Of a stretch of DNA of 64,000 nt, positions 1-64,000 are shown one piece after another. This DNA comes from Candidatus Omnitrophota bacterium (lineage in GTDB: Bacteria; CAIJMQ01): positions 248,001 through 312,000 of the forward strand of contig JAHJCU010000004.1 in assembly GCA_018812925.1 (NCBI GenBank), given 5' to 3'. Below the pieces are notes generated by a model. The model made no database searches. It was not told the origin of the DNA and was given only the letters and a program-made list of their open reading frames with translations. A program made the translations under genes and the position numbers. The number at the start of each line of letters is the position of its first letter. The stretch's first letter is position 1.

Positions 1-718
1 CCGTCTTAGTTAAAGTATAATAATGTTGTATGCAATCTCGATACTCTTTTGCTTTTGCTCCATAATTTCCCCAACTTTCATTCAGTCTATCAATCAATAG
101 CTTAGGCAATAAATTTGAGCGCTTACATACAGCGAGGAATTTCTCAAAAGACCTAGGACAACCTTCTTTCTTGAAAAAGACAGACCAAAGAACTATGCGT
201 ATCATTTCATAACAGCGTATCGCAACAGTAATAAGAGCATCAAATTCGTAAAGTGGCTCACAAGTATGCATTGGAGCAAATGTTTGACCTGTTTCTTCCC
301 CTTCGAATCTACCTTTTGAATTAGCAAATCGCAAAGCAATATCACAATAACTATACGCTAATCTTTTACAGTGATATTCCAAAGCTCCCAAAACATAAAC
401 TAAGTCATGAAACTGCTCAACAGACAGACCTTTCTTGCCTATAAGCAACGTCTCAGCTTCGAAATATAGATCCAAACAGGATGGATTTGTTGGAGATAAT
501 AAATCTTCTTGAAACCCTTGAGGTACCCAAAAGGCTTTTAATAATGGGCGAAGACCATATTTCTTTTCTATAAGTTGTGGCTTCCATGGGACGAAATTTC
601 CACCTCTTACCGAACGATAGTGCCATATACCATTATCATTTAAAACTACTTCGATTCCTTTTTCATAGATTATACGAATTAAGCCATATTTTTCTTTGGC
701 AATCTTTTTAGATACCAC
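1..718 (-). CDS. Unknown protein, C-terminal part outside the window
   Basis: The reverse strand is open from the left edge to a GTG at 716-718, with an in-frame stop at 728-730. About 239 codons are visible and the stop lies outside. The N-terminal part is basic and mixed in character. The middle is Cys- and aromatic-rich and looks helical (YSYCDIALRFANSKGRF, then TVAIRCYEMIRIVLW). I recognise no family; a HEPN-like helical fold is only a guess. An upstream ATT at 725 would sit better behind a GGAG, but ATT starts are rare. Coding is supported by the long open frame and sensible composition. Confidence 0.6.
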   Translation of the reverse strand, partial: MVSKKIAKEKYGLIRIIYEKGIEVVLNDNGIWHYRSVRGGNFVPWKPQLIEKKYGLRPLLKAFWVPQGFQEDLLSPTNPSCLDLYFEAETLLIGKKGLSVEQFHDLVYVLGALEYHCKRLAYSYCDIALRFANSKGRFEGEETGQTFAPMHTCEPLYEFDALITVAIRCYEMIRIVLWSVFFKKEGCPRSFEKFLAVCKRSNLLPKLLIDRLNESWGNYGAKAKEYRDCIQHYYTLTKT

Positions 719-766
719 GATTTTAATTTATACTCCGCTGTATTCAAAAAATCAATTTTCAGGCGT

Positions 767-982
767 TTATTTTTTGTTTTTGTCGACGATATTAAATACA
801 AAGGTGAGCAGTAGTGATATGGTCACGCTAATAATAACGGAAATCAATACAATATGCAGAAGACTTAATCCCATAGTAATGCCGACACCTACTGAAACTC
901 CACCTGCAACACCGGATGAAATTCCTGTAATCATACCCGCTCGCCTTTTTATATTTATGCTATCTTCCCGTTTCAGAAACAT
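767..982 (-). CDS. Small two-helix membrane protein
   Basis: A 71-residue protein with a basic N-terminus, a Gly-rich hydrophobic helix (about residues 16-38, with repeated G-x3-G spacing like a glycine zipper) and a second helix (about 42-64), ending DKNKK. Its Shine-Dalgarno AAGGAGGA lies inside the last codons of the release-factor-like gene upstream, and only 3 bases separate that stop from this ATG. Translation of the two is therefore probably coupled. The function is unknown. Confidence 0.65.
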   Translation of the reverse strand: MFLKREDSINIKRRAGMITGISSGVAGGVSVGVGITMGLSLLHIVLISVIISVTISLLLTFVFNIVDKNKK

Positions 983-985
983 TCT

Positions 986-1405
986 CTATTCCTCCTTGAT
1001 TCCTACTTTAGACCTAAGCGACTTTTTATCTGACTGTTTGTGTTTTGCCTCAAGCATCTTTTCTTTGGCGCGTTTGGAGCGTCTGCGTTTTTGTCTGCGG
1101 ATTTTTTCAATGCGTTTTCTTTCCGCCGCAACAAAGCCTTTTTGTTTTTTTTCGATTAAATCAAGAATGCGTCTTCGCGCAAGGAGACGGTTTAGCACTT
1201 GACTACGCGTTTCCTGGCATTTGACAGAAAGCCCTGTAGGAATATGGGTTAGTACAACGCAGGTTGAGGTTTTGTTGACATTTTGTCCGCCAGGGCCGGA
1301 TGAACGGATAAATTTTTCTTCCATGTCGCTTTCTTTAACTCCGAGTTGCACCATACGCTTATCAAGTTCTTGCTGTTTTCCTGAAGAGACATTGAATTGA
1401 TTCAT
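986..1405 (-). CDS. GGQ-domain peptide chain release factor-like protein
   Basis: A 139-residue protein with the class-I release-factor catalytic loop GPGGQNVNK (GGQ at residues 39-41) and then a long basic tail rich in Arg/Lys. It lacks the codon-recognition domains of RF1/RF2. This is the ArfB/C12orf65-type build, in which the GGQ domain hydrolyses peptidyl-tRNA on stalled ribosomes and the basic tail sits in the mRNA channel. The rescue role is inferred from architecture. It is followed by the small membrane protein gene and preceded by the HD hydrolase gene on the same strand. Confidence 0.8.
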   Translation of the reverse strand: MNQFNVSSGKQQELDKRMVQLGVKESDMEEKFIRSSGPGGQNVNKTSTCVVLTHIPTGLSVKCQETRSQVLNRLLARRRILDLIEKKQKGFVAAERKRIEKIRRQKRRRSKRAKEKMLEAKHKQSDKKSLRSKVGIKEE

Positions 1406-1448
1406 TTGGAATGTATTATTCTAATTAACGCTATAGATTGCCCTGATT

Positions 1449-2642
1449 TCATCTCCTACCTATTTGGGAAAGAATTTTCATGTGCGGCTGGAAAATCATA
1501 TCGTAAATATCCATAGCGTAACGGTCGGTCATACCTGAGATATAATCCGATATATATATTAATTCTTCCTTTTTGTTTTTTCTTATTCTTTCCTGCACAT
1601 TTATAGGTAGAAGTTCGCGTTTATCTTTGAATTTGTTGAATAGCCGTCTTATTATTTCCCTGCCTTTTTCTATCATTAAAAGCACATTGGGATGCTGATA
1701 CATCTCTTTCTCAAGTATATTTCTCAGTTGATTAAAATCTTCTATTTCATCTTTAGCAAAGCCGACTATGGGATGGGATAATTTTCTAATATCAAGACAA
1801 CTGTTTACTTTTTTCTTCTGCAGGTTTTCATAAGTCTGGGTCAGGACTTTCACATTGCAATATTCAATTAAATGTCTTACAGACCTGCGATATATAAGTT
1901 CTTTGTTTTGGGAACCTACTTCTTTTTTAGCTTTGGTAAAAACTTTTTTCCACAGCAGGTTACCGGATTCATTTAAAATATCGTCGGTTATAAGCCCCAC
2001 CCTTAATCCGTCGTCCAAATCATGAGCCAAAAAAGCCAGTTCATCTGCCACTGAAACAATTTGAGCTTCTATACTTGGCTGGGGAAAGCGTAAAAATTCT
2101 TTTGGAGATGTAAATTTATCATAAGCGGTTAAATGACGCGCAATACCTTCTCTTACTTCCCATGTAAGATTTAAACCATCAAAATCAACATATCTTTTTT
2201 CCAGTTTGTCCACAATGCGAAGACCTTGAAGATTATGGTTAAACCCACCGTTGGCTTTCATTAGTTCGCACAACTCTGCTTCCCCTGCATGTCCAAAAGG
2301 CGTATGCCCAATATCGTGCGCAAGAGCAATAACTTCCACTAAATCTTCATTTACTTTCAAGGTTCTGGCCAAAGTTCGGGCGTGTTGCATAACTTCTATC
2401 GTATGAGTAAGCCGTGTACGGTAAAAATCGGCTTCATCAATAAGGAAAACCTGTGTTTTATATTGAAGTCTTCTAAAAGCCGAGGAATAGATTATTCTAT
2501 CTCTGTCTCTTTGAAAGGCACTGCGATAAAAATCTTTACCTTCTTTAAAATGTCTTTTTGCGTTTTTGCTTTTGGAACTATACGAAGCCAACATATCTTC
2601 TGCTGATTCAATTCTTTCCCTGATAGATTCTTTTTTTGACAT
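1449..2642 (-). CDS. dGTP triphosphohydrolase-like HD-domain protein
   Basis: A 397-residue member of the dGTPase-like family, which hydrolyses dNTPs to nucleosides and triphosphate. The N-terminal signature RDRDRIIYSSAFRRLQYKTQ (45-64) is followed by the HD metal site: His80 (RLTHT), His109-Asp110 (LAHDIGH) and a later Asp in FLAHDLDD. Length fits the short dGTPase-like (type 2) group rather than the 500-residue E. coli Dgt. The promoter ends only five bases before this ATG (see the promoter entry), so the mRNA is probably leaderless, which supports this start. Confidence 0.88.
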   Translation of the reverse strand: MSKKESIRERIESAEDMLASYSSKSKNAKRHFKEGKDFYRSAFQRDRDRIIYSSAFRRLQYKTQVFLIDEADFYRTRLTHTIEVMQHARTLARTLKVNEDLVEVIALAHDIGHTPFGHAGEAELCELMKANGGFNHNLQGLRIVDKLEKRYVDFDGLNLTWEVREGIARHLTAYDKFTSPKEFLRFPQPSIEAQIVSVADELAFLAHDLDDGLRVGLITDDILNESGNLLWKKVFTKAKKEVGSQNKELIYRRSVRHLIEYCNVKVLTQTYENLQKKKVNSCLDIRKLSHPIVGFAKDEIEDFNQLRNILEKEMYQHPNVLLMIEKGREIIRRLFNKFKDKRELLPINVQERIRKNKKEELIYISDYISGMTDRYAMDIYDMIFQPHMKILSQIGRR

Positions 2643-2647
2643 GTCTT

Positions 2648-2676
2648 ATTGTAAGAAGATACTGTTTTATTGTCAA
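2648..2676 (-). promoter_or_regulatory. Sigma-70 promoter of the dGTPase-like gene, giving a leaderless mRNA
   Basis: On the minus strand TTGACA (2671-2676), a 17-bp spacer and TACAAT (2648-2653). The ATG at 2640-2642 starts five bases after the -10 box, so transcription should begin at or next to the start codon. No Shine-Dalgarno is possible. Confidence 0.75.
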
Positions 2677-2739
2677 ACCCCGCTGTCCCCGTTAAACTCT
2701 TTGAAATGAGTTCCCACGCCTCGGCTAAACAAAAAGCGG

Positions 2740-2768
2740 TTGTCTATGAAATATTCATCTGTTATAAT
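2740..2768 (+). promoter_or_regulatory. Sigma-70 promoter of ftsH
   Basis: TTGTCT (2740-2745), a 17-bp spacer and a perfect TATAAT (2763-2768). The ftsH ATG is at 2789, which leaves a leader of about 14 nt. It is divergent from the dGTPase promoter, and the two share a 60-bp regulatory gap. Confidence 0.8.
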
Positions 2769-2788
2769 GCCCGAAAATAGGGTTTAAA

Positions 2789-4735
2789 ATGGGAAAAAGA
2801 GAAAATTTTAAAAAGAAGGTTGCGCAAAAGAGTCGCGGGACGTTTCCACGAGCTCTTGTATTAGGAATTCTAATTTTTGGATTATTCCTGTATATGCTCA
2901 GTATGTTTAACCTAAATAAAGAAGAAATAATTCCGGTTACATATTCAGAATTCATACAACAGGTAAAAGATGGGAACATAGCCTCTGCAGTTGTTATAGA
3001 AAAGATTACCAGAGGAAGAGATATAAAAGGTGTTTTTACTTCTGGCAAATCTTTTGCTGTTTATGCGCCCGAAGACCCTGTATTATTTAAACTTCTCGAT
3101 GAATATAATGTTAGTTATGACGCAAAGCCGGAAGATACGATATTAAAACAGATTCTTTCATTTCTTCCGTTTCTCCTATTTATCCTCTTTATATGGTTTT
3201 TTGTTTTTCGCCAAATGCAATCCACAGGCAATAAAGCGTTATCATTTGGCAAAAGCAGAGCCCGAATGGCTACAAACGATAAGCAGAAAGTGACTTTTAA
3301 AGATGTGGCAGGGGTAGATGAAGCAAAAGAAGAATTACAGGAAATTATAGATTTCTTAAAAAGCCCCCAAAAGTTTCAGAAATTGGGCGGTAAAATACCA
3401 AAAGGTGTTCTTATAGTAGGACAACCAGGTACAGGGAAAACATTATTGGCAAAAGCAATAGCAGGAGAAGCCAATGTTCCTTTCTTTTCTATATCCGGTT
3501 CAGATTTTGTGGAAATGTTCGTAGGGGTGGGAGCAGCCAGAGTGAGAGACCTATTTGAAAAAGCTAAAAAACAATCTCCTTCTATTATTTTTGTGGATGA
3601 GATAGATGCGGTAGGAAGACAAAGAGGAGCTGGATTTGGTGGAGGACATGATGAAAGAGAACAGACTCTAAATCAGTTGCTCTCTGAAATGGACGGTTTT
3701 GATACAAAAGCAGGTGTAATTATGATTGCTGCAACAAACAGACCCGACGTTTTAGACCCTGCACTTCTTCGCCCCGGCAGATTTGATAGACATATCGTAG
3801 TTGATATGCCCGATATAAAGGGAAGAGAAGAAATCATGCAAATCCACACCAGAGAAGTTAAATTGGGTAAAGATGTAGATTTGAAATTAATTGCGCGGCA
3901 GACACCCGGTTTCTCTGGAGCTGACTTGGCAAACCTCGTAAACGAAGCAGCTCTACTTGCCGCAAGAAGAAATAAACAAATGGTCAGCAATAACGAACTG
4001 GAAGAATCTATTTACAGAGTTATGGCTGGGCCCGAAAGAAAGAGCAGAGTTATATCTGAACATGAGAAGAAGTTGATAGCCTATCATGAATCCGGCCATG
4101 CTCTTATTGCTCATCTCTTGCCATTTGCAGATCCTGTTCATAAAATTTCCATCATTCCCCGGGGTATTGCTGCACTTGGATATACTTTGCAATTACCTCT
4201 TGAAGATAGATTTATAATGACAAAGAGCGAGATACTGGAAAAAATTACTGTCCTTATGGGCGGCAGAATAGCAGAGAATATATTTTTTAACGAGAGCACC
4301 ACAGGAGCAAAAAGTGATTTAAAGGTAGCTACAGAAACAGTGCAGAAGATGATAACAGAATATGGAATGAGCGAGAAATTGGGTCCTATAACCTTAGGTA
4401 AAAGTGATGAACTGGTATTCCTGGGCCGAGATTTCTCCAGAGAGAGAAATTTTTCGGAAGCTGTGGCTTCAGAAATAGATGAGGAAATACGAAGGATAAT
4501 CAATGAATGTTACAAAAGAGGAGAAGATATTATAAAAAATAATAAAGCAAAAATAGAGAAATTAGTAAAAATACTACTCACAAAAGAAGTTTTGGATGCC
4601 GAAGAAATAGAAAAAATATTGGGCAAGTCTCCTAAAAAGAATTCTTTGCCTCTAACAAACTCAAAGCTATCAGGCAAAGAACAAAAAACAAAAGTAATAG
4701 AGCCGCCCGTGATTCGCCAAAACGAGAAGGTTTAA
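2789..4735 (+). CDS. ftsH: ATP-dependent zinc metalloprotease FtsH
   Basis: A 648-residue membrane AAA+ protease that degrades misfolded membrane proteins and short-lived regulators. It has two membrane helices (about 24-41 and 122-141) around a short periplasmic domain. Walker A is GQPGTGKT (211-218), Walker B ends in VDEID (about 269-273), and the second region of homology runs through [17 protein letters not shown]. The zinc site HESGH is at 433-437. All catalytic residues are present and length is normal. folP follows 22 bp downstream, the same order as in several other bacteria. Confidence 0.97.
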
Positions 4736-4757
4736 AAAATCCATTATCTTCAATACA

Positions 4758-5627
4758 ATGGTTTGTCTTAAATGCGGTCGATATAATCTCAATTTAGAAT
4801 CAAAAACCCATCTGATGGGGATTTTAAACATAACACCTGATTCGTTCTATGACGGCGGAAAATATTCATCTCTATCACAAACAGAAAAAAGAGCAATACA
4901 GATAGAAGAAGACGGAGCGGATATAATCGATATAGGAGGAGTTTCCACGCGCCCCGGTTCACAACCTCCCAGCGAAGAAGAAGAAACAAAAAGAGTCATC
5001 CCCTTAATCAAAAAAATAATCAAAAAAATAAATATTCCAATCTCTATCGATACTTATCGCGCAGAAGTGGCAAGAAAAGCGCTGGATTTAGGCGTAAGTA
5101 TTGTGAACGATGTTACTGCTCTTAACGGTGATAAAAAAATGGTTGAAGTTGTTGCCGAATATAATGTCCCAATTATTTTAATGCACATGAAAGGGGAACC
5201 TTGCAAGATGCAGAAAAATCCTTACTACAAAAATGTAATACAAGAAATAAGTCAATTTTTAAAAGAAAGAATTGATTTTTCTCTTGCGCGTGGCATAAAG
5301 AAAGAAAACATACTCATTGACCCCGGGATAGGATTTGGGAAAAGATTAGAAGATAATCTTGAAATCATAAGCAAGTTAAAAGAATTCGGCGGGTTAGGAA
5401 AACCTATCGTCCTTGGAGTTTCAAGGAAATCTTTTATAGGCAAGGTGCTTGATTTGCCGATAGAAGAACGACTTTTGGGCACTGCCGCATCTGTAACAGC
5501 GGCAATTATGAACGGAGCCAATATTTTAAGAGTTCACGACATAGCCGAAATGTCTCAGGTAATCAAAATGACAGATGTGATACTACGACCAAAGACTAAA
5601 GACTGTAGACCTAAGACTAGCAACTAA
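4758..5627 (+). CDS. folP: Dihydropteroate synthase
   Basis: A 289-residue TIM-barrel enzyme joining p-aminobenzoate to hydroxymethyl-dihydropterin pyrophosphate in folate synthesis. The family motifs are in order: MGILNITPDSFYDGG (20-34), DIGGVSTRPGS, SIDT, NDVTALNGD, DPGIGFGK, GVSRKSFIG and the terminal RVHDI. The last ~13 residues (RPKTKDCRPKTSN) are encoded by the first arm of a low-complexity intergenic palindrome, so the natural C-terminus appears extended by repeat DNA. The two short cysteines near the N-terminus (CLKCG) are unusual. Confidence 0.94.
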   Translation: MVCLKCGRYNLNLESKTHLMGILNITPDSFYDGGKYSSLSQTEKRAIQIEEDGADIIDIGGVSTRPGSQPPSEEEETKRVIPLIKKIIKKINIPISIDTYRAEVARKALDLGVSIVNDVTALNGDKKMVEVVAEYNVPIILMHMKGEPCKMQKNPYYKNVIQEISQFLKERIDFSLARGIKKENILIDPGIGFGKRLEDNLEIISKLKEFGGLGKPIVLGVSRKSFIGKVLDLPIEERLLGTAASVTAAIMNGANILRVHDIAEMSQVIKMTDVILRPKTKDCRPKTSN

Positions 5628-5690
5628 AAATATGTTGCTTGTGTTTTGTAGGTCTTGAGTCTGTTGTCTTCAGTCTATAGTCTATATTTA
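5581..5690. repeat. Low-complexity word palindrome overlapping the folP end
   Basis: The left arm is built of degenerate AGACTAAAGAC words and the right arm of GTCTTGAGTCTGTTGTC words. They are imperfect inverted repeats around about 5630. The left arm encodes the folP tail, and the right arm ends two bases before the rhomboid ATG. It may act as a terminator or processing hairpin. Confidence 0.6.
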
Positions 5691-5691
5691 A

Positions 5692-6378
5692 ATGATACCT
5701 TTAAAAAACGATATCCCAAGAAATACTTTCCCTTTAATAGTCTTACTACTTATTCTAATTAATATCCTTCTTTTCTTTCATGAAATATCTTTGGGAAAAT
5801 CTTTAGAGTTATTTATAAAAAATTACGGCGTCATACCTGTAAATTTCTTTTCCAACAAAGCCGACTTATTTTCGAGGGGCTATACTTTAATTACCTCAAT
5901 TTTTCTTCACGGAAGTTGGCTGCATCTTTTTGGAAATATGTGGTTTTTATGGATTTTTGGTAAAAACATAGAAGACAGGCTTGGGCATCTGCGCTACATA
6001 ATTTTTTATTTGGGATGCGGGATAGCAGGAGGATTGGCGCATATTTATGTCAATCCCGCTTCAGCTATACCGACTATAGGAGCTTCGGGAGCAATCTCGG
6101 GTATTCTCGGCGCTTATTTTATTCTTTATCCTTTTGCGCGCATTCTTACTGCAGTGCCAATTTTCTTCTTTTTTTATTTTATAAAACTCCCTGCTTTCTT
6201 TTTTTTAGGACTATGGTTTCTTATACAGTTTTTTTCGGGAACATCGTCTATATTAACCGAACCAACCTCAATGGGAGAAGTCGCCTGGTGGGCGCACGTA
6301 GGAGGTTTTGCTGCCGGTATAATTCTTGTCCCGTTTTTTTTAATAGGAAGAAAAAAGCCTGCCCGCTCGTTTACATAA
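5692..6378 (+). CDS. Rhomboid family intramembrane serine protease
   Basis: A 228-residue polytopic membrane protein of the bacterial rhomboid family. The catalytic Ser132 lies in GASG (130-133) and the catalytic His202 in WAHVGGFAAG. The loop-1 HGSWLHLFGNMWFLWIFG segment (73-90) is typical. Six membrane helices are expected and length matches the GlpG core without a cytosolic domain. It probably cleaves single-pass membrane proteins; the substrate is unknown. It follows folP across a repeat palindrome and is convergent with mreB. Confidence 0.9.
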   Translation: MIPLKNDIPRNTFPLIVLLLILINILLFFHEISLGKSLELFIKNYGVIPVNFFSNKADLFSRGYTLITSIFLHGSWLHLFGNMWFLWIFGKNIEDRLGHLRYIIFYLGCGIAGGLAHIYVNPASAIPTIGASGAISGILGAYFILYPFARILTAVPIFFFFYFIKLPAFFFLGLWFLIQFFSGTSSILTEPTSMGEVAWWAHVGGFAAGIILVPFFLIGRKKPARSFT

Positions 6379-6416
6379 ACAAGCAGGCAGGAAAAGTAAA
6401 ACAAAATAATTAATTG

Positions 6417-6559
6417 TTTACCCCGTTTAGAGATAAAAAAAAAACAAACAAAAGGTCAAATCCCACTTAAAATTGTAAAAGCTGACGAGAAGACAGCGAT
6501 ATTACAGATAAGTTACGGTCGCCATTGTATATGTGGCGACCTATCTCTAACGGAGTTTA
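6417..6559. repeat. Interspersed element with terminal inverted repeats, copy 1
   Basis: A 143-bp unit starts TTTACCCCGTTTAGAGAT and ends ATCTCTAACGGAGTTTA, which are inverted copies of each other. Next to the right end is a strong hairpin (6517-6541: GGTCGCCA, 9-base loop, TGGCGACC). The second copy is at 21354-21481. The right end supplies the TAA stop codon of mreB. It is non-coding and MITE-like; a structured RNA closed by the end-to-end stem is an alternative. Confidence 0.65.
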
Positions 6560-7585
6560 TTCAAAAGTCGCGATTCTTCTTAAGAAAGCTATTTCGTCAA
6601 GACACTTACCTGCGCCAACTGCCACTGCAGTGAAAGGGTCTTCAGCCATAGTCACGGGAAGTCCTGTTTTTTCAGCAATAGTTTTATCCAACCCTTTAAG
6701 ACAAGAACCTCCGCCGGCTAAAACTATACCCTTATCAACCAAATCTGCGGCTAATTCAGGCGGCGTTCTTTCTAATGTTTCTCTTATCACTTTTAGAATT
6801 GCATCCACAGGAGGTTTTAACGCTTCCCTTACTTCTTCCGATGAGATAGTCAATGTTTTAGGAAGTCCCACAACCAAATCTCTTCCTTTAACTTGCATAC
6901 TTGTCTCTTCTTCTTGTGGAAACGCGGAACCTATCTTTATCTTGACATCTTCGGCTGTTCTTTCTCCTATCATAAGATTATGTTTGTCTTTCATATGTTG
7001 AATTATTGCTTCGTTCATTTCATCTCCTGCAATTCTAATCATTTGACATTCCACAATTCCCGCCAAAGAAATGACTGCAACTTCACTTGTCCCGCCGCCG
7101 ATATCAACAACCATATTCCCGCCTGGGGTTTGAACCGGCAAACCTGCGCCGATAGCCGCAGCCATGGGTTGTTCGACTAAATATACTTCCCGAGCACCTG
7201 CTTCTGTCGCGGATTCCTTAACAGCTCTTTTTTCAGCTTCAGTAATGCCGGACGCTATGGCTATTACCACTCTGGGACGAATAAGTTTTCTTCTACCATT
7301 GGCTTTGTTTATAAAATATCTCAGCATTGCTTCCGTCGCTTCAAAATCGGTAATTACTCCGTCTTTTAAAGGTCTTGTAGCCACAATAGAAGCAGGAGTT
7401 CTTCCAAGCATTTCTTTCGCTTCATTCCCTACCGCAAGTATGGTTTTAGAACCCTTATGAATAGCTATAACTGAAGGTTCGAACAAAACAATACCTTTAC
7501 CCTTAGCATATACCAAAGTATTGGCAGTGCCCAGATCTATACCCAGGTCATTAGAAGAAAAACCCCAGATACGATCAAATATCAT
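6557..7585 (-). CDS. mreB: Rod shape-determining actin homologue MreB
   Basis: A 342-residue bacterial actin that forms membrane-bound filaments directing lateral wall synthesis. The phosphate-1 motif GIDLGTANTLVY is near residue 16, the phosphate-2 region is VDIGGGTSEVAV, and the adenosine motif is GIVLAGGGSCLKGL. The full family length is present. A GGGAGG Shine-Dalgarno lies five bases before ATG. No mreC or mreD is adjacent, unlike the common mreBCD operon; panD is divergent instead. The stop codon falls inside the inverted repeat of the neighbouring element. Confidence 0.97.
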   Translation of the reverse strand: MIFDRIWGFSSNDLGIDLGTANTLVYAKGKGIVLFEPSVIAIHKGSKTILAVGNEAKEMLGRTPASIVATRPLKDGVITDFEATEAMLRYFINKANGRRKLIRPRVVIAIASGITEAEKRAVKESATEAGAREVYLVEQPMAAAIGAGLPVQTPGGNMVVDIGGGTSEVAVISLAGIVECQMIRIAGDEMNEAIIQHMKDKHNLMIGERTAEDVKIKIGSAFPQEEETSMQVKGRDLVVGLPKTLTISSEEVREALKPPVDAILKVIRETLERTPPELAADLVDKGIVLAGGGSCLKGLDKTIAEKTGLPVTMAEDPFTAVAVGAGKCLDEIAFLRRIATFE

Positions 7586-7639
7586 ATTATTACCTCCCGT
7601 TTTTTTAATTAAATATTAATTTTCTAAACATCCGCCGTA

Positions 7640-7667
7640 ATTATATCCTTTTTTATAAAAAAAGCAA
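7640..7667 (-). promoter_or_regulatory. Probable mreB promoter
   Basis: On the minus strand TTGCTT (7662-7667), a 16-bp spacer and TATAAT (7640-7645). It leaves a leader of about 50 nt that contains the GGGAGG ribosome site of mreB. Confidence 0.6.
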
Positions 7668-7700
7668 AACAAAATAAAATATAGTATAATGTCGACCGAT

Positions 7701-8057
7701 ATGTTAAGGTCTCTATTAAAAACAAAAATAAACGGCGCTACCGTTACCCAAACACAACTTCATTATGAAGGAAGTATCACAATCGACGAAGAAATAATGG
7801 AGCAAGCCGATTTACTTCCTTTCGAAGAGGTTTGGGTATTGAATGTAAACAATGGCACGCGTTTTGTCACTTACTGCATAAAAGGAAAAAGAAATAGTGG
7901 GGCTATATGTCTAAACGGCCCCAGCGCAAGATTGACTCAAGTAGGAGATAAAATTATGATTGTCTGTTTTTCTTCCTTTTCACAGGAAGAGGCAAAAAAT
8001 CATAAACCGAAATTAGTTTATCTTGGTGCAAGTAATAAAATTATAAAAATAACTTAA
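7701..8057 (+). CDS. panD: Aspartate 1-decarboxylase, pyruvoyl type
   Basis: A 118-residue proenzyme that makes beta-alanine for pantothenate and CoA. HYEGSITID gives the self-cleavage site Gly24-Ser25, and Lys9 is present when the ATG at 7701 is used. This start matches the first Met of E. coli PanD. The in-frame ATG at 7689 overlaps a TATAAT box (7685-7690) and is unlikely to be real. That -10 box would give a leader of only a few bases, though no good -35 is visible. No panB or panC is adjacent. Confidence 0.93.
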   Translation: MLRSLLKTKINGATVTQTQLHYEGSITIDEEIMEQADLLPFEEVWVLNVNNGTRFVTYCIKGKRNSGAICLNGPSARLTQVGDKIMIVCFSSFSQEEAKNHKPKLVYLGASNKIIKIT

Positions 8058-8078
8058 GCTGATTTTTTCCATCAGGAT

Positions 8079-8852
8079 TTAGCATTCTTCTCTTATACTT
8101 TGAATTGTCTCTGCTTTTCCGTCTTCATTAACTTGAATAATTACCGCATTTAGCAAACCTGTTCCTGAAGAAGGTTTCATTCTGTAGGGAATTCCCGTAA
8201 GAAATCTTTTTAAAACAATATCCGCTTCAACTCCTATTATAGAATCAATTGACCCGGTCATCCCCACATCGGTAATATATGCGGTCCTATCAGGTAAAAC
8301 GCAAGCGTCTGCGGTCTGAACATGAGTATGGGTTCCTATAACTGCGGAGACTTTGCCGTCCAAAAACCTGCCCATAGCTACTTTTTCGGATGTTGCTTCT
8401 GCATGAAAATCCACAATTATTATAGAGGTATGTTTTTTTATCAAAGCAATTTCTTCTAAGGCTTTTCTAAAGGGACAATCTACGATAGGCATAAAAACTC
8501 TACCGGATAAATTTATTACACCTACGGATATTCCGTTATCTGTTTTTGCAACACAAGCGCCGCAACCTGGAACACCGGGCGGATAATTTGCAGGCCTCAG
8601 TATTTTCTCATTATTATCAAGATGAGGGATTATCTCTTTTTTATCCCAAATATGATTGCCTGAGGTAATAACATCAATTCCTAATTCGAAAAGCTCCTGG
8701 GCTGTTTGGGGCGTTAAACCTACTCCTCCGGAAGCATTTTCTCCGTTTGCTATGCAAAGATTAAACTCTTTCTTATGGCAAGCGAGATAATTTTTGACTA
8801 AGGTTCTTCCTGCTTTGCCAATTATATCTCCTATCACCAGAATTTTTATCAT
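8079..8852 (-). CDS. ymdB: YmdB-type metallophosphoesterase
   Basis: A 257-residue protein matching the YmdB/TIGR00282 family of calcineurin-like phosphodiesterases, reported to act on 2',3'- and 3',5'-cyclic nucleotides. Metal-binding motifs include ILVIGDIIGKAGR at the N-terminus, NGENASGGVGL, SGNHIWDKKE, DFHAEATSEK and VGTHTHVQTAD. The frame extends four codons upstream (ATG at 8864), but family alignment favours the internal ATG at 8852. It sits just downstream of rny on the same strand; rny-ymdB adjacency is widespread and suggests a shared role in RNA turnover. Confidence 0.93.
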   Translation of the reverse strand: MIKILVIGDIIGKAGRTLVKNYLACHKKEFNLCIANGENASGGVGLTPQTAQELFELGIDVITSGNHIWDKKEIIPHLDNNEKILRPANYPPGVPGCGACVAKTDNGISVGVINLSGRVFMPIVDCPFRKALEEIALIKKHTSIIIVDFHAEATSEKVAMGRFLDGKVSAVIGTHTHVQTADACVLPDRTAYITDVGMTGSIDSIIGVEADIVLKRFLTGIPYRMKPSSGTGLLNAVIIQVNEDGKAETIQSIREEC

Positions 8853-8902
8853 TGTCGAGATCACATAGTATATGGTTGACAGTCAATTAACTATAAACTA
8901 TC

Positions 8903-8941
8903 AACCCCGCCTGCTCTCGACAAAGGAGAGCGGGCAGGCAT
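8903..8941. repeat. CCGCCTGC-type palindrome
   Basis: CCCGCCTGCTCTC and GAGAGCGGGCAGGC form a hairpin between rny and ymdB, preceded by AACTATAAACTATC words (8885-8904). It belongs to a GC-rich family of palindromes scattered through the window (near 10787, 13218, 22351, 55250 and 58305). Confidence 0.65.
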
Positions 8942-8953
8942 ACACTATTTCTA

Positions 8954-10516
8954 TTATTTCGCGTAATCTATCGCTCTTTTTTCCCTAATAACGGTAATTT
9001 TAATCTGCCCCGCATACTCCATTTCTTTTTGAATTTTCTGGGACAAATCATGAGCCAAAATAGCAGTCTGGTCATCGCTAATCGCTTCTGGTTCAACCAT
9101 TACCCTAACTTCTCTTCCAGCCTGAATGGCATAAGATTTTTTAACACCGTCAAAAGAGTTGGCAATGCTTTCCAGTTTTTCTAATCTCTTAATATAATTT
9201 TCCAGACTTTCTCTTCTTGCTCCGGGTCTTGCAGCAGAAATTGTATCAGCCGCCTGCAAAAGTGCAGCGTAAACATTTGAAGCGGATGTTTCAGCTTCAT
9301 GATGACTTCTAACAGCATCTATTAAAACAGCCGATTCGTTGAATTTTTCCGCTAACTGAGCGCCAATTTGGGCATGCGAACCTTCCACTTCATGGTCAAC
9401 CGCTTTACCCAAATCGTGCAAAAGTCCTATTCTTTTGGCTAATTTTATATCTAACTTTAATTCTCCGGCCATTATTCCCATTAGAAAAGCCATTTCCACG
9501 GAATGTTGCAATACATTCTGTCCATAGCTTGTTCTATACTTCAGTCTGCCCAAAAGAATCTTTTCTTCCGGTTTTAAATCGTGTATGCCCAATTCAAAAC
9601 AAGCTTTTTCTCCTTCTTCTCTGATAGATGCCTCTATTTTTTCTTTAACTTTGGTTACGACCTCTTCAATTCTGGCAGGATGTATTCTCCCGTCTGAAAT
9701 TAATTTTTCAAGAGACATTCGGGCAATTTCCCTTCTAACCGGGTCAAATCCCGACAAAGTTACAGCTTCAGGCGTATCGTCAACAATAACATTTACCCCT
9801 GTTGCGTTTTCTAAAGCCCTTATATTTCTGCCTTCTCTACCGATAATTCTTCCTTTCATCTCGTCAGATGGCAAAGCAACTACCGAAGCAGTGCTTTCTA
9901 CAACCTGATCCATCGCAATTCTCTGAATGGAAAAAGATATAATCTCCTGAGCTTTTTTCTCGGAAATTTCTTTTATTTCATCTTCCATCCTCTTGGTTAA
10001 AATTGCCTTTTGCTCTTTGAGCTCTTGTTCTATCCTTTCAAGAAGCAATTTCTTAGCTTCCTCTTCGGAAAGATGAGAAATCCTTTCCAAATTAGTTTTT
10101 TCTTCCTGTATGATTTGTTGTAAAGTATTATCTTTTTCAAGCAGGACTCTTTCCTTATCTTTAATTCTATCTATCCTTGCTTCAAACTCCCTTTCTTTTT
10201 GCTCCCACAACTCTAATTTTCTGTCTAAATTCTCTTCCCGATGTAAAATCTTTTCTTCTCTTGCGAAAAGTTCTTGTCTTCTTTTTTGGATTTCCGCATC
10301 GGATTTAGACCTTAATTGATATAATTCCTCCTTAGATTCAAGCTGCAGTTCTTTGCGTTTTGTCTCTACCTGGCTTTCCGCATCGGCAATTAGTTTTTTG
10401 ACCTGTTCTTCGGCTCTTTTTATTTTTCTTTCGCTTACGAATTTTCGGGAGAAATACCCGACAAAAAACAAGGTTATTCCTGCGAACGCAGAAATAATCA
10501 AAAATTTAATTGGCAA
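8954..10516 (-). CDS. rny: Ribonuclease Y
   Basis: An endoribonuclease of about 520 residues that starts bulk mRNA decay, anchored to the membrane. It has one N-terminal membrane helix, a long charged coiled coil (about 30-200), a KH RNA-binding domain with [15 protein letters not shown], and an HD domain with [17 protein letters not shown]. The frame can open at GTG 10523-10525, but that codon overlaps its own AAGGGGG. The TTG at 10514-10516 sits 8 bases behind it and is the better start. A long structured leader precedes the gene. Confidence 0.95.
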
Positions 10517-10534
10517 TCTAATCACCCCCTTTAG

Positions 10535-10749
10535 ACCGCAGAGGGGATTAACATTTCAAATCCTGCCCAATAGACAGAAAAATTCTAAATAAAGAGATTC
10601 TTCAAGAAATAACTTACTGTCTTTTTGCTCATTTCTCTCTACCGAACTTCCCAGTTTGCCAAAAGGCAAGAAAATTTTCAAATTCAAATGTTAAAACCTA
10701 TTTAGTTTGTTCTCTATATTAAATCAATAATCTTTTTCTCTGCGGTAAC
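10535..10749 (-). ncRNA. Structured RNA or long leader in front of rny
   Basis: A sigma-70 promoter just upstream would start an RNA near 10749. Its 5' ACCGCAGAG (10738-10746) pairs perfectly with CTCTGCGGT (10535-10543). Inside, TTAACATTT (10686-10694) pairs with AAATGTTAA (10548-10556). A hairpin UUGCC-UUUU-GGCAA lies at 10656-10669 and a six-pair stem AGACAG/CUGUCU joins 10572-10577 to 10617-10622. The RNA ends next to the rny Shine-Dalgarno. I recognise no known class: motifs of RNase P, tmRNA and SRP RNA are absent, and it is not one long 6S-like rod. An rny-controlling leader is the simplest reading. Confidence 0.5.
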
Positions 10750-10755
10750 AGAAGA

Positions 10756-10784
10756 ATTATAAAAAATAGAAGAGTAAAAGTCAA
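10756..10784 (-). promoter_or_regulatory. Sigma-70 promoter of the rny leader RNA
   Basis: On the minus strand TTGACT (10779-10784), a 17-bp spacer and TATAAT (10756-10761). This is one of the best promoters in the window. Transcription would start near 10749, 233 bases before the rny start codon. Confidence 0.8.
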
Positions 10785-10812
10785 CCCCTGCCGCTTTTGC
10801 AACAGGCGGGAG
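10785..10812. repeat. CCTGCCGC-type palindrome
   Basis: CCCCTGCCGCTTTTGC and ACAGGCGGGAG form an imperfect GC-rich hairpin directly upstream of the rny-leader promoter. The rest of the gap up to 10931 holds a small GCAGTA/TACTGC hairpin (10851-10864) and nothing else I can name. Confidence 0.5.
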
Positions 10813-10931
10813 AGCAAACCCGGGTTAGAGACAAATTTTACCTTCAAAGGCAGTATTTACTGCATTTTTGAATACAATTTATACGAAATCTCATCCACAG
10901 AGAACCTAATTTCCAAAACCCTAATGCTTCG

Positions 10932-12038
10932 TCAAGACGAATCAGACCCAATAGATTTTCTGCCGATATGTTCAAGCAAAGCGATTATGATAAATATTAC
11001 AACAGCTTGCAGTAAAATTACCGTTGCTCCAAGTTTTCCAACCGCGAAAAGAAGCGTGGCATTTATTCCTATGCAAAAAGTGACCAGATAAATAAAAGCA
11101 ACAGCCTGCGGTTGAGTCATACCAAGCTGAACCAATCTATGGGAAAAATGATTTTTATCGCCAACAAAAAGAGGTTTTTTTCGAGATAACCTAATAAGAA
11201 CCACAGAAACCGTATCAAATATAGGTACTCCAAGAATAAGAAGAGGCATAACTACAGGCAAAAGAGTGGGGTTCCCTTTGGAATAAAAGGTGGACATAAT
11301 AGTTAAAGTCGCTAACATAAATCCGAGCCACATACTTCCTGCATCGCCCATAAACATAGAAGAAGGATACCAATTAAAAATGAGAAATCCCGCTAAAACG
11401 CCTGCAAAAATTACCAAAATAGAAGAAGTAAAAAGCTGATATTGTAAAGAAGTAATCCCCGCAAAGATTAATGTAGCAACCAGAGCCACTCCACATGCCA
11501 ACCCATCCATATTATCCATAAGGTTGAAAGAATTCATAAGAAGGACAAACCATAGGACTGTAAGCAATCCTCCGAAAAAAGTATTGGGCATAAAGAGGGT
11601 AATTCTCACTCCCCAAGAAACCATAAGAATGCCGATAACAGACGTGGAAAAAAGCTTGACATAAGCGTTCATACCCTTTATATCGTCGAACAAGCCAATA
11701 ATCATAACTAATGTCCCTCCTAAAATAATTGGCAATATTTTAGAAATCACTCTTTGCAGGGGGGGTATTATCTCTATAATGGATTGCGGCATAAGCAACT
11801 TAAGACCGGGAGAATTCCAAAAAAATCTCAAGATAACTATGCCGATCACAATTGTCAGTATGAGAGAAAAGAAAAGCGCCAATCCGCCGAGAAGCGGTTT
11901 CGGCGATATGTGAACTTTTCTTTCAGAAGGAATGTCCAAAATATTGAATTTTAAGGCAATACTACGAAATAAAGGTGTTAATATCAGTGAGAAAAGAAAA
12001 GAAATAGCGAAAAGACCAGAATAGATAATTATCCACAT
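10932..12038 (-). CDS. Undecaprenyl-phosphate sugar-1-phosphate transferase (WecA/TagO type)
   Basis: A 368-residue polytopic membrane protein of the PNPT superfamily, which moves a GlcNAc-1-phosphate-like group from UDP-sugar to undecaprenyl phosphate to start surface-polysaccharide synthesis. It carries the cytosolic motifs LFDDIKG, FNLMDNMDGLACG and the terminal His motif DKNHFSHRL, with about ten to eleven helices. The HxxHR-like loop and length fit WecA/TagO better than MraY. The epimerase gene lies 63 bp upstream on the same strand, so the two may build the same glycan. Confidence 0.88.
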   Translation of the reverse strand: MWIIIYSGLFAISFLFSLILTPLFRSIALKFNILDIPSERKVHISPKPLLGGLALFFSLILTIVIGIVILRFFWNSPGLKLLMPQSIIEIIPPLQRVISKILPIILGGTLVMIIGLFDDIKGMNAYVKLFSTSVIGILMVSWGVRITLFMPNTFFGGLLTVLWFVLLMNSFNLMDNMDGLACGVALVATLIFAGITSLQYQLFTSSILVIFAGVLAGFLIFNWYPSSMFMGDAGSMWLGFMLATLTIMSTFYSKGNPTLLPVVMPLLILGVPIFDTVSVVLIRLSRKKPLFVGDKNHFSHRLVQLGMTQPQAVAFIYLVTFCIGINATLLFAVGKLGATVILLQAVVIFIIIALLEHIGRKSIGSDSS

Positions 12039-12101
12039 ATAATTTTATTAAAGATTTCAGATTAAAGATTTAAAATTCTTAAAATCTTGAATTTTTAATT
12101 A

Positions 12102-13073
12102 TCATTTACTTTTTTTCTTATAATACTCAATCACGTCTTTTATTATATCTTCCAAAGATTTTGTCGGTTTAAACCCGATTGTTTTAGAGATTTTTGATAT
12201 ATCGGGAACTCTATATTTCAAGTCTTCAAAATCATCACCGTAAACTTGTCTATAAGGAATATATTTAATTTGAGATTTGCTTTGAGTAAGTTGCTTAACC
12301 ATTTCGGCTAATTGAGAAATATTAACAGGCTGAGGACTGCCCAAATTAAATATTTCACCATTTGTGTTCTCGTTTTCCATAAGAGAGATTAAACCATTGA
12401 CAGTGTCTTCTATATGGATAAAACTCCTCAATTGTTTTCCATCGCCATATACAGTTATCGGCTCGCCTTTTAACGCCTGTTCGACAAACCTTGGAATAAC
12501 CATACCATATTCCCCCACTTGTTTGGGACCGGATACGTTGAAAAGTCTTGTTATAACTATGGGCAACACTTTTTCTTTATGATAAGCAATAGCCAAAAAC
12601 TCATCTGTTGCTTTGCTGGCAGAATAACTCCATCTTAATTTTGTGGTTGGGCCCAGTATTCTGTCGGATTCCTCATTGAAAGGATAATTTTCGCTTTTGC
12701 CATATATTTCCGACGAAGAAGTAATAAGTACCTTTTTTTTATCATGAGACGCAATTTCAAGAACATTTTCTGTCCCTTCAATATTAATTCTTATGGATTT
12801 AATAAGATTTTCCATAATATATTTGACCCCAACTGCTGCTGCAAGATGATAAATTATCTCGCATTTATCTATTAGTTCTTTCAACAAGTCTTTATCTAAT
12901 ATGGAGCCCTGCTGGAAATGGAATCTGGGATTATTAAAAAGATGGGATATATTTTCTTTATTGCCCGTGGAAAAATCATCGATCGCAAACACATCATTAT
13001 TTTCTTTTAAAAGCAATCGTTCTGTTAAATTAGAGCCTATAAAACCAGCTGCGCCTGTTACCAAACATTGCAT
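12102..13073 (-). CDS. NAD-dependent nucleotide-sugar epimerase/dehydratase
   Basis: A 323-residue extended SDR protein with the dinucleotide motif GAAGFIGSNL (7-16) and the catalytic YSASK. The substrate-side motif RLFNVSGPKQ and the terminal loop RSFIHIEDTVNGL are also present. It belongs to the group of UDP-glucose 4-epimerases and UDP-glucuronate decarboxylases; sequence alone does not decide which. It sits directly upstream of the polyprenyl-phosphate transferase. A small word palindrome (AAAGATTT type, 12050-12090) separates the two genes. Confidence 0.88.
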   Translation of the reverse strand: MQCLVTGAAGFIGSNLTERLLLKENNDVFAIDDFSTGNKENISHLFNNPRFHFQQGSILDKDLLKELIDKCEIIYHLAAAVGVKYIMENLIKSIRINIEGTENVLEIASHDKKKVLITSSSEIYGKSENYPFNEESDRILGPTTKLRWSYSASKATDEFLAIAYHKEKVLPIVITRLFNVSGPKQVGEYGMVIPRFVEQALKGEPITVYGDGKQLRSFIHIEDTVNGLISLMENENTNGEIFNLGSPQPVNISQLAEMVKQLTQSKSQIKYIPYRQVYGDDFEDLKYRVPDISKISKTIGFKPTKSLEDIIKDVIEYYKKKSK

Positions 13074-13152
13074 TTTGTGCTCTTCCTTTTAATTAAAAAA
13101 TAAAATTGTCGACGTATAACAATAACTCAAAAATAGAATATCACACATAAAG

Positions 13153-13185
13153 AATCTGCTACTCTTTCAAAAAGAGCAGCAGATT
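13153..13185 (-). terminator. Intrinsic terminator after the MC1 gene
   Basis: Stem AATCTGCTACTCTTT with AAGAGCAGCAGATT, a loop of about four bases, and a T-rich stretch after it on the minus strand. It lies about 100 bp downstream of the MC1 stop and upstream of the epimerase gene. Confidence 0.7.
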
Positions 13186-13217
13186 TTATAAAACCCTTAG
13201 GATTAATTGTCTTGCCA

Positions 13218-13276
13218 GCCTGCTTGCTTCTACGTTACCTGCTCTAATATAAAATCGGAATGTTGAGCGGGCAGGC
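13218..13276. repeat. CCTGC-type inverted repeat
   Basis: GCCTGCTTGC (13218 onward) and GCGGGCAGGC (ending 13276) form the arms of a larger palindrome with about 38 bases between. It lies just after the MC1 stop codon. Confidence 0.45.
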
Positions 13277-13282
13277 AATCAC

Positions 13283-13579
13283 CTATATCTTACTAAGTTT
13301 GTCTAACCGCACCTTTTTTACAGAAGGCTTATTAATCATATTCGGCATCCAATCAGGCGCATTATCAGGTTTTTTTACTTTCACTACTTTACCCTTAAAA
13401 ACATGTAATCTCCACTTGCCGTCTTTTTTTCTTGAATGTTCTCTTAATTTGATAAGACCTTCATTATCCTTTAAACCTCTTGAAGCGGCTTTTAATGCAG
13501 CAGCTCTCGGTGACCTACCCGTAAAAACATGTTTCTCCTTACTGCCTATTCTTAAAGAATACTGTTTAACTGTGTCCAT
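13283..13579 (-). CDS. MC1-family chromatin protein (archaeal type)
   Basis: A 98-residue very basic protein that matches the Methanosarcina chromosomal protein MC1 along its whole length: a beta-start KQYSLRIG, VFTGRSPRAAALKAASRG (18-35), IKLREH (43-48), HVFKGKVVKV (59-68), the DNA-contacting PDWMP loop (75-79) and a KPSVKKVRLDKL tail. MC1 is a monomer that sharply bends DNA. The gene has a strong promoter, an AAAGGAGG ribosome site and its own terminator, which suggests high independent expression. MC1 is best known from methanogens and haloarchaea, so its presence among purely bacterial genes suggests transfer. The family call is firm; the role as a nucleoid protein here is inferred. Confidence 0.9.
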   Translation of the reverse strand: MDTVKQYSLRIGSKEKHVFTGRSPRAAALKAASRGLKDNEGLIKLREHSRKKDGKWRLHVFKGKVVKVKKPDNAPDWMPNMINKPSVKKVRLDKLSKI

Positions 13580-13682
13580 AGCTCTACCTCCTTTTGTTAA
13601 AAATTAAAGTTGTTTCAAAATAATCTAAAAGCTTTCCAAATCATCTGCGGATTAATAACCCCTATGCACGCTTGTTTATATC

Positions 13683-13711
13683 CTTATATCAAAAAGAAAC
13701 AGCATTGACAA
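13683..13711 (-). promoter_or_regulatory. Sigma-70 promoter of the MC1 gene
   Basis: On the minus strand TTGTCA (13706-13711), a 17-bp spacer and TATAAG (13683-13688). The leader is about 95 nt and ends in AAAGGAGG seven bases before ATG. Confidence 0.75.
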
Positions 13712-13721
13712 GTCTTGTTTT

Positions 13722-14495
13722 TTATTTCCCTTTCAAAAAAGTAGAAATTTTTTTAGAAAAACTCGCTATCTTTTCACTGTTTGGATTCAGTTGAAGAGCT
13801 TTTTTTATATATGCGCGCGCTTGAACATAATCTCCGTTTTCAAAATACCACACAGCCACCATATAATACGCTTCCTCTTTCTTGTTATTGAACATAAACT
13901 TCAATATCTTTTCCCATTGGCTTTTACCATATACCTTTTCTATTACCTCTTTGTTTTCCACGATATATCTTACTGCAAGCTTGTTGCGCTTAAATGAAGG
14001 TAGCATTGACTTAAATAATTTTAAAGACGTTTCGAATAATTCTTTTGCAGATTCTATTTCTCCAGGCATTTCTTCTCTAATTTTTACCATCAATTCCTTA
14101 AAATCTTCCAAAGCTTCCGACAATTCTTCGTCGGTTTTGTTAAATCTTTGTCTTACTATATGGTCGTATTGTTCCAAAACATAAATATGTTCCTTGAAAC
14201 TCATTAATTGATGGAAAATTAAATGTATTGCGCGTTCAAAAGCGATTTCATGCGTCAGGAATTGGTGAGGTTTGTCTAAAAGATCGCGTATCAAATCTTT
14301 TAAATTCCAAAGCGGTCCCCTTTTTTCTTCCGTTCCCACCCATTCGGCAAAATGAACAAATTTAATTTTCCCTTCGCTTTTAAACTGCCGATATTCTTTT
14401 TTAAAATGCAAATAAGCGTTAAAAAATTGTTGGATGACATCTCTTAAAAACTCATCCCTCCTTTCTTCTAACCACATATTATCTTTCTGTTCCAT
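13722..14495 (-). CDS. Helical protein with C-terminal TPR unit
   Basis: A 257-residue soluble protein, strongly charged and predicted all-helical. The last ~60 residues contain a tetratricopeptide-like pair (EAYYMVAVWYFENGDYVQ, then ARAYIKKALQLNPNSEK). The N-terminal 200 residues match no family I know; they are rich in Phe, His and Lys (FFNAYLHFKKEYRQF). It stands alone between lolD and the MC1 gene. A protein-interaction role is all that can be inferred. Confidence 0.7.
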   Translation of the reverse strand: MEQKDNMWLEERRDEFLRDVIQQFFNAYLHFKKEYRQFKSEGKIKFVHFAEWVGTEEKRGPLWNLKDLIRDLLDKPHQFLTHEIAFERAIHLIFHQLMSFKEHIYVLEQYDHIVRQRFNKTDEELSEALEDFKELMVKIREEMPGEIESAKELFETSLKLFKSMLPSFKRNKLAVRYIVENKEVIEKVYGKSQWEKILKFMFNNKKEEAYYMVAVWYFENGDYVQARAYIKKALQLNPNSEKIASFSKKISTFLKGK

Positions 14496-14520
14496 TTTTC
14501 ACTCCCTATATAAAAAAGCG

Positions 14521-14582
14521 TATGGTTTGTAACTTATGGCAGAAACTATAAACCATAAACTATCAACTTTCAACTCTCAACT
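14521..14582. repeat. Low-complexity ACTATAAAC word tract
   Basis: AACTATAAACCATAAACTATCAACTTTCAAC-type words follow a small GGTTTGTAACTTATGG start. The tract overlaps the lolD stop codon. It is the same word family as at 8885 and 52864. Confidence 0.5.
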
Positions 14583-15250
14583 ATTTTCCCGTCTACAATT
14601 CTTATAATACGGTCCATCTTAAGCGCCAACTCTTCCTGATGGGTGGCTATAAATAATGTCCCCCCCATATTTCGTATTAAATTTAACATAAGCTCTACAA
14701 TTTTTTCTGCCGTTGCCTTATCAAGATTACCGGTGGGTTCATCCGCAAATAAAATTATAGGTTCATTTATTATAGCTCTGCCAACAGCCACTCTTTGCTG
14801 CTCTCCACCGGATAAAGCATATGGATAATGAGAAGCTCTTTGTGTAAGTTTTAATTCTTTCAGAATTTCTTTTGCTTTTTCTTTGACTTCGAATAAAAGT
14901 TGTTTATCTATTAAACCTGGTAACATGATGTTTTCCAATGCAGAAAGTTCGGGCAATAAATTAAAAAACTGAAATACGAACCCCATGTCTTTTTTCCTCA
15001 AATCAGCTCTTTGTTCATCCGAAAATTTGAGAATATCCTGTCCCTTCCAATAAATTTTGCCTTTAGATGGTCTTTCCAGTCCCGCCAAAAGACAAAGAAG
15101 AGTAGATTTACCCGCACCCGAAGAACCCAGCAAAGCAATTGACTGGCCTTCGTAAATTTCCAAATCAATTCCTCTTATCACTTCCAAGGAACTTTCACCT
15201 ACCGGATAACTTTTGTGTAAACCCACGGCTTTTATCAAAGGGCTACTCAT
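14570..15250 (-). CDS. lolD: Lipoprotein-releasing ABC transporter ATPase LolD
   Basis: A 226-residue ABC ATPase of the LolD/MacB family that powers release of lipoproteins from the inner membrane. Walker A is GSSGAGKS (about 41-48), the signature is LSGGEQQRVAVGRAI, and Walker B is ILFADEPTGNLD, followed by the H-loop ATHQ. It overlaps the lolC stop by 8 bp and is translated after it, which makes a two-gene unit. The terminal residues DGKIVES run into a repeat tract. MacB-type export is the alternative, but the partner fits Lol better. Confidence 0.92.
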   Translation of the reverse strand: MSSPLIKAVGLHKSYPVGESSLEVIRGIDLEIYEGQSIALLGSSGAGKSTLLCLLAGLERPSKGKIYWKGQDILKFSDEQRADLRKKDMGFVFQFFNLLPELSALENIMLPGLIDKQLLFEVKEKAKEILKELKLTQRASHYPYALSGGEQQRVAVGRAIINEPIILFADEPTGNLDKATAEKIVELMLNLIRNMGGTLFIATHQEELALKMDRIIRIVDGKIVES

Positions 15251-16463
15251 ATCTTAAAGTCTCCCCAACTGTTAGTTTCGATGCTCTTGATGCGGGATAA
15301 ATCGTTGCAAGAAGACATATGAATAACGCCAATAATCCCACTACGGCAAACATCGTCCACTCCAGTTTAATGGGTAGATACGGCATAGAATATATTTCTT
15401 CGGACAGAGCAATAAAATGATATTTTTTGAGCAATATCCCAAGAACAAGACCAACAAGGCAACCTAATACCGCCCCGCAAAAACCAATAATCAAACCTTG
15501 ATATAAAAATATTTTCCTGATATCGGCAGAAGTGGCTCCTATGGCTTTAAGTATTCCTATCTGTCTTTTCTTTTCCATCACCATTACAATCAATGTGGAA
15601 GCGATATTGAAAGACGCAACGATTACTATAAGAGTAAGAATAGTAAACATTGCTATTTTTTCAAGTTTCAACGCCTCGAAAAGCGTTCTATCCGTTTCCT
15701 GCCAAGTCCTTACTATAGATGCAGGACCAAGAAGAACCTGCAGTTTTTCTTTTACGGCTGGCGCTTTAAATACATCTTCTATTTTAACTTGTATTCCGTC
15801 ATACTCGCTTCCCAATCCGAGTAAATCCCGCGCATCTTCCAAAGACAAAAACACAAGCGAATTGTCATATTCGTACATTCCGGAATTAAAAAACCCTTTA
15901 ACTTTAAACTTCTTAACTTTTAACTGCGTGGAAATAAGAGATACTTCGTCGTAATCAAAGAGACCTAAACCCTTCGCAAGTTCTTCGCCGATTAAAATCC
16001 CGCCATCTAAATCCGCTAATTCTGCAGCGTTCTTTTGTGGTTCTAAAACAAATTCATCCATTAAAACAGGTTTAATATATTTCTTTAAATCCGTAACTTT
16101 GATTTCTTTCTGGAAATCAATGCCTTTAATTATTATTCCCTTAGCTCTTTCACGACACTGCAAAATTCCTTCGCCCCAAAGAACAGGGGAACTGGCAACA
16201 ACACCATCCACTTGCTCTATTTTTTCGATAGTGGAAGATAAACCGTTAGAATCAGGAGAAAACATATTGACAACAATGTGCGGTTTTAATCCCAATATCT
16301 TGTTTCTGATTTCTTCGCTAAATCCATTCATCACGCCCATCACAACAATAATCGCCGCAACCCCAAGCGCAATACCCAATATTGAAATAAAAGTAGCAAA
16401 GGAAAGAAACCTCTTCCCCTTGCTCTTCATATGCCTAACCGCTAAAAAAAATCTGTAATCCAT
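15243..16463 (-). CDS. lolC: Lipoprotein-releasing permease LolC/LolE
   Basis: A permease of about 406 residues with four membrane helices and a large periplasmic MacB-like domain between helices 1 and 2. The N-terminus YRFFLAVRHMKSKGKRFLSF and the C-terminal TLIVMVMEKKRQIGILKAIGA and LATIYPASRASKLTVGETLRYE segments are diagnostic. The frame opens earlier with TTG at 16490, but those codons lie in an A+T-rich repeat, so the ATG at 16463 is preferred. Only one permease gene is present, so it probably works as a homodimer with LolD (LolF-like). Confidence 0.92.
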   Translation of the reverse strand: MDYRFFLAVRHMKSKGKRFLSFATFISILGIALGVAAIIVVMGVMNGFSEEIRNKILGLKPHIVVNMFSPDSNGLSSTIEKIEQVDGVVASSPVLWGEGILQCRERAKGIIIKGIDFQKEIKVTDLKKYIKPVLMDEFVLEPQKNAAELADLDGGILIGEELAKGLGLFDYDEVSLISTQLKVKKFKVKGFFNSGMYEYDNSLVFLSLEDARDLLGLGSEYDGIQVKIEDVFKAPAVKEKLQVLLGPASIVRTWQETDRTLFEALKLEKIAMFTILTLIVIVASFNIASTLIVMVMEKKRQIGILKAIGATSADIRKIFLYQGLIIGFCGAVLGCLVGLVLGILLKKYHFIALSEEIYSMPYLPIKLEWTMFAVVGLLALFICLLATIYPASRASKLTVGETLRYE

Positions 16464-16559
16464 AGGTTTTAAAGATAAATCAAATATCAAAAATTAAAAA
16501 TCAAATATACGTATAAAAAATTAAAAAATAGGATAGAGACCATAGCCCTTACAAACCCA

Positions 16560-18425
16560 TTATTCCCCTTTATCATCTCCAAAAAAAGCCGCAGGGCCAA
16601 CTTTCTTTTTTATCTCGAAAGACTTTTTTGCCAAATCAAAAGCCATGCCTAAATCTGCTTCGTCACATTTGTGGCAAGCGACTCTAACAAGACCCCCCAT
16701 TGTATATTTCTTGCCCGTTATATCTCTAAATGGACAATCTATATCTAGTAAGTCTTTTGGTGTTAAGCGAAGTGGAGCAATAGTAAGTTTTGATTTTTGG
16801 GGAAAAATACTAAAAAAAGGACCAACACCAATTCCGTCGTCAAAACTAAATTGACTCCTATCAACACGGACACTTATATTGTTGCTTAAAGCCAATATTT
16901 TATAAGTCAACTGTTTACAAAAATCAAGATGATATTTTAAAAACTTCAAGTTTTTCATATCTGGACCAAATAAAGATGCTTGTCCCCATAATAATCCTAA
17001 TGATGTTTTATCAAACTTTCTCATATGGGTAGATATTATAGTTTTTGCCTCTTGTTTGCTGATGAAGTGGGCCGGTATCTCGTCAATTTCTCGTTTAATT
17101 ACTTCCCCTCTCTGTTGTATATCTACAACTCTTAACAAACCTAGATTTCCCCGAGTAAAGTATTCCTTCGGGGTTTCCCATTTCGGGAATTTAGATATAT
17201 GCACTTCTAGTATCCGTTCCAATTCAGTAAACAACAAAAAAGTAGAATAGGAAGCGTTATCGGAGTGAAATACTATAGGAATATCTTCTAAGAACCTCTC
17301 TCTATTATGTCCTATTTCCCCTATTTCCTCGCATTTGCAACGGAATTTTACGATGTTTCGATGAAAGAAATACACATTTATTGGATATCTAATCTGCTCT
17401 AAATACTGGGTGGAATATACTCCTCCCATTCTCCAGACAAATTTATCATGTTCAGAGATGAAATCTTCATAGATATCCATTTTCTTCCAACTATCTGTTG
17501 CAAGTAAAAATGCCATCTTTTTCTCCGGTAGAATCAGAAAAGGGTTCCCAATTTTCTGTTTAATTATTTCCCACTCACTATTAGTAACTGGGAAATTCGT
17601 ACCCTCTGGCCGTCTTAATATACTGAGATTTCTAAGCCCTTCTATGTTCTTTAGTTCTTTGCGCAGGATAGGATTGTTTATTAATTTTTTGATAATTTTT
17701 ATTTTAGCCATCCATCGTTCCTTCATAAACTTTTTTTCGTCAATCCGATATTTGTCAGGTCCTGCTGGGTTAGAATTGAAGAAAGGTTCGGATATAACTT
17801 CTGCAATAGCATAAATACCAGCATCCTTACCTGACATCCAAATCAAAGCTATATCACCAATCTTGATCTTATCTTTATATTGGAAAATGCTCCAGCCATC
17901 GATATTGCAATTGGGATCAGTCAACGCGTTCAAAATATCATATTTGTCTGGATTTGCCTGAAAAATCCAAATATTTCTGTCTTTGCTTAAAGTGACTGGC
18001 TTTTCTTCAACTTTGCTTTCTTTTGGTTGGGTTTGTTCAACATCATCAAGAAATTTATAATTATGTTTTTGCGCTAGGTTCGATATGAAAGCAAGCCCTA
18101 ATTCTTTACACTCAATTCCTACGTTCTCCAAAAAAAGTTTTCTTTCGCTGGGGATAATGTTTGCGCATAGTAGAAGCTCGATTGTTTTATGAGGATTCTG
18201 TTGCTTTAATAAGCCGTAATATTCAATGATTTGTCCGGAGGCATCTCTCGATAAAATCCCCCTTTTGACTTCAACTATAATAGTTCGATTATATTTGTCT
18301 TCAAAAACTATATCAGCAAAACAACTTCCTATCTTAACTTGTTGCCCAATAAGCTTAAAACCAGAATTAGGGAAGAAATCTTCGGGATATTGGGCGATAA
18401 GATTTTCTATATCTTTTTCCAACAT
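16560..18425 (-). CDS. DUF91/NucS-like nuclease fused to an EVE domain and an unknown C-terminal region
   Basis: A 621-residue protein in three parts. Residues 1-115 match DUF91/NucS-type PD-(D/E)xK nucleases: Asp38 (FADIVFED), Glu52-x-Lys54 (VEVKRG) and the following QIIEYYG helix. Residues 150-290 are an EVE (PUA-like) domain: WIFQANPDKYDILNAL, GDIALIWMSGKDAGIYAIAEV. EVE domains read modified cytosines. Residues 300-621 are unfamiliar and carry FRCKCEE and ACHKCDEADLG cysteines. The build suggests a nuclease directed to modified DNA, like a type IV restriction enzyme. This function is inferred. The gene sits alone between word-repeat tracts. Confidence 0.8.
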   Translation of the reverse strand: MLEKDIENLIAQYPEDFFPNSGFKLIGQQVKIGSCFADIVFEDKYNRTIIVEVKRGILSRDASGQIIEYYGLLKQQNPHKTIELLLCANIIPSERKLFLENVGIECKELGLAFISNLAQKHNYKFLDDVEQTQPKESKVEEKPVTLSKDRNIWIFQANPDKYDILNALTDPNCNIDGWSIFQYKDKIKIGDIALIWMSGKDAGIYAIAEVISEPFFNSNPAGPDKYRIDEKKFMKERWMAKIKIIKKLINNPILRKELKNIEGLRNLSILRRPEGTNFPVTNSEWEIIKQKIGNPFLILPEKKMAFLLATDSWKKMDIYEDFISEHDKFVWRMGGVYSTQYLEQIRYPINVYFFHRNIVKFRCKCEEIGEIGHNRERFLEDIPIVFHSDNASYSTFLLFTELERILEVHISKFPKWETPKEYFTRGNLGLLRVVDIQQRGEVIKREIDEIPAHFISKQEAKTIISTHMRKFDKTSLGLLWGQASLFGPDMKNLKFLKYHLDFCKQLTYKILALSNNISVRVDRSQFSFDDGIGVGPFFSIFPQKSKLTIAPLRLTPKDLLDIDCPFRDITGKKYTMGGLVRVACHKCDEADLGMAFDLAKKSFEIKKKVGPAAFFGDDKGE

Positions 18426-18446
18426 AATTACCGTCTATTTTTGTAG

Positions 18447-18541
18447 GATTTTAAACTTAAAACTTATAACTTACCACTTAATACTATTTATCCCTTTTTC
18501 TCTTTTCTGACTTCTGTCCTCTGTCTTCTGTTATCTGTCTT
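18447..18541. repeat. Low-complexity word tract between the nuclease gene and lysS
   Basis: ACTTAAAACTTATAACTTACC words are followed by TTCTGTCCTCTGTCTTCTGTT words. The two halves are built from different degenerate units and do not pair well. Confidence 0.45.
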
Positions 18542-18543
18542 TT

Positions 18544-19995
18544 TCACGCTTCCGGTCTAAGCAACGGAAACAGAATAACATCGCGGATGGATTTGGAATC
18601 TGTAAGAAGCATTGTAAGGCGGTCGATTCCTATTCCCAATCCTGCGGTGGGCGGCATACCGTATTCCAACGCCGTTATGAAATCTTTATCAAGAGGATGC
18701 GCCTCTTCGTCTCCTTTATCACGCATTTGTGTTTGTTTTTTAAACCTTTTTTCCTGTTCTCTCGGGTCGTTTAATTCCGTGTAAGCGTTGCCCAATTCAA
18801 GAGCGCCGATAAACGGCTGGAATCTTTCGACTATTTTACCTTCACTGCCTTTCTTTTCTTTTGCCAATGGCGAAAGTTCAATAGGGAAATCCGTCACAAA
18901 AATCGGCTGAATAAAATTGGGGATTGCAAATTTTTTGAACAATGAATCCAAGATATGCCAAAAAGAATCGTCCGCGTCAACCCCTTTTTTCTTTGCTTCT
19001 TTTCTTATTTGTTCTTCCGAATCCTTCTCCACATCTATCCCGCAATATTTTTTAAACGCTTCTGCGTAAGTAATCCTTTCCCATTTTTCGGGGAAAGAGA
19101 TTTTCTGGGATTGATAAATGACTTCATTACTGCCTTTAGTTTCTTTGACTAATTCATTGAACATTTGTTCTGTAAATTCCATTAAATCCTCGTAATCGGC
19201 ATATGCCCAATAAAGTTCGAGCATCGTAAATTCCGGATTATGCCTTGTGGAAGTGCCCTCATTCCTGAAATTCCTGTTGAGCTCGTAGATTTTTTCATAT
19301 CCTCCGACAATTAACTTTTTAAGGTAAAGTTCGGGAGCAATCCTTAAATAAAGGTCAATATCTAAAGCGTTATGGTGGGTAATAAACGGCTTTGCTAAAG
19401 CGCCTCCGGGAAGTGGCTGCATCATTGGCGTTTCTACTTCTATAAAACTGTGCTTATTTAGAAAACTTCTCATACCGGTTATTATTTTGCTTCTTGTAAG
19501 AAAGATATCTTTAACTTCACCGTTCATTACCAAATCCAGATACCGCTGTCGGTATCTTGTTTCCACATCCTGTAGGCCATACCACTTTTGAGGAAGCGGA
19601 TTTAAACACTTTGTTAAAGGCAAAAGTTCTTTTGCAACTATAGTAATTTCTCCGGTTCTTGTTTTAAAAACTTCACCGCTTACACCTATATGGTCGCCAA
19701 TATCCAATAATTGTAAAATTTCATAAGTTTCTTGCCCGACCGTATCCAGCTTGTAATAAACCTGAACTTTTGAATCTTTGTCTTGAATATCCATAAAAGT
19801 CGATTTGCCGTGTTCTCTAACACTCATTATCCTGCCTGCGACTTTTACGGGTTTGCCTTCAAATTCTTTGAATTGTTGATTAACTTGGCTTAACGAGCAG
19901 GAAATTGAAAATTTATTACTAAAAGGCTCTACGCCCTTTTCTTCCAATTTATTAAGTTTTTCTTCTCTTACCTTCGAAAGTTCGTCGCGTTTCAT
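18544..19995 (-). CDS. lysS: Lysyl-tRNA synthetase, class II
   Basis: A 483-residue class II enzyme charging tRNA-Lys. It has an N-terminal OB-fold anticodon domain (VKVAGRIMSVREHGKSTFMDIQD), motif 1 around RSFLNKHSFIEVETPMMQP, motif 2 around RNFRNEGTSTRHNPEFTMLE, and motif 3 GIGIDRLTMLLTDS. All class-defining residues are present and length is usual. The terminal LFPLLRPE is typical. It is transcribed from its own promoter (20024-20053). Confidence 0.97.
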   Translation of the reverse strand: MKRDELSKVREEKLNKLEEKGVEPFSNKFSISCSLSQVNQQFKEFEGKPVKVAGRIMSVREHGKSTFMDIQDKDSKVQVYYKLDTVGQETYEILQLLDIGDHIGVSGEVFKTRTGEITIVAKELLPLTKCLNPLPQKWYGLQDVETRYRQRYLDLVMNGEVKDIFLTRSKIITGMRSFLNKHSFIEVETPMMQPLPGGALAKPFITHHNALDIDLYLRIAPELYLKKLIVGGYEKIYELNRNFRNEGTSTRHNPEFTMLELYWAYADYEDLMEFTEQMFNELVKETKGSNEVIYQSQKISFPEKWERITYAEAFKKYCGIDVEKDSEEQIRKEAKKKGVDADDSFWHILDSLFKKFAIPNFIQPIFVTDFPIELSPLAKEKKGSEGKIVERFQPFIGALELGNAYTELNDPREQEKRFKKQTQMRDKGDEEAHPLDKDFITALEYGMPPTAGLGIGIDRLTMLLTDSKSIRDVILFPLLRPEA

Positions 19996-20023
19996 AATTT
20001 TTACCTTTATAAAGATTGAATGG

Positions 20024-20053
20024 ATTATAGAAAACCCTTACTATATAAGTCAA
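20024..20053 (-). promoter_or_regulatory. Sigma-70 promoter of lysS
   Basis: On the minus strand TTGACT (20048-20053), an 18-bp spacer and TATAAT (20024-20029). The leader is about 22 nt and carries AAAGG before the ATG. Confidence 0.7.
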
Positions 20054-20178
20054 TTTTGATAAACTGTATTAAATACCCTTTTTTCATCAATTGTACGTCT
20101 GCCCATCATTTTTGCCGTTTAAGAATTTGAATGCTATTGACAGTCGTTGTAAAATGGTGATTGAGGATAAGATAAAAA

Positions 20179-21258
20179 ATGAAAAAGCTAGAGTTTATTG
20201 TACCCCCGCAAACTTATCAAAAAGCGGAGCCAAAGGGGAAAATAAAAAAAGAAAGCGTAGTAGACCCATACTTGCATCTTGTCAGAAGCCTAAGCCAACT
20301 TATGAGCACAAATAAACTTTATGGAACTAACCATAAAATATTCAAAGAGCATTTGAAGCAAGTCTTTCCGGAAGTCAGCAAATTGCTGTTGGAAAAGAAA
20401 TCTATTTCTTTTTTTGAAACAGATAATACTCTTTTAGTAAACCGCAAAAAGATTGAAACTAACGATGGATTGACTAAACGGCTACTGAGAAGTCTTTGCG
20501 ATCTATCAGTGGGATACCTAATATTAGAATCAGGACTAACCCTTGAAGAATTTATAGTTTTTATACGTCTGTTATGTAACGAAGAACCTCTAAAGGGAGA
20601 AGAAAATATAAAGCAATACTTAAAAGAAAAAGGGGCTAATCACGTACTTGTCCGTTCTGCTACTTACAAATTAGTTGAGGAAGACGAGAAAGTTGTAAAA
20701 AAAGGCGAGGTTCTGGCAATTGAAGAGCTCTCTTTTGAGATACGTAATAGATTTTTACAAGATTTGAAAAACGGAGAGGTAGGCAAAAAACTCGTAAAAG
20801 AAGAACGAAAATATAGAGAGTTAGCCCACGACCCTTCTTTCCTTTCTAAGGCAATATTTGATTTAGCCAAAAATAAAGATAACCCCGAAGACCTTGCAAA
20901 AATTATTTGGTTGATTGGCGACTATATGATAGGTGAAATTGATACCGCTAGAGAAGAAAAAATTAATCGTATAGCAATAGAGAAACTAAAAAAACAGATA
21001 TTCATTTTATGGAGAGAGAAGATAAGTAAACCAGATATGGAGAAACATATTCAAAAAACCTTTACCGCAATAAGTCTTGCTTCAAAGATTAAAGGATTAA
21101 TCTTGCTTTATGAAAAATATACAAAAAACTTGGAAAAGAATGCGTCCCAAATTCAGAAAATATTAGAAACACTACCTAAAGAAAGCCAGTTATATCAGCA
21201 AACAAAAGAAAAATTAGACAAAATCGGCTTATTCCCTCCCCAAAAAACGAATAAATAA
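20179..21258 (+). CDS. Unknown helical protein
   Basis: A 359-residue soluble, charged protein. Residues about 30-130 contain the pattern LVRSLSQLMSTNKLYGTNHK, FFETDNTLLVNRKKI and LILESGLTLEEFIVFIRLL, a module seen at the N-terminus of several uncharacterised bacterial proteins. The remainder is helical (AKIIWLIGDYMIGEIDTARE) and may form HEAT-like repeats. There is no catalytic motif. It is divergent from lysS and ends before the second copy of the inverted-repeat element. A scaffold or adaptor role is a guess. Confidence 0.7.
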   Translation: MKKLEFIVPPQTYQKAEPKGKIKKESVVDPYLHLVRSLSQLMSTNKLYGTNHKIFKEHLKQVFPEVSKLLLEKKSISFFETDNTLLVNRKKIETNDGLTKRLLRSLCDLSVGYLILESGLTLEEFIVFIRLLCNEEPLKGEENIKQYLKEKGANHVLVRSATYKLVEEDEKVVKKGEVLAIEELSFEIRNRFLQDLKNGEVGKKLVKEERKYRELAHDPSFLSKAIFDLAKNKDNPEDLAKIIWLIGDYMIGEIDTAREEKINRIAIEKLKKQIFILWREKISKPDMEKHIQKTFTAISLASKIKGLILLYEKYTKNLEKNASQIQKILETLPKESQLYQQTKEKLDKIGLFPPQKTNK

Positions 21259-21353
21259 ATTCACCCATCTTTTATATAGCAAAACCACCCATTTTTAGTG
21301 TCTATTGCAATCTTTTAAAAACAATATGCTAAAATATTTTTATATTCAATGTA

Positions 21354-21481
21354 TTTACCCCGTTAAAGATCGAAAAGAAGAAACTATGAATTGTCTATCG
21401 CTTCAGAAATAAAGGGGGAATGTCCAAAGGTTAAGTGTGATTCACGGTCGCCATATGGCGACCTATCTCTAACGGGGTTTA
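21354..21481. repeat. Interspersed element with terminal inverted repeats, copy 2
   Basis: A 128-bp unit starts TTTACCCCGTTAAAGAT and ends ATCTCTAACGGGGTTTA, with the hairpin GGTCGCCATATGGCGACC at 21446-21463. The ends and hairpin match copy 1 at 6417-6559, while the ~75 bases between differ. It lies in the 282-bp gap before the UPF0280 gene; nothing else is recognisable there. Confidence 0.65.
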
Positions 21482-21540
21482 CTTCTCAATATGTGTTATA
21501 TAACACAGTTCAAACAAGAAAAACGAACTAATTCCGATAT

Positions 21541-22299
21541 ATGAAATCAAATATATATATGCCCAGAACTTACAGAAAAACTTCCAAGCCAAAAGACCTT
21601 TATTGTTACGAGATAAAACATAAGGAAAGTGACCTGCTTATAAGTTCCGGGGAAAACCTTAAAGACACGGCTTTGAAAAGTTTAAAAAAATACAGAAACC
21701 AGATTGAGGAATATATAGAAAAAGACCCTCATTTTGCATCTGCTTTGATTCCTTATAAACTTTTAAAGAGTGCGCCGCTTATTACAAGAAAAATGCAGGA
21801 GGCGGGAAAAGTTTGCGGGGTGGGCCCAATGGCCGCAGTAGCAGGCGCCATCAGCCAATTTGTAGGGAAAGACCTTTTAAAATTAACTGACGAGGTCATC
21901 ATAGAAAACGGGGGAGATATATTCATAAAAACTAAAAAGACACGCAAAATCGCAATATTTTCAGGTAACACTCCCTGGAAAGATAAACTGATTTTAGTAA
22001 TAAATCCCGAACAGACTCCGATTGGGATATGTACATCAAGCGGAAAAATAGGACACTCACTTTCTTTCGGGAAAGCAGACGCCGTTGCTGTAACATCCGA
22101 CTGCGCAATATTAGCTGACGCTGTTGCTACCGCAGTAGGGAATATGATACAATCGCCCCACGATATCCCGAAAGCTATCCGTTATTGCAGGAAAATTAAA
22201 AATATCAAAGGTTTAGTTATAATTAAGGATAGTGATTTAGGAATATGGGGTGATATTCAGTTGGAAGATAGAGAAAGAAATACAATAGAAATACGGTAG
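21541..22299 (+). CDS. UPF0280 family protein (ApbE-like fold)
   Basis: A 252-residue protein matching UPF0280, a family related to ApbE flavin transferases and common in methanogens and anaerobes. Diagnostic segments are GKVCGVGPMAAVAGAIS (about 97-113), IIENGGDIFIK and GICTSSGKIGHSLSFGKADAVAV, then SDCAILADAVATAVGN. FMN transfer or binding is inferred from the fold. The last residues (ERNTIEIR) come from a GAAATACRRTA-type repeat, so the natural C-terminus may be shorter. No redox partner is nearby. Confidence 0.88.
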   Translation: MKSNIYMPRTYRKTSKPKDLYCYEIKHKESDLLISSGENLKDTALKSLKKYRNQIEEYIEKDPHFASALIPYKLLKSAPLITRKMQEAGKVCGVGPMAAVAGAISQFVGKDLLKLTDEVIIENGGDIFIKTKKTRKIAIFSGNTPWKDKLILVINPEQTPIGICTSSGKIGHSLSFGKADAVAVTSDCAILADAVATAVGNMIQSPHDIPKAIRYCRKIKNIKGLVIIKDSDLGIWGDIQLEDRERNTIEIR

Positions 22300-22400
22300 A
22301 AATGCAGTGGAAATACGTAGTAGAAAGGCAATATATTTCGATATATTTCCCCGCCTGCTTGCGAAGCGGGCAGGCACATATTTCAATTTATTTCCATTGA
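22276..22400. repeat. GAAATAC word palindrome around a CCGCCTGC hairpin
   Basis: The left arm has repeated GAAATACAATAGAAATAC-like words and the right arm has TATTTCGATATATTTCC and ATTTCAATTTATTTCC. The perfect GC palindrome CCGCCTGC/GCGGGCAGG (22349-22375) sits inside the right arm. The left arm encodes the end of the UPF0280 protein. Confidence 0.55.
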
Positions 22401-22429
22401 CGAATAATAAATGAGGGGGTGAAAATTTA

Positions 22430-22627
22430 GTGCCGCATGTTAAGTTAGATAAAGGTGAACCTTTAGATAAGGTCTTAAGAAAATTCAAGAGACAGCTGGA
22501 AAGAGAAGGCTTATTCAAAGAATTAAGAAGAAGAGAATTCTACGAAAAGCCCACGGAAAAAAGAAGAAAAAAATATTTGAAAACCGTTAAGAAAATCGCA
22601 TATGCGAGAAGACACCCAGAAGCATGA
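22430..22627 (+). CDS. rpsU: 30S ribosomal protein S21
   Basis: A 65-residue basic protein with GTG start behind GAGGGGGTG. VKLDKGEPLDKVLRKFKRQLEREG (about 4-27) and RRREFYEKPTEKRRKK are the S21 hallmarks. S21 helps initiation by exposing the 16S anti-Shine-Dalgarno. The phosphoglycerate mutase frame begins before this gene ends. Confidence 0.95.
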   Translation: MPHVKLDKGEPLDKVLRKFKRQLEREGLFKELRRREFYEKPTEKRRKKYLKTVKKIAYARRHPEA

Positions 22628-23924
22628 TCCCATTAGAAGTCCCGCCATTAATGCAATGTCGGGCAGTTCCAATACCCGCCTTGATGAGATAAAGGCGAGG
22701 CAGGTAAAGCCGGAACTTACTTCTAACGGAACAAGTTTATTAAAAAAATTATCCAAGGCTACGTCGTCAAAGATTATTTTATTTGTGATGGACGGTGTGG
22801 GCGGCTTGCCCATAGAAGGCAAAACAGAACTTGAACACGCCTTAAAGCCTAACCTTGATTCTTTGGCAAGACAAAGCGTATGCGGAGTAGTTGACCCGAT
22901 ATCAGCCGGAATAACTCCCGGTAGCGGTCCTGCGCATTTGGGACTGTTTGGATGTGACCCATTAAAATACAATATAGGACGAGGAGTGCTTGAAGCCTCA
23001 GGCATAAACTTTCCTTTGGAAAAAGACGATTTGGCTGTTCGCATAAATTTCGCGACAATTGACAAAGAAGGGAAAATTACCGATAGAAGAGCCGGCAGAA
23101 TTTCTACCGAAATAAACGAAAAATTATGCGAAGAATTAAGTAGAATAAAGATAGATTCAGTAAAAATTTTCGTAAAACCTGTTAAAGAACATCGCGCAGT
23201 GGTGGTATTTAGGGGCAAAAATTTATCGGAAGCAATTGCTGAAACAGACCCTCAAGTATTAGGAGCGCTTCCCTTGGAACCTATTGCCTTGTCCAAAGAA
23301 GCCCAAACCACCTCTGAAATTATAAGTAAATTCGTATCCGAAGCAAAAAAGGTCCTTGCGCCTCATCATCCTGCAAATATGTTATTGTTAAGAGGTTTTG
23401 CAAAACCGCCTTCTTTGCCTTCTTTTCAGGAAATATACCGTCTTAATCCTGCGGCCATTGCAACATATCCAATGTATAAGGGACTTGCCCGTCTTGTAGG
23501 TATGAAAGTTTTGCAGTTAAAAGGCGGTAATATTGAAGATGAGGTAACAGCTTTAGAAGAAAACTATAAAGACCACGACTTTTTCTTTATTCACATAAAA
23601 GGAACAGATAGCGCCGGTGAAGACGGAGATTGGAAAAGAAAAGTGCAGGTAATCGAAAATGCGGATAAATTTATTCCTAGAATTCTTAAACTCAAACCCG
23701 AATCCTTAGTAATAACAGGCGACCACTCTACTCCATCTGTCCTTAAATCACATTCATGGCATCCTGTCCCGATACTTCTTTATTCTCCTACTTGCAGAGT
23801 TGATGATGTGAATAATTTTTCTGAAACCGCCTGCGTTAAAGGCGGATTAGGCAGAATCAAGGCGTTAGATATAATGCCTCTTGCTATGGCTCATGCGCAG
23901 AAATTAGAAAAATACGGGGCTTAA
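22602..23924 (+). CDS. apgM: Cofactor-independent phosphoglycerate mutase, archaeal type (ApgM)
   Basis: A 440-residue alkaline-phosphatase-superfamily enzyme interconverting 3- and 2-phosphoglycerate. Metal-binding Asp64 lies in FVMDGVGGLP. PGSGPAHLGLFGCDP holds the catalytic Ser, and FIHIKGTDSAGEDGD and GDHSTPSVLKSHSWHPVP complete the metal site. The family normally starts near ILFVMDG. Here about 50 extra residues precede it, encoded partly by CCCGCC-type palindromic DNA (22633-22710). They overlap rpsU by 26 bp and have no clear Shine-Dalgarno, so the start is uncertain. Confidence 0.92.
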   Translation: MREDTQKHDPIRSPAINAMSGSSNTRLDEIKARQVKPELTSNGTSLLKKLSKATSSKIILFVMDGVGGLPIEGKTELEHALKPNLDSLARQSVCGVVDPISAGITPGSGPAHLGLFGCDPLKYNIGRGVLEASGINFPLEKDDLAVRINFATIDKEGKITDRRAGRISTEINEKLCEELSRIKIDSVKIFVKPVKEHRAVVVFRGKNLSEAIAETDPQVLGALPLEPIALSKEAQTTSEIISKFVSEAKKVLAPHHPANMLLLRGFAKPPSLPSFQEIYRLNPAAIATYPMYKGLARLVGMKVLQLKGGNIEDEVTALEENYKDHDFFFIHIKGTDSAGEDGDWKRKVQVIENADKFIPRILKLKPESLVITGDHSTPSVLKSHSWHPVPILLYSPTCRVDDVNNFSETACVKGGLGRIKALDIMPLAMAHAQKLEKYGA

Positions 23925-23968
23925 TAGCCGACTATCGCAATCAACGCCTTCTTTTTTAAAATAATATA

Positions 23969-24970
23969 ATGACATCCGAATACAAATTCAAACTCGCTGT
24001 TCTTCTGTTAATAATAGTTATCGCGGGCGGAATATTCGGTTATATGGCCATAGAAGATTGGACATTTCTGGATGCACTTTACATGACCATAATAACCGTG
24101 GCAACAGTAGGTTTTGAAGAAGTTCATAATTTATCCACTACAGGTAGAATTTTTACTATAGGGCTGATAATATCAAGTATATCCATTTTAGCCTATGGTA
24201 TTACTGCTATTTCCAGTTTTATTATAGAAGGTCAGTTCCGTGAAATAGGAAGGAGAAGAAAAATGGAAGCGAAAATCAAAAAGCTTAAAAATCATTTTAT
24301 TGTATGCGGTGAAGGAAAAGTATGCTTGCAGGTCGTAGAAGAATTGCAAAGAGCAAAAGTTTCTTTTGTAGTGATTGCCAATAATATTCAGGCATTTGAA
24401 GAAGATCAGGGACTGACTTTAATACAAGGTGACGCAACGGACGACGAAATATTGAAAAAAGCAAAAATAGAGGATGCAAAGGGGCTAATTGCGTGCCTTA
24501 ATTCCGATACTGACAACCTATTTATTACCCTTTCAGCCCGAGCATTGAATCCCAAACTTAATATTGTGGCTGAAGCAAGAGAAGAGATTTCGCAAAGCAA
24601 AATGCTTAAGGCAGGAGCAAATAATGTAATTTCCCCCGATATTATAGGCGGAAGAAGAATGGCTTCTGTACTATTAAGACCTACTGTCGTTTCTTTTTTG
24701 GATGTTATGACAAGAGGTGATAATGATGTTACCTTAAGGCTGGAAGAAGTTAAACTATGTCCTAACTCTACGCTAGTAGGGAAAACTCTAAACGATACGG
24801 AAATTCGCAAGAAAACAGGCACTCTTGTAGTAGCGATAAAAGATAATGAAACCGGTATAATTAAATACAACCCTCCGTCACACTCAATACTTAAGGCAGA
24901 AGATATTCTTTTAGTATTAGGAGAAGAAGAAACAATTAATAAATTGTCGCAACTTTGTAAAAAAGATTAG
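23969..24970 (+). CDS. Two-TM potassium channel with TrkA-N and TrkA-C domains
   Basis: A 333-residue protein with helices at about 8-26 and 58-83 flanking a pore loop, an NAD-binding RCK/TrkA-N domain starting HFIVCGEGKVCLQVVEEL (about 108), and a TrkA-C domain from about 240. The build matches MthK/Kch-like channels gated by the cytosolic ring. The filter reads TVATVGFEEV: the second glycine of the usual GYG/GFG is Glu. Ion selectivity is therefore uncertain. The gene stands alone after apgM. Confidence 0.87.
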   Translation: MTSEYKFKLAVLLLIIVIAGGIFGYMAIEDWTFLDALYMTIITVATVGFEEVHNLSTTGRIFTIGLIISSISILAYGITAISSFIIEGQFREIGRRRKMEAKIKKLKNHFIVCGEGKVCLQVVEELQRAKVSFVVIANNIQAFEEDQGLTLIQGDATDDEILKKAKIEDAKGLIACLNSDTDNLFITLSARALNPKLNIVAEAREEISQSKMLKAGANNVISPDIIGGRRMASVLLRPTVVSFLDVMTRGDNDVTLRLEEVKLCPNSTLVGKTLNDTEIRKKTGTLVVAIKDNETGIIKYNPPSHSILKAEDILLVLGEEETINKLSQLCKKD

Positions 24971-25077
24971 ATTTTCAAGAAAGAAAAAAGCGCCTTAGGA
25001 CAGTTAAAAATTATATTACACATAAGTTTTTTCTATCTCTGCTAAATGTTCTGTTCCGGAAAAGAAAATCTTACATC

Positions 25078-26043
25078 CTAATATGGTTCCACATTGATAG
25101 TGCCTGTTACGGAAATAGGCATAGATATCGGCTGCTGTATTTCAGGAGACTGAACTATTATACTCCCGGTTAATCTCATATTTTGGTTAGAATGTTTTAT
25201 CCAGCCCGTAGATTCTTGTATCTCCATAATTCCCGTCACAGAACCTGACATATTGTACTGAATTTTATCGGGTCCCATCTCTATCGGACCGACGTCTCGA
25301 TTAGTTTGAATCATTGCAAATACATCAATAACGGCTATCCCGTTTTTTCGTTCCTTTAATGTGTATATCGCATCAATAACCATGGGAAATCCTTGATTCA
25401 TGGTAGTTTTTCTCTGCCAGGTGTCTCCAATACCAATCGGGTTATCAGGATACATATTAAATGAGTTCTCCGTATTTGTTTTTAGCGCCTCTTCGCTATA
25501 CTGCATTTTCATCTGAGTTTCCATACCGGCTCTCTCAGGTCCTCCTTCAGATAACTCATTAATTTTCTCCTGTATACGTTCCCAAAGTGCGTCTGCACCC
25601 TTAATTTCTTTTACATGTCCATCAGAAGTTATTGTTATTATTAAACTCTGTCCTGCAATAGCACCAAAGATAGATGCTATAGGATTATCACTAGAAACAG
25701 AAGTATCAGAAGAATCATATTCAATATTCTGATTAGGATCAGGAATCCAAATTTTAGAAAGGATTGCATCATACGTAACTTTTAGCACAAGAGTGCTATC
25801 AGCTTGCACATCTTCCACAGTATACATATTTCTCATCTCTGTTTTCTGGGTTATTGTCACTACTTGCCCCGGAACAGTTTGATTAATCTTCATATCTTGA
25901 GTAGTCTTCGTCTTATAAGATTGTCCTTTTTCTAACCGAAGTTTTAAATCTACCTTCTCTTCAGCATAAACACAAGAAATCATGACACTGATAACCATTA
26001 TTACAACTATAAGGATTCCCGATAAAATCCTTTTTTTTCGCAT
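25078..26043 (-). CDS. Secreted DUF6263-like protein, paralogue A
   Basis: A 321-residue exported protein with a signal peptide (about 1-27, cut after VYA). The mature part starts EEKVDLKLRLEKGQSYKTKTTQDMKI and is beta-rich. LYTLKERKNG, GDTWQRKT and GSVTGIMEIQESTGWI patterns match DUF6263-type periplasmic proteins. The function is unknown. It is a tandem duplicate of the next gene, and the pair shares long identical DNA stretches (for example around 25420-25470 and 26430-26480). Confidence 0.75.
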   Translation of the reverse strand: MRKKRILSGILIVVIMVISVMISCVYAEEKVDLKLRLEKGQSYKTKTTQDMKINQTVPGQVVTITQKTEMRNMYTVEDVQADSTLVLKVTYDAILSKIWIPDPNQNIEYDSSDTSVSSDNPIASIFGAIAGQSLIITITSDGHVKEIKGADALWERIQEKINELSEGGPERAGMETQMKMQYSEEALKTNTENSFNMYPDNPIGIGDTWQRKTTMNQGFPMVIDAIYTLKERKNGIAVIDVFAMIQTNRDVGPIEMGPDKIQYNMSGSVTGIMEIQESTGWIKHSNQNMRLTGSIIVQSPEIQQPISMPISVTGTINVEPY

Positions 26044-26089
26044 ATTTCTCCTATCTTTTAAAAGTTTAGAGTATTTCGGTATTCTATCA

Positions 26090-27058
26090 TCAATATGGTT
26101 CTTGGGTGATAATGCCCGTTATAGACATCGGTATAGACATCGGCTGGGGTCTTTCAGGGTGGTTAACTATTACACTCCCCGTTAACCTCAAATTTTGATT
26201 AGAACGTATTACCCAACCTGTAGATTCCTGCATTTCCATAATTCCCGTCACAGAACCTGACATGTTGTACTGGATTTTCATATTACTCATTTCCATTGGG
26301 CCTACTTCTTTATTAGTTTGAATCATTGCGAACACATCAATAACGGCTATGCCGTCTTTCCTTTCCTTCAATGTGTAAATAGAATCGACAATCATCGGGA
26401 ACCCCTGATTAATCTCAGTTTTTCTCTGCCAGGTGTCTCCAATACCAATCGGGTTATCAGGATACATATTGAATGAATTCTCTGTATTTGTTTTTAATGC
26501 TTCCTCACCATACTGCATTTTCATCTGAGTTTCCATAGCGACTCTCTCGGGTCCTTCTTCAGATAACTCATCAATTTTCTCCTCCATACGTCTCCAAAGT
26601 GCATCTATCCCCTGAACTTCTTTTACATGTCCATCAGGAGTTATAGTTATTGTAAAACTTTGCCCCACGATAGCACCAAGAACTGGTGTCATAGGACCAA
26701 CGGCAGTAGAGGTATCGGTGGAATCATACTCAACATTCCACCCAACAGTAGGATTCTCTTGTTTAAAAGAAATAGCGTCATACGTAACTTTTATCACAAG
26801 AGTGCTGTCAGCTTGCACATCCTCCACAGTGTATATATTCTTCGCTCCTGATTTCTCTATTATTGTCATTGTTTGCTGTTGTCCCTGTTGCCCCGGGATT
26901 GTCTGTTTAATCTTCATCTCATTAAGGGTTCGCATTTTATAAGATTGTCCTTTTTCTAACCGAAGTTTTAAATCTACCTTCTCATCGGCATAGACAAAAG
27001 AAACTGCGACACTAAATGCCATCACAATAAACATTGCTAATATACGTTTAACTTTCAT
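26090..27058 (-). CDS. Secreted DUF6263-like protein, paralogue B
   Basis: A 322-residue paralogue of the gene downstream, with a signal peptide (about 1-24, cut after VYA) and the same order of motifs: KVDLKLRLEKGQSYKMRT, VLGAIVGQSFTITITPDGHVKEVQG, NMYPDNPIGIGDTWQRKT, and the terminal GSVTGIMEMQESTGWV. It differs mainly in a Gln-rich insert (PGQQGQQQT). It is probably cotranscribed with paralogue A across 46 bp. The leader has AAAGGATAAAAA before the ATG. Confidence 0.75.
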   Translation of the reverse strand: MKVKRILAMFIVMAFSVAVSFVYADEKVDLKLRLEKGQSYKMRTLNEMKIKQTIPGQQGQQQTMTIIEKSGAKNIYTVEDVQADSTLVIKVTYDAISFKQENPTVGWNVEYDSTDTSTAVGPMTPVLGAIVGQSFTITITPDGHVKEVQGIDALWRRMEEKIDELSEEGPERVAMETQMKMQYGEEALKTNTENSFNMYPDNPIGIGDTWQRKTEINQGFPMIVDSIYTLKERKDGIAVIDVFAMIQTNKEVGPMEMSNMKIQYNMSGSVTGIMEMQESTGWVIRSNQNLRLTGSVIVNHPERPQPMSIPMSITGIITQEPY

Positions 27059-27204
27059 TAACTTTTTATCCTTTCGTATTTACGAGGGTACATTATGCCC
27101 CATCATAGTTAGAGGAATTATCCTCTTGCAAGTTTTTTTTATTATATTCAAAAAGTAAGGACTTGGCAAACTTTTTATTATCAATCCTTAAAGCAAATTG
27201 CATA

Positions 27205-27233
27205 TTGCTCCCTAATCTGCGCTTTAGTATAAT
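27205..27233 (+). promoter_or_regulatory. Sigma-70 promoter of the lipid kinase-like gene
   Basis: TTGCTC (27205-27210), a 17-bp spacer and TATAAT (27228-27233). The ATG is at 27246, so the leader is only about six bases and has no Shine-Dalgarno. Confidence 0.7.
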
Positions 27234-27245
27234 CTCATCGTAAAA

Positions 27246-27833
27246 ATGAAAAAATGGCAGCGTAATGTTTATCACTTAGGGACAGGACTACTTTTCCCTA
27301 TCGGTTATTATTTCGGAAATAAACCGGGAGCTGTAGTCACTATAGCAATTTTCTTTCTAATTCTCGTGGTTTTAGAAATATTCCGGTTTAAACATTCGGG
27401 ATTTAATAAATGGGCATTTAAACATTTAAACCCTCTTTTCAAACCAAAAGAAAAATCTCATCTGGTAGGCACTACTTATTTTCTTTTGGGCACTCTTATC
27501 GCCGTAATATTTGCGCCGAAATATATAGCAATTTTATCTTTGACTTTTCTTGCCATATCCGACGTTGCGGCGGCTTTTGTAGGCGAAAGATATGGAAGGA
27601 TAAAAATTTTCAATAATAAAACTCTTGAAGGCTCAATGGCTTTTTTCCTAACAGCTCTGCTTATCGGTATTGTTTTCATGCAACTGCCATTGATGCGAAC
27701 TGAAGGGCTTAATCTTCAATTGATTCTCTGGGGTAGTTTAACCGCAACTTTAGTCGAGCTTTTCTCTTATAAAGTCGACGACAATTTAAGCATTCCTGTT
27801 ATTGCTTCACTGGTAATGACAATATTAGCTTAG
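27246..27833 (+). CDS. CTP-dependent dolichol/phytol/diacylglycerol kinase-like membrane protein
   Basis: A 195-residue polytopic membrane protein of the SEC59/DGK1/VTE5 group. The hallmark cytosolic loop SDVAAAFVGERYGRIKIFNNKTLEGS (in two parts: about 109-123 and 130-134) is present. Such enzymes phosphorylate polyprenols, phytol or diacylglycerol with CTP. The real lipid here cannot be told. The stop codon overlaps that of the convergent SIS gene (27830-27833). Confidence 0.82.
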   Translation: MKKWQRNVYHLGTGLLFPIGYYFGNKPGAVVTIAIFFLILVVLEIFRFKHSGFNKWAFKHLNPLFKPKEKSHLVGTTYFLLGTLIAVIFAPKYIAILSLTFLAISDVAAAFVGERYGRIKIFNNKTLEGSMAFFLTALLIGIVFMQLPLMRTEGLNLQLILWGSLTATLVELFSYKVDDNLSIPVIASLVMTILA

Positions 27834-28846
27834 ACAATTAACTCATTGCCGACTTTACGCGCGCGTTGGGGTTTATCTAAATTAACGCCGAGCGCTAAAC
27901 CTATTTCAACTAAAAGATTCCAACCGGCGCATAAATAAACATACGGGTTCAGTTCACCTAAAGAAGGAACAAGTATTGTGGGGAAAGGTGTGTTTCTATT
28001 GGCGATAGCTATGACTTTGAGCCCAACACCCTTTGTTAAGACTTCCTGAAATTTTTCGATTTCCTCTTCAATCGGGTCAACGACAAAGACGATATCATTT
28101 TTGTCCATAACCTCTTCAATTCCGTGGACGGCATAAGTGCCTTCCAAATAATCTGATTTCCTGCGGGTAATTTCGTTTGTCTTAAGGGTAAGCTCTTCTG
28201 CAACTCCGTCATTATAGCCGGCGAAATAAATAGTTGACGCTTTAGTAGCTGTTTCAACAATACTCGGGTCAATAGGCAGTGTAAGGGCTTTTTCAAGATT
28301 TGTTGCTAATTCCAAACACTTTTCTTTATTATTAACGCCTTTTATATTCCAGAGTATAGATTCATAAAACAGAGCTTGTTCAACAACACTCTTCGTAGCG
28401 GCAACAGCATCTTCTTTTCCGCAGGAAAGAACAAATGTTTCCTTGCATTCTTTTTCTAATAGGGTGTTTTCATTAGCAGTTAAAGCGAATCTGTTTTCAT
28501 TTCCTATTTCAGCCAACTTCCTTGCAAGTAAAATAATTTCTTTGGTCCGCCCGGAATTTGACGCGCAGAACACTGCAAACTTTGATAAGTCATATCCAGC
28601 GGCTTGGCGTGAACTTTCCGTAATAATCTGAAGGTCTATCCCCGAAGTTAATGCTTTACGAATAGCATTCTTTGCTGGGAAAAGACGACTTGAACCTTCT
28701 CCTGTTAATAGCAGCTTGCCTGCTAACTTGATTTTTTGCGCAATATCTTTGGTTTGTTCCGGATTGAAATCCTTTACGATTTCAACCGTATCCATCATTT
28801 CCCTGATAAGCGCATACTGGGAATATTTCTGTTCTTTTCTATTCAT
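27830..28846 (-). CDS. Two-SIS-domain sugar-phosphate isomerase/deaminase-like protein
   Basis: A 338-residue protein with two SIS domains (first LLTGEGSSRLFPAKNAIR and FCASNSGRTKEIILLA; second IYFAGYNDGVAEELTLKTNE). It resembles the isomerase half of GlmS and AgaS/FrlB-type deaminases but lacks the glutaminase domain. It binds phosphorylated sugars; the substrate is unknown. It is the last gene of the phoA-DUF192-DUF4954-SIS unit, 27 bp after DUF4954, which hints at a shared sugar or sugar-nucleotide pathway. Confidence 0.82.
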   Translation of the reverse strand: MNRKEQKYSQYALIREMMDTVEIVKDFNPEQTKDIAQKIKLAGKLLLTGEGSSRLFPAKNAIRKALTSGIDLQIITESSRQAAGYDLSKFAVFCASNSGRTKEIILLARKLAEIGNENRFALTANENTLLEKECKETFVLSCGKEDAVAATKSVVEQALFYESILWNIKGVNNKEKCLELATNLEKALTLPIDPSIVETATKASTIYFAGYNDGVAEELTLKTNEITRRKSDYLEGTYAVHGIEEVMDKNDIVFVVDPIEEEIEKFQEVLTKGVGLKVIAIANRNTPFPTILVPSLGELNPYVYLCAGWNLLVEIGLALGVNLDKPQRARKVGNELIV

Positions 28847-28873
28847 TAGAGATATCTTTCATCAAAGTTAAAA

Positions 28874-31117
28874 TTAATTTCTACTTTTAATTTTTTCTAC
28901 CAATTTTTCGAATTCTTTCGTCTCTTTTTGTACTTGTTTTACAAAACTGTTGTCTTCAACTTTACCAATAGCAGCTTTCATTTCGGCATCGTTTCTATAT
29001 GTTATTTTTCTGAAAGGATTATCAAAATCCTTTTTGCGGGAAATATAAACCTGACGGTTGATATCTCCTTGAATTTTCACCGCTTTATTTAAAGCCGATG
29101 CCCACTCTTCCTTTGTAAGATTATCTGTCCCCAGAAGACTACAAAATGTTGCAAAAGCGTGTTTTTGTTTTTCGAGAGGATATTTATTCCATAGAATATT
29201 ATATCTTTCATGAATTTTTTCCCAAGTCAAAAGCTTGCCTGAACCGATATCCAAACGCAGTTTATCCACATCTTTTTGAGAAGTGAGTTGTCCGCCAAGA
29301 TTTACCCACTCTGTTTCACGGTTGCAACTTAATTCTTTGCACATTGATGAAAATGGTGCCTTGAGGTTTGTTTGCATATAGTCCAATAGATTTTTTACGG
29401 CATAATAATGCAGCATATCGCCATATGCATGATATGCCTGATATACCTTTAATATCACAACTTTTCGCCCAGATTTTTCCATTTGCTCGCCTAAAACCTC
29501 GAACCTGTTTATTTCTTTTTCTGTCTCTGAAAAAATTTCGCGCCCGAAATGGACAAGTTCTTTCTCGCTTCTGCCTTCAATACCCATATTCTGCTTTCTT
29601 AAGTTTGCTTTTGCAAGCCATATTTCCAGTAACCTGCGGGCACTAAAAATTTCTTCTATTGTATCGGGGGCAAGGAAATCAAACTCAACGTTTTGCGTTT
29701 TGTTGATTCGTTTATCGCGGTCTTGAAACTTCCGCATATTTCTTGCCAAAGCGTACATGTTATATAGCCACCAAAACGCAGGCAATACTTCTAATTGGTC
29801 TTTTGAAGTATTGTTATTGACAAGTGAAAACGGCAACGGAATATCAAGTTCCGCAGGATAATCTGCTTTTGAAAGTAATACAAAAGATGCAAATCTACAG
29901 GAATGTTTAATGCTTGCGCATAATCCCGGCCAAAAACCCCTTCCTGCCTGAACTTCGTTGTCATTTGCTCTGCTGTTATGGTTTGAACCGAGCGTGGCGC
30001 CTGCGGCAATATTGCTTTGCCCCATAACTAAAGACGCTATAAGAAAAGAATTGTTGTGATGTTGTTCGTGCGCAGGGAATATAAGATTATTTAAAACTTC
30101 ACAACAGGAAATCGTTGAGTTTGGCCCAAGGAAAGAATTAATTAATCTTGCACCGTATTTAAGACTTGAATTGTTGCCCAAAATAAACCGAACTGCTTTA
30201 CAGCCATAAAAAATATGACAGCCGAAACCGATGATACCGTTCACCAACTCAACACCTTCGCCTATTTGGGTAGATTCCTCTTCGGAAGAATTAATTGTAA
30301 GATTTTTAAGTTTGTTCGCGCCTTTAATATAGCAATGTTCTCCTATTTTGACATCTTTCAAGATACGTGAATTCTTAATTACGCTTTGATTGCCGACAGT
30401 TCCGTAAAAACCACGCCGGGAATCGAACCCTAAACCAGAACCAGTTCGATTCGGGGCAAGACTCTTTTGTGTAATTTCTTTTAGTTTTTTCTGTAATGGT
30501 GTATCATCGCGATACTTTGCCCAAAGATAAGCATCGGCGGGTATCATACCGTCAAAAGGCAGAACCTTGCGTGAACCCGCTTCATTAATCAAATCAAGCC
30601 AAACTCTAACATCTTCCGATTCGCCTTCTTTTATAATTCCGTTGCCGAATTTCGCATGATTGGTTGTATGCATTTCATTGATGTTAAAAAGTATGGAACG
30701 CTCCTCTATAATATAATGTGCCAGATAATGGACATTGTGAATTGCCACATCATTGCCTATATCGCAAGAGATGATTACACTGTTTGTGATGCCAACTGTC
30801 AATTGTAAATCGTGATGTTTAAGCGCGACTTGTCGAATATTTCCAATACGAACAAGCCCTATAAATTTCGTATTCTTTATTTGTTTGGGTTCAAACTTAT
30901 CCGTAACAAATATTTCGCCCCAATTGTCTGTAGTATTATTATTCTTTATCAGTTCTTCAATTTCGTTTTTCTTAAGATGTCTGTATCGTGTTTTGGGGAA
31001 TAATTTTCGTGCTTGATTTTTGCGAAGATAATATTCATCTTTGCCCTTAGGAAGATATTTCTTTGGAATAAAATTCCGACCGATATTTTTCGCACTTAGA
31101 ATCGAAATATTGTCCAT
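28874..31117 (-). CDS. DUF4954 protein with left-handed beta-helix
   Basis: A protein of about 747 residues. The N-terminal domain is followed by hexapeptide (LbetaH) stretches such as VIISCDIGNDVAIHNVHYL and ILKDVKIGEHCYIKG, which fold like acyl- or nucleotidyltransferases of the LpxA/GlmU type. A long helical C-terminus follows. The frame opens at 31204, but the ATG at 31117 has GAAGGG nine bases upstream, lies after the DUF192 stop and starts MDNISILSAKN as family members do. No enzyme activity is known. Linkage to a SIS isomerase supports a role in aminosugar chemistry (inference). Confidence 0.85.
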   Translation of the reverse strand: MDNISILSAKNIGRNFIPKKYLPKGKDEYYLRKNQARKLFPKTRYRHLKKNEIEELIKNNNTTDNWGEIFVTDKFEPKQIKNTKFIGLVRIGNIRQVALKHHDLQLTVGITNSVIISCDIGNDVAIHNVHYLAHYIIEERSILFNINEMHTTNHAKFGNGIIKEGESEDVRVWLDLINEAGSRKVLPFDGMIPADAYLWAKYRDDTPLQKKLKEITQKSLAPNRTGSGLGFDSRRGFYGTVGNQSVIKNSRILKDVKIGEHCYIKGANKLKNLTINSSEEESTQIGEGVELVNGIIGFGCHIFYGCKAVRFILGNNSSLKYGARLINSFLGPNSTISCCEVLNNLIFPAHEQHHNNSFLIASLVMGQSNIAAGATLGSNHNSRANDNEVQAGRGFWPGLCASIKHSCRFASFVLLSKADYPAELDIPLPFSLVNNNTSKDQLEVLPAFWWLYNMYALARNMRKFQDRDKRINKTQNVEFDFLAPDTIEEIFSARRLLEIWLAKANLRKQNMGIEGRSEKELVHFGREIFSETEKEINRFEVLGEQMEKSGRKVVILKVYQAYHAYGDMLHYYAVKNLLDYMQTNLKAPFSSMCKELSCNRETEWVNLGGQLTSQKDVDKLRLDIGSGKLLTWEKIHERYNILWNKYPLEKQKHAFATFCSLLGTDNLTKEEWASALNKAVKIQGDINRQVYISRKKDFDNPFRKITYRNDAEMKAAIGKVEDNSFVKQVQKETKEFEKLVEKIKSRN

Positions 31118-31148
31118 ATTTCTTGCATCCCTTCTGTTTAGCTTAGAA

Positions 31149-31631
31149 TTATAATCTTTCCCAACGAATTTTACTTCCCTCTTTAATCCCATATTGTTCG
31201 GCAAAACCAGCTTTCACCTCAACAACATATTTTGCAGAACCTTTTGAGCTATAGAGCTGGTCGGACATAGGTATAGTTTGTTTTGCGATATTTACTATAC
31301 TATAATCTTCATCCACAAAAACCATATCAAGTGAGGTCGGTGTATTTCTCATCCAGAAATTCCGCGGTTTAACATCCTTAAATATAAATAACATTCCGCC
31401 TGAGAAATCCGGCAACTCTCTATTCATTAGCCCCATTCTTCTACTCTGGGGAGTGTCTGCAATTTCAATATTGATGGAAACAATTACAGAACTATCATCT
31501 CGCATAAAATCCAATCTGCCGTCTTTACGAATAGTATCTATTGGAGTAGCTTCTAAAGACGCATAACTTGTTAGAAGAAACAACACCAACACTAACGAAG
31601 AAAAATATTTAAACAAAAATTGTCCTTTCAC
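31149..31631 (-). CDS. DUF192 exported protein
   Basis: A 160-residue protein with a signal peptide (about 1-28) and the DUF192 fold: SINIEIADTPQSRRMGLMNR, FIFKDVKPRNFWMRNTPTSLDMVFVD and KYVVEVKAGFAEQYGIKEG. The family is small, periplasmic or extracytoplasmic, and of unknown activity. Translation starts at GTG 31629-31631, which overlaps the TGA of the alkaline phosphatase gene by 4 bp. That is classic translational coupling. Confidence 0.88.
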   Translation of the reverse strand: MKGQFLFKYFSSLVLVLFLLTSYASLEATPIDTIRKDGRLDFMRDDSSVIVSINIEIADTPQSRRMGLMNRELPDFSGGMLFIFKDVKPRNFWMRNTPTSLDMVFVDEDYSIVNIAKQTIPMSDQLYSSKGSAKYVVEVKAGFAEQYGIKEGSKIRWERL

Positions 31632-32818
31632 TTGTTCTGTTTCCCGGAAACTTTATAACCCAAGGCTTCTCTCATCACATAATAAAGGTCTGTATTATCA
31701 ATCGCTCTACCCAATTTGTAACTTCCGGGACCCTGGCTCCACACAATGGTATCTTGAGCAGTATGGCCTTTACTAGTCCAACCCGCCTCTACAAATTCCC
31801 CGGCTTTGGCAAGACGACCATAAGGACCATTTACAGCAAAACCTCCGCAGTCATGGTCAGCTACAATAATTAATAATGTTTCCGACTTCCTCCTGGAAGA
31901 TGCGTTAATCCAATCCAATGCCACCTTTACCGCTTCATCAAAAGCCAGAGTTTCAGTGATTTGATACTCTAAATCATTACCGTGATTAGCCCAGTCAACT
32001 TGAGAACCTTCCACCATCAGAAAGAAACCATTTCTGTTTTTCTCCAATAGAGCTAACGCCGCTTTAGTCATTTCAGGCAACCTCGGTTCTTCCGTGTCAA
32101 CGGGACGGTCCTTTTCGGGAGTTAACGCATCATCGGCAAAAAGCCCAAGCAGTTTTTTAGCGCCGCGGCCTACGGCTTCTTCCATCTGCGACTTCGTATA
32201 GACTACAGCATACCCTTTCTCTTCCGCCATCTTAATAAAATCACCGGAAACACCGCATTTATCGGGCGTATCAGGATTGAATTTTTTCCTGCCGCCGCCA
32301 AACATCACATCAACTCCGGTTGCTTCAATGTATTGCCGCGCTATTTCAGTTTCACAAGAACGGGAATTAACGTGCGCCCCCCATACCGCAGGAGTAGCGT
32401 GAGTTATTGTAGAAGTAGCCACCAAGCCTGTGGCTTTACCTTTATACTTTGCTAATTCTAAGATAGTAGGATTATACGAACCATCTTCAGAATGATAGCC
32501 AATCTCATCATTATTGAATTTTTCACCGCAAGCCCAAGCAGAAGCCGCAGCAGCAGAATCAGTCACGGTGCTATTGGCAGAATGGGTTCGTTGATAACCG
32601 ATATTCGGCAATGTTTCAAAATAAAGAGGGGCTCCGTTGGGCCCGTTTTTATAAATACGGGCGGCAGTCACATCAGACAGCCCCATCCCGTCCGGGATCA
32701 TAATGATGATATTTTTAGCTCTATGGCTAATATAATCATTCGTCTGCGCAGAAGATAGTAATGGTATAAAACTTATACATATTAATAAGATGACGATTCT
32801 TTTAAATAACTTTTGCAT
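31628..32818 (-). CDS. Alkaline phosphatase
   Basis: A 396-residue secreted phosphatase with a signal peptide (about 1-24). The metal ligand is Asp43 (MIPDGMG) and the catalytic Ser88 lies in TVTDSAAAASAWACG. GSQVDWANHGND and ADHDCGGFAV carry further metal ligands, and the terminal region has SKGHTAQDT. It is shorter than E. coli PhoA and closest to the compact bacterial type. It leads a four-gene unit; no Pho box was looked for successfully. Confidence 0.93.
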   Translation of the reverse strand: MQKLFKRIVILLICISFIPLLSSAQTNDYISHRAKNIIIMIPDGMGLSDVTAARIYKNGPNGAPLYFETLPNIGYQRTHSANSTVTDSAAAASAWACGEKFNNDEIGYHSEDGSYNPTILELAKYKGKATGLVATSTITHATPAVWGAHVNSRSCETEIARQYIEATGVDVMFGGGRKKFNPDTPDKCGVSGDFIKMAEEKGYAVVYTKSQMEEAVGRGAKKLLGLFADDALTPEKDRPVDTEEPRLPEMTKAALALLEKNRNGFFLMVEGSQVDWANHGNDLEYQITETLAFDEAVKVALDWINASSRRKSETLLIIVADHDCGGFAVNGPYGRLAKAGEFVEAGWTSKGHTAQDTIVWSQGPGSYKLGRAIDNTDLYYVMREALGYKVSGKQNK

Positions 32819-32862
32819 TTTTTATAAACCTCTAACCTAAATTATTTTCAACCTAATTATTC

Positions 32863-33831
32863 TTACTTGAACATCTCAATATCCGCGCCGACTAATTCGC
32901 CGGCAACATCTTCCATCGTTATGATACCGGCACAACTACCCTTATGTCCCATAACAAATAATAGATGCTGTTTGTTTTGAATCATTGTAGTAAGAGCAAC
33001 CATAAGATTATCGGACGACTGCACGCGAAGCATTGGCTTCGCCTGACTTATAATTTGCTCCAAGTCACTGGTAATAGTCGGCAGAACGCCTTTCATATTC
33101 ACATATCCGTAAATACCCTGAATATCATCGGTATTGCTTATCGGATAACGCGTATGTTTAAAAGTATTTGCCAATTCAATAACATCTTCAATTCTATCGC
33201 TCTTTTTAATAAACTTGACCTTATCGCAGGCAATCATTGCTTTTTCGATAGTCGTATGACTTAATCGAATTGTATTCGCAATTATATTTTCCTGCTGCAG
33301 ACCTATCACCTTGCCGGCACGCGCCATTGAAGCAAAAGTTACAATGTCTGCGGTTGTAATTTGTTCGTGTTCTCTGTCTCGCCCTATTCGGCTAAACATC
33401 ATTTCACTTAAACGAACAACGGGATGAAGCGTTTTAGTTATTATTTCCAACGGTTTAGCCAAATACGGCGCCAATCTATCGCGGAACCTTACACCGATAA
33501 TTTTGGGCAGTATTTCCGTTCCTAATAGGATAACTAATGTGAAAACTGCGGAAAAAATCCATATTGCGTTTTTTCCGTATAACTCGACAAAAGCAGCGCC
33601 AGCCACAGTTGCGCCGCCAGTATGAGCAATTGTGTTTAATATCAATATTGCCGCTATCGGACGGGCAATGGTTTTCTTCATCCTTATCCAAGAATCTGCA
33701 ACTTTCGGCCTATTGTGCTTCATCCTATTCATAGTAAGAGGATTAAGACTAAGTAATATGGCTTCAGCAAGCGAACATAGGAATGAGACGACAACAGCAA
33801 TAACAACACTAACAATGAATTTGGTAAACAT
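32863..33831 (-). CDS. CNNM/CorC-family transporter (DUF21 plus CBS)
   Basis: A 322-residue membrane protein with a DUF21 transmembrane domain (about 1-150, including VSFLCSLAEAILLSLNP and HTGGATVAGAAFVELYG) and a cytosolic CBS pair ending FVMGHKGSCAGIITMEDVAGELVGAD. The family is linked to magnesium or cobalt efflux and to haemolysin-C-like proteins. The usual C-terminal CorC-HlyC domain is missing, so the protein ends right after the CBS domains. It is separated by a palindrome from the DUF6868 gene upstream. Confidence 0.87.
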   Translation of the reverse strand: MFTKFIVSVVIAVVVSFLCSLAEAILLSLNPLTMNRMKHNRPKVADSWIRMKKTIARPIAAILILNTIAHTGGATVAGAAFVELYGKNAIWIFSAVFTLVILLGTEILPKIIGVRFRDRLAPYLAKPLEIITKTLHPVVRLSEMMFSRIGRDREHEQITTADIVTFASMARAGKVIGLQQENIIANTIRLSHTTIEKAMIACDKVKFIKKSDRIEDVIELANTFKHTRYPISNTDDIQGIYGYVNMKGVLPTITSDLEQIISQAKPMLRVQSSDNLMVALTTMIQNKQHLLFVMGHKGSCAGIITMEDVAGELVGADIEMFK

Positions 33832-33888
33832 AGTTTTCCTCGTTTATATCTAATTATACAGAAAAACAAATGAAAAGAAATCTGTCTG

Positions 33889-33922
33889 CCCCCACATTTT
33901 CGCAAAGGCAAAACTATGGGGA
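33889..33922. repeat. CCCCCAC/TGGGG palindrome of the accessory region
   Basis: GCCCCCACATTTTCGC and GCAAAACTATGGGGAG form a hairpin with the same arms as the copies at 34290, 38330, 39065 and 43985. Confidence 0.6.
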
Positions 33923-33929
33923 GATGAGT

Positions 33930-34172
33930 CTATCTGATAATACTTAACACAATATAAGGAACAAGATTGCACGCAAATATAAACATCTTAAAAATAGCTA
34001 TACCCGCGTAATGAATAGAATCAAACTTTTCCACAGACATCTTGAACCATTTACTATGCATTCTGTAAATAAAATCATGCATTAACATAAAAGCCAGAAA
34101 CCACCACAAAAGAAGCCCCATATTAATTACAAAACACCACCCAAACGCCTGACGTATAGCATCAATCGTCAT
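33930..34172 (-). CDS. DUF6868-type small membrane protein
   Basis: An 80-residue protein with two or three membrane helices. FGWCFVINMGLLLWWFLAF, HDFIYRMHSKWFKMSVEKFD and AGIAIFKMFIFACNLVPYI match the DUF6868 family found in many proteobacteria. The function is unknown. It lies between two palindromic repeats, typical of the cassette-like genes in this part. Confidence 0.75.
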   Translation of the reverse strand: MTIDAIRQAFGWCFVINMGLLLWWFLAFMLMHDFIYRMHSKWFKMSVEKFDSIHYAGIAIFKMFIFACNLVPYIVLSIIR

Positions 34173-34190
34173 ATTACACCTCCTTAAATT

Positions 34191-34270
34191 GGAACGTAGT
34201 TCCGATTTATCCCGCAGAGTATCGGAAAAATATCCCTTCTGGAAATTTTTCCGATGTCTTACGTCGCGGG
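34191..34270. repeat. Palindromic element with ATCGGAAAAATAT core, empty copy
   Basis: A small GGAACGTAGTTCC palindrome is followed by CCCGCAGAG-TATCGGAAAAATATC, an eight-base loop CCTTCTGG, and AATTTTTCCGATGTC-TTACGTCGCGGG. An inverted copy at 55220-55323 has the same arms but a GC palindrome in place of the loop. Confidence 0.65.
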
Positions 34271-34289
34271 ATCCATCAACGTTTTAATT

Positions 34290-34378
34290 ACCCCCGCGGT
34301 TAGTTTTGCGAACACAGTGAGCAAAACTACGCCTGTCCCCGCGTCCAGATTTGCTTTGACAAATCTGCGGGGAGGGGT
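34290..34378. repeat. CCCCGCG palindromes
   Basis: Two adjacent hairpins: GTTTTGCGAACACAGTGAGCAAAAC and CCCCGCGTCCAGATTTG with CAAATCTGCGGGG. They end in GGGGTGTCATTAC, a motif repeated near 36517, 39121 and 43975. Confidence 0.6.
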
Positions 34379-34382
34379 GTCA

Positions 34383-34589
34383 TTACTTATCCTTTTCATA
34401 CTTTTCCACAATCTTTACTAGAATTGAACATATGCAATAAATAGACATGCAGATAAGCCCCGTACAAATTGCCATTAATCCGTGTAACTTTGTTTGAGGA
34501 TTAACTAGAATAATCAATCCGCAAACAATAAGAACCGCACCAAAAACCCATGGACAACCAACATATACCAACTTTTCCAATTTTGTCAT
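34383..34589 (-). CDS. Small membrane protein
   Basis: A 68-residue protein with two hydrophobic helices (about 14-30 and 36-55) and a charged tail VEKYEKDK. It has GGGAAATGAG before the ATG (weak ribosome site AGGAGGGAAATGAG). No family is recognised. It lies between palindromes, 48 bp downstream of the serine hydrolase gene. Confidence 0.55.
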   Translation of the reverse strand: MTKLEKLVYVGCPWVFGAVLIVCGLIILVNPQTKLHGLMAICTGLICMSIYCICSILVKIVEKYEKDK

Positions 34590-34637
34590 CTCATTTCCCT
34601 CCTTTTAATTTTCAATTATACAAAAACCAAATCTGTT

Positions 34638-35855
34638 TCAACCCCCGCCTTTTCCATCTTTTTCCTTCTCTGAAAATAAAAGGCTTGGATTATAGTTCGC
34701 ATTACGCAGTGCTTCAACGAGTAACATATTGATTTCGCCGCCGGCTTTACTAGCTTCATCTCCGCCGATATTCATCATGACACAGGTTGCATAGTTCTGT
34801 TCAGGGACAATATGTACAATCGCATAACCACGAGATTGACTCTGCCCAGAATGCCAATAAACCGGACCTTTTGCCCAGTTTGTAGGCTGCACACGCCATC
34901 CTCCTGTTGTATAAAGCTTTCTTTTGCCCTTACCTATCTCAACCACTGTATAAAATTCCCTGAGCGTCTTTTGTGTGATTGGTAAACCTTCAGACTGCTT
35001 TGCTTGTGTTCCAAGCAGATGAAACGCGGCAAAGCGTCCAAGGTCAATTACAGAACAATGTATGCCTCCAACCGGACTTCGACAATAAACAGAGTCCCCC
35101 GTTGGTGATAGGGGTGTGATTTTACCGTTGCGGAGTTGGTGATACCATGGAGCATCGATTAAATCTGGCGGTGTTGCCATCGGACCAAAACCAGCAGTAT
35201 TCATCTTCAGCTTTTGGAATATAAGTTCATTGACAAAACTTTCCCACAATTTTCCAGTTAATCTCTCCTCCATACTTGCAACTATGATTCCACCACCGCT
35301 ATATATATAGGCACTACCCGGAATTGCTTCTTGTTTATCAGACAATGCCGCGGAAACATAAGCAACTCTCTGTTCCATAACGGTAGTTCCCCCTGCGTCT
35401 ATATCTGCCTCTTTCATTGTGGGCTGATACGGAAGTCCGCTCGTATGACTTAGAAGCTGCCTAACCGTAACGTAGTGATAAAGGCTTTGATGACCAGGAA
35501 ACATCTCAGGAAAAATCTGTCCTATTGTCGTATCCCAATCTAACTTATTTTGATCCTTCAAAATCGCGGTTAACGTTCCCGTTATCGGCTTTGTAATTGA
35601 ACCTAACTCAAATGCATCATTACGCGTTACTGGAATATCTTCGCCCCATTTGCGAAGTCCAACCGCTGAGGCAACAACAACACGGTCTCCAATAACAATA
35701 GCAGCTGCTACAGCAGGTAACTTTCTCTTAATCCGTATCTCTTCAAGTTTCTTACGCAACAATGTGGGGTCTCTAATTAAAATCTCCCCACTAAAACAGG
35801 AGACAGTTATAAAGAAAATAACAAGGCAGAACAAAGAAAAACAAATCCGTTTCAT
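34638..35855 (-). CDS. Serine hydrolase, class C beta-lactamase/PBP-like
   Basis: A 405-residue exported protein (signal about 1-22, possible lipid Cys20) of the beta-lactamase/D-Ala-D-Ala carboxypeptidase fold. The nucleophile motif is Ser86-I-T-Lys89 in FELGSITKP. HTSGLPYQP follows. The second motif is Tyr185-Ser-Gly instead of Tyr-x-Asn, and the third is HSGQSQSRGY. These substitutions fit esterases or peptidases as much as a lactamase, so antibiotic resistance should not be assumed. Confidence 0.85.
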   Translation of the reverse strand: MKRICFSLFCLVIFFITVSCFSGEILIRDPTLLRKKLEEIRIKRKLPAVAAAIVIGDRVVVASAVGLRKWGEDIPVTRNDAFELGSITKPITGTLTAILKDQNKLDWDTTIGQIFPEMFPGHQSLYHYVTVRQLLSHTSGLPYQPTMKEADIDAGGTTVMEQRVAYVSAALSDKQEAIPGSAYIYSGGGIIVASMEERLTGKLWESFVNELIFQKLKMNTAGFGPMATPPDLIDAPWYHQLRNGKITPLSPTGDSVYCRSPVGGIHCSVIDLGRFAAFHLLGTQAKQSEGLPITQKTLREFYTVVEIGKGKRKLYTTGGWRVQPTNWAKGPVYWHSGQSQSRGYAIVHIVPEQNYATCVMMNIGGDEASKAGGEINMLLVEALRNANYNPSLLFSEKEKDGKGGG

Positions 35856-35882
35856 TTTAAGACCCTGACTCTTTTTTGCAAC

Positions 35883-36323
35883 TTAAACTCCTATATCCTC
35901 GCTCCAAAGCTTTGGATTTTCGCTGATAAACTTTCGCATCATTGTTATGCATGTTTCATCCTGTAACACTTCCACATCTACACCTTTTGACTTGAGATAT
36001 TCTTCCTCTCCCATAAACGTCTTGTTCTCGCCGATAACAACCCGCTTGATACCATACAATATTATGGCGCCCGAACACATAGGGCACGGTGAAAGCGTAG
36101 TATATAAAACGCATTCTTTATACACTGATGCCGGCCGGCGCTTCGCGTTTTCCAGAGCATCCATCTCAGCGTGCAAAATAACGCTTCCTTTCTGCACGCG
36201 CCTGTTGTGCCCCCGGCCGATTATCTTTCCACTATAAACAATAACAGCGCCTATGGGTATGCCTCCCTCACTTAAACCTTTTTTAGCTTCTTCTATAGCC
36301 GCCTTCATAAATTCATTTATCAT
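35883..36323 (-). CDS. Yeast Fcy1-type cytosine deaminase
   Basis: A 146-residue zinc deaminase of the CDA fold. Zinc ligands are His51 (HAEMDALENA, with proton-shuttling Glu53), Cys80 and Cys83 (SPCPMCSGAI). Similarity to Saccharomyces Fcy1 runs the whole length, including EGGIPIGAVIV, GRGHNRRVQKGS, LYTTLSPC, ENKTF and the terminal W-x-EDIG. It probably converts cytosine to uracil for salvage. TadA and guanine deaminase are less likely because the C-terminal tail is Fcy1-like. Most bacteria use the unrelated CodA for this step. Confidence 0.8.
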   Translation of the reverse strand: MINEFMKAAIEEAKKGLSEGGIPIGAVIVYSGKIIGRGHNRRVQKGSVILHAEMDALENAKRRPASVYKECVLYTTLSPCPMCSGAIILYGIKRVVIGENKTFMGEEEYLKSKGVDVEVLQDETCITMMRKFISENPKLWSEDIGV

Positions 36324-36327
36324 AATT

Positions 36328-36480
36328 TTATTTTAACAAGACAATGCCGCTTACCACAGAAAATATTATTACTGCCCAATTATAAATGGTCCAAAAGGCA
36401 TCCTTGTTAATAATCATACCCGCAATCGTAGCAACCGCTAAAACCAACAGCAACCCGCCAATAATCTTATTCTTTTTCAT
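36328..36480 (-). CDS. 50-residue membrane protein
   Basis: ATG at 36478-36480 is preceded by GGAGG with five-base spacing. The product begins MKKNKIIGGLLLVLAVATIA and continues through a second helix (about 31-49) to a terminal Lys. It ends four bases before the deaminase ATG. It is preceded by one copy of the 19-bp motif at 36495. No family is recognised, but the ribosome site and hydrophobic profile support coding. Confidence 0.55.
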   Translation of the reverse strand: MKKNKIIGGLLLVLAVATIAGMIINKDAFWTIYNWAVIIFSVVSGIVLLK

Positions 36481-36494
36481 ATTAACCTCCATTC

Positions 36495-36513
36495 AAGATT
36501 TGGGACTGTTTTT
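36495..36513 (-). repeat. 19-bp motif, copy 1 of 4
   Basis: AAGATTTGGGACTGTTTTT on the plus strand (AAAAACAGTCCCAAATCTT in the gene direction), 15 bases before the 50-residue gene. Identical copies lie at 36914-36932, 38300-38318 and 39026-39044, each in front of the next minus-strand gene. Confidence 0.7.
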
Positions 36514-36543
36514 TCAATAATGTGTCATTGCAAGACCTGCTTC

Positions 36544-36876
36544 TTACCTCCCTCGTGAATTGTTGGACATATCTCTGTTGTTTATCTTAAGTATCGAAAA
36601 CTTGCTTTCTAAATACTTGTCAAACGGAACCCCACTAAGCACTGCTCCAATGATCCAGCCATATAGAGTACCTGTGAAACCATATTTCATGCCACCAAGA
36701 TACGCCAAGGGAATGCCCGCAAAACAACACCCTAAAAACAACAGTGGCCAGTAGAACCAGTGATGTTTGCCAATAAGCCCTGTATGGCAAAGTGGACACG
36801 GAAATCGTCCGAAAGGAGCCTTGACATACCGCTTCCATGTCAACAGAAAATCACCATTGCATTGTGGGCATTTCAT
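36544..36876 (-). CDS. Zinc-ribbon membrane protein
   Basis: A 110-residue protein with an N-terminal CPQC...CPLC zinc ribbon (residues 3-6 and 27-30), two hydrophobic helices (about 42-60 and 66-86) and a basic tail. No family is recognised. The 19-bp motif precedes it by 38 bases and AGAGGATTATTGT gives the ribosome site. It is part of the accessory row of small genes. Confidence 0.6.
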   Translation of the reverse strand: MKCPQCNGDFLLTWKRYVKAPFGRFPCPLCHTGLIGKHHWFYWPLLFLGCCFAGIPLAYLGGMKYGFTGTLYGWIIGAVLSGVPFDKYLESKFSILKINNRDMSNNSRGR

Positions 36877-36913
36877 ACAATAATCCTCTTTTCAATTACA
36901 CAAAATCCTTTTT

Positions 36914-36932
36914 AAGATTTGGGACTGTTTTT
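36914..36932 (-). repeat. 19-bp motif, copy 2 of 4
   Basis: An identical copy of the 36495 motif, located between the zinc-ribbon gene and the DUF4143 ATPase gene. Confidence 0.7.
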
Positions 36933-36963
36933 ATTTTAAAAGGCACCATCCCTTTTATTTTAT

Positions 36964-38211
36964 TTAAATAAAAAATAATGGCATAAATAAGACGTTCCTT
37001 TTTTTGTCAAAAGCAAAATAATTTTCGGAAAGAACAACCATTTTATTCGGCGAATACTTTTCTTTAAAACTAAGTAAAGCTCTGCCGGTTTTATTGGAAT
37101 GTAAAGTCGATTTTACCTCTACAGCAGTAATTTGCCCGCGTCTTTCCAATATAAAATCAATTTCCGCATTGGATTTTGTCCGCCAGTAATTAATATTATC
37201 TTCTTCTTTTAATAATTGGCTCGCTACAAAATTCTCATTTAACTTACCTCTGTCAGTCCTTTGAACTAACTCCTGAAAATTATCTATCGCAACGTTTCGA
37301 AATCCGTTGTCACAAAAATAGACCTTAGGCGATTTGGCAATTTCAACCCTTTTATTTCTATAAAAAGGCATAACTTTTTTTATCAGAAAGGTCTTTTCCA
37401 AAATATTAATATGTTCCAATAGCTTTTTATAATTAAGAGAAGTAATCTGACTTAATTCATTATATACAACCAAAGAACCAGTCTGCAGAGCCAACGCTTT
37501 TATAAGCTTCTGCAATTCCAATTCTGTGCTTAATTGGAGTATATCTCTTATTTCCCTTAACAGATATATATTGTAGATATTTTTCAATACGGTGATTTTT
37601 TCTTCTTTGCCATCGGCAATCGCAACTCTGGGATAACCGCCATATATCACATATTCATAATAATATTTGCTTATTTCCTGTATTACTGCATCGGATACTA
37701 GAGGAGGTGTTTTTCTCTTATCCGCAAAATAATTATCTATTTTTTCTTTAACTTCCAAATAGAGATTTTCATAAAGCGCGGGGTTTCTAAAACTTAAAAA
37801 TTCCTTAAAACTAAAAGGATAGAGTTGGAATGTAAAAATTCTGCCTACAAGATATTTAAGCGCTTGATTAGTTAAATCCAAAACAGAAGAACCGGAAATA
37901 ATAATTTTTGTCTTATGAGTATCGTAAAGATATTTTAATTTCTGTCCGCCTTCTTTTGCATATTGGAATTCATCTATAAACAGATATTCGGCACCTTTTA
38001 CATGCAGGTTATAAAATGTCTTAATATCATCATTAAACAAATTAAGAGTATCTCTGTCTTCAAAATCAATATATTTTGCTTTCTTAAGCGGTTTTGCTAT
38101 TTGCTTTAAAAGCGTGGTTTTGCCCGATTGACGAGGACCAATAACCGCAAGAATTTCGGGTTTATTCAAATACGACTTGATTTTGTCCTCTAATTCCCTT
38201 TTGATATACAT
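36964..38211 (-). CDS. AAA ATPase with DUF4143 domain
   Basis: A 415-residue protein of the AAA_14-DUF4143 group: Walker A GPRQSGKTT (25-33), Walker B YLFIDEFQY, sensor IIISGSS, then an arginine-finger-like stretch. The C-terminal DUF4143 region contains an EIDFILERRGQITAVEVKST nuclease-like strand pair (about 353-372). These proteins are common in accessory regions and often behave like selfish or defence-linked genes; their activity is unsettled. It has a good promoter framed by an inverted repeat. Confidence 0.87.
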   Translation of the reverse strand: MYIKRELEDKIKSYLNKPEILAVIGPRQSGKTTLLKQIAKPLKKAKYIDFEDRDTLNLFNDDIKTFYNLHVKGAEYLFIDEFQYAKEGGQKLKYLYDTHKTKIIISGSSVLDLTNQALKYLVGRIFTFQLYPFSFKEFLSFRNPALYENLYLEVKEKIDNYFADKRKTPPLVSDAVIQEISKYYYEYVIYGGYPRVAIADGKEEKITVLKNIYNIYLLREIRDILQLSTELELQKLIKALALQTGSLVVYNELSQITSLNYKKLLEHINILEKTFLIKKVMPFYRNKRVEIAKSPKVYFCDNGFRNVAIDNFQELVQRTDRGKLNENFVASQLLKEEDNINYWRTKSNAEIDFILERRGQITAVEVKSTLHSNKTGRALLSFKEKYSPNKMVVLSENYFAFDKKRNVLFMPLFFI

Positions 38212-38220
38212 AATTTTACC

Positions 38221-38272
38221 CCTGCTATTCTTTACTTTTGTTAAATTATAGCAGGTTTATTTTTAATGTCAA
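38221..38272 (-). promoter_or_regulatory. Promoter of the DUF4143 gene with an overlapping inverted repeat
   Basis: On the minus strand TTGACA (38267-38272), a 16-bp spacer and TATAAT (38245-38250). CCTGCTAT (38221-38228) and ATAGCAGG (38247-38254) are perfect inverted repeats that overlap the -10 box and lie in the leader, as an operator for self-repression might. Confidence 0.65.
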
Positions 38273-38299
38273 GGGATGAATTTCAAAAGATGAAGAGTT

Positions 38300-38440
38300 A
38301 AGATTTGGGACTGTTTTTCGAAGTCCCCCTATTGGGGGACGAAGCCCCCATCGCCAGTTTTGCGAGCGGAGCGAGTGAAACTATGCACTGTCCCCACTGC
38401 TAGTTTTGCGGAAGCAAAACTGTGGGGAGGGGTATACCCC
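38300..38440. repeat. Composite palindromic repeat with the 19-bp motif, copy 3
   Basis: The 19-bp motif (38300-38318) is followed by TCCCCCTATTGGGGGA, GCCCCCATCGCCAGTTTTGC with GAGTGAAACTATGC, and a last hairpin CCCCACTGCTAGTTTTGC with GCAAAACTGTGGGG. It fills most of the 232-bp gap between the two flanking genes. Confidence 0.7.
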
Positions 38441-38443
38441 TTT

Positions 38444-38986
38444 TTATTTCTTATCAACAGATTTATAATAAGCATTGGTGATTTTAATTTCGTAATGGTC
38501 AAATTTGGGAATTGGCGCTTTATCACAGCCACTACAATCTACTACAAAATTCTCTTCCTCGCCAGGACGAAGGGTCCCTCTAATATATTCAGAACATTCG
38601 TATACAAATTTCCCTTCTTTATCGAATAGTTCAACTTCAATATTAATTGAACCCCATGCATCGCTACCCGTATTAGCAACAACTCCAACCACATTGAAGC
38701 TGTCTTCTGTTGGGAACCATTCGTGATGAGATTTGATTATCAGTCCTGAATCCTGACTAAAGTCTCTATACGTATAATCAAAACTTTTCTCAACCTTCTT
38801 CCCTATAAAATATATAGCTGTAAACATAATTGCAATGAATAAAAAACCATAAATGAAACCGGAGAGAGGATGATGTATAAAAACTGAAAACTTTGTCTGC
38901 CAATGATGGCAATGCGGACACCTTTTGGCACGACTATCAATCTGCTGATAACAAGACTTGCACTCCTTCATTTGTTTTTCATCCAT
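38444..38986 (-). CDS. Zinc-ribbon, single-TM protein with FxLYD-like domain
   Basis: A 180-residue protein. An N-terminal zinc ribbon (CKSCYQQ, CPHC) is followed by one membrane helix (about 43-64) and an outside beta-sandwich of the FxLYD type (FNVVGVVANTGSDAWGSINIEVELFDKEGKFV). The Cys pair in VDCSGCDK may be a disulfide. AAGGAGGGG lies five bases before ATG. It probably sits in the membrane with its domain outside. The role is unknown. Confidence 0.65.
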   Translation of the reverse strand: MDEKQMKECKSCYQQIDSRAKRCPHCHHWQTKFSVFIHHPLSGFIYGFLFIAIMFTAIYFIGKKVEKSFDYTYRDFSQDSGLIIKSHHEWFPTEDSFNVVGVVANTGSDAWGSINIEVELFDKEGKFVYECSEYIRGTLRPGEEENFVVDCSGCDKAPIPKFDHYEIKITNAYYKSVDKK

Positions 38987-39025
38987 TTTCCCCTCCTTTT
39001 AATTTTTAAGAATATAGCATAGATT

Positions 39026-39146
39026 AAGATTTGGGACTGTTTTTCGAAGTCCCCCTATTTGGGGGACGAAGCCCCCATCGCTAGTTTTACGAGCGGAGCG
39101 AGTGAAACTATGGGGGTACTCTTCTGTCATTGCAAAACCTGACCAT
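39026..39146. repeat. Composite palindromic repeat with the 19-bp motif, copy 4
   Basis: The 19-bp motif (39026-39044) is followed by TCCCCCTATTTGGGGGA, then GCCCCCATCGCTAGTTTTAC with GAGTGAAACTATGGGGG, and ends in TGTCATTGCAAAACCTG. Except for the last part it matches the 38300 copy almost base for base. Confidence 0.7.
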
Positions 39147-39168
39147 ATTTATTCGGTATTTCTTCATT

Positions 39169-40683
39169 CTAAAATTCGAATTGTTTTCCTTTTACTGCCG
39201 GAGCCCTTTTTAATACTTCTATTGAGTGTGAAGTAGGAATATTTAGTCTTGCGCCATTTAGCACTTCTTCAATTGTAACAATATTTACAACAGGATATTT
39301 TGTCCCAGTTAAGTTATAAGCATAAGAACCTGCACTTTTAGATTCTGCAACCATAGGTTTTGTTGGAGATTCTAATGTTAAAAATATACCCATAACTGCA
39401 TCTTCCCTTCTCATGGCGCCTTCTAAATCTCTTATATCTCCCGATTTTATTTGTTCACCCGATTTAACCGAGAAAAGTATTTTTTTATAAACATCCTTAT
39501 CTTTTAATCTATCATCTAAAATAAAAGCAGTCCCATCTATACCCTTATCTGCCCCCTTCTTTTCGTTAATTATTGCTCTATTGTTTGTATAAGTTAATAC
39601 AGCCCATTTTTCAAATTCTTTTCTTAATCTGTCATCTTTTTTGTTTGCTAAAGCCCTTGCTGATTCTATGTCTTTAGGTATCCCATCTAAATGAATTTTA
39701 TTCAAAACATCTTTACCAAAACTATCTTCAAGCCGTCTTAAAATAACACTGATACTTTGATAGGTAATATCAATTCCAACCCATCTTCTCTTTAATTTTT
39801 CTGCGACTGCAATAGAAGTTCCACATCCACAATAAGCATCTAAAATTATATTCCCTTCATTGCTACTTGCTTTGATTATTTGTTCTAATAACTTTTCTGG
39901 CTTCTGTGTCGGATAACCTTGTCGTTCATTTCCAATTGGCGATATTTGAGGAATTATCCATACATCATTCATTTTTGTCCCATCTTCATTAAAATAAACT
40001 TTGTATGGCGTTATATTCTTACCCTTTTTCCAGTAAAATTTCTTTCCATCTTCATCGTGTTCCCACGGATGGTTTTTAAGATTTGTTTCCTGATATGGTT
40101 GAAAAAGTGTATTAAATATAAAATCGTTTGTTTTTGAATATCTGAAAATAATGTCGTGCATTGTTTGAAAATCCCTACTCACGCCAGTATATCTTCTATA
40201 ATGCCAAATGAGTTCATTTCTAAAATCTCCCCCTTTAGGGCAAAATATTGCATCCAAAATTAACTTTAAATAATGACTTGCAGTAGGGTCGCAATGAAGA
40301 TAAAAACTTCCTGTTGGTTTTAAAACTCTCTGAATTTCTGCAATTCGCAAAGTCATACTAACTAAATAAGCTAATAAACTTCCCTTACCTAAGACTTTTG
40401 ACAATCCCAATATTAAGTCAATGCTTTGTACAGTAAAAACTCCATTGTAATTTTCTGTTATTTGTTTAAGACCTTCATTCGCTTTATCGTCCCATTCCCA
40501 AGTATCAATAAATGCCTGTGCCTGTGCTTTGTCTTCCTCGCCCTTATTAAGATAAATTTGATTGTAAGTTCTTTTTGAATTAAAGGGAGGGTCAATGTAG
40601 CATAGGTCAATACTATTATCTTTAATCTTTTTCCTGAGTATTTCTAAATTATCGCCATAATAAAGTTTATTTTTGAATTCCAT
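39169..40683 (-). CDS. Beta-class DNA adenine methyltransferase fused to a nuclease-like domain
   Basis: A 504-residue protein. Motif IV DPPF (31-34) comes before the AdoMet motif DAYCGCGTSIAVAEKLKRRWVG (about 268-289, quoted in part), the beta-class order of N6-adenine or N4-cytosine enzymes such as type III Mod. From about 350 a second domain carries KGADKGIDG and FSVKSG, which resembles the Asp...x-V-Lys core of Mrr/PD-(D/E)xK nucleases. One polypeptide may thus modify and cut. The nuclease assignment is inferred. No separate restriction subunit is adjacent. Confidence 0.82.
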   Translation of the reverse strand: MEFKNKLYYGDNLEILRKKIKDNSIDLCYIDPPFNSKRTYNQIYLNKGEEDKAQAQAFIDTWEWDDKANEGLKQITENYNGVFTVQSIDLILGLSKVLGKGSLLAYLVSMTLRIAEIQRVLKPTGSFYLHCDPTASHYLKLILDAIFCPKGGDFRNELIWHYRRYTGVSRDFQTMHDIIFRYSKTNDFIFNTLFQPYQETNLKNHPWEHDEDGKKFYWKKGKNITPYKVYFNEDGTKMNDVWIIPQISPIGNERQGYPTQKPEKLLEQIIKASSNEGNIILDAYCGCGTSIAVAEKLKRRWVGIDITYQSISVILRRLEDSFGKDVLNKIHLDGIPKDIESARALANKKDDRLRKEFEKWAVLTYTNNRAIINEKKGADKGIDGTAFILDDRLKDKDVYKKILFSVKSGEQIKSGDIRDLEGAMRREDAVMGIFLTLESPTKPMVAESKSAGSYAYNLTGTKYPVVNIVTIEEVLNGARLNIPTSHSIEVLKRAPAVKGKQFEF

Positions 40684-40726
40684 TAATCCCTCCTTTTCTG
40701 TCCTTTAATTTTATTCATTAAATATA

Positions 40727-40873
40727 GTGAAAGGCTTAAGTAGCAGGTCACAACCATTGTCGGTTATAATTGTCTACACCTTGTTGTATTTCGCCTATTA
40801 AAATTTCCCTTGGAATCTAAAAATACACCAAAGCAGGGGATAGCGCCTGCTATTCCTTTGCCAAGCCTTTCAC
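40727..40873. repeat. 147-bp element with perfect 11-bp terminal inverted repeats
   Basis: It starts GTGAAAGGCTT and ends AAGCCTTTCAC. A second inverted pair lies inside (TAGCAGG near 40740, CCTGCTA near 40847), and a hairpin AGCAGG/CCTGCT occupies 40834-40852. No target duplication is evident. It could be a MITE or a folded RNA in the methyltransferase leader. It lies 44 bases before that gene, in the 526-bp gap. Confidence 0.55.
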
Positions 40874-40913
40874 AAAACACAACCCTTCTAGATCCCTTTA
40901 ACAAGATTATCCA

Positions 40914-40953
40914 AAGACCCTGAGGAACAATCTCAGGGTTTTCTCTGGGTCTT
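40914..40953. terminator. Terminator/attenuator-like hairpin
   Basis: ACCCTGAG (40917-40924) pairs with CTCAGGGT (40932-40939), followed on the plus strand by TTTTCT. AAGACCC (40914-40920) could pair instead with GGGTCTT (40947-40953). The alternative stems next to a small leader frame look like an attenuator on the minus strand. Confidence 0.5.
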
Positions 40954-40955
40954 AA

Positions 40956-41006
40956 TTATGGGAAGGCATGGGTATGCTTCGTTAAAAAAGCACTTATGTG
41001 CTTCAT
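40956..41006 (-). CDS. Possible 16-residue leader peptide
   Basis: ATG at 41004-41006 follows a perfect AAAGGAGG with six-base spacing. The product is MKHISAFLTKHTHAFP, rich in His. The coding sequence itself includes the hairpin AAGCAC/GTGCTT followed by four Ts. It lies upstream of the attenuator-like stem and the methyltransferase gene. It could be a regulatory leader or a remnant. Confidence 0.4.
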   Translation of the reverse strand: MKHISAFLTKHTHAFP

Positions 41007-41063
41007 AGCATACCTCCTTTCGGATTGTATCGTTATTAAAACTACTCTTTCAGAGAACGTATG

Positions 41064-41102
41064 TGTATAATATAATCTCTTAAACAATAATAATCAACAA
41101 AG
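41064..41102 (+). repeat. 39-bp direct repeat with -10 box, left copy
   Basis: It begins TGTATAATATAATCTC and ends AATAATCAACAAAG. The right copy at 44110-44148 differs at three positions. Both contain TATAAT. The left copy precedes the solute-binding protein gene, the right copy precedes cmk. Confidence 0.75.
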
Positions 41103-41209
41103 ATGTTATTGCGAGGTCCGATGACTTTGAAAAGAGCGAGCACCGGACTTCTTCTAACAGTATCTTAAATGCGAAATTTTTACTATAATCGCTGATAGGT
41201 CTCATAAAA

Positions 41210-42439
41210 ATGGAAAAAGAAATTCTAAAATTCTGGCTGATGCCCAATTCGGGCTTTGAAACCGCAGAGATAATCGATACGGAAATTAAAGAGTTCACAA
41301 AAAAGAATCCATCCGTTGACGTTCAATACGATATTATTCCTTGGGCGCGCGCTTGGGAAAGGATTGTAGAGCACATTAAAAATAAATCCTGCCCCGATGT
41401 TATCCAAATAGGCAATTCGTGGAGCGGAACGCTTTCCATGTTTAAATCTTTTGCCGATATTTCAAAATATAAAAAAGAAATAGTAAAAAAGAATTTTTTG
41501 TTTGATGTTGTCGGCTCTTCTCCGCTGACGAGTAATGACGGCAACAACTGCCTTCCGTGGTTCGCTGATATACGCATTTTATATTATCGAAAAGATATTT
41601 TAGAGAAATACCATATCCCCACAGAATGGCTGGATACATGGGAAGGAATTGTTCGTGTTTGCGAGAAACTAAAAAAAATAGACGAACAAGGTATATCCCC
41701 AATTGGAGTTTCGGGACAATTTGAACAGACACTTGTCCAAGATATTGCCTGCTGGATATGGAACGCGGGCGGAGATTTCTTTTCTAGAGACAAGGGGAAA
41801 ATCTTAATAAATCAAAAAGAGTCAATCAACGGCATGGAGTTTTATTTTGACTTAATTAACAACTATTCTTCTAAGGAAGCTCTGTTTAAAAACTACAGCT
41901 ATGTCGCAGACAACTTTTTCTTAAGGGATAAATATGCGCTGTATTTCTCGAGTCCGTGGCACCTCGTGACCTTCCTGAGCAAAAACAATCCGCATTTCAG
42001 TAAAAAGTTGCACAAAAAGATAGGCATAGCTTTATTTCCTAAGAGCACTCTTCAGAGAACTACTTTTCGCGGAGGTAGCGACCTTGCTATTATGAGGTCT
42101 ACTTCTATGTTTAAGGAATCTCTTGAATTGATTAAATTTCTGGTTTCCAGACAGTCCCAGGCAAGATATTGTAAGAATATCGGAATGCTCCCGTCAAATA
42201 TGAAAGCTTTTGAATCAATATATATACAAAATACAACTCAGAAGAAAATACTAAAAGAATCCTATAAAATAGGTAGGGGATTCCCTAATCATTTATACTG
42301 GGGCAGCATGGAAATAATTGTGGCGCGGTCTTTCTCCAAAATAATGAAGAAAATTGCGGAGAACAGATACAACCATAATATTTTAAAGAAAGAGATTGAC
42401 TATCTTGCGGAACAGATGGAATACGTAATAAATTTATAA
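41210..42439 (+). CDS. Sugar-type solute-binding protein without signal peptide
   Basis: A 409-residue protein with the fold of extracellular sugar-binding proteins (SBP_bac_1): LKFWLMPNSGFE, VDVQYDIIPWARAWERI, CPDVIQIGNSWSG, YRKDIL, then FRGGSDLAIMRST and a C-terminal helical part. It starts directly at the first beta strand. An in-frame stop eight codons upstream leaves no room for a signal peptide, so it is predicted to stay in the cytosol. No ABC permease is nearby. The diguanylate cyclase gene follows after 9 bp. A role as a ligand sensor feeding the cyclase is inferred. Confidence 0.85.
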   Translation: MEKEILKFWLMPNSGFETAEIIDTEIKEFTKKNPSVDVQYDIIPWARAWERIVEHIKNKSCPDVIQIGNSWSGTLSMFKSFADISKYKKEIVKKNFLFDVVGSSPLTSNDGNNCLPWFADIRILYYRKDILEKYHIPTEWLDTWEGIVRVCEKLKKIDEQGISPIGVSGQFEQTLVQDIACWIWNAGGDFFSRDKGKILINQKESINGMEFYFDLINNYSSKEALFKNYSYVADNFFLRDKYALYFSSPWHLVTFLSKNNPHFSKKLHKKIGIALFPKSTLQRTTFRGGSDLAIMRSTSMFKESLELIKFLVSRQSQARYCKNIGMLPSNMKAFESIYIQNTTQKKILKESYKIGRGFPNHLYWGSMEIIVARSFSKIMKKIAENRYNHNILKKEIDYLAEQMEYVINL

Positions 42440-42448
42440 AAAGTATTC

Positions 42449-43915
42449 ATGATTAAAATAAAGAGAATAAAAGAGATTCTGCGGATTAACAGGCACTTGA
42501 AAGCATTAAATCGAATCAGCCAGAGTTTCCATTTTCTCAACGATATAAAAATACCATTGAAGATGGTTATAGAAAATATCTTAAAAGAGATGAAACTTGA
42601 TGAAACCACAATACTTTTATACAAGAAAGAAAGCAAAGCTCTCTACTCTATTTTATTTGCTACCGAAAGAGGCATTCAAGAAGGAGAAGAATTTATACTG
42701 ATAGAGCCAAACGACTTTTTTGCTTCTCTTTTATCTAATGAAACAAAATATAAGTATTTGCCGAAAGAGTTTACCCTCTATATCCCGATAAAGTATAGAA
42801 ATTTGCCTATTGGTATTCTGCGGGCAAGAAACGACACATCAAAAAGACCGATTAATAAGAAATATATCCAACTTCTGGTTGATTACACAAATATAATTGC
42901 ATCAGGGATATATGATGTCAACAGGTCTTCTGAAAATCAGAAGTTTCTAAATAAGTTAGTGGCGTTATCAAACATCACTATATCAGCCATCAGCACTCTG
43001 GAGAAAAAAAGAATATTGGGCATTATTTTAAAAGATATTGTTATGAGTCTCGGATTTGACAGGGTAAAACTTTATCTTATGAATGACAAAGGGGACTCAT
43101 TAAACGGAGTTATGTCATTTGATATAAGGGGAAGAATAAAAATCATAAAAAATGAGAAATATCCTATCGGCAAGGGAACAAACAGGTTTTATAACGAGTT
43201 AATTGCGCGGCAAAAAAGAATGTTTAAATTAAATAAAGATATTTTTGGGCTAGTTAAAGTTTTCCCTATGAAAGTTAAAAACCAGATTATTGGATTTATG
43301 GAAGTGGACAATATTTTCAGTCGTCAGATTATCAGCAAGGAAGACATAGATCATCTTAAATTATTCATCAATCAGACGAGCATTGCAATAGAAAACGCCC
43401 GCCTTTACAACAGGGTAACGGAACTTTCAATAAAAGATGAACTTTCGGGTCTTTATAATGCCCGCCATTTCTATCAGCAATTAGAAAATGAACTGGCAAG
43501 GATAGAAAGATACCAAAACCCTCTTGCTATAATTATGATAGATATCGACTACTTCAAAAAATACAACGATAATTACGGACATCTGACAGGCGACAATATT
43601 ATAAGGGATATCGGTGAAATAATTTCCAACAGCGTGCGAACAATTGATATCCCGGCGCGTTACGGCGGGGACGAATTCATAGTACTATTAGTTAACTGTT
43701 CGCTTGACCAGGCGGTTAAAGTCGCCCAAAGAATTAAAAGGGGAGTTGACAATAGCAATTTTACGTTTAAAGGAAAAAAATTAAAGATTACAGTAAGTAT
43801 GGGAGTAGCAGTCCATCCCCCCAGAAAAATATCAGGTAAGGAACTTGTGAAATTAGCAGACAGTTCTCTTTATAAAGCAAAACAGGCAGGAAGAAACAAA
43901 ATCTACCCGAGTTAG
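42449..43915 (+). CDS. GAF-GAF-GGDEF diguanylate cyclase
   Basis: A 488-residue soluble protein: GAF-like domains at about 15-155 and 165-320, then a GGDEF domain from about 325. The active loop is GGDEF (406-410) in ARYGGDEF, with substrate and metal residues DIDYFKKYND. The inhibitory site RTID (397-400) stands exactly five residues before GGDEF, so product inhibition is likely. There is no membrane segment. It should make cyclic di-GMP in response to a small molecule or to the neighbouring binding protein, with which it forms a two-gene unit. Confidence 0.93.
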   Translation: MIKIKRIKEILRINRHLKALNRISQSFHFLNDIKIPLKMVIENILKEMKLDETTILLYKKESKALYSILFATERGIQEGEEFILIEPNDFFASLLSNETKYKYLPKEFTLYIPIKYRNLPIGILRARNDTSKRPINKKYIQLLVDYTNIIASGIYDVNRSSENQKFLNKLVALSNITISAISTLEKKRILGIILKDIVMSLGFDRVKLYLMNDKGDSLNGVMSFDIRGRIKIIKNEKYPIGKGTNRFYNELIARQKRMFKLNKDIFGLVKVFPMKVKNQIIGFMEVDNIFSRQIISKEDIDHLKLFINQTSIAIENARLYNRVTELSIKDELSGLYNARHFYQQLENELARIERYQNPLAIIMIDIDYFKKYNDNYGHLTGDNIIRDIGEIISNSVRTIDIPARYGGDEFIVLLVNCSLDQAVKVAQRIKRGVDNSNFTFKGKKLKITVSMGVAVHPPRKISGKELVKLADSSLYKAKQAGRNKIYPS

Positions 43916-43923
43916 AAATTCCA

Positions 43924-44036
43924 CAAAAGCCCCCATTACCAGTCTCGCCATTATATCTTTGGTAGACTGTGGGGGAGTGTCATTGCAAGACCCGAAGTCC
44001 CCATTGCCAGTTTTGCGAACGCAAAACTATGGGGAT
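43924..44036. repeat. Two palindromes of the CCCCAT/ATGGGG family
   Basis: CCCCCATTACCAGTCT with AGACTGTGGGGGAG, then TGTCATTGCAAGACC, then TCCCCATTGCCAGTTTTGC with GCAAAACTATGGGGA. They follow the cyclase gene and may end its transcript. Confidence 0.65.
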
Positions 44037-44109
44037 GACCCCATTTTTAGGCTATTTCTTATCGCCATTTTTTAGGTTCTCATATCCAACAACTATACGG
44101 CAATTTTCC

Positions 44110-44148
44110 TGTATAATATAGCCTCTTAAACAATAATAATCAACTAAG
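44110..44148 (+). repeat. 39-bp direct repeat with -10 box, right copy; cmk leader
   Basis: It begins TGTATAATATAGCCTC and ends AATAATCAACTAAG, then runs into the cmk ribosome site AAGGAGAG. With the left copy at 41064-41102 it brackets the binding-protein/cyclase pair. Confidence 0.75.
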
Positions 44149-44155
44149 GAGAGCA

Positions 44156-44824
44156 ATGAAAAAGAACACTATTATCACGATTGACGGGCCTGCTGGAGCG
44201 GGAAAGACAACTATTGCAAAAGAGGTTGCAAAACGCTTAGGATTTTTATATTTAGATACGGGAGCGATGTATAGGGCGCTCACTTTGAAGGCGCTAACAG
44301 AAGGTATAACGGTTGAAGAGGAAGAGAAACTTGTGGAAATGGTGAAGGAAACTATTTTAATAGCGAAGAAAGATGATAAGAAGGGAATGAGGATATGGGT
44401 GGACGGAGAAGAAGTGACTGACAAGATACGAACCGAAGAGGTAACGAATAACATCTGGTGGGTGTGTAGAGTAAAAGATGTGCGGAAGAAGATGAAGAAG
44501 CTTCAGAGGGAAATCGGTTCAAGTGGCGGAATTGTTGTGGAAGGCAGAGATATCGGCACGGTTGTATTCCCCAAGGCACCTTTCAAATTTTATCTGGATG
44601 CTTCTATTGATGAGCGGGCAAAAAGAAGATGGCTTGAACAAACTAATAAAGGAATACAAAGCGACCTTGAAAAAATTAAGCAGGATATAAAAGAAAGAGA
44701 TAATAAAGATTTCACAAGAGAAATTGCGCCCTTAAAAAAAGCAGAAGATGCTATTTCGGTGGATACGACGGGGCTCTCTATCGAAGATGTAGTAGGGAAA
44801 ATTATCGAGCAAGTAAGTCAATGA
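44156..44824 (+). CDS. cmk: Cytidylate kinase
   Basis: A 222-residue nucleoside monophosphate kinase. The P-loop is IDGPAGAGKTTIAKEVAKRL (8-27), then YLDTGAMYRALTLKAL, VEGRDIGTVVFP and KAPFKFYLDAS, which are CMK hallmarks. It phosphorylates CMP and dCMP. The ATG is preceded by AAGGAGAGCA. A word palindrome separates it from mnmE. Confidence 0.95.
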   Translation: MKKNTIITIDGPAGAGKTTIAKEVAKRLGFLYLDTGAMYRALTLKALTEGITVEEEEKLVEMVKETILIAKKDDKKGMRIWVDGEEVTDKIRTEEVTNNIWWVCRVKDVRKKMKKLQREIGSSGGIVVEGRDIGTVVFPKAPFKFYLDASIDERAKRRWLEQTNKGIQSDLEKIKQDIKERDNKDFTREIAPLKKAEDAISVDTTGLSIEDVVGKIIEQVSQ

Positions 44825-44828
44825 CAAT

Positions 44829-44922
44829 CAAAAAAACGGTTATCGTAAAGATAAAACGGTTTGCGGTTTGCGTTAAAAATTATTTACGAAAACCGATAAC
44901 CTATAACCGAAAACCGATTTAT
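44829..44922. repeat. ACCGATAACC word palindrome
   Basis: The left arm is CGGTTATCGTAAAG, AAACGGTTTGCGG; the right arm is CGAAAACCGATAACC, TATAACCGAAAACCG. The same unit recurs at 46313-46410 and 46796-46837, and inverted at 49940-50034. Confidence 0.65.
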
Positions 44923-44927
44923 TTAAA

Positions 44928-46310
44928 ATGTTAAATAAATCTGATACTATCGCCGCTATCTCCACCCCTCTCGGCGAGGGCGGAATCGGTATCGTCAGAT
45001 TATCGGGGAAGAAGGCGCTGACAATTGCGGATAAGTTATTTAAAGGCAGAAACGGCGCCACCCCTTCAAAACTTCCTTCATATACTATTCATTACGGTCA
45101 TATCATAAGAAACAAAGAAATCTTAGATGAGGTTATCCTCTCTATTATGAGAAAGCCGAAGAGTTATACCAGAGAGGATGTTGTTGAGATAAATTGTCAC
45201 GGGGGAATACTTCCACTTAGAAAAACGCTTGAAGCAGTCCTTGAATGCGGGGCGAGGTTGGCTGAACCGGGTGAATTTACCAAGAGGGCATTTTTAAACG
45301 GAAGGATAGATCTAACTCAAGCCGAAGCGGTTATAAATATCGTTGAAGCGAAAACAGAACTTGCGCTTAAGTCGGCAATATCGCAATTAAAAGGCGCATT
45401 TTCTAAAAAGGTACAAGAACTTAAAGACGAAACTTTAGAATTATTAACTTTGTTCGAAGCTGAATTGGATTTTCCCGAAGAGGATATTGAAAAAACAAAA
45501 CGGAACAAACTAATAGAGAGGATTAAACGGATAACATCCGAAACTGATAAATTGTTAAGACAAAGCAGGGAAGGTGAAATTCTGCGTGACGGCTTGTTGG
45601 TGCTTTTAATCGGCAAAGCAAATGTCGGCAAATCCACTTTCTTAAACCGCTTGGTAGGAAAAGAACGGGCAATAGTCACACATATACCAGGCACTACGCG
45701 GGATATTATTGAGGAATGGATTAATATCGAAGGCATACCCGTAAAAATAGTTGATACTGCAGGATTTAAAAAAATAGAAAATATAATTGATAAAAAGGCG
45801 CAAGAGAAAGTTGAAGAAAAACTGGCAGATGCAAACCTTGTTCTGTTTATGGTTGACGGAACAAAATCGTTATCAAGCCAAGATAAAGAAATTGCAAAGA
45901 TTATAAAAGATAAAAAGATGCTGTGTCTGATAAATAAAGTTGACCTACCTGAAAAGATATCTAAAAATAAGCTCAAAAGTTTAATAGGCAATAAGAAGGT
46001 TCTTGAAATATCGGCGCTGAAAGGAAAAGGCATTAATGCGATTAAGAAGTTTATAAGGGATAGCGTGTTTGCAGGCGGGGTGTCAGCCGGCGAAAGCACT
46101 ATTATGGTAAACGCCAGAAGCAGAGAATCTTTGAAAGACGCATATAACGGACTTCTTAAGGGTTTTGATGCGATAACAGAAGGTTTAAGTGAAGAATTTA
46201 TTGCTGTTGACTTGAAAGAATCGCTGAATTCGTTTAAAAAGATTTTAGGCGAAACACTGGAAGAAGATATACTGGACAGAATTTTTCAAAAGTTTTGTAT
46301 AGGAAAATAA
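44928..46310 (+). CDS. mnmE: tRNA modification GTPase MnmE
   Basis: A 460-residue GTPase that works with MnmG to place (carboxymethyl)aminomethyl groups on wobble uridine. The N-terminal folate-binding domain begins TIAAISTPLGEGGIGIVRLSG. G1 is GKANVGKSTFLNRL, G3 DTAGF and G4 NKVD. The protein ends in the catalytic CIGK motif (FCIGK). All parts are present. The start lies six bases after a repeat palindrome and has no clear Shine-Dalgarno. Confidence 0.97.
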   Translation: MLNKSDTIAAISTPLGEGGIGIVRLSGKKALTIADKLFKGRNGATPSKLPSYTIHYGHIIRNKEILDEVILSIMRKPKSYTREDVVEINCHGGILPLRKTLEAVLECGARLAEPGEFTKRAFLNGRIDLTQAEAVINIVEAKTELALKSAISQLKGAFSKKVQELKDETLELLTLFEAELDFPEEDIEKTKRNKLIERIKRITSETDKLLRQSREGEILRDGLLVLLIGKANVGKSTFLNRLVGKERAIVTHIPGTTRDIIEEWINIEGIPVKIVDTAGFKKIENIIDKKAQEKVEEKLADANLVLFMVDGTKSLSSQDKEIAKIIKDKKMLCLINKVDLPEKISKNKLKSLIGNKKVLEISALKGKGINAIKKFIRDSVFAGGVSAGESTIMVNARSRESLKDAYNGLLKGFDAITEGLSEEFIAVDLKESLNSFKKILGETLEEDILDRIFQKFCIGK

Positions 46311-46312
46311 CT

Positions 46313-46410
46313 AAAAATCGGTTATCGTAAAGATAAAACGGTTTGCGATTTGCGTTAAAGATTATTTGCGAAAATCGATAACCTATAACCGTCTTTTGTT
46401 TTTGCGAATT
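46313..46410. repeat. ACCGATAACC word palindrome, second copy
   Basis: It repeats the 44829-44922 element with few changes: CGGTTATCGTAAAG, AAACGGTTTGCG, then CGAAAATCGATAACC and TATAACCG. It lies between mnmE and the four-helix protein. Confidence 0.65.
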
Positions 46411-46418
46411 ATAAAGAC

Positions 46419-46781
46419 ATGAATATTATAAAAAGTTATAAAGATTTAGAAGTATGGAAGAAAGGCATTGAGTTGGTAAAAAAAGTTTATCTCATCACAA
46501 AGAAATTTCCTAAGGAAGAAGTATATGGATTGACTAATCAGATGCGAAGAGCGGCGGTGTCTATTCCTTCAAATATTGCTGAAGGAAAAATGAGACAACA
46601 TACTAATGAATATGTTCAATTCTTGTATATAGCACTTGGTTCTTGTGGGGAGTTAGATACCCAGTTGATTATTTCCGAACAATTGGGATATATTTCTAAA
46701 CAAGATGCATTAAGTTTTGCTGATGAAAGCGATCATATTTCACGAATGATAAGGAATCTCATTAAAACCATAAGAAAATGA
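46419..46781 (+). CDS. Four-helix bundle protein, 23S-rRNA intervening-sequence type
   Basis: A 120-residue protein of the S23/IVP family (related to Avd): KSYKDLEVWKKGIELVKKVY, FPKEEVYGLTNQMRRAAVSI, then SNIAEGKMR and IALGSCGELDTQLIISEQLG. Family members form pentameric rings and occur in rRNA intervening sequences or beside repeats. Here no rRNA is near, but word palindromes of the same family flank the gene on both sides, as if it were a small insertion between mnmE and plsC. Confidence 0.87.
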   Translation: MNIIKSYKDLEVWKKGIELVKKVYLITKKFPKEEVYGLTNQMRRAAVSIPSNIAEGKMRQHTNEYVQFLYIALGSCGELDTQLIISEQLGYISKQDALSFADESDHISRMIRNLIKTIRK

Positions 46782-46795
46782 ATCATTTATTATTG

Positions 46796-46837
46796 TTTTT
46801 GCGAAAACCGAACACCTATAACCGATAACCGTTATTT
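46796..46837. repeat. ACCGATAACC word tract, partial copy
   Basis: GCGAAAACCGAACACC and TATAACCGATAACCG only; it looks like the right arm of the 44829 palindrome. The matching left arm is at 46313, on the other side of the four-helix gene. Confidence 0.6.
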
Positions 46838-46844
46838 AGAAGAT

Positions 46845-47453
46845 ATGAATATACTTTACGCTTTTGCGCATATTATACTTAATCCCATTTTCAAGATTCT
46901 TTTCAGATGGGACATAAAAGGTAAAGATAACATTCCAAAAAGAGGCGGTGTTATTTTGGCGGCGCATCATGAAAGTTATCTTGACCCTATGCTAGTAGGT
47001 ACCGCCTCACCTCGACAGATTTATTTCTTGGCAAGGAAAGAATTGTTTCAACTCGGTTGTTTCTCGTGGCTTATAAAAAGACTGAACACTATACCTATTT
47101 CAAGAGAACAGCTGCAAATCGGCACATTGAAAAAATCACTTCAGATTCTAAAGGAAGGTAAAGTCTTGCTCCTTTTTCCCGAAGGGACAAGAAGCCCGGC
47201 AGGCACAATATCGGAAGGCGAAAAAGGAGTCGGGCTTATTGCCTCCAAGTCAAATGTTGCGGTAATACCTGTTTTAATAAAGGGTAGCGGCTATGCATTA
47301 ACCAGAGATACGAATCGAATTACTCCTCATAAAATTTCTGTTGTATTCGGAAAACCGTTATATTTTGAAAACTTGGATAGTGAATCAAAGAAGGACGCTT
47401 ATCAGGAATTTACCGATAGAGTTATGGAGGAAATGAGAAAGTTAGCCCCCTAA
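46845..47453 (+). CDS. plsC: 1-acyl-sn-glycerol-3-phosphate acyltransferase
   Basis: A 202-residue PlsC-family enzyme making phosphatidic acid. The catalytic HX4D motif is HHESYLDP (about 47-54), and the phosphate-binding motif is LFPEGTRSP. A hydrophobic N-terminus anchors it to the membrane. cmk-plsC is a common pair; here mnmE and the four-helix gene lie in between. Confidence 0.92.
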   Translation: MNILYAFAHIILNPIFKILFRWDIKGKDNIPKRGGVILAAHHESYLDPMLVGTASPRQIYFLARKELFQLGCFSWLIKRLNTIPISREQLQIGTLKKSLQILKEGKVLLLFPEGTRSPAGTISEGEKGVGLIASKSNVAVIPVLIKGSGYALTRDTNRITPHKISVVFGKPLYFENLDSESKKDAYQEFTDRVMEEMRKLAP

Positions 47454-47486
47454 GAAAAATTGTTGTTATAAAAAATAAAATCGGGA

Positions 47487-48371
47487 TTAGTGAATTTTAA
47501 CTTTTAACAACCTGCTTAATTCTATAACAAGCGGCGAAGCGATATAAATACTGGAATATGTTCCCACCACTATTCCTACCGCTAAAGCAAAAGCAAAATC
47601 TTTTATTACCGGACCGCCTAAAAATAATAATGCAAGAACAGGAACAAGTGTGGTGCCGGAGGTAATTATTGTCCTTGGAAGCGTTTGATTTATAGAAGCG
47701 TTGATTGTTTCCGGGATATGTTTATGGCGCGAAAGTTTCATGTTTTCTCTTATTCTGTCGAAGACTACTATTGTATCGTTTAAGGAATATCCCACAATCG
47801 TCAAAAGCGCGGCAACAACCGAAAGTGAAATTTCTTTTCTTGCAAGCGAAAATATGCCGACCGTAAACAACACATCATGGAAAAGACATATAACAGCGGC
47901 AAATCCGAAAGTGAATTTAAATCTCCAAGCTGTATATATAAGAATACCGATTAGAGCAAAAAACACGGCGATAAGCGCTTGTCTTTTCATTAAGTTGCCG
48001 ACTACAGGACCTATTGTGATTTCTTCCTCCACTAGAGGAATAAAAGACACGAACTTACTATTAATAACTGTCTGAATTTCTTTTCTTGTTTCGCCGGCTG
48101 TCTTTATAAGGACTCCCTTTCCTGCGTTGTATGATTGAATAGTGCTTTTGGCAAGACCCGCTTCCGCCAAAGCATTCCTCACATCACCCGTATTTACCGA
48201 TTCTGAAAACTTGTATCTGACAAGAGTGCCGCCTGTAAAATCAATCCCGAAATTAGCAGGACCTCTTAAGAAAAAACTTATCAGTCCGATAAGGACTAAA
48301 CTTGAAGACGCAATAAACGCAATCTTCCTGTATTTCATAAAATCTATATTTGTGTCTTTTATAAATCGCAT
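47487..48371 (-). CDS. secF: Protein translocase subunit SecF
   Basis: A 294-residue membrane protein with six helices. The N-terminal GPANFGIDFTGGTLVRYKF and the later SLNDTIVVFDRIREN and RTIITSGTTLVPVLAL segments are SecF marks. With SecD it pulls exported proteins through SecYEG using the proton gradient. It follows secD across a word palindrome. Confidence 0.96.
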   Translation of the reverse strand: MRFIKDTNIDFMKYRKIAFIASSSLVLIGLISFFLRGPANFGIDFTGGTLVRYKFSESVNTGDVRNALAEAGLAKSTIQSYNAGKGVLIKTAGETRKEIQTVINSKFVSFIPLVEEEITIGPVVGNLMKRQALIAVFFALIGILIYTAWRFKFTFGFAAVICLFHDVLFTVGIFSLARKEISLSVVAALLTIVGYSLNDTIVVFDRIRENMKLSRHKHIPETINASINQTLPRTIITSGTTLVPVLALLFLGGPVIKDFAFALAVGIVVGTYSSIYIASPLVIELSRLLKVKIH

Positions 48372-48385
48372 ATTTAACTACCTCA

Positions 48386-48476
48386 AATCCAGATTCCAGA
48401 TGCTTGATACCAGATTCTTGTTAATAAATTTTATCCTTCTGTTTTTGCTAGTATCCGGTATCTAGCATCAAGTATC
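48386..48476. repeat. Word palindrome between secD and secF
   Basis: The left arm CCAGATGCTTGATACCAGATTC and the right arm GGTATCTAGCATCAAGTATC are imperfect inverted repeats around an A+T-rich loop. It could fold as a hairpin in the secD-secF mRNA. Confidence 0.6.
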
Positions 48477-49926
48477 ATATGCTCAATCTCTTTACTTTCC
48501 TTACATATATTAAATAGTCAAAAATTAGTTTGGTAACAACTAAAGCTGTAAACATGCTCGCAACTATCCCGATAGATAAAACAACCGCAAAACCTTTTAT
48601 AGGGCCGGTTCCGAAATAGAACAGAACTAAAGCCGAAATAAGTGTAGTAATATTTGCATCAATAATGGTAATAAGCGCTTTGCTGTAACCGGAATCCACT
48701 GCAGCTCTAATTGTCTTGTTTTGGGCAAGTTCTTCTCTTATCCTTTCAAATACCAGAACATTGGCGTCCACGCTCATGCCTATGGTCAAAACCAAACCTG
48801 CTATTCCTGGAAGAGTTAAAGTAGCGCGAAGACTCGCTAATGCTCCCAATATTAAAAGCAGACACAGACAAAGGGCAAAATTCGCAATCACCCCGGAAAA
48901 AGCGTAGTAGATAGACATAAACAAAACCACCAGTATAATTCCCAGAAGAGCAGCTCTAAAGCCCTGTCTTATGGAATCTTCACCAAGCGTAGGACCCACC
49001 TTCATAATAGATAAAACTTCTATTGGAACAGGCAAAGCGCCTGCTCTCAATATGGAAGCCAAAGTACTTGCCTCTTCCATATCAAAATTTCCGCTAATCC
49101 GCGCACTACCACCTGAAATTTTCTCGCTTATATTGGGAGCGGAATGCACTTTGCCGTCAAGAAGAATAGCTAATCTCCTATTTACGTTTTCGCCAGTCAA
49201 CCTTGAGAAAATCCTTGCTCCGATTGTGTTGAATTGTAAACTTACTTCCGGCATACCTAAATTTCCAAAACCAACGAATGCGTTTGTAAGATATTCACCG
49301 CCAAGAGATGCTTCTTTACGTAACAACAATGCTTCCGTTTCACCATTTTCCTTGGTTAGATATTTAAGTTCTAAATTTGAAGGGATTTCTCCTTTTTTTG
49401 CTTTTTCTATTAAATCCGAATTATCGTTCACATCGGCTTCGACGAGTTTAAATTCCAAATAGGCAATTCTACTGACCACTTCCAAAGCTTTATCCGTATC
49501 AACCACTCCGGGAAGTTGAACAACAATTTGGTCTGCGCCTTGCTTTTGTATTTGCGGCTCGGAAACTCCAAACTCGTCTATCCTGTTTTTGATAATTTCT
49601 AAAGTTCTGTCAACCGCTTTGTTCCTTCTGGTTTTCTGCACCTGAAGAATTTCTTGTATAAGTTTCCCTTTATTTTTGTTGTTGGAGTCGATGCCCATTT
49701 TTCCTGATATCTTCTGTATTTCTTCAGGAGTGTTTGTTTCCAATACATCTTGCGTCATATTCATCATAGGGTCTAAATCAAGTTTCGCACCCAAGACCAG
49801 ATGTATTCCACCCTTAAGGTCAAGTCCTCTGTTGATTTTTGTTTGAGGCGGATACATGCTCCAGAAAGCAAGACCGACAACAATGACCACTAATATGAGC
49901 CGATAGTTTAAACTTCTTGTATTCAT
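48475..49926 (-). CDS. secD: Protein translocase subunit SecD
   Basis: A 483-residue membrane protein: an N-terminal helix with RGLDLKGGIHLVLG, a periplasmic P1 region (QIVVQLPGVVDTDKALEVV), and five C-terminal helices with GMSVDANVLVFERIREEL and AVDSGYSKALITIIDANI. It is somewhat shorter than E. coli SecD because P1 is compact. It lies in the order tgt-yajC-secD-secF on one strand. Confidence 0.97.
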   Translation of the reverse strand: MNTRSLNYRLILVVIVVGLAFWSMYPPQTKINRGLDLKGGIHLVLGAKLDLDPMMNMTQDVLETNTPEEIQKISGKMGIDSNNKNKGKLIQEILQVQKTRRNKAVDRTLEIIKNRIDEFGVSEPQIQKQGADQIVVQLPGVVDTDKALEVVSRIAYLEFKLVEADVNDNSDLIEKAKKGEIPSNLELKYLTKENGETEALLLRKEASLGGEYLTNAFVGFGNLGMPEVSLQFNTIGARIFSRLTGENVNRRLAILLDGKVHSAPNISEKISGGSARISGNFDMEEASTLASILRAGALPVPIEVLSIMKVGPTLGEDSIRQGFRAALLGIILVVLFMSIYYAFSGVIANFALCLCLLLILGALASLRATLTLPGIAGLVLTIGMSVDANVLVFERIREELAQNKTIRAAVDSGYSKALITIIDANITTLISALVLFYFGTGPIKGFAVVLSIGIVASMFTALVVTKLIFDYLIYVRKVKRLSI

Positions 49927-49939
49927 TGTTTTTCTAAAA

Positions 49940-50034
49940 TCAGGTTTTCGGGGATCGGTGTTCGGTTTTCGTTAAAAAACGTTTTTCTTTTCACGCTAAC
50001 CGTAAACCGTTTTATCTTTACGATAACCGTTTTT
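49940..50034. repeat. ACCGATAACC word palindrome, inverted copy
   Basis: GGATCGGTGTTCGGTTTTCG and, after a short loop, CGCTAACCGTAAACCG and TTACGATAACCG. It is the reverse of the 44829 element and separates yajC from secD. Confidence 0.6.
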
Positions 50035-50354
50035 TACTGTTCTTTTGCTTTATTACCAATAGCATTTTTCAAAATATCTATTTCCACGCCTTTTGCTATT
50101 TCAATGACAAATTTATTTTCTTTTATATCAACTATTTTACCGTAGATGCCGCCATTTGTTATAACTTTGTCCCCTCTTTTTAAAGCTTCCAGCATTGTCT
50201 TATGCTCTTTATCTTTCTTACGTTGCGGCATAATAATCAGAAAATAAAATATGCCGAAGATAAGAATAAAAGGAAGAAAAGCAGTAAGAGAATTACCACC
50301 ACCGGCTGTTCCACCAGCACCTGAAGCCATTGCATATAAATTTTCCATATTCAA
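50034..50354 (-). CDS. yajC: Preprotein translocase subunit YajC
   Basis: A 106-residue protein with one membrane helix (about 26-43), then PQRKKDKEHKTMLEALKRGDKVITNGGIYGKI, the YajC signature. The N-terminus is Gly-rich. It associates with SecDF. The last codons abut the word palindrome. An ATG two codons in would also do; the spacing from the preceding GGGGG favours the start given or the next. Confidence 0.93.
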   Translation of the reverse strand: MNMENLYAMASGAGGTAGGGNSLTAFLPFILIFGIFYFLIIMPQRKKDKEHKTMLEALKRGDKVITNGGIYGKIVDIKENKFVIEIAKGVEIDILKNAIGNKAKEQ

Positions 50355-50421
50355 ACCCCCCTTTAATTAAAATTAAAAATCGAAAACATCTATCAAAATA
50401 TGTAAAATTTTACTATTTACA

Positions 50422-51546
<1,125 letters not shown>

Positions 51547-51617
51547 TCATTATAAACGAGTAAAAGAAGGGTTACAAGAAACAACCTTTGAATGTATCAG
51601 GAGTTCTTTGGTTAATT

Positions 51618-52202
51618 CTATTTCTTTGTTATTTGTTCAGCAAGTTCAGCAAGACGATATTCAATTCCCAGAAGTTTTTCGCGGGTGTTAAGTTCGGAGC
51701 GCACTATAACGGCTTGAAGCATCGCCACTGCTACAGCTACCTCACCAAAAAGTAGAAGAGCAAGCATCTGAACACCCATCAACCGATCTAATAATCCCCC
51801 TGAGATAACAAAAACTAAAATTGCTAATATTCCGAGGACAACCAAATCAAGTCCTGCTCGAGACAAGTAATCTTTCTTCAAATTAATAGTGCCTTTTTTG
51901 AGTATTCTGCCCTCAACTATGACAGTAATTAAACCGAAAACGGCACCCATTGCGCATATAAACCGACCCTGGAAGGGGAATCCCTTTTCAAGTATTGGCA
52001 CAATTATCGCAAAAGCGCCAAAAAAAATAGTTAAGACCAAACCTGTAATTAGTCCTATTATATGAGGCAATTTTATGATACCTGTAAGTTTCCGTTCAAT
52101 CATTGCTTGTACCTCCTTTTCGTATTTTTCTTTATAAGACAGATTAAATTGTTCGCTTTCTAATAGTTGGTCGCGGAAAGACTGGTAAGCGTTACTGTTC
52201 AT
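51618..52202 (-). CDS. Four-TM membrane partner of the ECF sigma factor
   Basis: A 194-residue protein: a charged helical N-terminus (FRDQLLESEQFNLSYKEKYEKE), four hydrophobic helices (about 47-70, 78-97, 119-138, 146-166) and a helical C-terminus. It overlaps the end of the sigma gene by 11 bp, the place of an anti-sigma factor. It lacks the ZAS zinc motif of classic anti-sigmas. Control of the sigma factor by its cytosolic ends is inferred from position only. Confidence 0.65.
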   Translation of the reverse strand: MNSNAYQSFRDQLLESEQFNLSYKEKYEKEVQAMIERKLTGIIKLPHIIGLITGLVLTIFFGAFAIIVPILEKGFPFQGRFICAMGAVFGLITVIVEGRILKKGTINLKKDYLSRAGLDLVVLGILAILVFVISGGLLDRLMGVQMLALLLFGEVAVAVAMLQAVIVRSELNTREKLLGIEYRLAELAEQITKK

Positions 52203-52752
52203 TTCTCCCCTCCTTCTCTAATACAGTTCTAAGAGCACTTTTAGCATAATGGAGCCGTGATTTTACTGTTCCCATGGGAACTTCCAAAACCTCTGCAATT
52301 TCTTCCAAGGAAAGGTCTTGTAGAAAGTAAAGCGTCAAAACATCCCTATGAGGTAAAGATATCCGGCTTAGTCCATAGTGAACCTGCTCTGCATCTTCAA
52401 AATGAAAATGTTCATTGTTCTCATCAATATAAGAAGTATTTTCATTCTCGTTAATTAAAACGAGTTTTGAATGTTGAGTTCTAAAGTGACTCATAGCTGT
52501 ATTTCGAGCAATTCTATATAACCATGGGGGTAAACTCCGTGGTTCACGCAACGATTTGATACCTCGAATGACTTTTAACCACACCTCTTGGAGAATATCC
52601 CAGGCATCTTGTTCGTTATCTACAAGTCTACGCACATAATAGAAAAGGCGCCTTTCCCAATTCCGAATCAATTCTTCCAAAGCATTCTTTTCTCCTCGCC
52701 TACAACGCAAGACAAGAAGTTCATAATAAATAGCTTCTTTTTCAGTTATCAT
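52192..52752 (-). CDS. ECF-type RNA polymerase sigma factor
   Basis: A 186-residue sigma-70-family factor with region 2 (RRLFYYVRRLVDNEQDAWDILQEVWLKVIRG, about 29-59, quoted in part) and region 4 (LPHRDVLTLYFLQDLSLEEIAEVLEVPMGTVKSRLH, likewise). Regions 1 and 3 are absent. An ECF34- or YlaC-like setup with a membrane partner is plausible. The signal is unknown. It has no close neighbours except the membrane gene it overlaps. Confidence 0.9.
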   Translation of the reverse strand: MITEKEAIYYELLVLRCRRGEKNALEELIRNWERRLFYYVRRLVDNEQDAWDILQEVWLKVIRGIKSLREPRSLPPWLYRIARNTAMSHFRTQHSKLVLINENENTSYIDENNEHFHFEDAEQVHYGLSRISLPHRDVLTLYFLQDLSLEEIAEVLEVPMGTVKSRLHYAKSALRTVLEKEGRNEQ

Positions 52753-52863
52753 TATTTGGCTCTTTTATTATTATAGACGCAGAAAGATATGATTTGGTTC
52801 AATCCCTTTTAATTGATTTAATGAAGGAATCATAAGTCAAAAAAATTGTTGGGGATTTTACCA

Positions 52864-52905
52864 TACACTATAAACCGTCAACTATAGACTATCAACTATA
52901 AACTA
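52864..52905. repeat. ACTATAAACC word tract
   Basis: CACTATAAACCGTCAAC, TATAGACTATCAAC and TATAAACTATC run up to three bases before the glyA stop codon. It is the same word family as 8885 and 14542. Confidence 0.5.
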
Positions 52906-52908
52906 TCT

Positions 52909-54156
52909 TTAATACGGCGGGAATTTTTTGCACAGAGCTTTCACTTCTTCTCTGATTTGCTCAAGTTTTTTGTCGTCATTTCTGTTTGTTAACGCGCTAT
53001 GAATAAATGAAACAATAAGTTCAATTTCTTTTTCACCCATACCTTGAGTCGTTACTGAAGGTGTTCCCAACCTGATTCCGGAAGTTAATTTTGCCGATAG
53101 CGGGTCAAAGGGTATGGTATTCTTATTTATACATATATTAGCTTTTTTCAATATTTCTACTGTATCTTTACCGGTTATACCCTGAGGCCTTAAATCTACC
53201 AAAACAAGATGTGTATCCGTACCATCGGACACCAATCTGTAACCTAATTTTTTAAGAGAATCCGCCAATACTTTGGCATTGGCAATAACTTTTTCCTGAT
53301 ATTTTTTAAATTCGTTAGTAGATGCCAAATGAAGAGCAATCGCCTTGGCCGCAATAACGTGCATAAGAGGACCGCCCTGAATTCCGGGAAAAACGGTAGA
53401 ATCCACCTGTTTTGCAAATTTATTCTTGCACATTACGATACCTCCGCGAGGTCCCCTTAATGTTTTATGAGTAGTTGTCGTTGTAAAATCCGTAAATGGA
53501 TGCGGTGAAGGATGAAGCCCCGCCACAACCAATCCGGCAATATGCGCGATGTCGGCTAAAAGATATGCCTCCGTCCTTGACGCAATTTCCGAAAAAGTTT
53601 TAAAATCCACTTTTCTGGGATATGCAGTATAACCACATACAATCAATTTGGGCTTATGTTTTTTTGCCAGGTCTTCAACAATATTAAAATCGATTGTTTC
53701 TGTTTTTTTATCTACACCATAAAAATAAGGTTTAAAAAACTTTCCTGAAAAATTTACACTGCTTCCGTGAGTAAGATGTCCGCCGGCACGCAAATCCATA
53801 GCAAGAAACGCATCTCCGACTTTAAGAGTCGAAAAATAAACAGACATATTTGCCTGAGAACCAGAGTGCGGTTGGACATTGGCATATTCGCAATTGAACA
53901 GTTCTTTCGTTCTTTCAATCGCTATTTTTTCTACCTGGTCGATAAATTGACAACCACCGTAGTATCGGGCAAAAGAATAACCTTCAGCATATTTATTCGT
54001 CAGAACAGAACCCTGCGCAGATAGCACAGGTAAGGAAGCAAAATTTTCAGACGCTATTAAGTTTATTGTCTCCTCCTCGCGTTCTACTTCTTTTTGAATC
54101 CACTTAAAAACTTCAGGGTCAGCAGTTTTTATGTCTTCATAATTCATTCTTTCCAT
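52909..54156 (-). CDS. glyA: Serine hydroxymethyltransferase
   Basis: A 415-residue PLP enzyme turning serine and tetrahydrofolate into glycine and methylene-tetrahydrofolate. Family segments: IASENFASLPVL, YAEGYSFARYYGG, the PLP-lysine region TTTTHKTLRGPRGG and the terminal GIRLGTPSVTTQGM. It overlaps the ftsZ end by 13 bp. Of two nearby ATGs, the first (54156) has GGAGG nine bases upstream. Coupling to the division operon is uncommon. Confidence 0.96.
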   Translation of the reverse strand: MERMNYEDIKTADPEVFKWIQKEVEREEETINLIASENFASLPVLSAQGSVLTNKYAEGYSFARYYGGCQFIDQVEKIAIERTKELFNCEYANVQPHSGSQANMSVYFSTLKVGDAFLAMDLRAGGHLTHGSSVNFSGKFFKPYFYGVDKKTETIDFNIVEDLAKKHKPKLIVCGYTAYPRKVDFKTFSEIASRTEAYLLADIAHIAGLVVAGLHPSPHPFTDFTTTTTHKTLRGPRGGIVMCKNKFAKQVDSTVFPGIQGGPLMHVIAAKAIALHLASTNEFKKYQEKVIANAKVLADSLKKLGYRLVSDGTDTHLVLVDLRPQGITGKDTVEILKKANICINKNTIPFDPLSAKLTSGIRLGTPSVTTQGMGEKEIELIVSFIHSALTNRNDDKKLEQIREEVKALCKKFPPY

Positions 54157-55187
54157 AAGAAGGGACCTCCTTCACTTTTCTTTGTTGATGAGATTGTGGA
54201 TGCTTCTTTAAAATCCTGTATTGATTCAAGCATGGCTGTATCACCGACAATAATTACTTTGAGTTTGTTGTTGTATTTGGGCAGGGCAAAAGCTCCAAAA
54301 GTAATATAGGCATCGGAATGAACTCTGTGATTAATCATCTCTACGACCTGACTTACTTCTCTAAAGTTTAAATCTTCTCCGCCCATAACACTTATTAAAA
54401 CTCTTTTGAGTTTTCTAACACTGTTTTTCTCAAGCCACGGTGAATTAACTGCCAAATCTACGGCAGATAAAACTCTATTCTCACCTTCTGCTTCGCCGAT
54501 AGCCAAAAGAACTTCCCTTCCGCCTTCTATGACTTTTCTAAATGCCGCCATATCCATATTTACTATCCCGGGATTTATTAAATGAGAAGAAAGACTCTCG
54601 ATAAGCTCTGCAAAAACATGGTTTGCCTTTTCGAAACTTTCGGTCAAGGATAAATTTTCCGTAAAATTTGCAAATAATTTGTCATTCTCGATTGCAATTA
54701 CAGCGTCTACACTTCTTTTCAACTCTTCTTTGCCTCTTATAGCTTTCATCTTTTTCTTTTTCCCTTCAAAAGAAAAAGGAAGCGATATAACGGCAATAGT
54801 CATTATTCCCAATCCGCTTGCAATTTCCGAAATAACAGGAGCAGCGCCGGTTCCGGTGCCTCCGCCCATACCCGCTACGATGAACACAAGATGAGCTCCT
54901 TTTAACACCTGCACAATTTCTTCCCTTTGTTCTTCACAAGCTCTTTTTGCAGCATCTAAATTGCCGCCTGTTCCCTCGCCTTTAGTTGTATATGTTCCCA
55001 ATTCTATTTTTATAGGAGCCAATGAGGCCTTCAGAGCTTGAGAATCCGTATTGATATTAATGAATTCTATACCCGAAAAAGTATCTCTTGCCGCTAAATT
55101 TACGATATTGCCCCCGGCTCCGCCTACGCCGAAAACTTTGATACTTAAAGCGGATTTGCCGTTTATTTTATTATCTATTTTAAACAT
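54144..55187 (-). CDS. ftsZ: Cell division GTPase FtsZ, divergent
   Basis: A 347-residue tubulin-like protein that forms the division ring. The core is clear: FGVGGAGGNIVN (19-30), FININTDSQAL (42-52), the G-box GMGGGTGTGAAP (106-117), FSFEGKKK and ENDKLF. The T7 synergy loop reads NMDMAAF (210-216). Asp212 (E. coli Asp209) is kept, but Ala215 stands where E. coli has Asp212, a residue needed for GTP hydrolysis. The C-terminal linker is very short and the end GGPFLWKE is only a rough match to the FtsA-binding peptide. Confidence 0.92.
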   Translation of the reverse strand: MFKIDNKINGKSALSIKVFGVGGAGGNIVNLAARDTFSGIEFININTDSQALKASLAPIKIELGTYTTKGEGTGGNLDAAKRACEEQREEIVQVLKGAHLVFIVAGMGGGTGTGAAPVISEIASGLGIMTIAVISLPFSFEGKKKKMKAIRGKEELKRSVDAVIAIENDKLFANFTENLSLTESFEKANHVFAELIESLSSHLINPGIVNMDMAAFRKVIEGGREVLLAIGEAEGENRVLSAVDLAVNSPWLEKNSVRKLKRVLISVMGGEDLNFREVSQVVEMINHRVHSDAYITFGAFALPKYNNKLKVIIVGDTAMLESIQDFKEASTISSTKKSEGGPFLWKE

Positions 55188-55219
55188 ATTTTTATTCCCA
55201 ACTTATCTTATTTACTGAA

Positions 55220-55323
55220 CCCCGCCTCGTAAAACATCGGAAAAATTTCTTCCCCGCCTGCCAATCTTTTGCAGGCAGAGATATTTTTCCGATACTCTGT
55301 GGGGTAATCGAAACTACATTTCG
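55220..55323. repeat. ATCGGAAAAATAT element with a nested GC palindrome
   Basis: An inverted copy of the 34191-34270 element: CCCCGCCTCGTAAAACATCGG ... CCGATACTCTGTGGGG and the terminal AATCGAAACTACATTTCGAT. The loop is replaced by CTTCCCCGCCTGCC AATCTTTTGCAGGCAGA, a CCGCCTGC-family palindrome. It lies between ftsA and ftsZ. Confidence 0.7.
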
Positions 55324-55324
55324 A

Positions 55325-56557
55325 TTAAAAGAAATTTTTTATCCAATTAAAAACTTTACCTATTGTTTTATCATAAATATTCTCTTTTTCCCACGGGAAA
55401 TTTTTTTCTTTATCTCTAACACGTTTACCGTAAGCAATAAGCCCCAACGATGTCGCATATTCCATCGATTCTGAAGGTTTTTGAAAAATAGACGGGTTAG
55501 CAATTAAATCTGTTCTAATTCCGCCGATTCTCACGGGCAAATTCATCTTCTGCTCTATGACTTCTTTTAATCCAACAAGATTGGATGTACCACCCGTAAG
55601 CACAATACCCGAACCTAATAAAGGCAGATAATTTCCAATTCTTGCAAATATATGTGAAACCAACATTTCACTTTTCTCTTCTATGATTTCCGCCAACTCC
55701 AATTTTCTTATTTTTTTTGCAGTCGGTTTCCCGAAATTTATTTCTTCGTTATTGTCTAGCAGATACCTTAGGCAAACTCCATGACTCTTCTTGATTTCCT
55801 CGGCTTCTTTTAATGAAACATGCAGTCTGGTCGCTATTTCTCTGGACAAATTTTCTCCTCCATAAGGAAGCGAAGACAAATAAGCAGGATATTCTCCTTT
55901 ATAAATCGCAATATCTGTCAAATGTGAACCCAAGTCTATCAATCCCACCCCTAAATCTTTTTCTTCCGGATAAAGAATAGCTTCTCCGGTGGCAATCATA
56001 TTTGCAATAACATGTTCTACATCTAATCCCGCTAAATGAACGCATCTTATTGCGTTTTGAATTGCCGTCGTAATCCCTATTACAGAGGTTAATTTAACTT
56101 TCAATTCTTTTCCGAAAAGTCCGATTGGATTTTTAACCCCCGCTACATTATCCAAGATAAACTCCGAGGGAAGAACATGCAACACTTCTAACCCTAAAGA
56201 CGAAGGGCTTGTTTTGGCTTTAAAAATAACTTCTTTTAGATGTTGAACTCCAATTTCTTCCTGGTCAGTTGATAGAGATATCTTGCCTTCATTATTATTT
56301 GAATGAAGATGTTGTCCCGAAATGCCGATAAAGACTGAAGTGATTTCTGTTTTTGCTTTTTTCTCCGCTTTTTGGATTATCCTGCTAATACATTCACAGG
56401 CAGCTTTCAAATCAACGATAACTCCCCCTCTAATGCCAACGGATTCTTCAATTTCATAACTTTTAAGATTGATTTCTCCGTCTTTACAATCGCCTATAGC
56501 CACAGCAATTTTACTACTGCCTAAATCAATCCCGGTAATTAAATTTTTATTTTCCAT
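55325..56557 (-). CDS. ftsA: Cell division protein FtsA
   Basis: A 410-residue actin-like protein that ties FtsZ to the membrane. ATP-site motifs are TGIDLGSSKIAVAIGD (about 8-23), GVGLIDLGSHLTDIAIYKG and LGSGIVLTGGTSNLVGL. The 1C subdomain is in normal order. The end VFNWIKNFF forms the expected amphipathic membrane helix. Spacing to ftsQ is 13 bp, and a repeat element separates it from ftsZ. Confidence 0.95.
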   Translation of the reverse strand: MENKNLITGIDLGSSKIAVAIGDCKDGEINLKSYEIEESVGIRGGVIVDLKAACECISRIIQKAEKKAKTEITSVFIGISGQHLHSNNNEGKISLSTDQEEIGVQHLKEVIFKAKTSPSSLGLEVLHVLPSEFILDNVAGVKNPIGLFGKELKVKLTSVIGITTAIQNAIRCVHLAGLDVEHVIANMIATGEAILYPEEKDLGVGLIDLGSHLTDIAIYKGEYPAYLSSLPYGGENLSREIATRLHVSLKEAEEIKKSHGVCLRYLLDNNEEINFGKPTAKKIRKLELAEIIEEKSEMLVSHIFARIGNYLPLLGSGIVLTGGTSNLVGLKEVIEQKMNLPVRIGGIRTDLIANPSIFQKPSESMEYATSLGLIAYGKRVRDKEKNFPWEKENIYDKTIGKVFNWIKNFF

Positions 56558-56570
56558 TTTTCTCTAACAA

Positions 56571-57284
56571 CTAATATGGTTTTACCACAATATCCTCTCC
56601 AAATCTAAAATCAATATATTCTACATTTTTGTAAGGTAATACTTCCATTAAAACCGACAAATAATATGATTCCTTTGCATGTTCTTCGCTATTCATCCTA
56701 ATCTCGGTTTTTGCGTTTTCAAGAAGGAAAAACACTTCTGTTTCTGTTTTTACTTTTATAATTTTCACAGAAACTATATCTTTTATAGAAAGGTATGTTT
56801 TTATGGCTCTTTCAAACCCTATAAACGTTTGCCCCAACGGCAAATTTTCTTTCCCGTTTAGTTTCTCATAAACAAGTAGCGGATAAGACTCGTTTTCATC
56901 GCCTCTGAAGGAGAAAATCGTTCCCTCTTGTGACACCGCCAACTTCATATTTTCCTTCAAAAGCGCGCGTGGGATATATTCATTCACTTCAACTATCAAT
57001 TTATCAGGAAGTTCTTTTTTAACTACAACATTCTTTATTTCAGGAATTTCATTTACTCTATCCCTTAATACATCCATTCTGGCAAGAAAAATATTTTTGT
57101 TTTTTAATTGAGAAAAGCTCCCTTCGTCTATCAGGTCTGAATTTAAAATTTCTATATCCTTAATAAGGAACAAACTGGAGCCTATAAAAATATAGACAAT
57201 GACAATGCCTGCAAAAAAGATTGCTGCAACTATTATGCTGAATCTTTTTAATAGAGGGGGAAAAAGAGCATTCTTTTTAAACAA
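56571..57284 (-). CDS. ftsQ: Cell division protein FtsQ
   Basis: A 237-residue bitopic protein: short basic cytosolic N-terminus, one membrane helix (about 16-35), a POTRA domain (FLIKDIEILNSDLIDEGSF) and the FtsQ beta domain (VVKKELPDKLIVEVNEYIPRAL, LPLGQTFIGFERAI). It links early and late division proteins. It overlaps the murB end by 8 bp. Confidence 0.9.
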   Translation of the reverse strand: MFKKNALFPPLLKRFSIIVAAIFFAGIVIVYIFIGSSLFLIKDIEILNSDLIDEGSFSQLKNKNIFLARMDVLRDRVNEIPEIKNVVVKKELPDKLIVEVNEYIPRALLKENMKLAVSQEGTIFSFRGDENESYPLLVYEKLNGKENLPLGQTFIGFERAIKTYLSIKDIVSVKIIKVKTETEVFFLLENAKTEIRMNSEEHAKESYYLSVLMEVLPYKNVEYIDFRFGEDIVVKPY

Positions 57285-58170
57285 TTTTTATCTCCGGTTC
57301 TAAAAATATGCCAAATTTTTTTTGAACTTTATCTTGAATAATATTTATCAATTCCAATATATCGTTTGAAGTTGCAGCGCCGGTATTTACGATGAAATTA
57401 GCATGAAGCTTGGAAACTACAGCACCACCTTTAGATAAGCCTTTTAAGTTGGCTTCCTCAATGAATTTGGCCGCAGAACCTTCGGGAGGGTTTTTAAAAA
57501 CACATCCCGCAGATTTCATGTTCCATGGTTGTCGTTTTTTTCGTTCCTTGATATTGTTTTTCATGTCTTCGTCTATCTTGTTTTTATCTTTTTCAAATAG
57601 GGAAAACTCTACTTCCACAACTATTTTCTTTTGTGTATCTATATCACTTTTCCTGTAAAAAAAACCTATTTGCTCTTTTAGAACTATTTTTTCACCTTGA
57701 CAATCCATCACCGTTAATTTAGAAACAACATCTTCCATCTTTCCGCAAGATGTCCCGGCATTTGTAATTACTGCTCCTCCAATTGTTCCCGGAATACCTG
57801 CAAGCGGCTCTAATCCCCCCAGGGAATAACTCTTAACTTCTCTTAAAAGAGCACGGAGAGAAACTCCGGCACCTGCTGTAATCGTTTCTTTAGAACGAGT
57901 GATCTTTTTGAACCCGTCTCCCAGTTTAATTACTAAACCTTTCCATCCTTCGTCACTTATTAAAAGGTTGCTGCCATTTCCGATAGTCAAAAAAGGAATA
58001 TTAACCTCTTTACACCAATTAAGAAGAATGCTCAAGTCCTCTTTTGTCTGGACTGTACAGAAATAATCCGCATCACCTCCTACCCCAAATGTAGTATATC
58101 CTGCGAGAGAAACCTTTTCTTCTATTTTGCTAAAACCAAGTCCGAGTTTATTTTGTAGCGCTGTGCACAT
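57277..58170 (-). CDS. murB: UDP-N-acetylenolpyruvoylglucosamine reductase
   Basis: A 297-residue FAD enzyme of peptidoglycan synthesis, type II length. FAD-binding segments: TTFGVGGDADYF, TIGNGSNLLIS, PLAGIPGTIGGAVITNAGT. The residue at the catalytic Ser place is Cys223 (KSAGCVFKNP), a change also seen in other MurB enzymes and able to act as proton donor. It heads the murB-ftsQ-ftsA-ftsZ-glyA operon. No murC or ddl is adjacent. Confidence 0.95.
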   Translation of the reverse strand: MCTALQNKLGLGFSKIEEKVSLAGYTTFGVGGDADYFCTVQTKEDLSILLNWCKEVNIPFLTIGNGSNLLISDEGWKGLVIKLGDGFKKITRSKETITAGAGVSLRALLREVKSYSLGGLEPLAGIPGTIGGAVITNAGTSCGKMEDVVSKLTVMDCQGEKIVLKEQIGFFYRKSDIDTQKKIVVEVEFSLFEKDKNKIDEDMKNNIKERKKRQPWNMKSAGCVFKNPPEGSAAKFIEEANLKGLSKGGAVVSKLHANFIVNTGAATSNDILELINIIQDKVQKKFGIFLEPEIKIV

Positions 58171-58179
58171 ATATATATC

Positions 58180-58382
58180 GTAATCCGTAAATGGTAATCG
58201 GTAATTAGTTCCCTTATCTTCTATCGAAAATAGAAAGGGGACGGTTTATGAGTTACCAATTACAAGACAAATTTACGCCTATTTTCTTTGAACGAAAAAT
58301 ATAAACCCGCCTGCTTGCTCCGCATCCCCGCCTGCCAACAAACCTTTTGGGCGGGCAGGAAAGCCGGGCAGACTTATGCAAA
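58180..58382. repeat. Word and GC palindromes upstream of murB
   Basis: The 437-bp gap holds a GTAAATGGTAATCGGTAAT / GAGTTACCAATTAC word pair (58182-58265), the arms ACGCCTATTTTC and CAAAAATAGGGC (58273, 58379), and between them two GC palindromes (CCCGCCTGCTTGCTCC; CCCGCCTGCC with GGGCGGGCAGG, 58304-58374). From 58400 to 58600 I see nothing definite except a possible TTGCAC (58474) for the next gene. Confidence 0.6.
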
Positions 58383-58607
58383 AATAGGGCAGGTATGATA
58401 GAATAATCCATCAAATTAAGTGTTAAGAATTATAGCATAAATCTTCTGTCTTAAGGGAAAAAGTGAGACTTGATTGCACTGTTGAAAAACCACAGATTAT
58501 ACGGTTCAAAATAGAGTTTTAAAGCCGTTATTTCTTTAATGTGTGTAATCCGTGAGAAATATTCACAATCTGTTTCTCGGAAAAAAAGGAAGGAGGTGAG
58601 AGAATTC

Positions 58608-58865
58608 ATGAAAGAAGAACAAATAGGTAAAATCACCCATTTCTTTCCTCATATACCCGCAGGAGTAATAGAACTTGAGAAAGAGTTGAAAATCTCGGAT
58701 AAAATACATATTAAAGGTCATACCACAGACTTAACTCAAATTATAGATTCTATGCAGATAGATAACGTGTCCGTTCAGGAAGGCAAAAAGGGAGATGATG
58801 TAGCCATAAAATTGAAAGACCGTGTAAGAATTCACGATTTAGTTTATAAAGTAATAGAGGAATAA
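58608..58865 (+). CDS. EF-Tu domain II-like small beta-barrel protein
   Basis: An 85-residue protein; the frame opens earlier (58539), but ATG 58608 has a perfect AAGGAGGTGA eight bases upstream. EEQIGKITHFFPHIPAGVIELEKELKISDKIHIKGHTTDL matches (in segments) the stand-alone translation-factor beta-barrel family related to EF-Tu domain II. Members often sit near peptidase U32 genes; none is here. It may bind RNA or a protein partner; the role is unknown. Confidence 0.8.
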   Translation: MKEEQIGKITHFFPHIPAGVIELEKELKISDKIHIKGHTTDLTQIIDSMQIDNVSVQEGKKGDDVAIKLKDRVRIHDLVYKVIEE

Positions 58866-58879
58866 CTAATCTACTAACG

Positions 58880-59015
58880 TAATTGGTAAGGGGTAATTTG
58901 TAAATAGTAATTACGAGTTACTGATTACCCTTAGAGATTGCTGAGCAATCTCAAGGACTTTGGTCCCGGGAATCTTTCAGATTCCACGGGGCGAATTACT
59001 AATCGCGATTTACGG
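58880..59015. repeat. Word palindrome with two nested hairpins
   Basis: Outer arms of AATTGGTAAGGGGTAATTTG and GAATTACTAATCGCGATTTAC words; inside, GAGATTGC-TGA-GCAATCTC (58937-58955) and GGAATCT-TTC-AGATTCC (58970-58986). It lies between the beta-barrel gene and the helicase gene and may terminate the former. Confidence 0.6.
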
Positions 59016-59106
59016 GTTACGATACTCCAACTTAATACATAAGAACTGAATACAAAATACCCATAACAAGTCTTTAAATCACTACATTTGAATTGAAATA
59101 TTATCT

Positions 59107-61071
59107 ATGTCTGAATATATCCTTCAATCTTCTAAAAGATTCACGGCAAGCGGAGATTATCTTAAAGACTTAAACCCGCAACAGCTCCAAGCAGTTACCG
59201 CCGAAGATGGCCCATGCATGGTAATTGCAGGCGCGGGTAGCGGCAAAACAAGAGTCGTTACTTGCAGAGTCGCCTATCTTATGGAAAAAGGCATCCCCGC
59301 GGAAAATATTCTTCTTGTCACCTTTACGCAAAAAGCCGCAAAAGAAATGTTGCAACGCGCTTCAGGCTTAATCAGTAACGATATTTCCAAATTATGGGGA
59401 GGTACTTTCCACCATATAAGCAATTTAATTTTGAGAAAACACGCTTCCAAAATAGGATTCAAATCCGATTATACAATTTTGGATAACGCAGATTCTCAAG
59501 ACCTCATAAATATATGTAGACAGGAAACAACCCCAAAACAAACCGGCAAATTATTCCCCAAGGCCAGAGTACTTCAAGATATTCTGGGTCTTTCAATAAA
59601 TACTCGGGAACATATAAAATTAGTAATAGACAAAAAATATCCCCATCTGGATGAATTTACTCAAGACATTCAAAGAGTTTTCTCGAAATACGAGAAAAAG
59701 AAAAAAAATATAAACGCGCTTGATTTTGACGACTTACTTGATAAATTCCTTATTCTTTTGAGCGAAAACGAAAACATAAGAGAATTTTATTCTAACTCTT
59801 TTAGATATATTCTTGTAGATGAATATCAGGATACAAATCTTCTGCAATCCGAAATTCTTGATATCTTGGCTTCACGTTGGCGCAATTTGATGGTTGTGGG
59901 AGACGATTTTCAATCCATTTATTCTTTCAGGGGAGCAAGATACGATAACATCCTCGAATTTCCCCAAAAATATACCGATGCAAAAGTGTTCACGGTAGAT
60001 ATAAATTATCGTTCTACACCGCATATTTTAAATTTCGCAAATTGTGTAATTTCATCCGCCCGTCACAAATTTAAAAAAGGACTTATCCCACAAAGAAAAG
60101 AAGGGGTAAATCCAATCGTAGTCCCTACCATAGATGTTTACCAGCAAGCTTCTTTCATCGCGCAGAGAATATTTGAACTATACGAAGAAGGCATACGCTT
60201 ATCAGACATCGCCGTCCTTTACAGGGCACACTTTCACTCGATGGAACTTCAAATGGAACTTACAAAAAGAGGGATACCTTTCTGGACAAGGTCGGGTTTA
60301 AGATTTTTCGAACAGGCACACATAAAAGATATTCTTTCATACATGAGAATTATAGAAAATAAAAAAGACCAAATTCCCTGGATGCGATTACTAAAACACA
60401 TACCCAAAATCGGCGAAGTAACGGCAGATAAAATATACAATCAGATGGCCAATAGCTCACACCCGTTTGACCTAACCGCTGCAAAGATAGGAATATCCAA
60501 AATCGCGGAAGGCGAGCTCAACCGTTTAATCCAATTGCTGAAAAAACTCGACAACGAAAAAATGCACACGGAACCGTCTTCAATAATACAAACTATATTA
60601 AAAGACATTTATACCGCATATCTGGAAACAACTTATACCGATTGGAGTAGAAGATTGGAAGACATTCAACAACTTGCGCGATTTGCAAAAACATATTCAT
60701 CCTGCGCATCATTCGTGTCAGAACTGGCTTTAATGGGAGGGATAAGAGCCGAGGACATGTTCGAGTTAAAAGCCGAAGAAAAAGGTCTGATACTTTCGAC
60801 GGTTCATCAAGCAAAGGGTTTGGAGTGGAAAGTGGTTTTTATCATGTCGCTGGTAGAAGGATATTTCCCCTCTTATAAAGCGCAAAACGCAGAAGAAAGA
60901 GAAGAAGAAAAAAGGCTCTTTTATGTCGCTTTGACAAGAGCCAAAGACCAACTTTATCTTACCTATCCTGTCGTTTCCATGAGAAGCAATTCGCCTTGGT
61001 CTCAAAACAGTCCTTCTTCATTCTTAAGCGAAATAGACGAAGGAGCATATGAAGAATGGAGCCTGAAATAA
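59107..61071 (+). CDS. UvrD/PcrA/Rep-family DNA helicase
   Basis: A 654-residue superfamily 1A helicase. Motifs in order: Q-motif LNPQQLQAV, I GAGSGKT (about 42-48), Ia TFTQKAAKEM, II VDEYQDTN, III GDDFQSIYSFRGA, IV NYRST, V VHQAKGLEWKVVF and VI ALTRAKDQLYLTY. It is shorter than UvrD and PcrA because the C-terminal tail is missing. A repair or replication-restart role is expected. Its end overlaps the peptidase gene by 16 bp. Confidence 0.93.
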   Translation: MSEYILQSSKRFTASGDYLKDLNPQQLQAVTAEDGPCMVIAGAGSGKTRVVTCRVAYLMEKGIPAENILLVTFTQKAAKEMLQRASGLISNDISKLWGGTFHHISNLILRKHASKIGFKSDYTILDNADSQDLINICRQETTPKQTGKLFPKARVLQDILGLSINTREHIKLVIDKKYPHLDEFTQDIQRVFSKYEKKKKNINALDFDDLLDKFLILLSENENIREFYSNSFRYILVDEYQDTNLLQSEILDILASRWRNLMVVGDDFQSIYSFRGARYDNILEFPQKYTDAKVFTVDINYRSTPHILNFANCVISSARHKFKKGLIPQRKEGVNPIVVPTIDVYQQASFIAQRIFELYEEGIRLSDIAVLYRAHFHSMELQMELTKRGIPFWTRSGLRFFEQAHIKDILSYMRIIENKKDQIPWMRLLKHIPKIGEVTADKIYNQMANSSHPFDLTAAKIGISKIAEGELNRLIQLLKKLDNEKMHTEPSSIIQTILKDIYTAYLETTYTDWSRRLEDIQQLARFAKTYSSCASFVSELALMGGIRAEDMFELKAEEKGLILSTVHQAKGLEWKVVFIMSLVEGYFPSYKAQNAEEREEEKRLFYVALTRAKDQLYLTYPVVSMRSNSPWSQNSPSSFLSEIDEGAYEEWSLK

Positions 61072-62180
61072 AGCATCGCGAAAACATAAAAGATTTTGAT
61101 ATGCAAACAGACAAGCTTTCTTTTGCAATAAATAAGCATTTTGCAAACGTTAAATTTATATTCCGCAAAGGACAATTCCGTTTTGAATTTAGCCATTTAC
61201 TTAACGATTTCGACGCCGTCAGAAAAGATTTTGAGACGGAAAATGTGTATCCTTTTTTAAGAAAAGAAAAAGAAAAAAATATTTGCATATTGGCCAAAAT
61301 CCCGCAAATAAAACCCGTAAAAAACAACCTTCTTATCTTTCTTTTTTTTCTGACTTTTCTTACCACAACTATGGCGGGATACTATTTTTCTTACGGTTTG
61401 GTTGAAGCAGGATATCTGAAAAACATCTGGGTTGGAGCTTTATCTTTCTCCTTAGGGCTTCTGTTAGTTTTAGGAAGTCACGAATTAGGACACAAAATCA
61501 TATCAATCAAAAATAATGTTCCTGCTAATGGGCCATACTTCATACCTGTGCCTCCGTTTATTCTTCCTCTGGGGACATTGGGAGCGATTATAAAAATCCG
61601 TTCGCCTATGCCTGATAAAAATTCACAAATTCGCCTCGGTATAGCAGGTCCTATTACGGGAATTTTCTTCAGCATAATCGTGCTTGCTATAGGTCTTAAA
61701 CTTTCATTTATTGCAACACCTGCCTTATCAGGAGAAAGTATTCAATTTGGTGAATCAATACTTTTGAGATTTTTACAGAGTATAATATTAAAAGTTCCGG
61801 AAGGTTCAAGTCTTTACCTGCATCCGCTTGCTTTTGCGGGCTGGGTAGGACTATTCATAACTTTCTTAAATTTAATTCCCGTAGGACAACTTGACGGGGG
61901 ACATATAGCAAGAGCGATATTGGGAAGCAAAAATCATCAACGTCTGTCTTTATTTATATGCGGACTTATGTGCGCGGTGGGATTTTTAGGATTTAGAGGC
62001 TATTCTGTTTGGCCCGGATGGCTTATATGGGGACTACTCGGCTTGTTTCTTTCTCGCGGAGGCAACCCCGGCGCTATGAACGAACTATCGCCAATAGGCA
62101 AACAGGAAAAGATATTAGCTTTAATAGCACTTATTATCTTTATATTAACCTTCATGCCAAATCCGATAAAAATAGGATAG
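61056..62180 (+). CDS. Site-2-protease-like M50 membrane metallopeptidase
   Basis: A 374-residue protein. A cytosolic N-terminal domain of ~85 residues precedes about seven helices. The zinc site HELGH (about 146-150) is in VLGSHELGHKIIS, and the third ligand is in LIPVGQLDGGHIARA, as in the plant EGY/bacterial S2P-like branch. PPFILPLGTLGAIIKIRSP is the conserved loop. There is no PDZ domain, so it is not RseP. It is translated from within the end of the helicase gene. Confidence 0.9.
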   Translation: MEPEIKHRENIKDFDMQTDKLSFAINKHFANVKFIFRKGQFRFEFSHLLNDFDAVRKDFETENVYPFLRKEKEKNICILAKIPQIKPVKNNLLIFLFFLTFLTTTMAGYYFSYGLVEAGYLKNIWVGALSFSLGLLLVLGSHELGHKIISIKNNVPANGPYFIPVPPFILPLGTLGAIIKIRSPMPDKNSQIRLGIAGPITGIFFSIIVLAIGLKLSFIATPALSGESIQFGESILLRFLQSIILKVPEGSSLYLHPLAFAGWVGLFITFLNLIPVGQLDGGHIARAILGSKNHQRLSLFICGLMCAVGFLGFRGYSVWPGWLIWGLLGLFLSRGGNPGAMNELSPIGKQEKILALIALIIFILTFMPNPIKIG

Positions 62181-62189
62181 TAAAAATTA

Positions 62190-62570
62190 ATGTAAATATC
62201 AAAAATTAAAATGCAAAATGACAAATCAAACATTAAATAACCAAACACCAAGATACAATAAGCAATTTCCAATACCCAATTCCTAATTTCCAATTACCAA
62301 CTGTCATTGCGAGAAGCGTAGCGACGAAGCAATCTCATTTCTTTTTGTCACTCCTGTCTCTATTTTGTCATTCCCGTGAAAACGGGAATCTAAAAAAACA
62401 CCATCAGGAATTCATTCAATTTGTCATTCCCGTGAAAGTTTACCCGCCAATCTTTTAGGAGGGCGGGAATCCATTCAGTTGTCATTGCGAGCCCCGATTT
62501 ATCCTCCGAAGCCTTGGCGAAGGAGGAAGGGGCGTGGCAATCTCTATGGGAGAAGCCCTATATTCTACGT
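62190..62570. repeat. Cluster of dispersed intergenic repeats
   Basis: This fills most of the 545-bp gap. CAATTTCCAATACCC and TAATTTCCAATTACC words (62260-62300) are followed by GTCATTGCGAGAAGCGTAGCGACGAAG, GTCATTCCCGTGAAAACGGG (62368-62390), a second CATTCCCGTGAAAG followed by CCCGCCAATC and GGGCGGG, and GTCATTGCGAGCCCCG with the hairpin CCTCCGAAGCCTTGGCGAAGGAGG. No gene is seen; 62570-62725 is plain A+T-rich DNA. Confidence 0.65.
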
Positions 62571-62725
62571 GGTTCAGTAGTTGCCTCTCCTTTGTCAGAG
62601 GAATATAATACTATTAAAAGTAGAAATTCAATTACGCTAATGAAATTGCCGAAAAAAATTAAAAATAAGCAATAATCAAAATAGCCGAAGCGTTTATTAA
62701 GTGGAACAAATTGATTAAATAAACC

Positions 62726-63955
62726 ATGCAAAAACATAAACCTTTGATTGAAAAATTATTTGCGAAGAATTATCAGCTTATTGATGGGACTGATGATGTT
62801 TTTGAATTAGATTTGGCTTTATGGGAATATGAGGTTTTATCAAAAGAAGAATTAATAAACAGAAGTGCTTATTTAAAATTAGTTGATGGAATAGAAACTG
62901 CACATTTTAAAACTTGTAATCTTCAAAATCTTGAAGAAGTTCATAAAAACAGCTCATTCAGAACAAAAGTTTTCTTTTTAGATGGTAAATATTCTACCGG
63001 TTATGCGACACATAGTCTTTTCCCGTATCGTGGTAAATTTCACCCTCAATTAATTAGAGCTCTATTAAACATTCTTGAAATTAAGTCGGGCAATGTTGTT
63101 CTTGATCCGATGGCTGGAAGCGCAACAGTTTCGGTCGAAGCAAATTTACTTGGAATTGATTCAATTTCTGTAGATTTAAGTCCATTTTGCGGATTAATGG
63201 GTAGGGTAAAGACCTTTGCATTAGATTTAGATTTAAAAACGCTTCAATCGATTACCAATGCCCCAAAGGAATTATTGGAAAATTTAAAACAAGAAAAAGT
63301 ACCTGATTATTTTATAAACAACAAAGATGACAAAAAAAGAAGTTATTATGAAACAGTTTTATTGGCATTTTTAGATTCAATGGGTTTCGCAAGTCGAACC
63401 AGTTCTTCAATTGACAAACTTTTCCCGAGAGTATTAGAAAGATATATTTCGACAATAAAATATTTTCAAGAAGCAAGACAAGAACTAGGTTTAAAAATTG
63501 GAAAGAGTAAAATACTACAAGGCAGTGTTTTAAATCTGCCAATAGAGGACAATTCTGTTGACGTTATCATTACATCTCCACCTTATTCCTTTGCTATTGA
63601 TTACTTAAAAAACGACCAACCCCAACTTGAATATCTTGGATATGATCTTGAATCTTTAAGAGAAGGAATGATCGGATTGCAAGGACACGGTGTGGAAAAC
63701 AAATTAGAAATTTACTTTGATAAAATGAATATTGCGTTAAAAGAAATGCAGAGGGTTTCAAAGAAAAATGCACCTATAATTATAATTATCGGCACAAATA
63801 ATATTCAGACAAATGGAGTGATACTTGAAACGAAAGTTATTGAACTTGCCGAAAGGCAAAATTTAAAATTTGAACTTGAATTAATAAAACCAATAAAAGG
63901 GTTACAAAATACTATGAAAAACGAGTCGATATTATTTTTTACAAACCTAAAATAA
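62726..63955 (+). CDS. DNA methyltransferase (N4-cytosine/N6-adenine type)
   Basis: A 409-residue protein. The AdoMet motif LDPMAGSATVSVEANLLGID (about 128-147) comes before the catalytic TSPPY (about 286-290). The stretch ATHSLFPYRGKFHPQLIRAL before motif I is typical of a group of solitary or type II modification enzymes, and TSPPY favours N4-cytosine or N6-adenine methylation. There is no clear ribosome site. Its partner, if any, would be the frame starting at 63960. Confidence 0.85.
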   Translation: MQKHKPLIEKLFAKNYQLIDGTDDVFELDLALWEYEVLSKEELINRSAYLKLVDGIETAHFKTCNLQNLEEVHKNSSFRTKVFFLDGKYSTGYATHSLFPYRGKFHPQLIRALLNILEIKSGNVVLDPMAGSATVSVEANLLGIDSISVDLSPFCGLMGRVKTFALDLDLKTLQSITNAPKELLENLKQEKVPDYFINNKDDKKRSYYETVLLAFLDSMGFASRTSSSIDKLFPRVLERYISTIKYFQEARQELGLKIGKSKILQGSVLNLPIEDNSVDVIITSPPYSFAIDYLKNDQPQLEYLGYDLESLREGMIGLQGHGVENKLEIYFDKMNIALKEMQRVSKKNAPIIIIIGTNNIQTNGVILETKVIELAERQNLKFELELIKPIKGLQNTMKNESILFFTNLK

Positions 63956-63959
63956 GCCC

Positions 63960-64000
63960 ATGGAAAATAACAAACCAACAACCGAATTAAAATTTAAAAC
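63960..64000 (+). CDS. Start of a gene cut by the window edge
   Basis: ATG at 63960, four bases after the methyltransferase stop, opens a frame reading MENNKPTTELKFK to the edge. The tight spacing suggests a restriction endonuclease or other partner, but nothing can be identified from 13 codons. Confidence 0.4.
   Translation, partial: MENNKPTTELKFK

What the first reader, a model, noticed from the sequence alone, without database searches (positions are those of the whole stretch)
13283..13579. Archaeal MC1 chromatin protein gene in a bacterial chromosome with its own strong promoter and terminator
The protein matches Methanosarcina MC1 through its entire length, including the PDWMP DNA-contact loop. 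It is flanked only by bacterial genes. A TTGTCA-17-TATAAG promoter, AAAGGAGG site and terminator make it a self-contained, probably highly expressed unit. It may be the main nucleoid protein here, since MC1 bends DNA as strongly as HU or IHF. No HU gene is in the window, though one may lie elsewhere.
Basis: partly seen in the sequence, partly recalled or inferred. Interest (0 to 1): 0.75.

Follow-up and report, generated by a model that had tools for sequence, protein, structure and literature searches.

The report
Archaeal chromatin protein in bacterial phylum
A small DNA-bending chromatin protein known from archaea (MC1) is a fixed, bacterially expressed gene in a little-known bacterial phylum, where it sits alongside the usual bacterial protein HU rather than replacing it.

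Summary
The ORF at 13283-13579(-) is a genuine MC1 protein (Pfam MC1 E 4.7e-22; only PDB relative is Methanosarcina MC1). It lies on a 593-kb bacterial contig in a genome of the Ratteibacteria. It is no chimera: 6 of 7 genomes of the phylum carry MC1, in the family between the same bacterial genes, with a conserved promoter, Shine-Dalgarno site and terminator hairpin. A second, cold-seep bacterial phylum has it in 5 of 5 genomes, 2-3 copies each. None of 376 other bacterial genomes tested had one.
All bacterial copies form one clade, nested with two copies from an Altiarchaeales single-cell genome, not with Methanosarcina. The best reading is an old archaea-to-bacteria transfer, then duplication: a second paralogue exists in a sister species, and in our genome its expected place falls off a contig end.
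The guess that it may be the main nucleoid protein is not supported: an HU gene lies on the same contig. Most likely MC1 is an extra monomeric DNA bender using Pro75/Trp77 as a minor-groove wedge; the contact residues are kept, but bending and abundance are inferred. I found no paper describing bacterial MC1.

The parts
13283..13579 (-). MC1-family chromatin protein gene (paralogue A), 98 aa, pI 10.7, predicted charge about +18
13683..13711 (-). sigma-70-like promoter TTGTCA-17-TATAAG
   Evidence: seen; conserved in four genomes (TTGTCA/TTGCCA, TATAAG/TATAAA)
13587..13594 (-). Shine-Dalgarno site AAAGGAGG, 7 nt before ATG
   Evidence: a GGAGG-type site precedes every bacterial copy checked and neither of the two Altiarchaeales copies
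13153..13185 (-). rho-independent terminator-like hairpin after the gene
13722..14495 (-). upstream neighbour, TPR protein of unknown role (context)
   Evidence: conserved neighbour in G001, G002, G003; Pfam
12102..13073 (-). downstream neighbour, NAD-dependent sugar epimerase (context)
   Evidence: conserved neighbour in G001, G002, G003; Pfam

Best explanation
The gene encodes a bacterial MC1: a small, monomeric, very basic protein that binds double-stranded DNA with little sequence preference and bends it sharply. A positive face (Arg25, Arg57, His59, Lys84, Lys89) grips the backbone while Pro75 and Trp77 wedge into the minor groove. An ancestor took it from an archaeon related to the Altiarchaeales lineage that carries the nearest copies. 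It gained a bacterial promoter, ribosome site and terminator, was duplicated, and is kept by purifying selection as an accessory nucleoid protein beside HU. Shown: family membership, conserved DNA-contact residues, expression signals, phylum-wide retention, co-existence with HU, tree position. Inferred: DNA bending, monomeric state, abundance, direction of transfer.
For: Pfam and PDB matches. DNA-contact residues named in PMC6776556: Arg25, His56, Pro72 and Trp74 are the same in all 19 bacterial copies, Lys81 in 18, Lys86 in all that reach that position; Lys54 is Arg throughout. The AlphaFold2 model (pLDDT 87.7) has the strand-strand-helix-strand-strand-strand order published for MC1. MC1 in 6 of 7 genomes of the phylum and 5 of 5 of a second bacterial phylum, 0 of 376 others. 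Same gene order in four genomes of two genera. Conserved promoter and hairpin. dN 0.05-0.07 against dS near or above 1.5, saturated. Bacterial copies plus the two Altiarchaeales copies form one clade at 100/99, bacterial copies alone at 100/79. The nearest Altiarchaeales copy lies on a contig with aIF2-beta, archaeal DnaG and LonB-like genes. HU in the same genome.
Against: No binding, bending or abundance data. Arg71 of M. thermophila MC1 is Ala here, Gln23 is Ser and Gln26 is Ala in paralogue A, so contact details may differ. With 98 alignment columns deep branches are weak, and the tree is unrooted. Foldseek and VIA-align did not bring up the solved MC1 structures, so the fold check is by strand order only.
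Confidence: 0.78

Rival explanations
1. MC1 is the main or sole nucleoid protein here and has replaced HU.
For: Own conserved promoter and good ribosome site; no HU hit in 2 of 7 genomes of the phylum, though those are 81% and 64% complete.
Against: HU is present in the same genome on the same contig (95 bits), in all three well-completed genomes of the phylum and in 5 of 5 of the second phylum.
Confidence: 0.1
2. Bacterial MC1 has become a specialised factor (for example a gene regulator, repair or replication helper, or RNA binder) rather than a general DNA packer.
For: It co-exists with HU; paralogues with different helix starts (SPRAAA against GARQAA/GARGAA) suggest divided roles; Gln23, Gln26 and Arg71 contacts are changed.
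Against: The wedge and backbone-contact residues are kept; no operon partner ties it to one pathway.
Confidence: 0.2
3. The gene is archaeal contamination or a chimeric contig.
For: One related bin (G003) does hold an archaeal-element-like contig with a Methanosarcina-type MC1.
Against: 593-kb contig; identical gene order in three other genomes at about 69-98% protein identity; bacterial promoter and ribosome site.
Confidence: 0.01
4. Transfer ran the other way: the Altiarchaeales lineage took its MC1 from bacteria.
For: The tree is unrooted; the bacterial clade and the two Altiarchaeales copies share a long stem.
Against: MC1 is widespread in archaea (63 of 394 genomes in the sample, 14 of 29 Altiarchaeota) and found in two bacterial groups only; both Altiarchaeales copies branch outside the bacterial clade.
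Confidence: 0.08

Closest known systems
Methanosarcina thermophila MC1 (PDB 1t23, 2khl, 2nbj; PF05854)
   Same: Family, length, basicity, Arg25/His56/Pro72/Trp74/Lys81/Lys86 contacts, order of strands and helix
   Different: About 50% identity; bacterial host; extra residues in two loops (GLKDNEGL, RKKDGKW); Arg71 to Ala, Gln23 and Gln26 changed; charge about +18 against +10
Altiarchaeales WOR_SM1_SCG MC1 (MCBE01000239, L020/L042)
   Same: 68-71% identity, KKDG loop, Arg88, nearest archaeal neighbour in the tree
   Different: Archaeal host and neighbours, TATA-like upstream sequence and no Shine-Dalgarno; lacks the four-residue insertion (xxGL) of the bacterial copies
Bacterial HU
   Same: Works alike: small, basic, low-specificity DNA bender of the nucleoid
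   Different: Unrelated fold, dimeric; encoded separately in this genome
HTa (HU of bacterial origin in Thermoplasma) and MC1 gained by Marine Group II archaea (PMC7613761); bacterial histones of Bdellovibrio (PMC10627809)
   Same: Chromatin proteins moved between distant lineages or found in the unexpected domain
   Different: Other families or other direction; here an archaeal nucleoid protein in bacteria that keep HU

Membership tests
MC1 (PF05854) | Scores above the curated family cut-off over nearly the whole model | tested here: met
   78.5 bits against 23; profile 12-95 of 96
MC1 (PF05854) | Minor-groove wedge Pro72/Trp74 and backbone contacts Arg25, His56, Lys81, Lys86 (PMC6776556) | tested here: met
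   Pro75, Trp77, Arg25, His59, Lys84, Lys89 in the window protein
MC1 (PF05854) | Strand-strand-helix-strand-strand-strand order | tested here: met
   E5-11 E14-21 H24-33 E42-47 E56-69 E81-95 in the model
MC1 (PF05854) | Structural match to solved MC1 | tested here: inconclusive
   Foldseek and VIA-align listed no MC1 entry and no convincing other fold
MC1 (PF05854) | Monomeric, non-specific DNA binding with strong bending | not testable with these tools
   Needs purified protein
HU/IHF (PF00216) | Match to the HU family model | tested here: not met
   Pfam scan of the protein lists MC1, not HU; HU is a separate gene

The most novel reading that the evidence does not exclude
An archaeal chromatin protein was taken up once by bacteria, duplicated, and became a fixed architectural component of the nucleoid in two bacterial phyla, giving a mixed archaeal-bacterial chromatin of MC1 plus HU.
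Probability: 0.55. Interest if true: 0.72.

Novelty: new member of a known kind. Interest (0 to 1): 0.6.

Why it matters
Published surveys treat MC1 as an archaeal protein with a few viral relatives; a 2017 fold survey listed it as shared only by archaea and eukaryotic viruses (PMC5671483). A bacterial lineage that keeps MC1 across a phylum, with HU still present, shows that a chromatin component can be added to, rather than swapped into, a working nucleoid. It gives a natural test of how exchangeable nucleoid proteins are, a question raised in PMC7613761.

Tried and rejected
Contamination or chimera: rejected by conserved gene order. A further MC1 hit in another bacterium (G193, 22.7 bits): rejected, since the matched frame reads as an FtsJ/RlmE-like methyltransferase by eye. 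Phage or plasmid vector: no phage match, plasmid matches only in haloarchaea, and three viral contigs with distant copies of 38-47% identity that do not group with the bacterial clade. The second G002 copy (C99) as contaminant: less likely, because its neighbouring LeuRS is 92% identical to our genome's, whose gene is cut at the end of contig C6 at base 84989. Fold search against PDB: no MC1 entry listed. Rfam: no match in the window.

Full report
What is there. The ORF at 13283-13579 on the minus strand (98 codons) encodes an MC1-family protein: Pfam MC1 at 4.7e-22, 78.5 bits, and Methanosarcina thermophila MC1 as the only PDB relative by sequence (1.7e-16). An AlphaFold2 model (pLDDT 87.7) shows the five-strand-plus-helix order published for MC1 (order from PMC6776556). 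The residues that grip and wedge the DNA in the solved complex are kept: Arg25, His56, Pro72, Trp74, Lys81, Lys86 in M. thermophila numbers; Lys54 is Arg; Arg71, Gln23 and Gln26 are changed in the window protein. Structure searches did not list MC1 entries, so that check is inconclusive.

Where it is. The window is part of a 593-kb contig of a 1.47-Mb genome, 92% complete. A named relative in the same genus is 'Candidatus Ratteibacteria' (JAQURI, the same contig as G003:C125 by length and match). Neighbours are ordinary bacterial genes: RNase Y, YmdB, a glycosyl transferase family 4 enzyme, a sugar epimerase, a TPR protein, an ABC transporter pair, a class II (lysyl-type) tRNA synthetase. The order ABC permease, ABC ATPase, TPR, MC1, epimerase, glycosyl transferase is the same in G001 (another genus of the family), G002 and G003, with protein identities of about 69-98%. 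A chimera is excluded.

Transcription unit. TTGTCA-17-TATAAG at 13711-13683 matches the sigma-70 consensus in 10 of 12 positions. By chance 6.5% of shuffled gaps do as well, but the element is more conserved than the rest of the gap (22/29 against 49/105 invariant columns, p 0.004), and every family copy of paralogue A has it. The two class-level relatives have TTTACA-17-TATAAT. All bacterial copies checked have a Shine-Dalgarno site; the two nearest archaeal copies have none and have TATA-like sequence instead. The hairpin after the gene is conserved and far more stable than shuffles. So the gene is adapted to bacterial expression. That it is highly expressed is inference.

Distribution. MC1 occurs in 6 of 7 genomes of the phylum; the seventh is 64% complete. 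A second bacterial phylum, known here only from cold-seep assemblies (CSMAG records), has it in 5 of 5 genomes with two or three copies each; neighbours such as murA, coaD and accA show that these contigs are bacterial. Of the 379 other bacterial genomes sampled, three were members of that phylum and one further hit (G193) was a false match, leaving 0 of 376 outside the two groups. A second sample drawn around the other phylum gave no further case, but appears to repeat largely the same genomes. In archaea 63 of 394 sampled genomes have it, including 14 of 29 Altiarchaeota; this sample is centred on Altiarchaeota, so the fraction is not an archaea-wide rate.

Descent. In two maximum-likelihood trees the bacterial copies form one clade (100/79 with long branches left out), which with two copies from the Altiarchaeales single-cell genome WOR_SM1_SCG forms a clade at 100/99; the Methanosarcina-type MC1 lie far away. 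A four-residue loop insertion (GLKDxxGL) unites the bacterial copies relative to the Altiarchaeales ones. The closer Altiarchaeales copy stands beside aIF2-beta, archaeal DnaG and a LonB-like gene, so it is truly archaeal; the contig of the second copy differs in G+C (38% against 26%) and its origin is less sure. Transfer from archaea to bacteria is the simplest reading given the distribution, but the tree has no root.

Two paralogues. Ratteibacteria copies are not one clade (p-AU 0.033; a modest rejection): paralogue A (the window's) and paralogue B, which groups with the cold-seep phylum. G002 has both. B stands about 2 kb upstream of leuS there. In our genome leuS (92% identical) is cut at the very end of contig C6, so a B copy could lie in the gap. 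The count of one MC1 gene is therefore a minimum.

HU. One HU gene lies on the same contig, about 130 kb away; HU is in 5 of 7 genomes of the phylum (the two misses are 81% and 64% complete) and 5 of 5 of the second phylum. MC1 is an addition, not a replacement.

Mechanism. By homology it should work as a monomeric DNA bender with a Pro-Trp minor-groove wedge, adding bends and charge neutralisation to an HU nucleoid. Constraint is strong (dN 0.05-0.07, dS saturated). Whether it is a general packer or a specialised factor cannot be decided from sequence.

Literature. In the held library no paper found reports MC1 in bacteria. One fold survey lists MC1 as shared by archaea and eukaryotic viruses only (PMC5671483), and its spread into Marine Group II archaea, chlorella viruses and Methanoperedens plasmids is described (PMC7613761, PMC8715426, PMC9674854). 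The library is open-access only, so an earlier report may exist.

Noticed in passing
L130 (G003:C2:45000-60556): A 60-kb contig in the Ratteibacteria bin JAQURI looks like an archaeal mobile element: many small ORFs, a Salactin-like actin, a SET protein, an RNA ligase and a Methanosarcina-type MC1; probably a mis-binned archaeal plasmid or virus.
   Followed up: partly
window 16560-18425: A NucS C-terminal-like plus EVE-domain protein sits between the ABC transporter genes and the lysyl-type tRNA synthetase gene; in G001 these two are directly adjacent and in G002 other genes stand there, so this looks like a variable insertion spot.
   Followed up: partly
window about 13186-13215 and 13597-13610, minus strand: Blocks AATCCTAAGGGTTTT (before the terminator) and TTAATTTTTAA (before the ribosome site) are conserved in four genomes; role unknown.
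   Followed up: no
L065, L066, L067 (IMG/VR contigs): Viral contigs of 44-76 kb encode MC1-like proteins with an insertion between helix and last strands, 38-47% identical to the window protein.
   Followed up: no
L007 (G004:C159): The MC1 gene of one class-level relative reads a TGA near its end, probably a sequencing frameshift or a broken copy.
   Followed up: no
L118 1419-1973 (G002:C99): Small ORFs reading like repeats (IPACAGMT / SRVRGNDKKR) lie next to paralogue B; such repeats may explain why assemblies break there.
   Followed up: no
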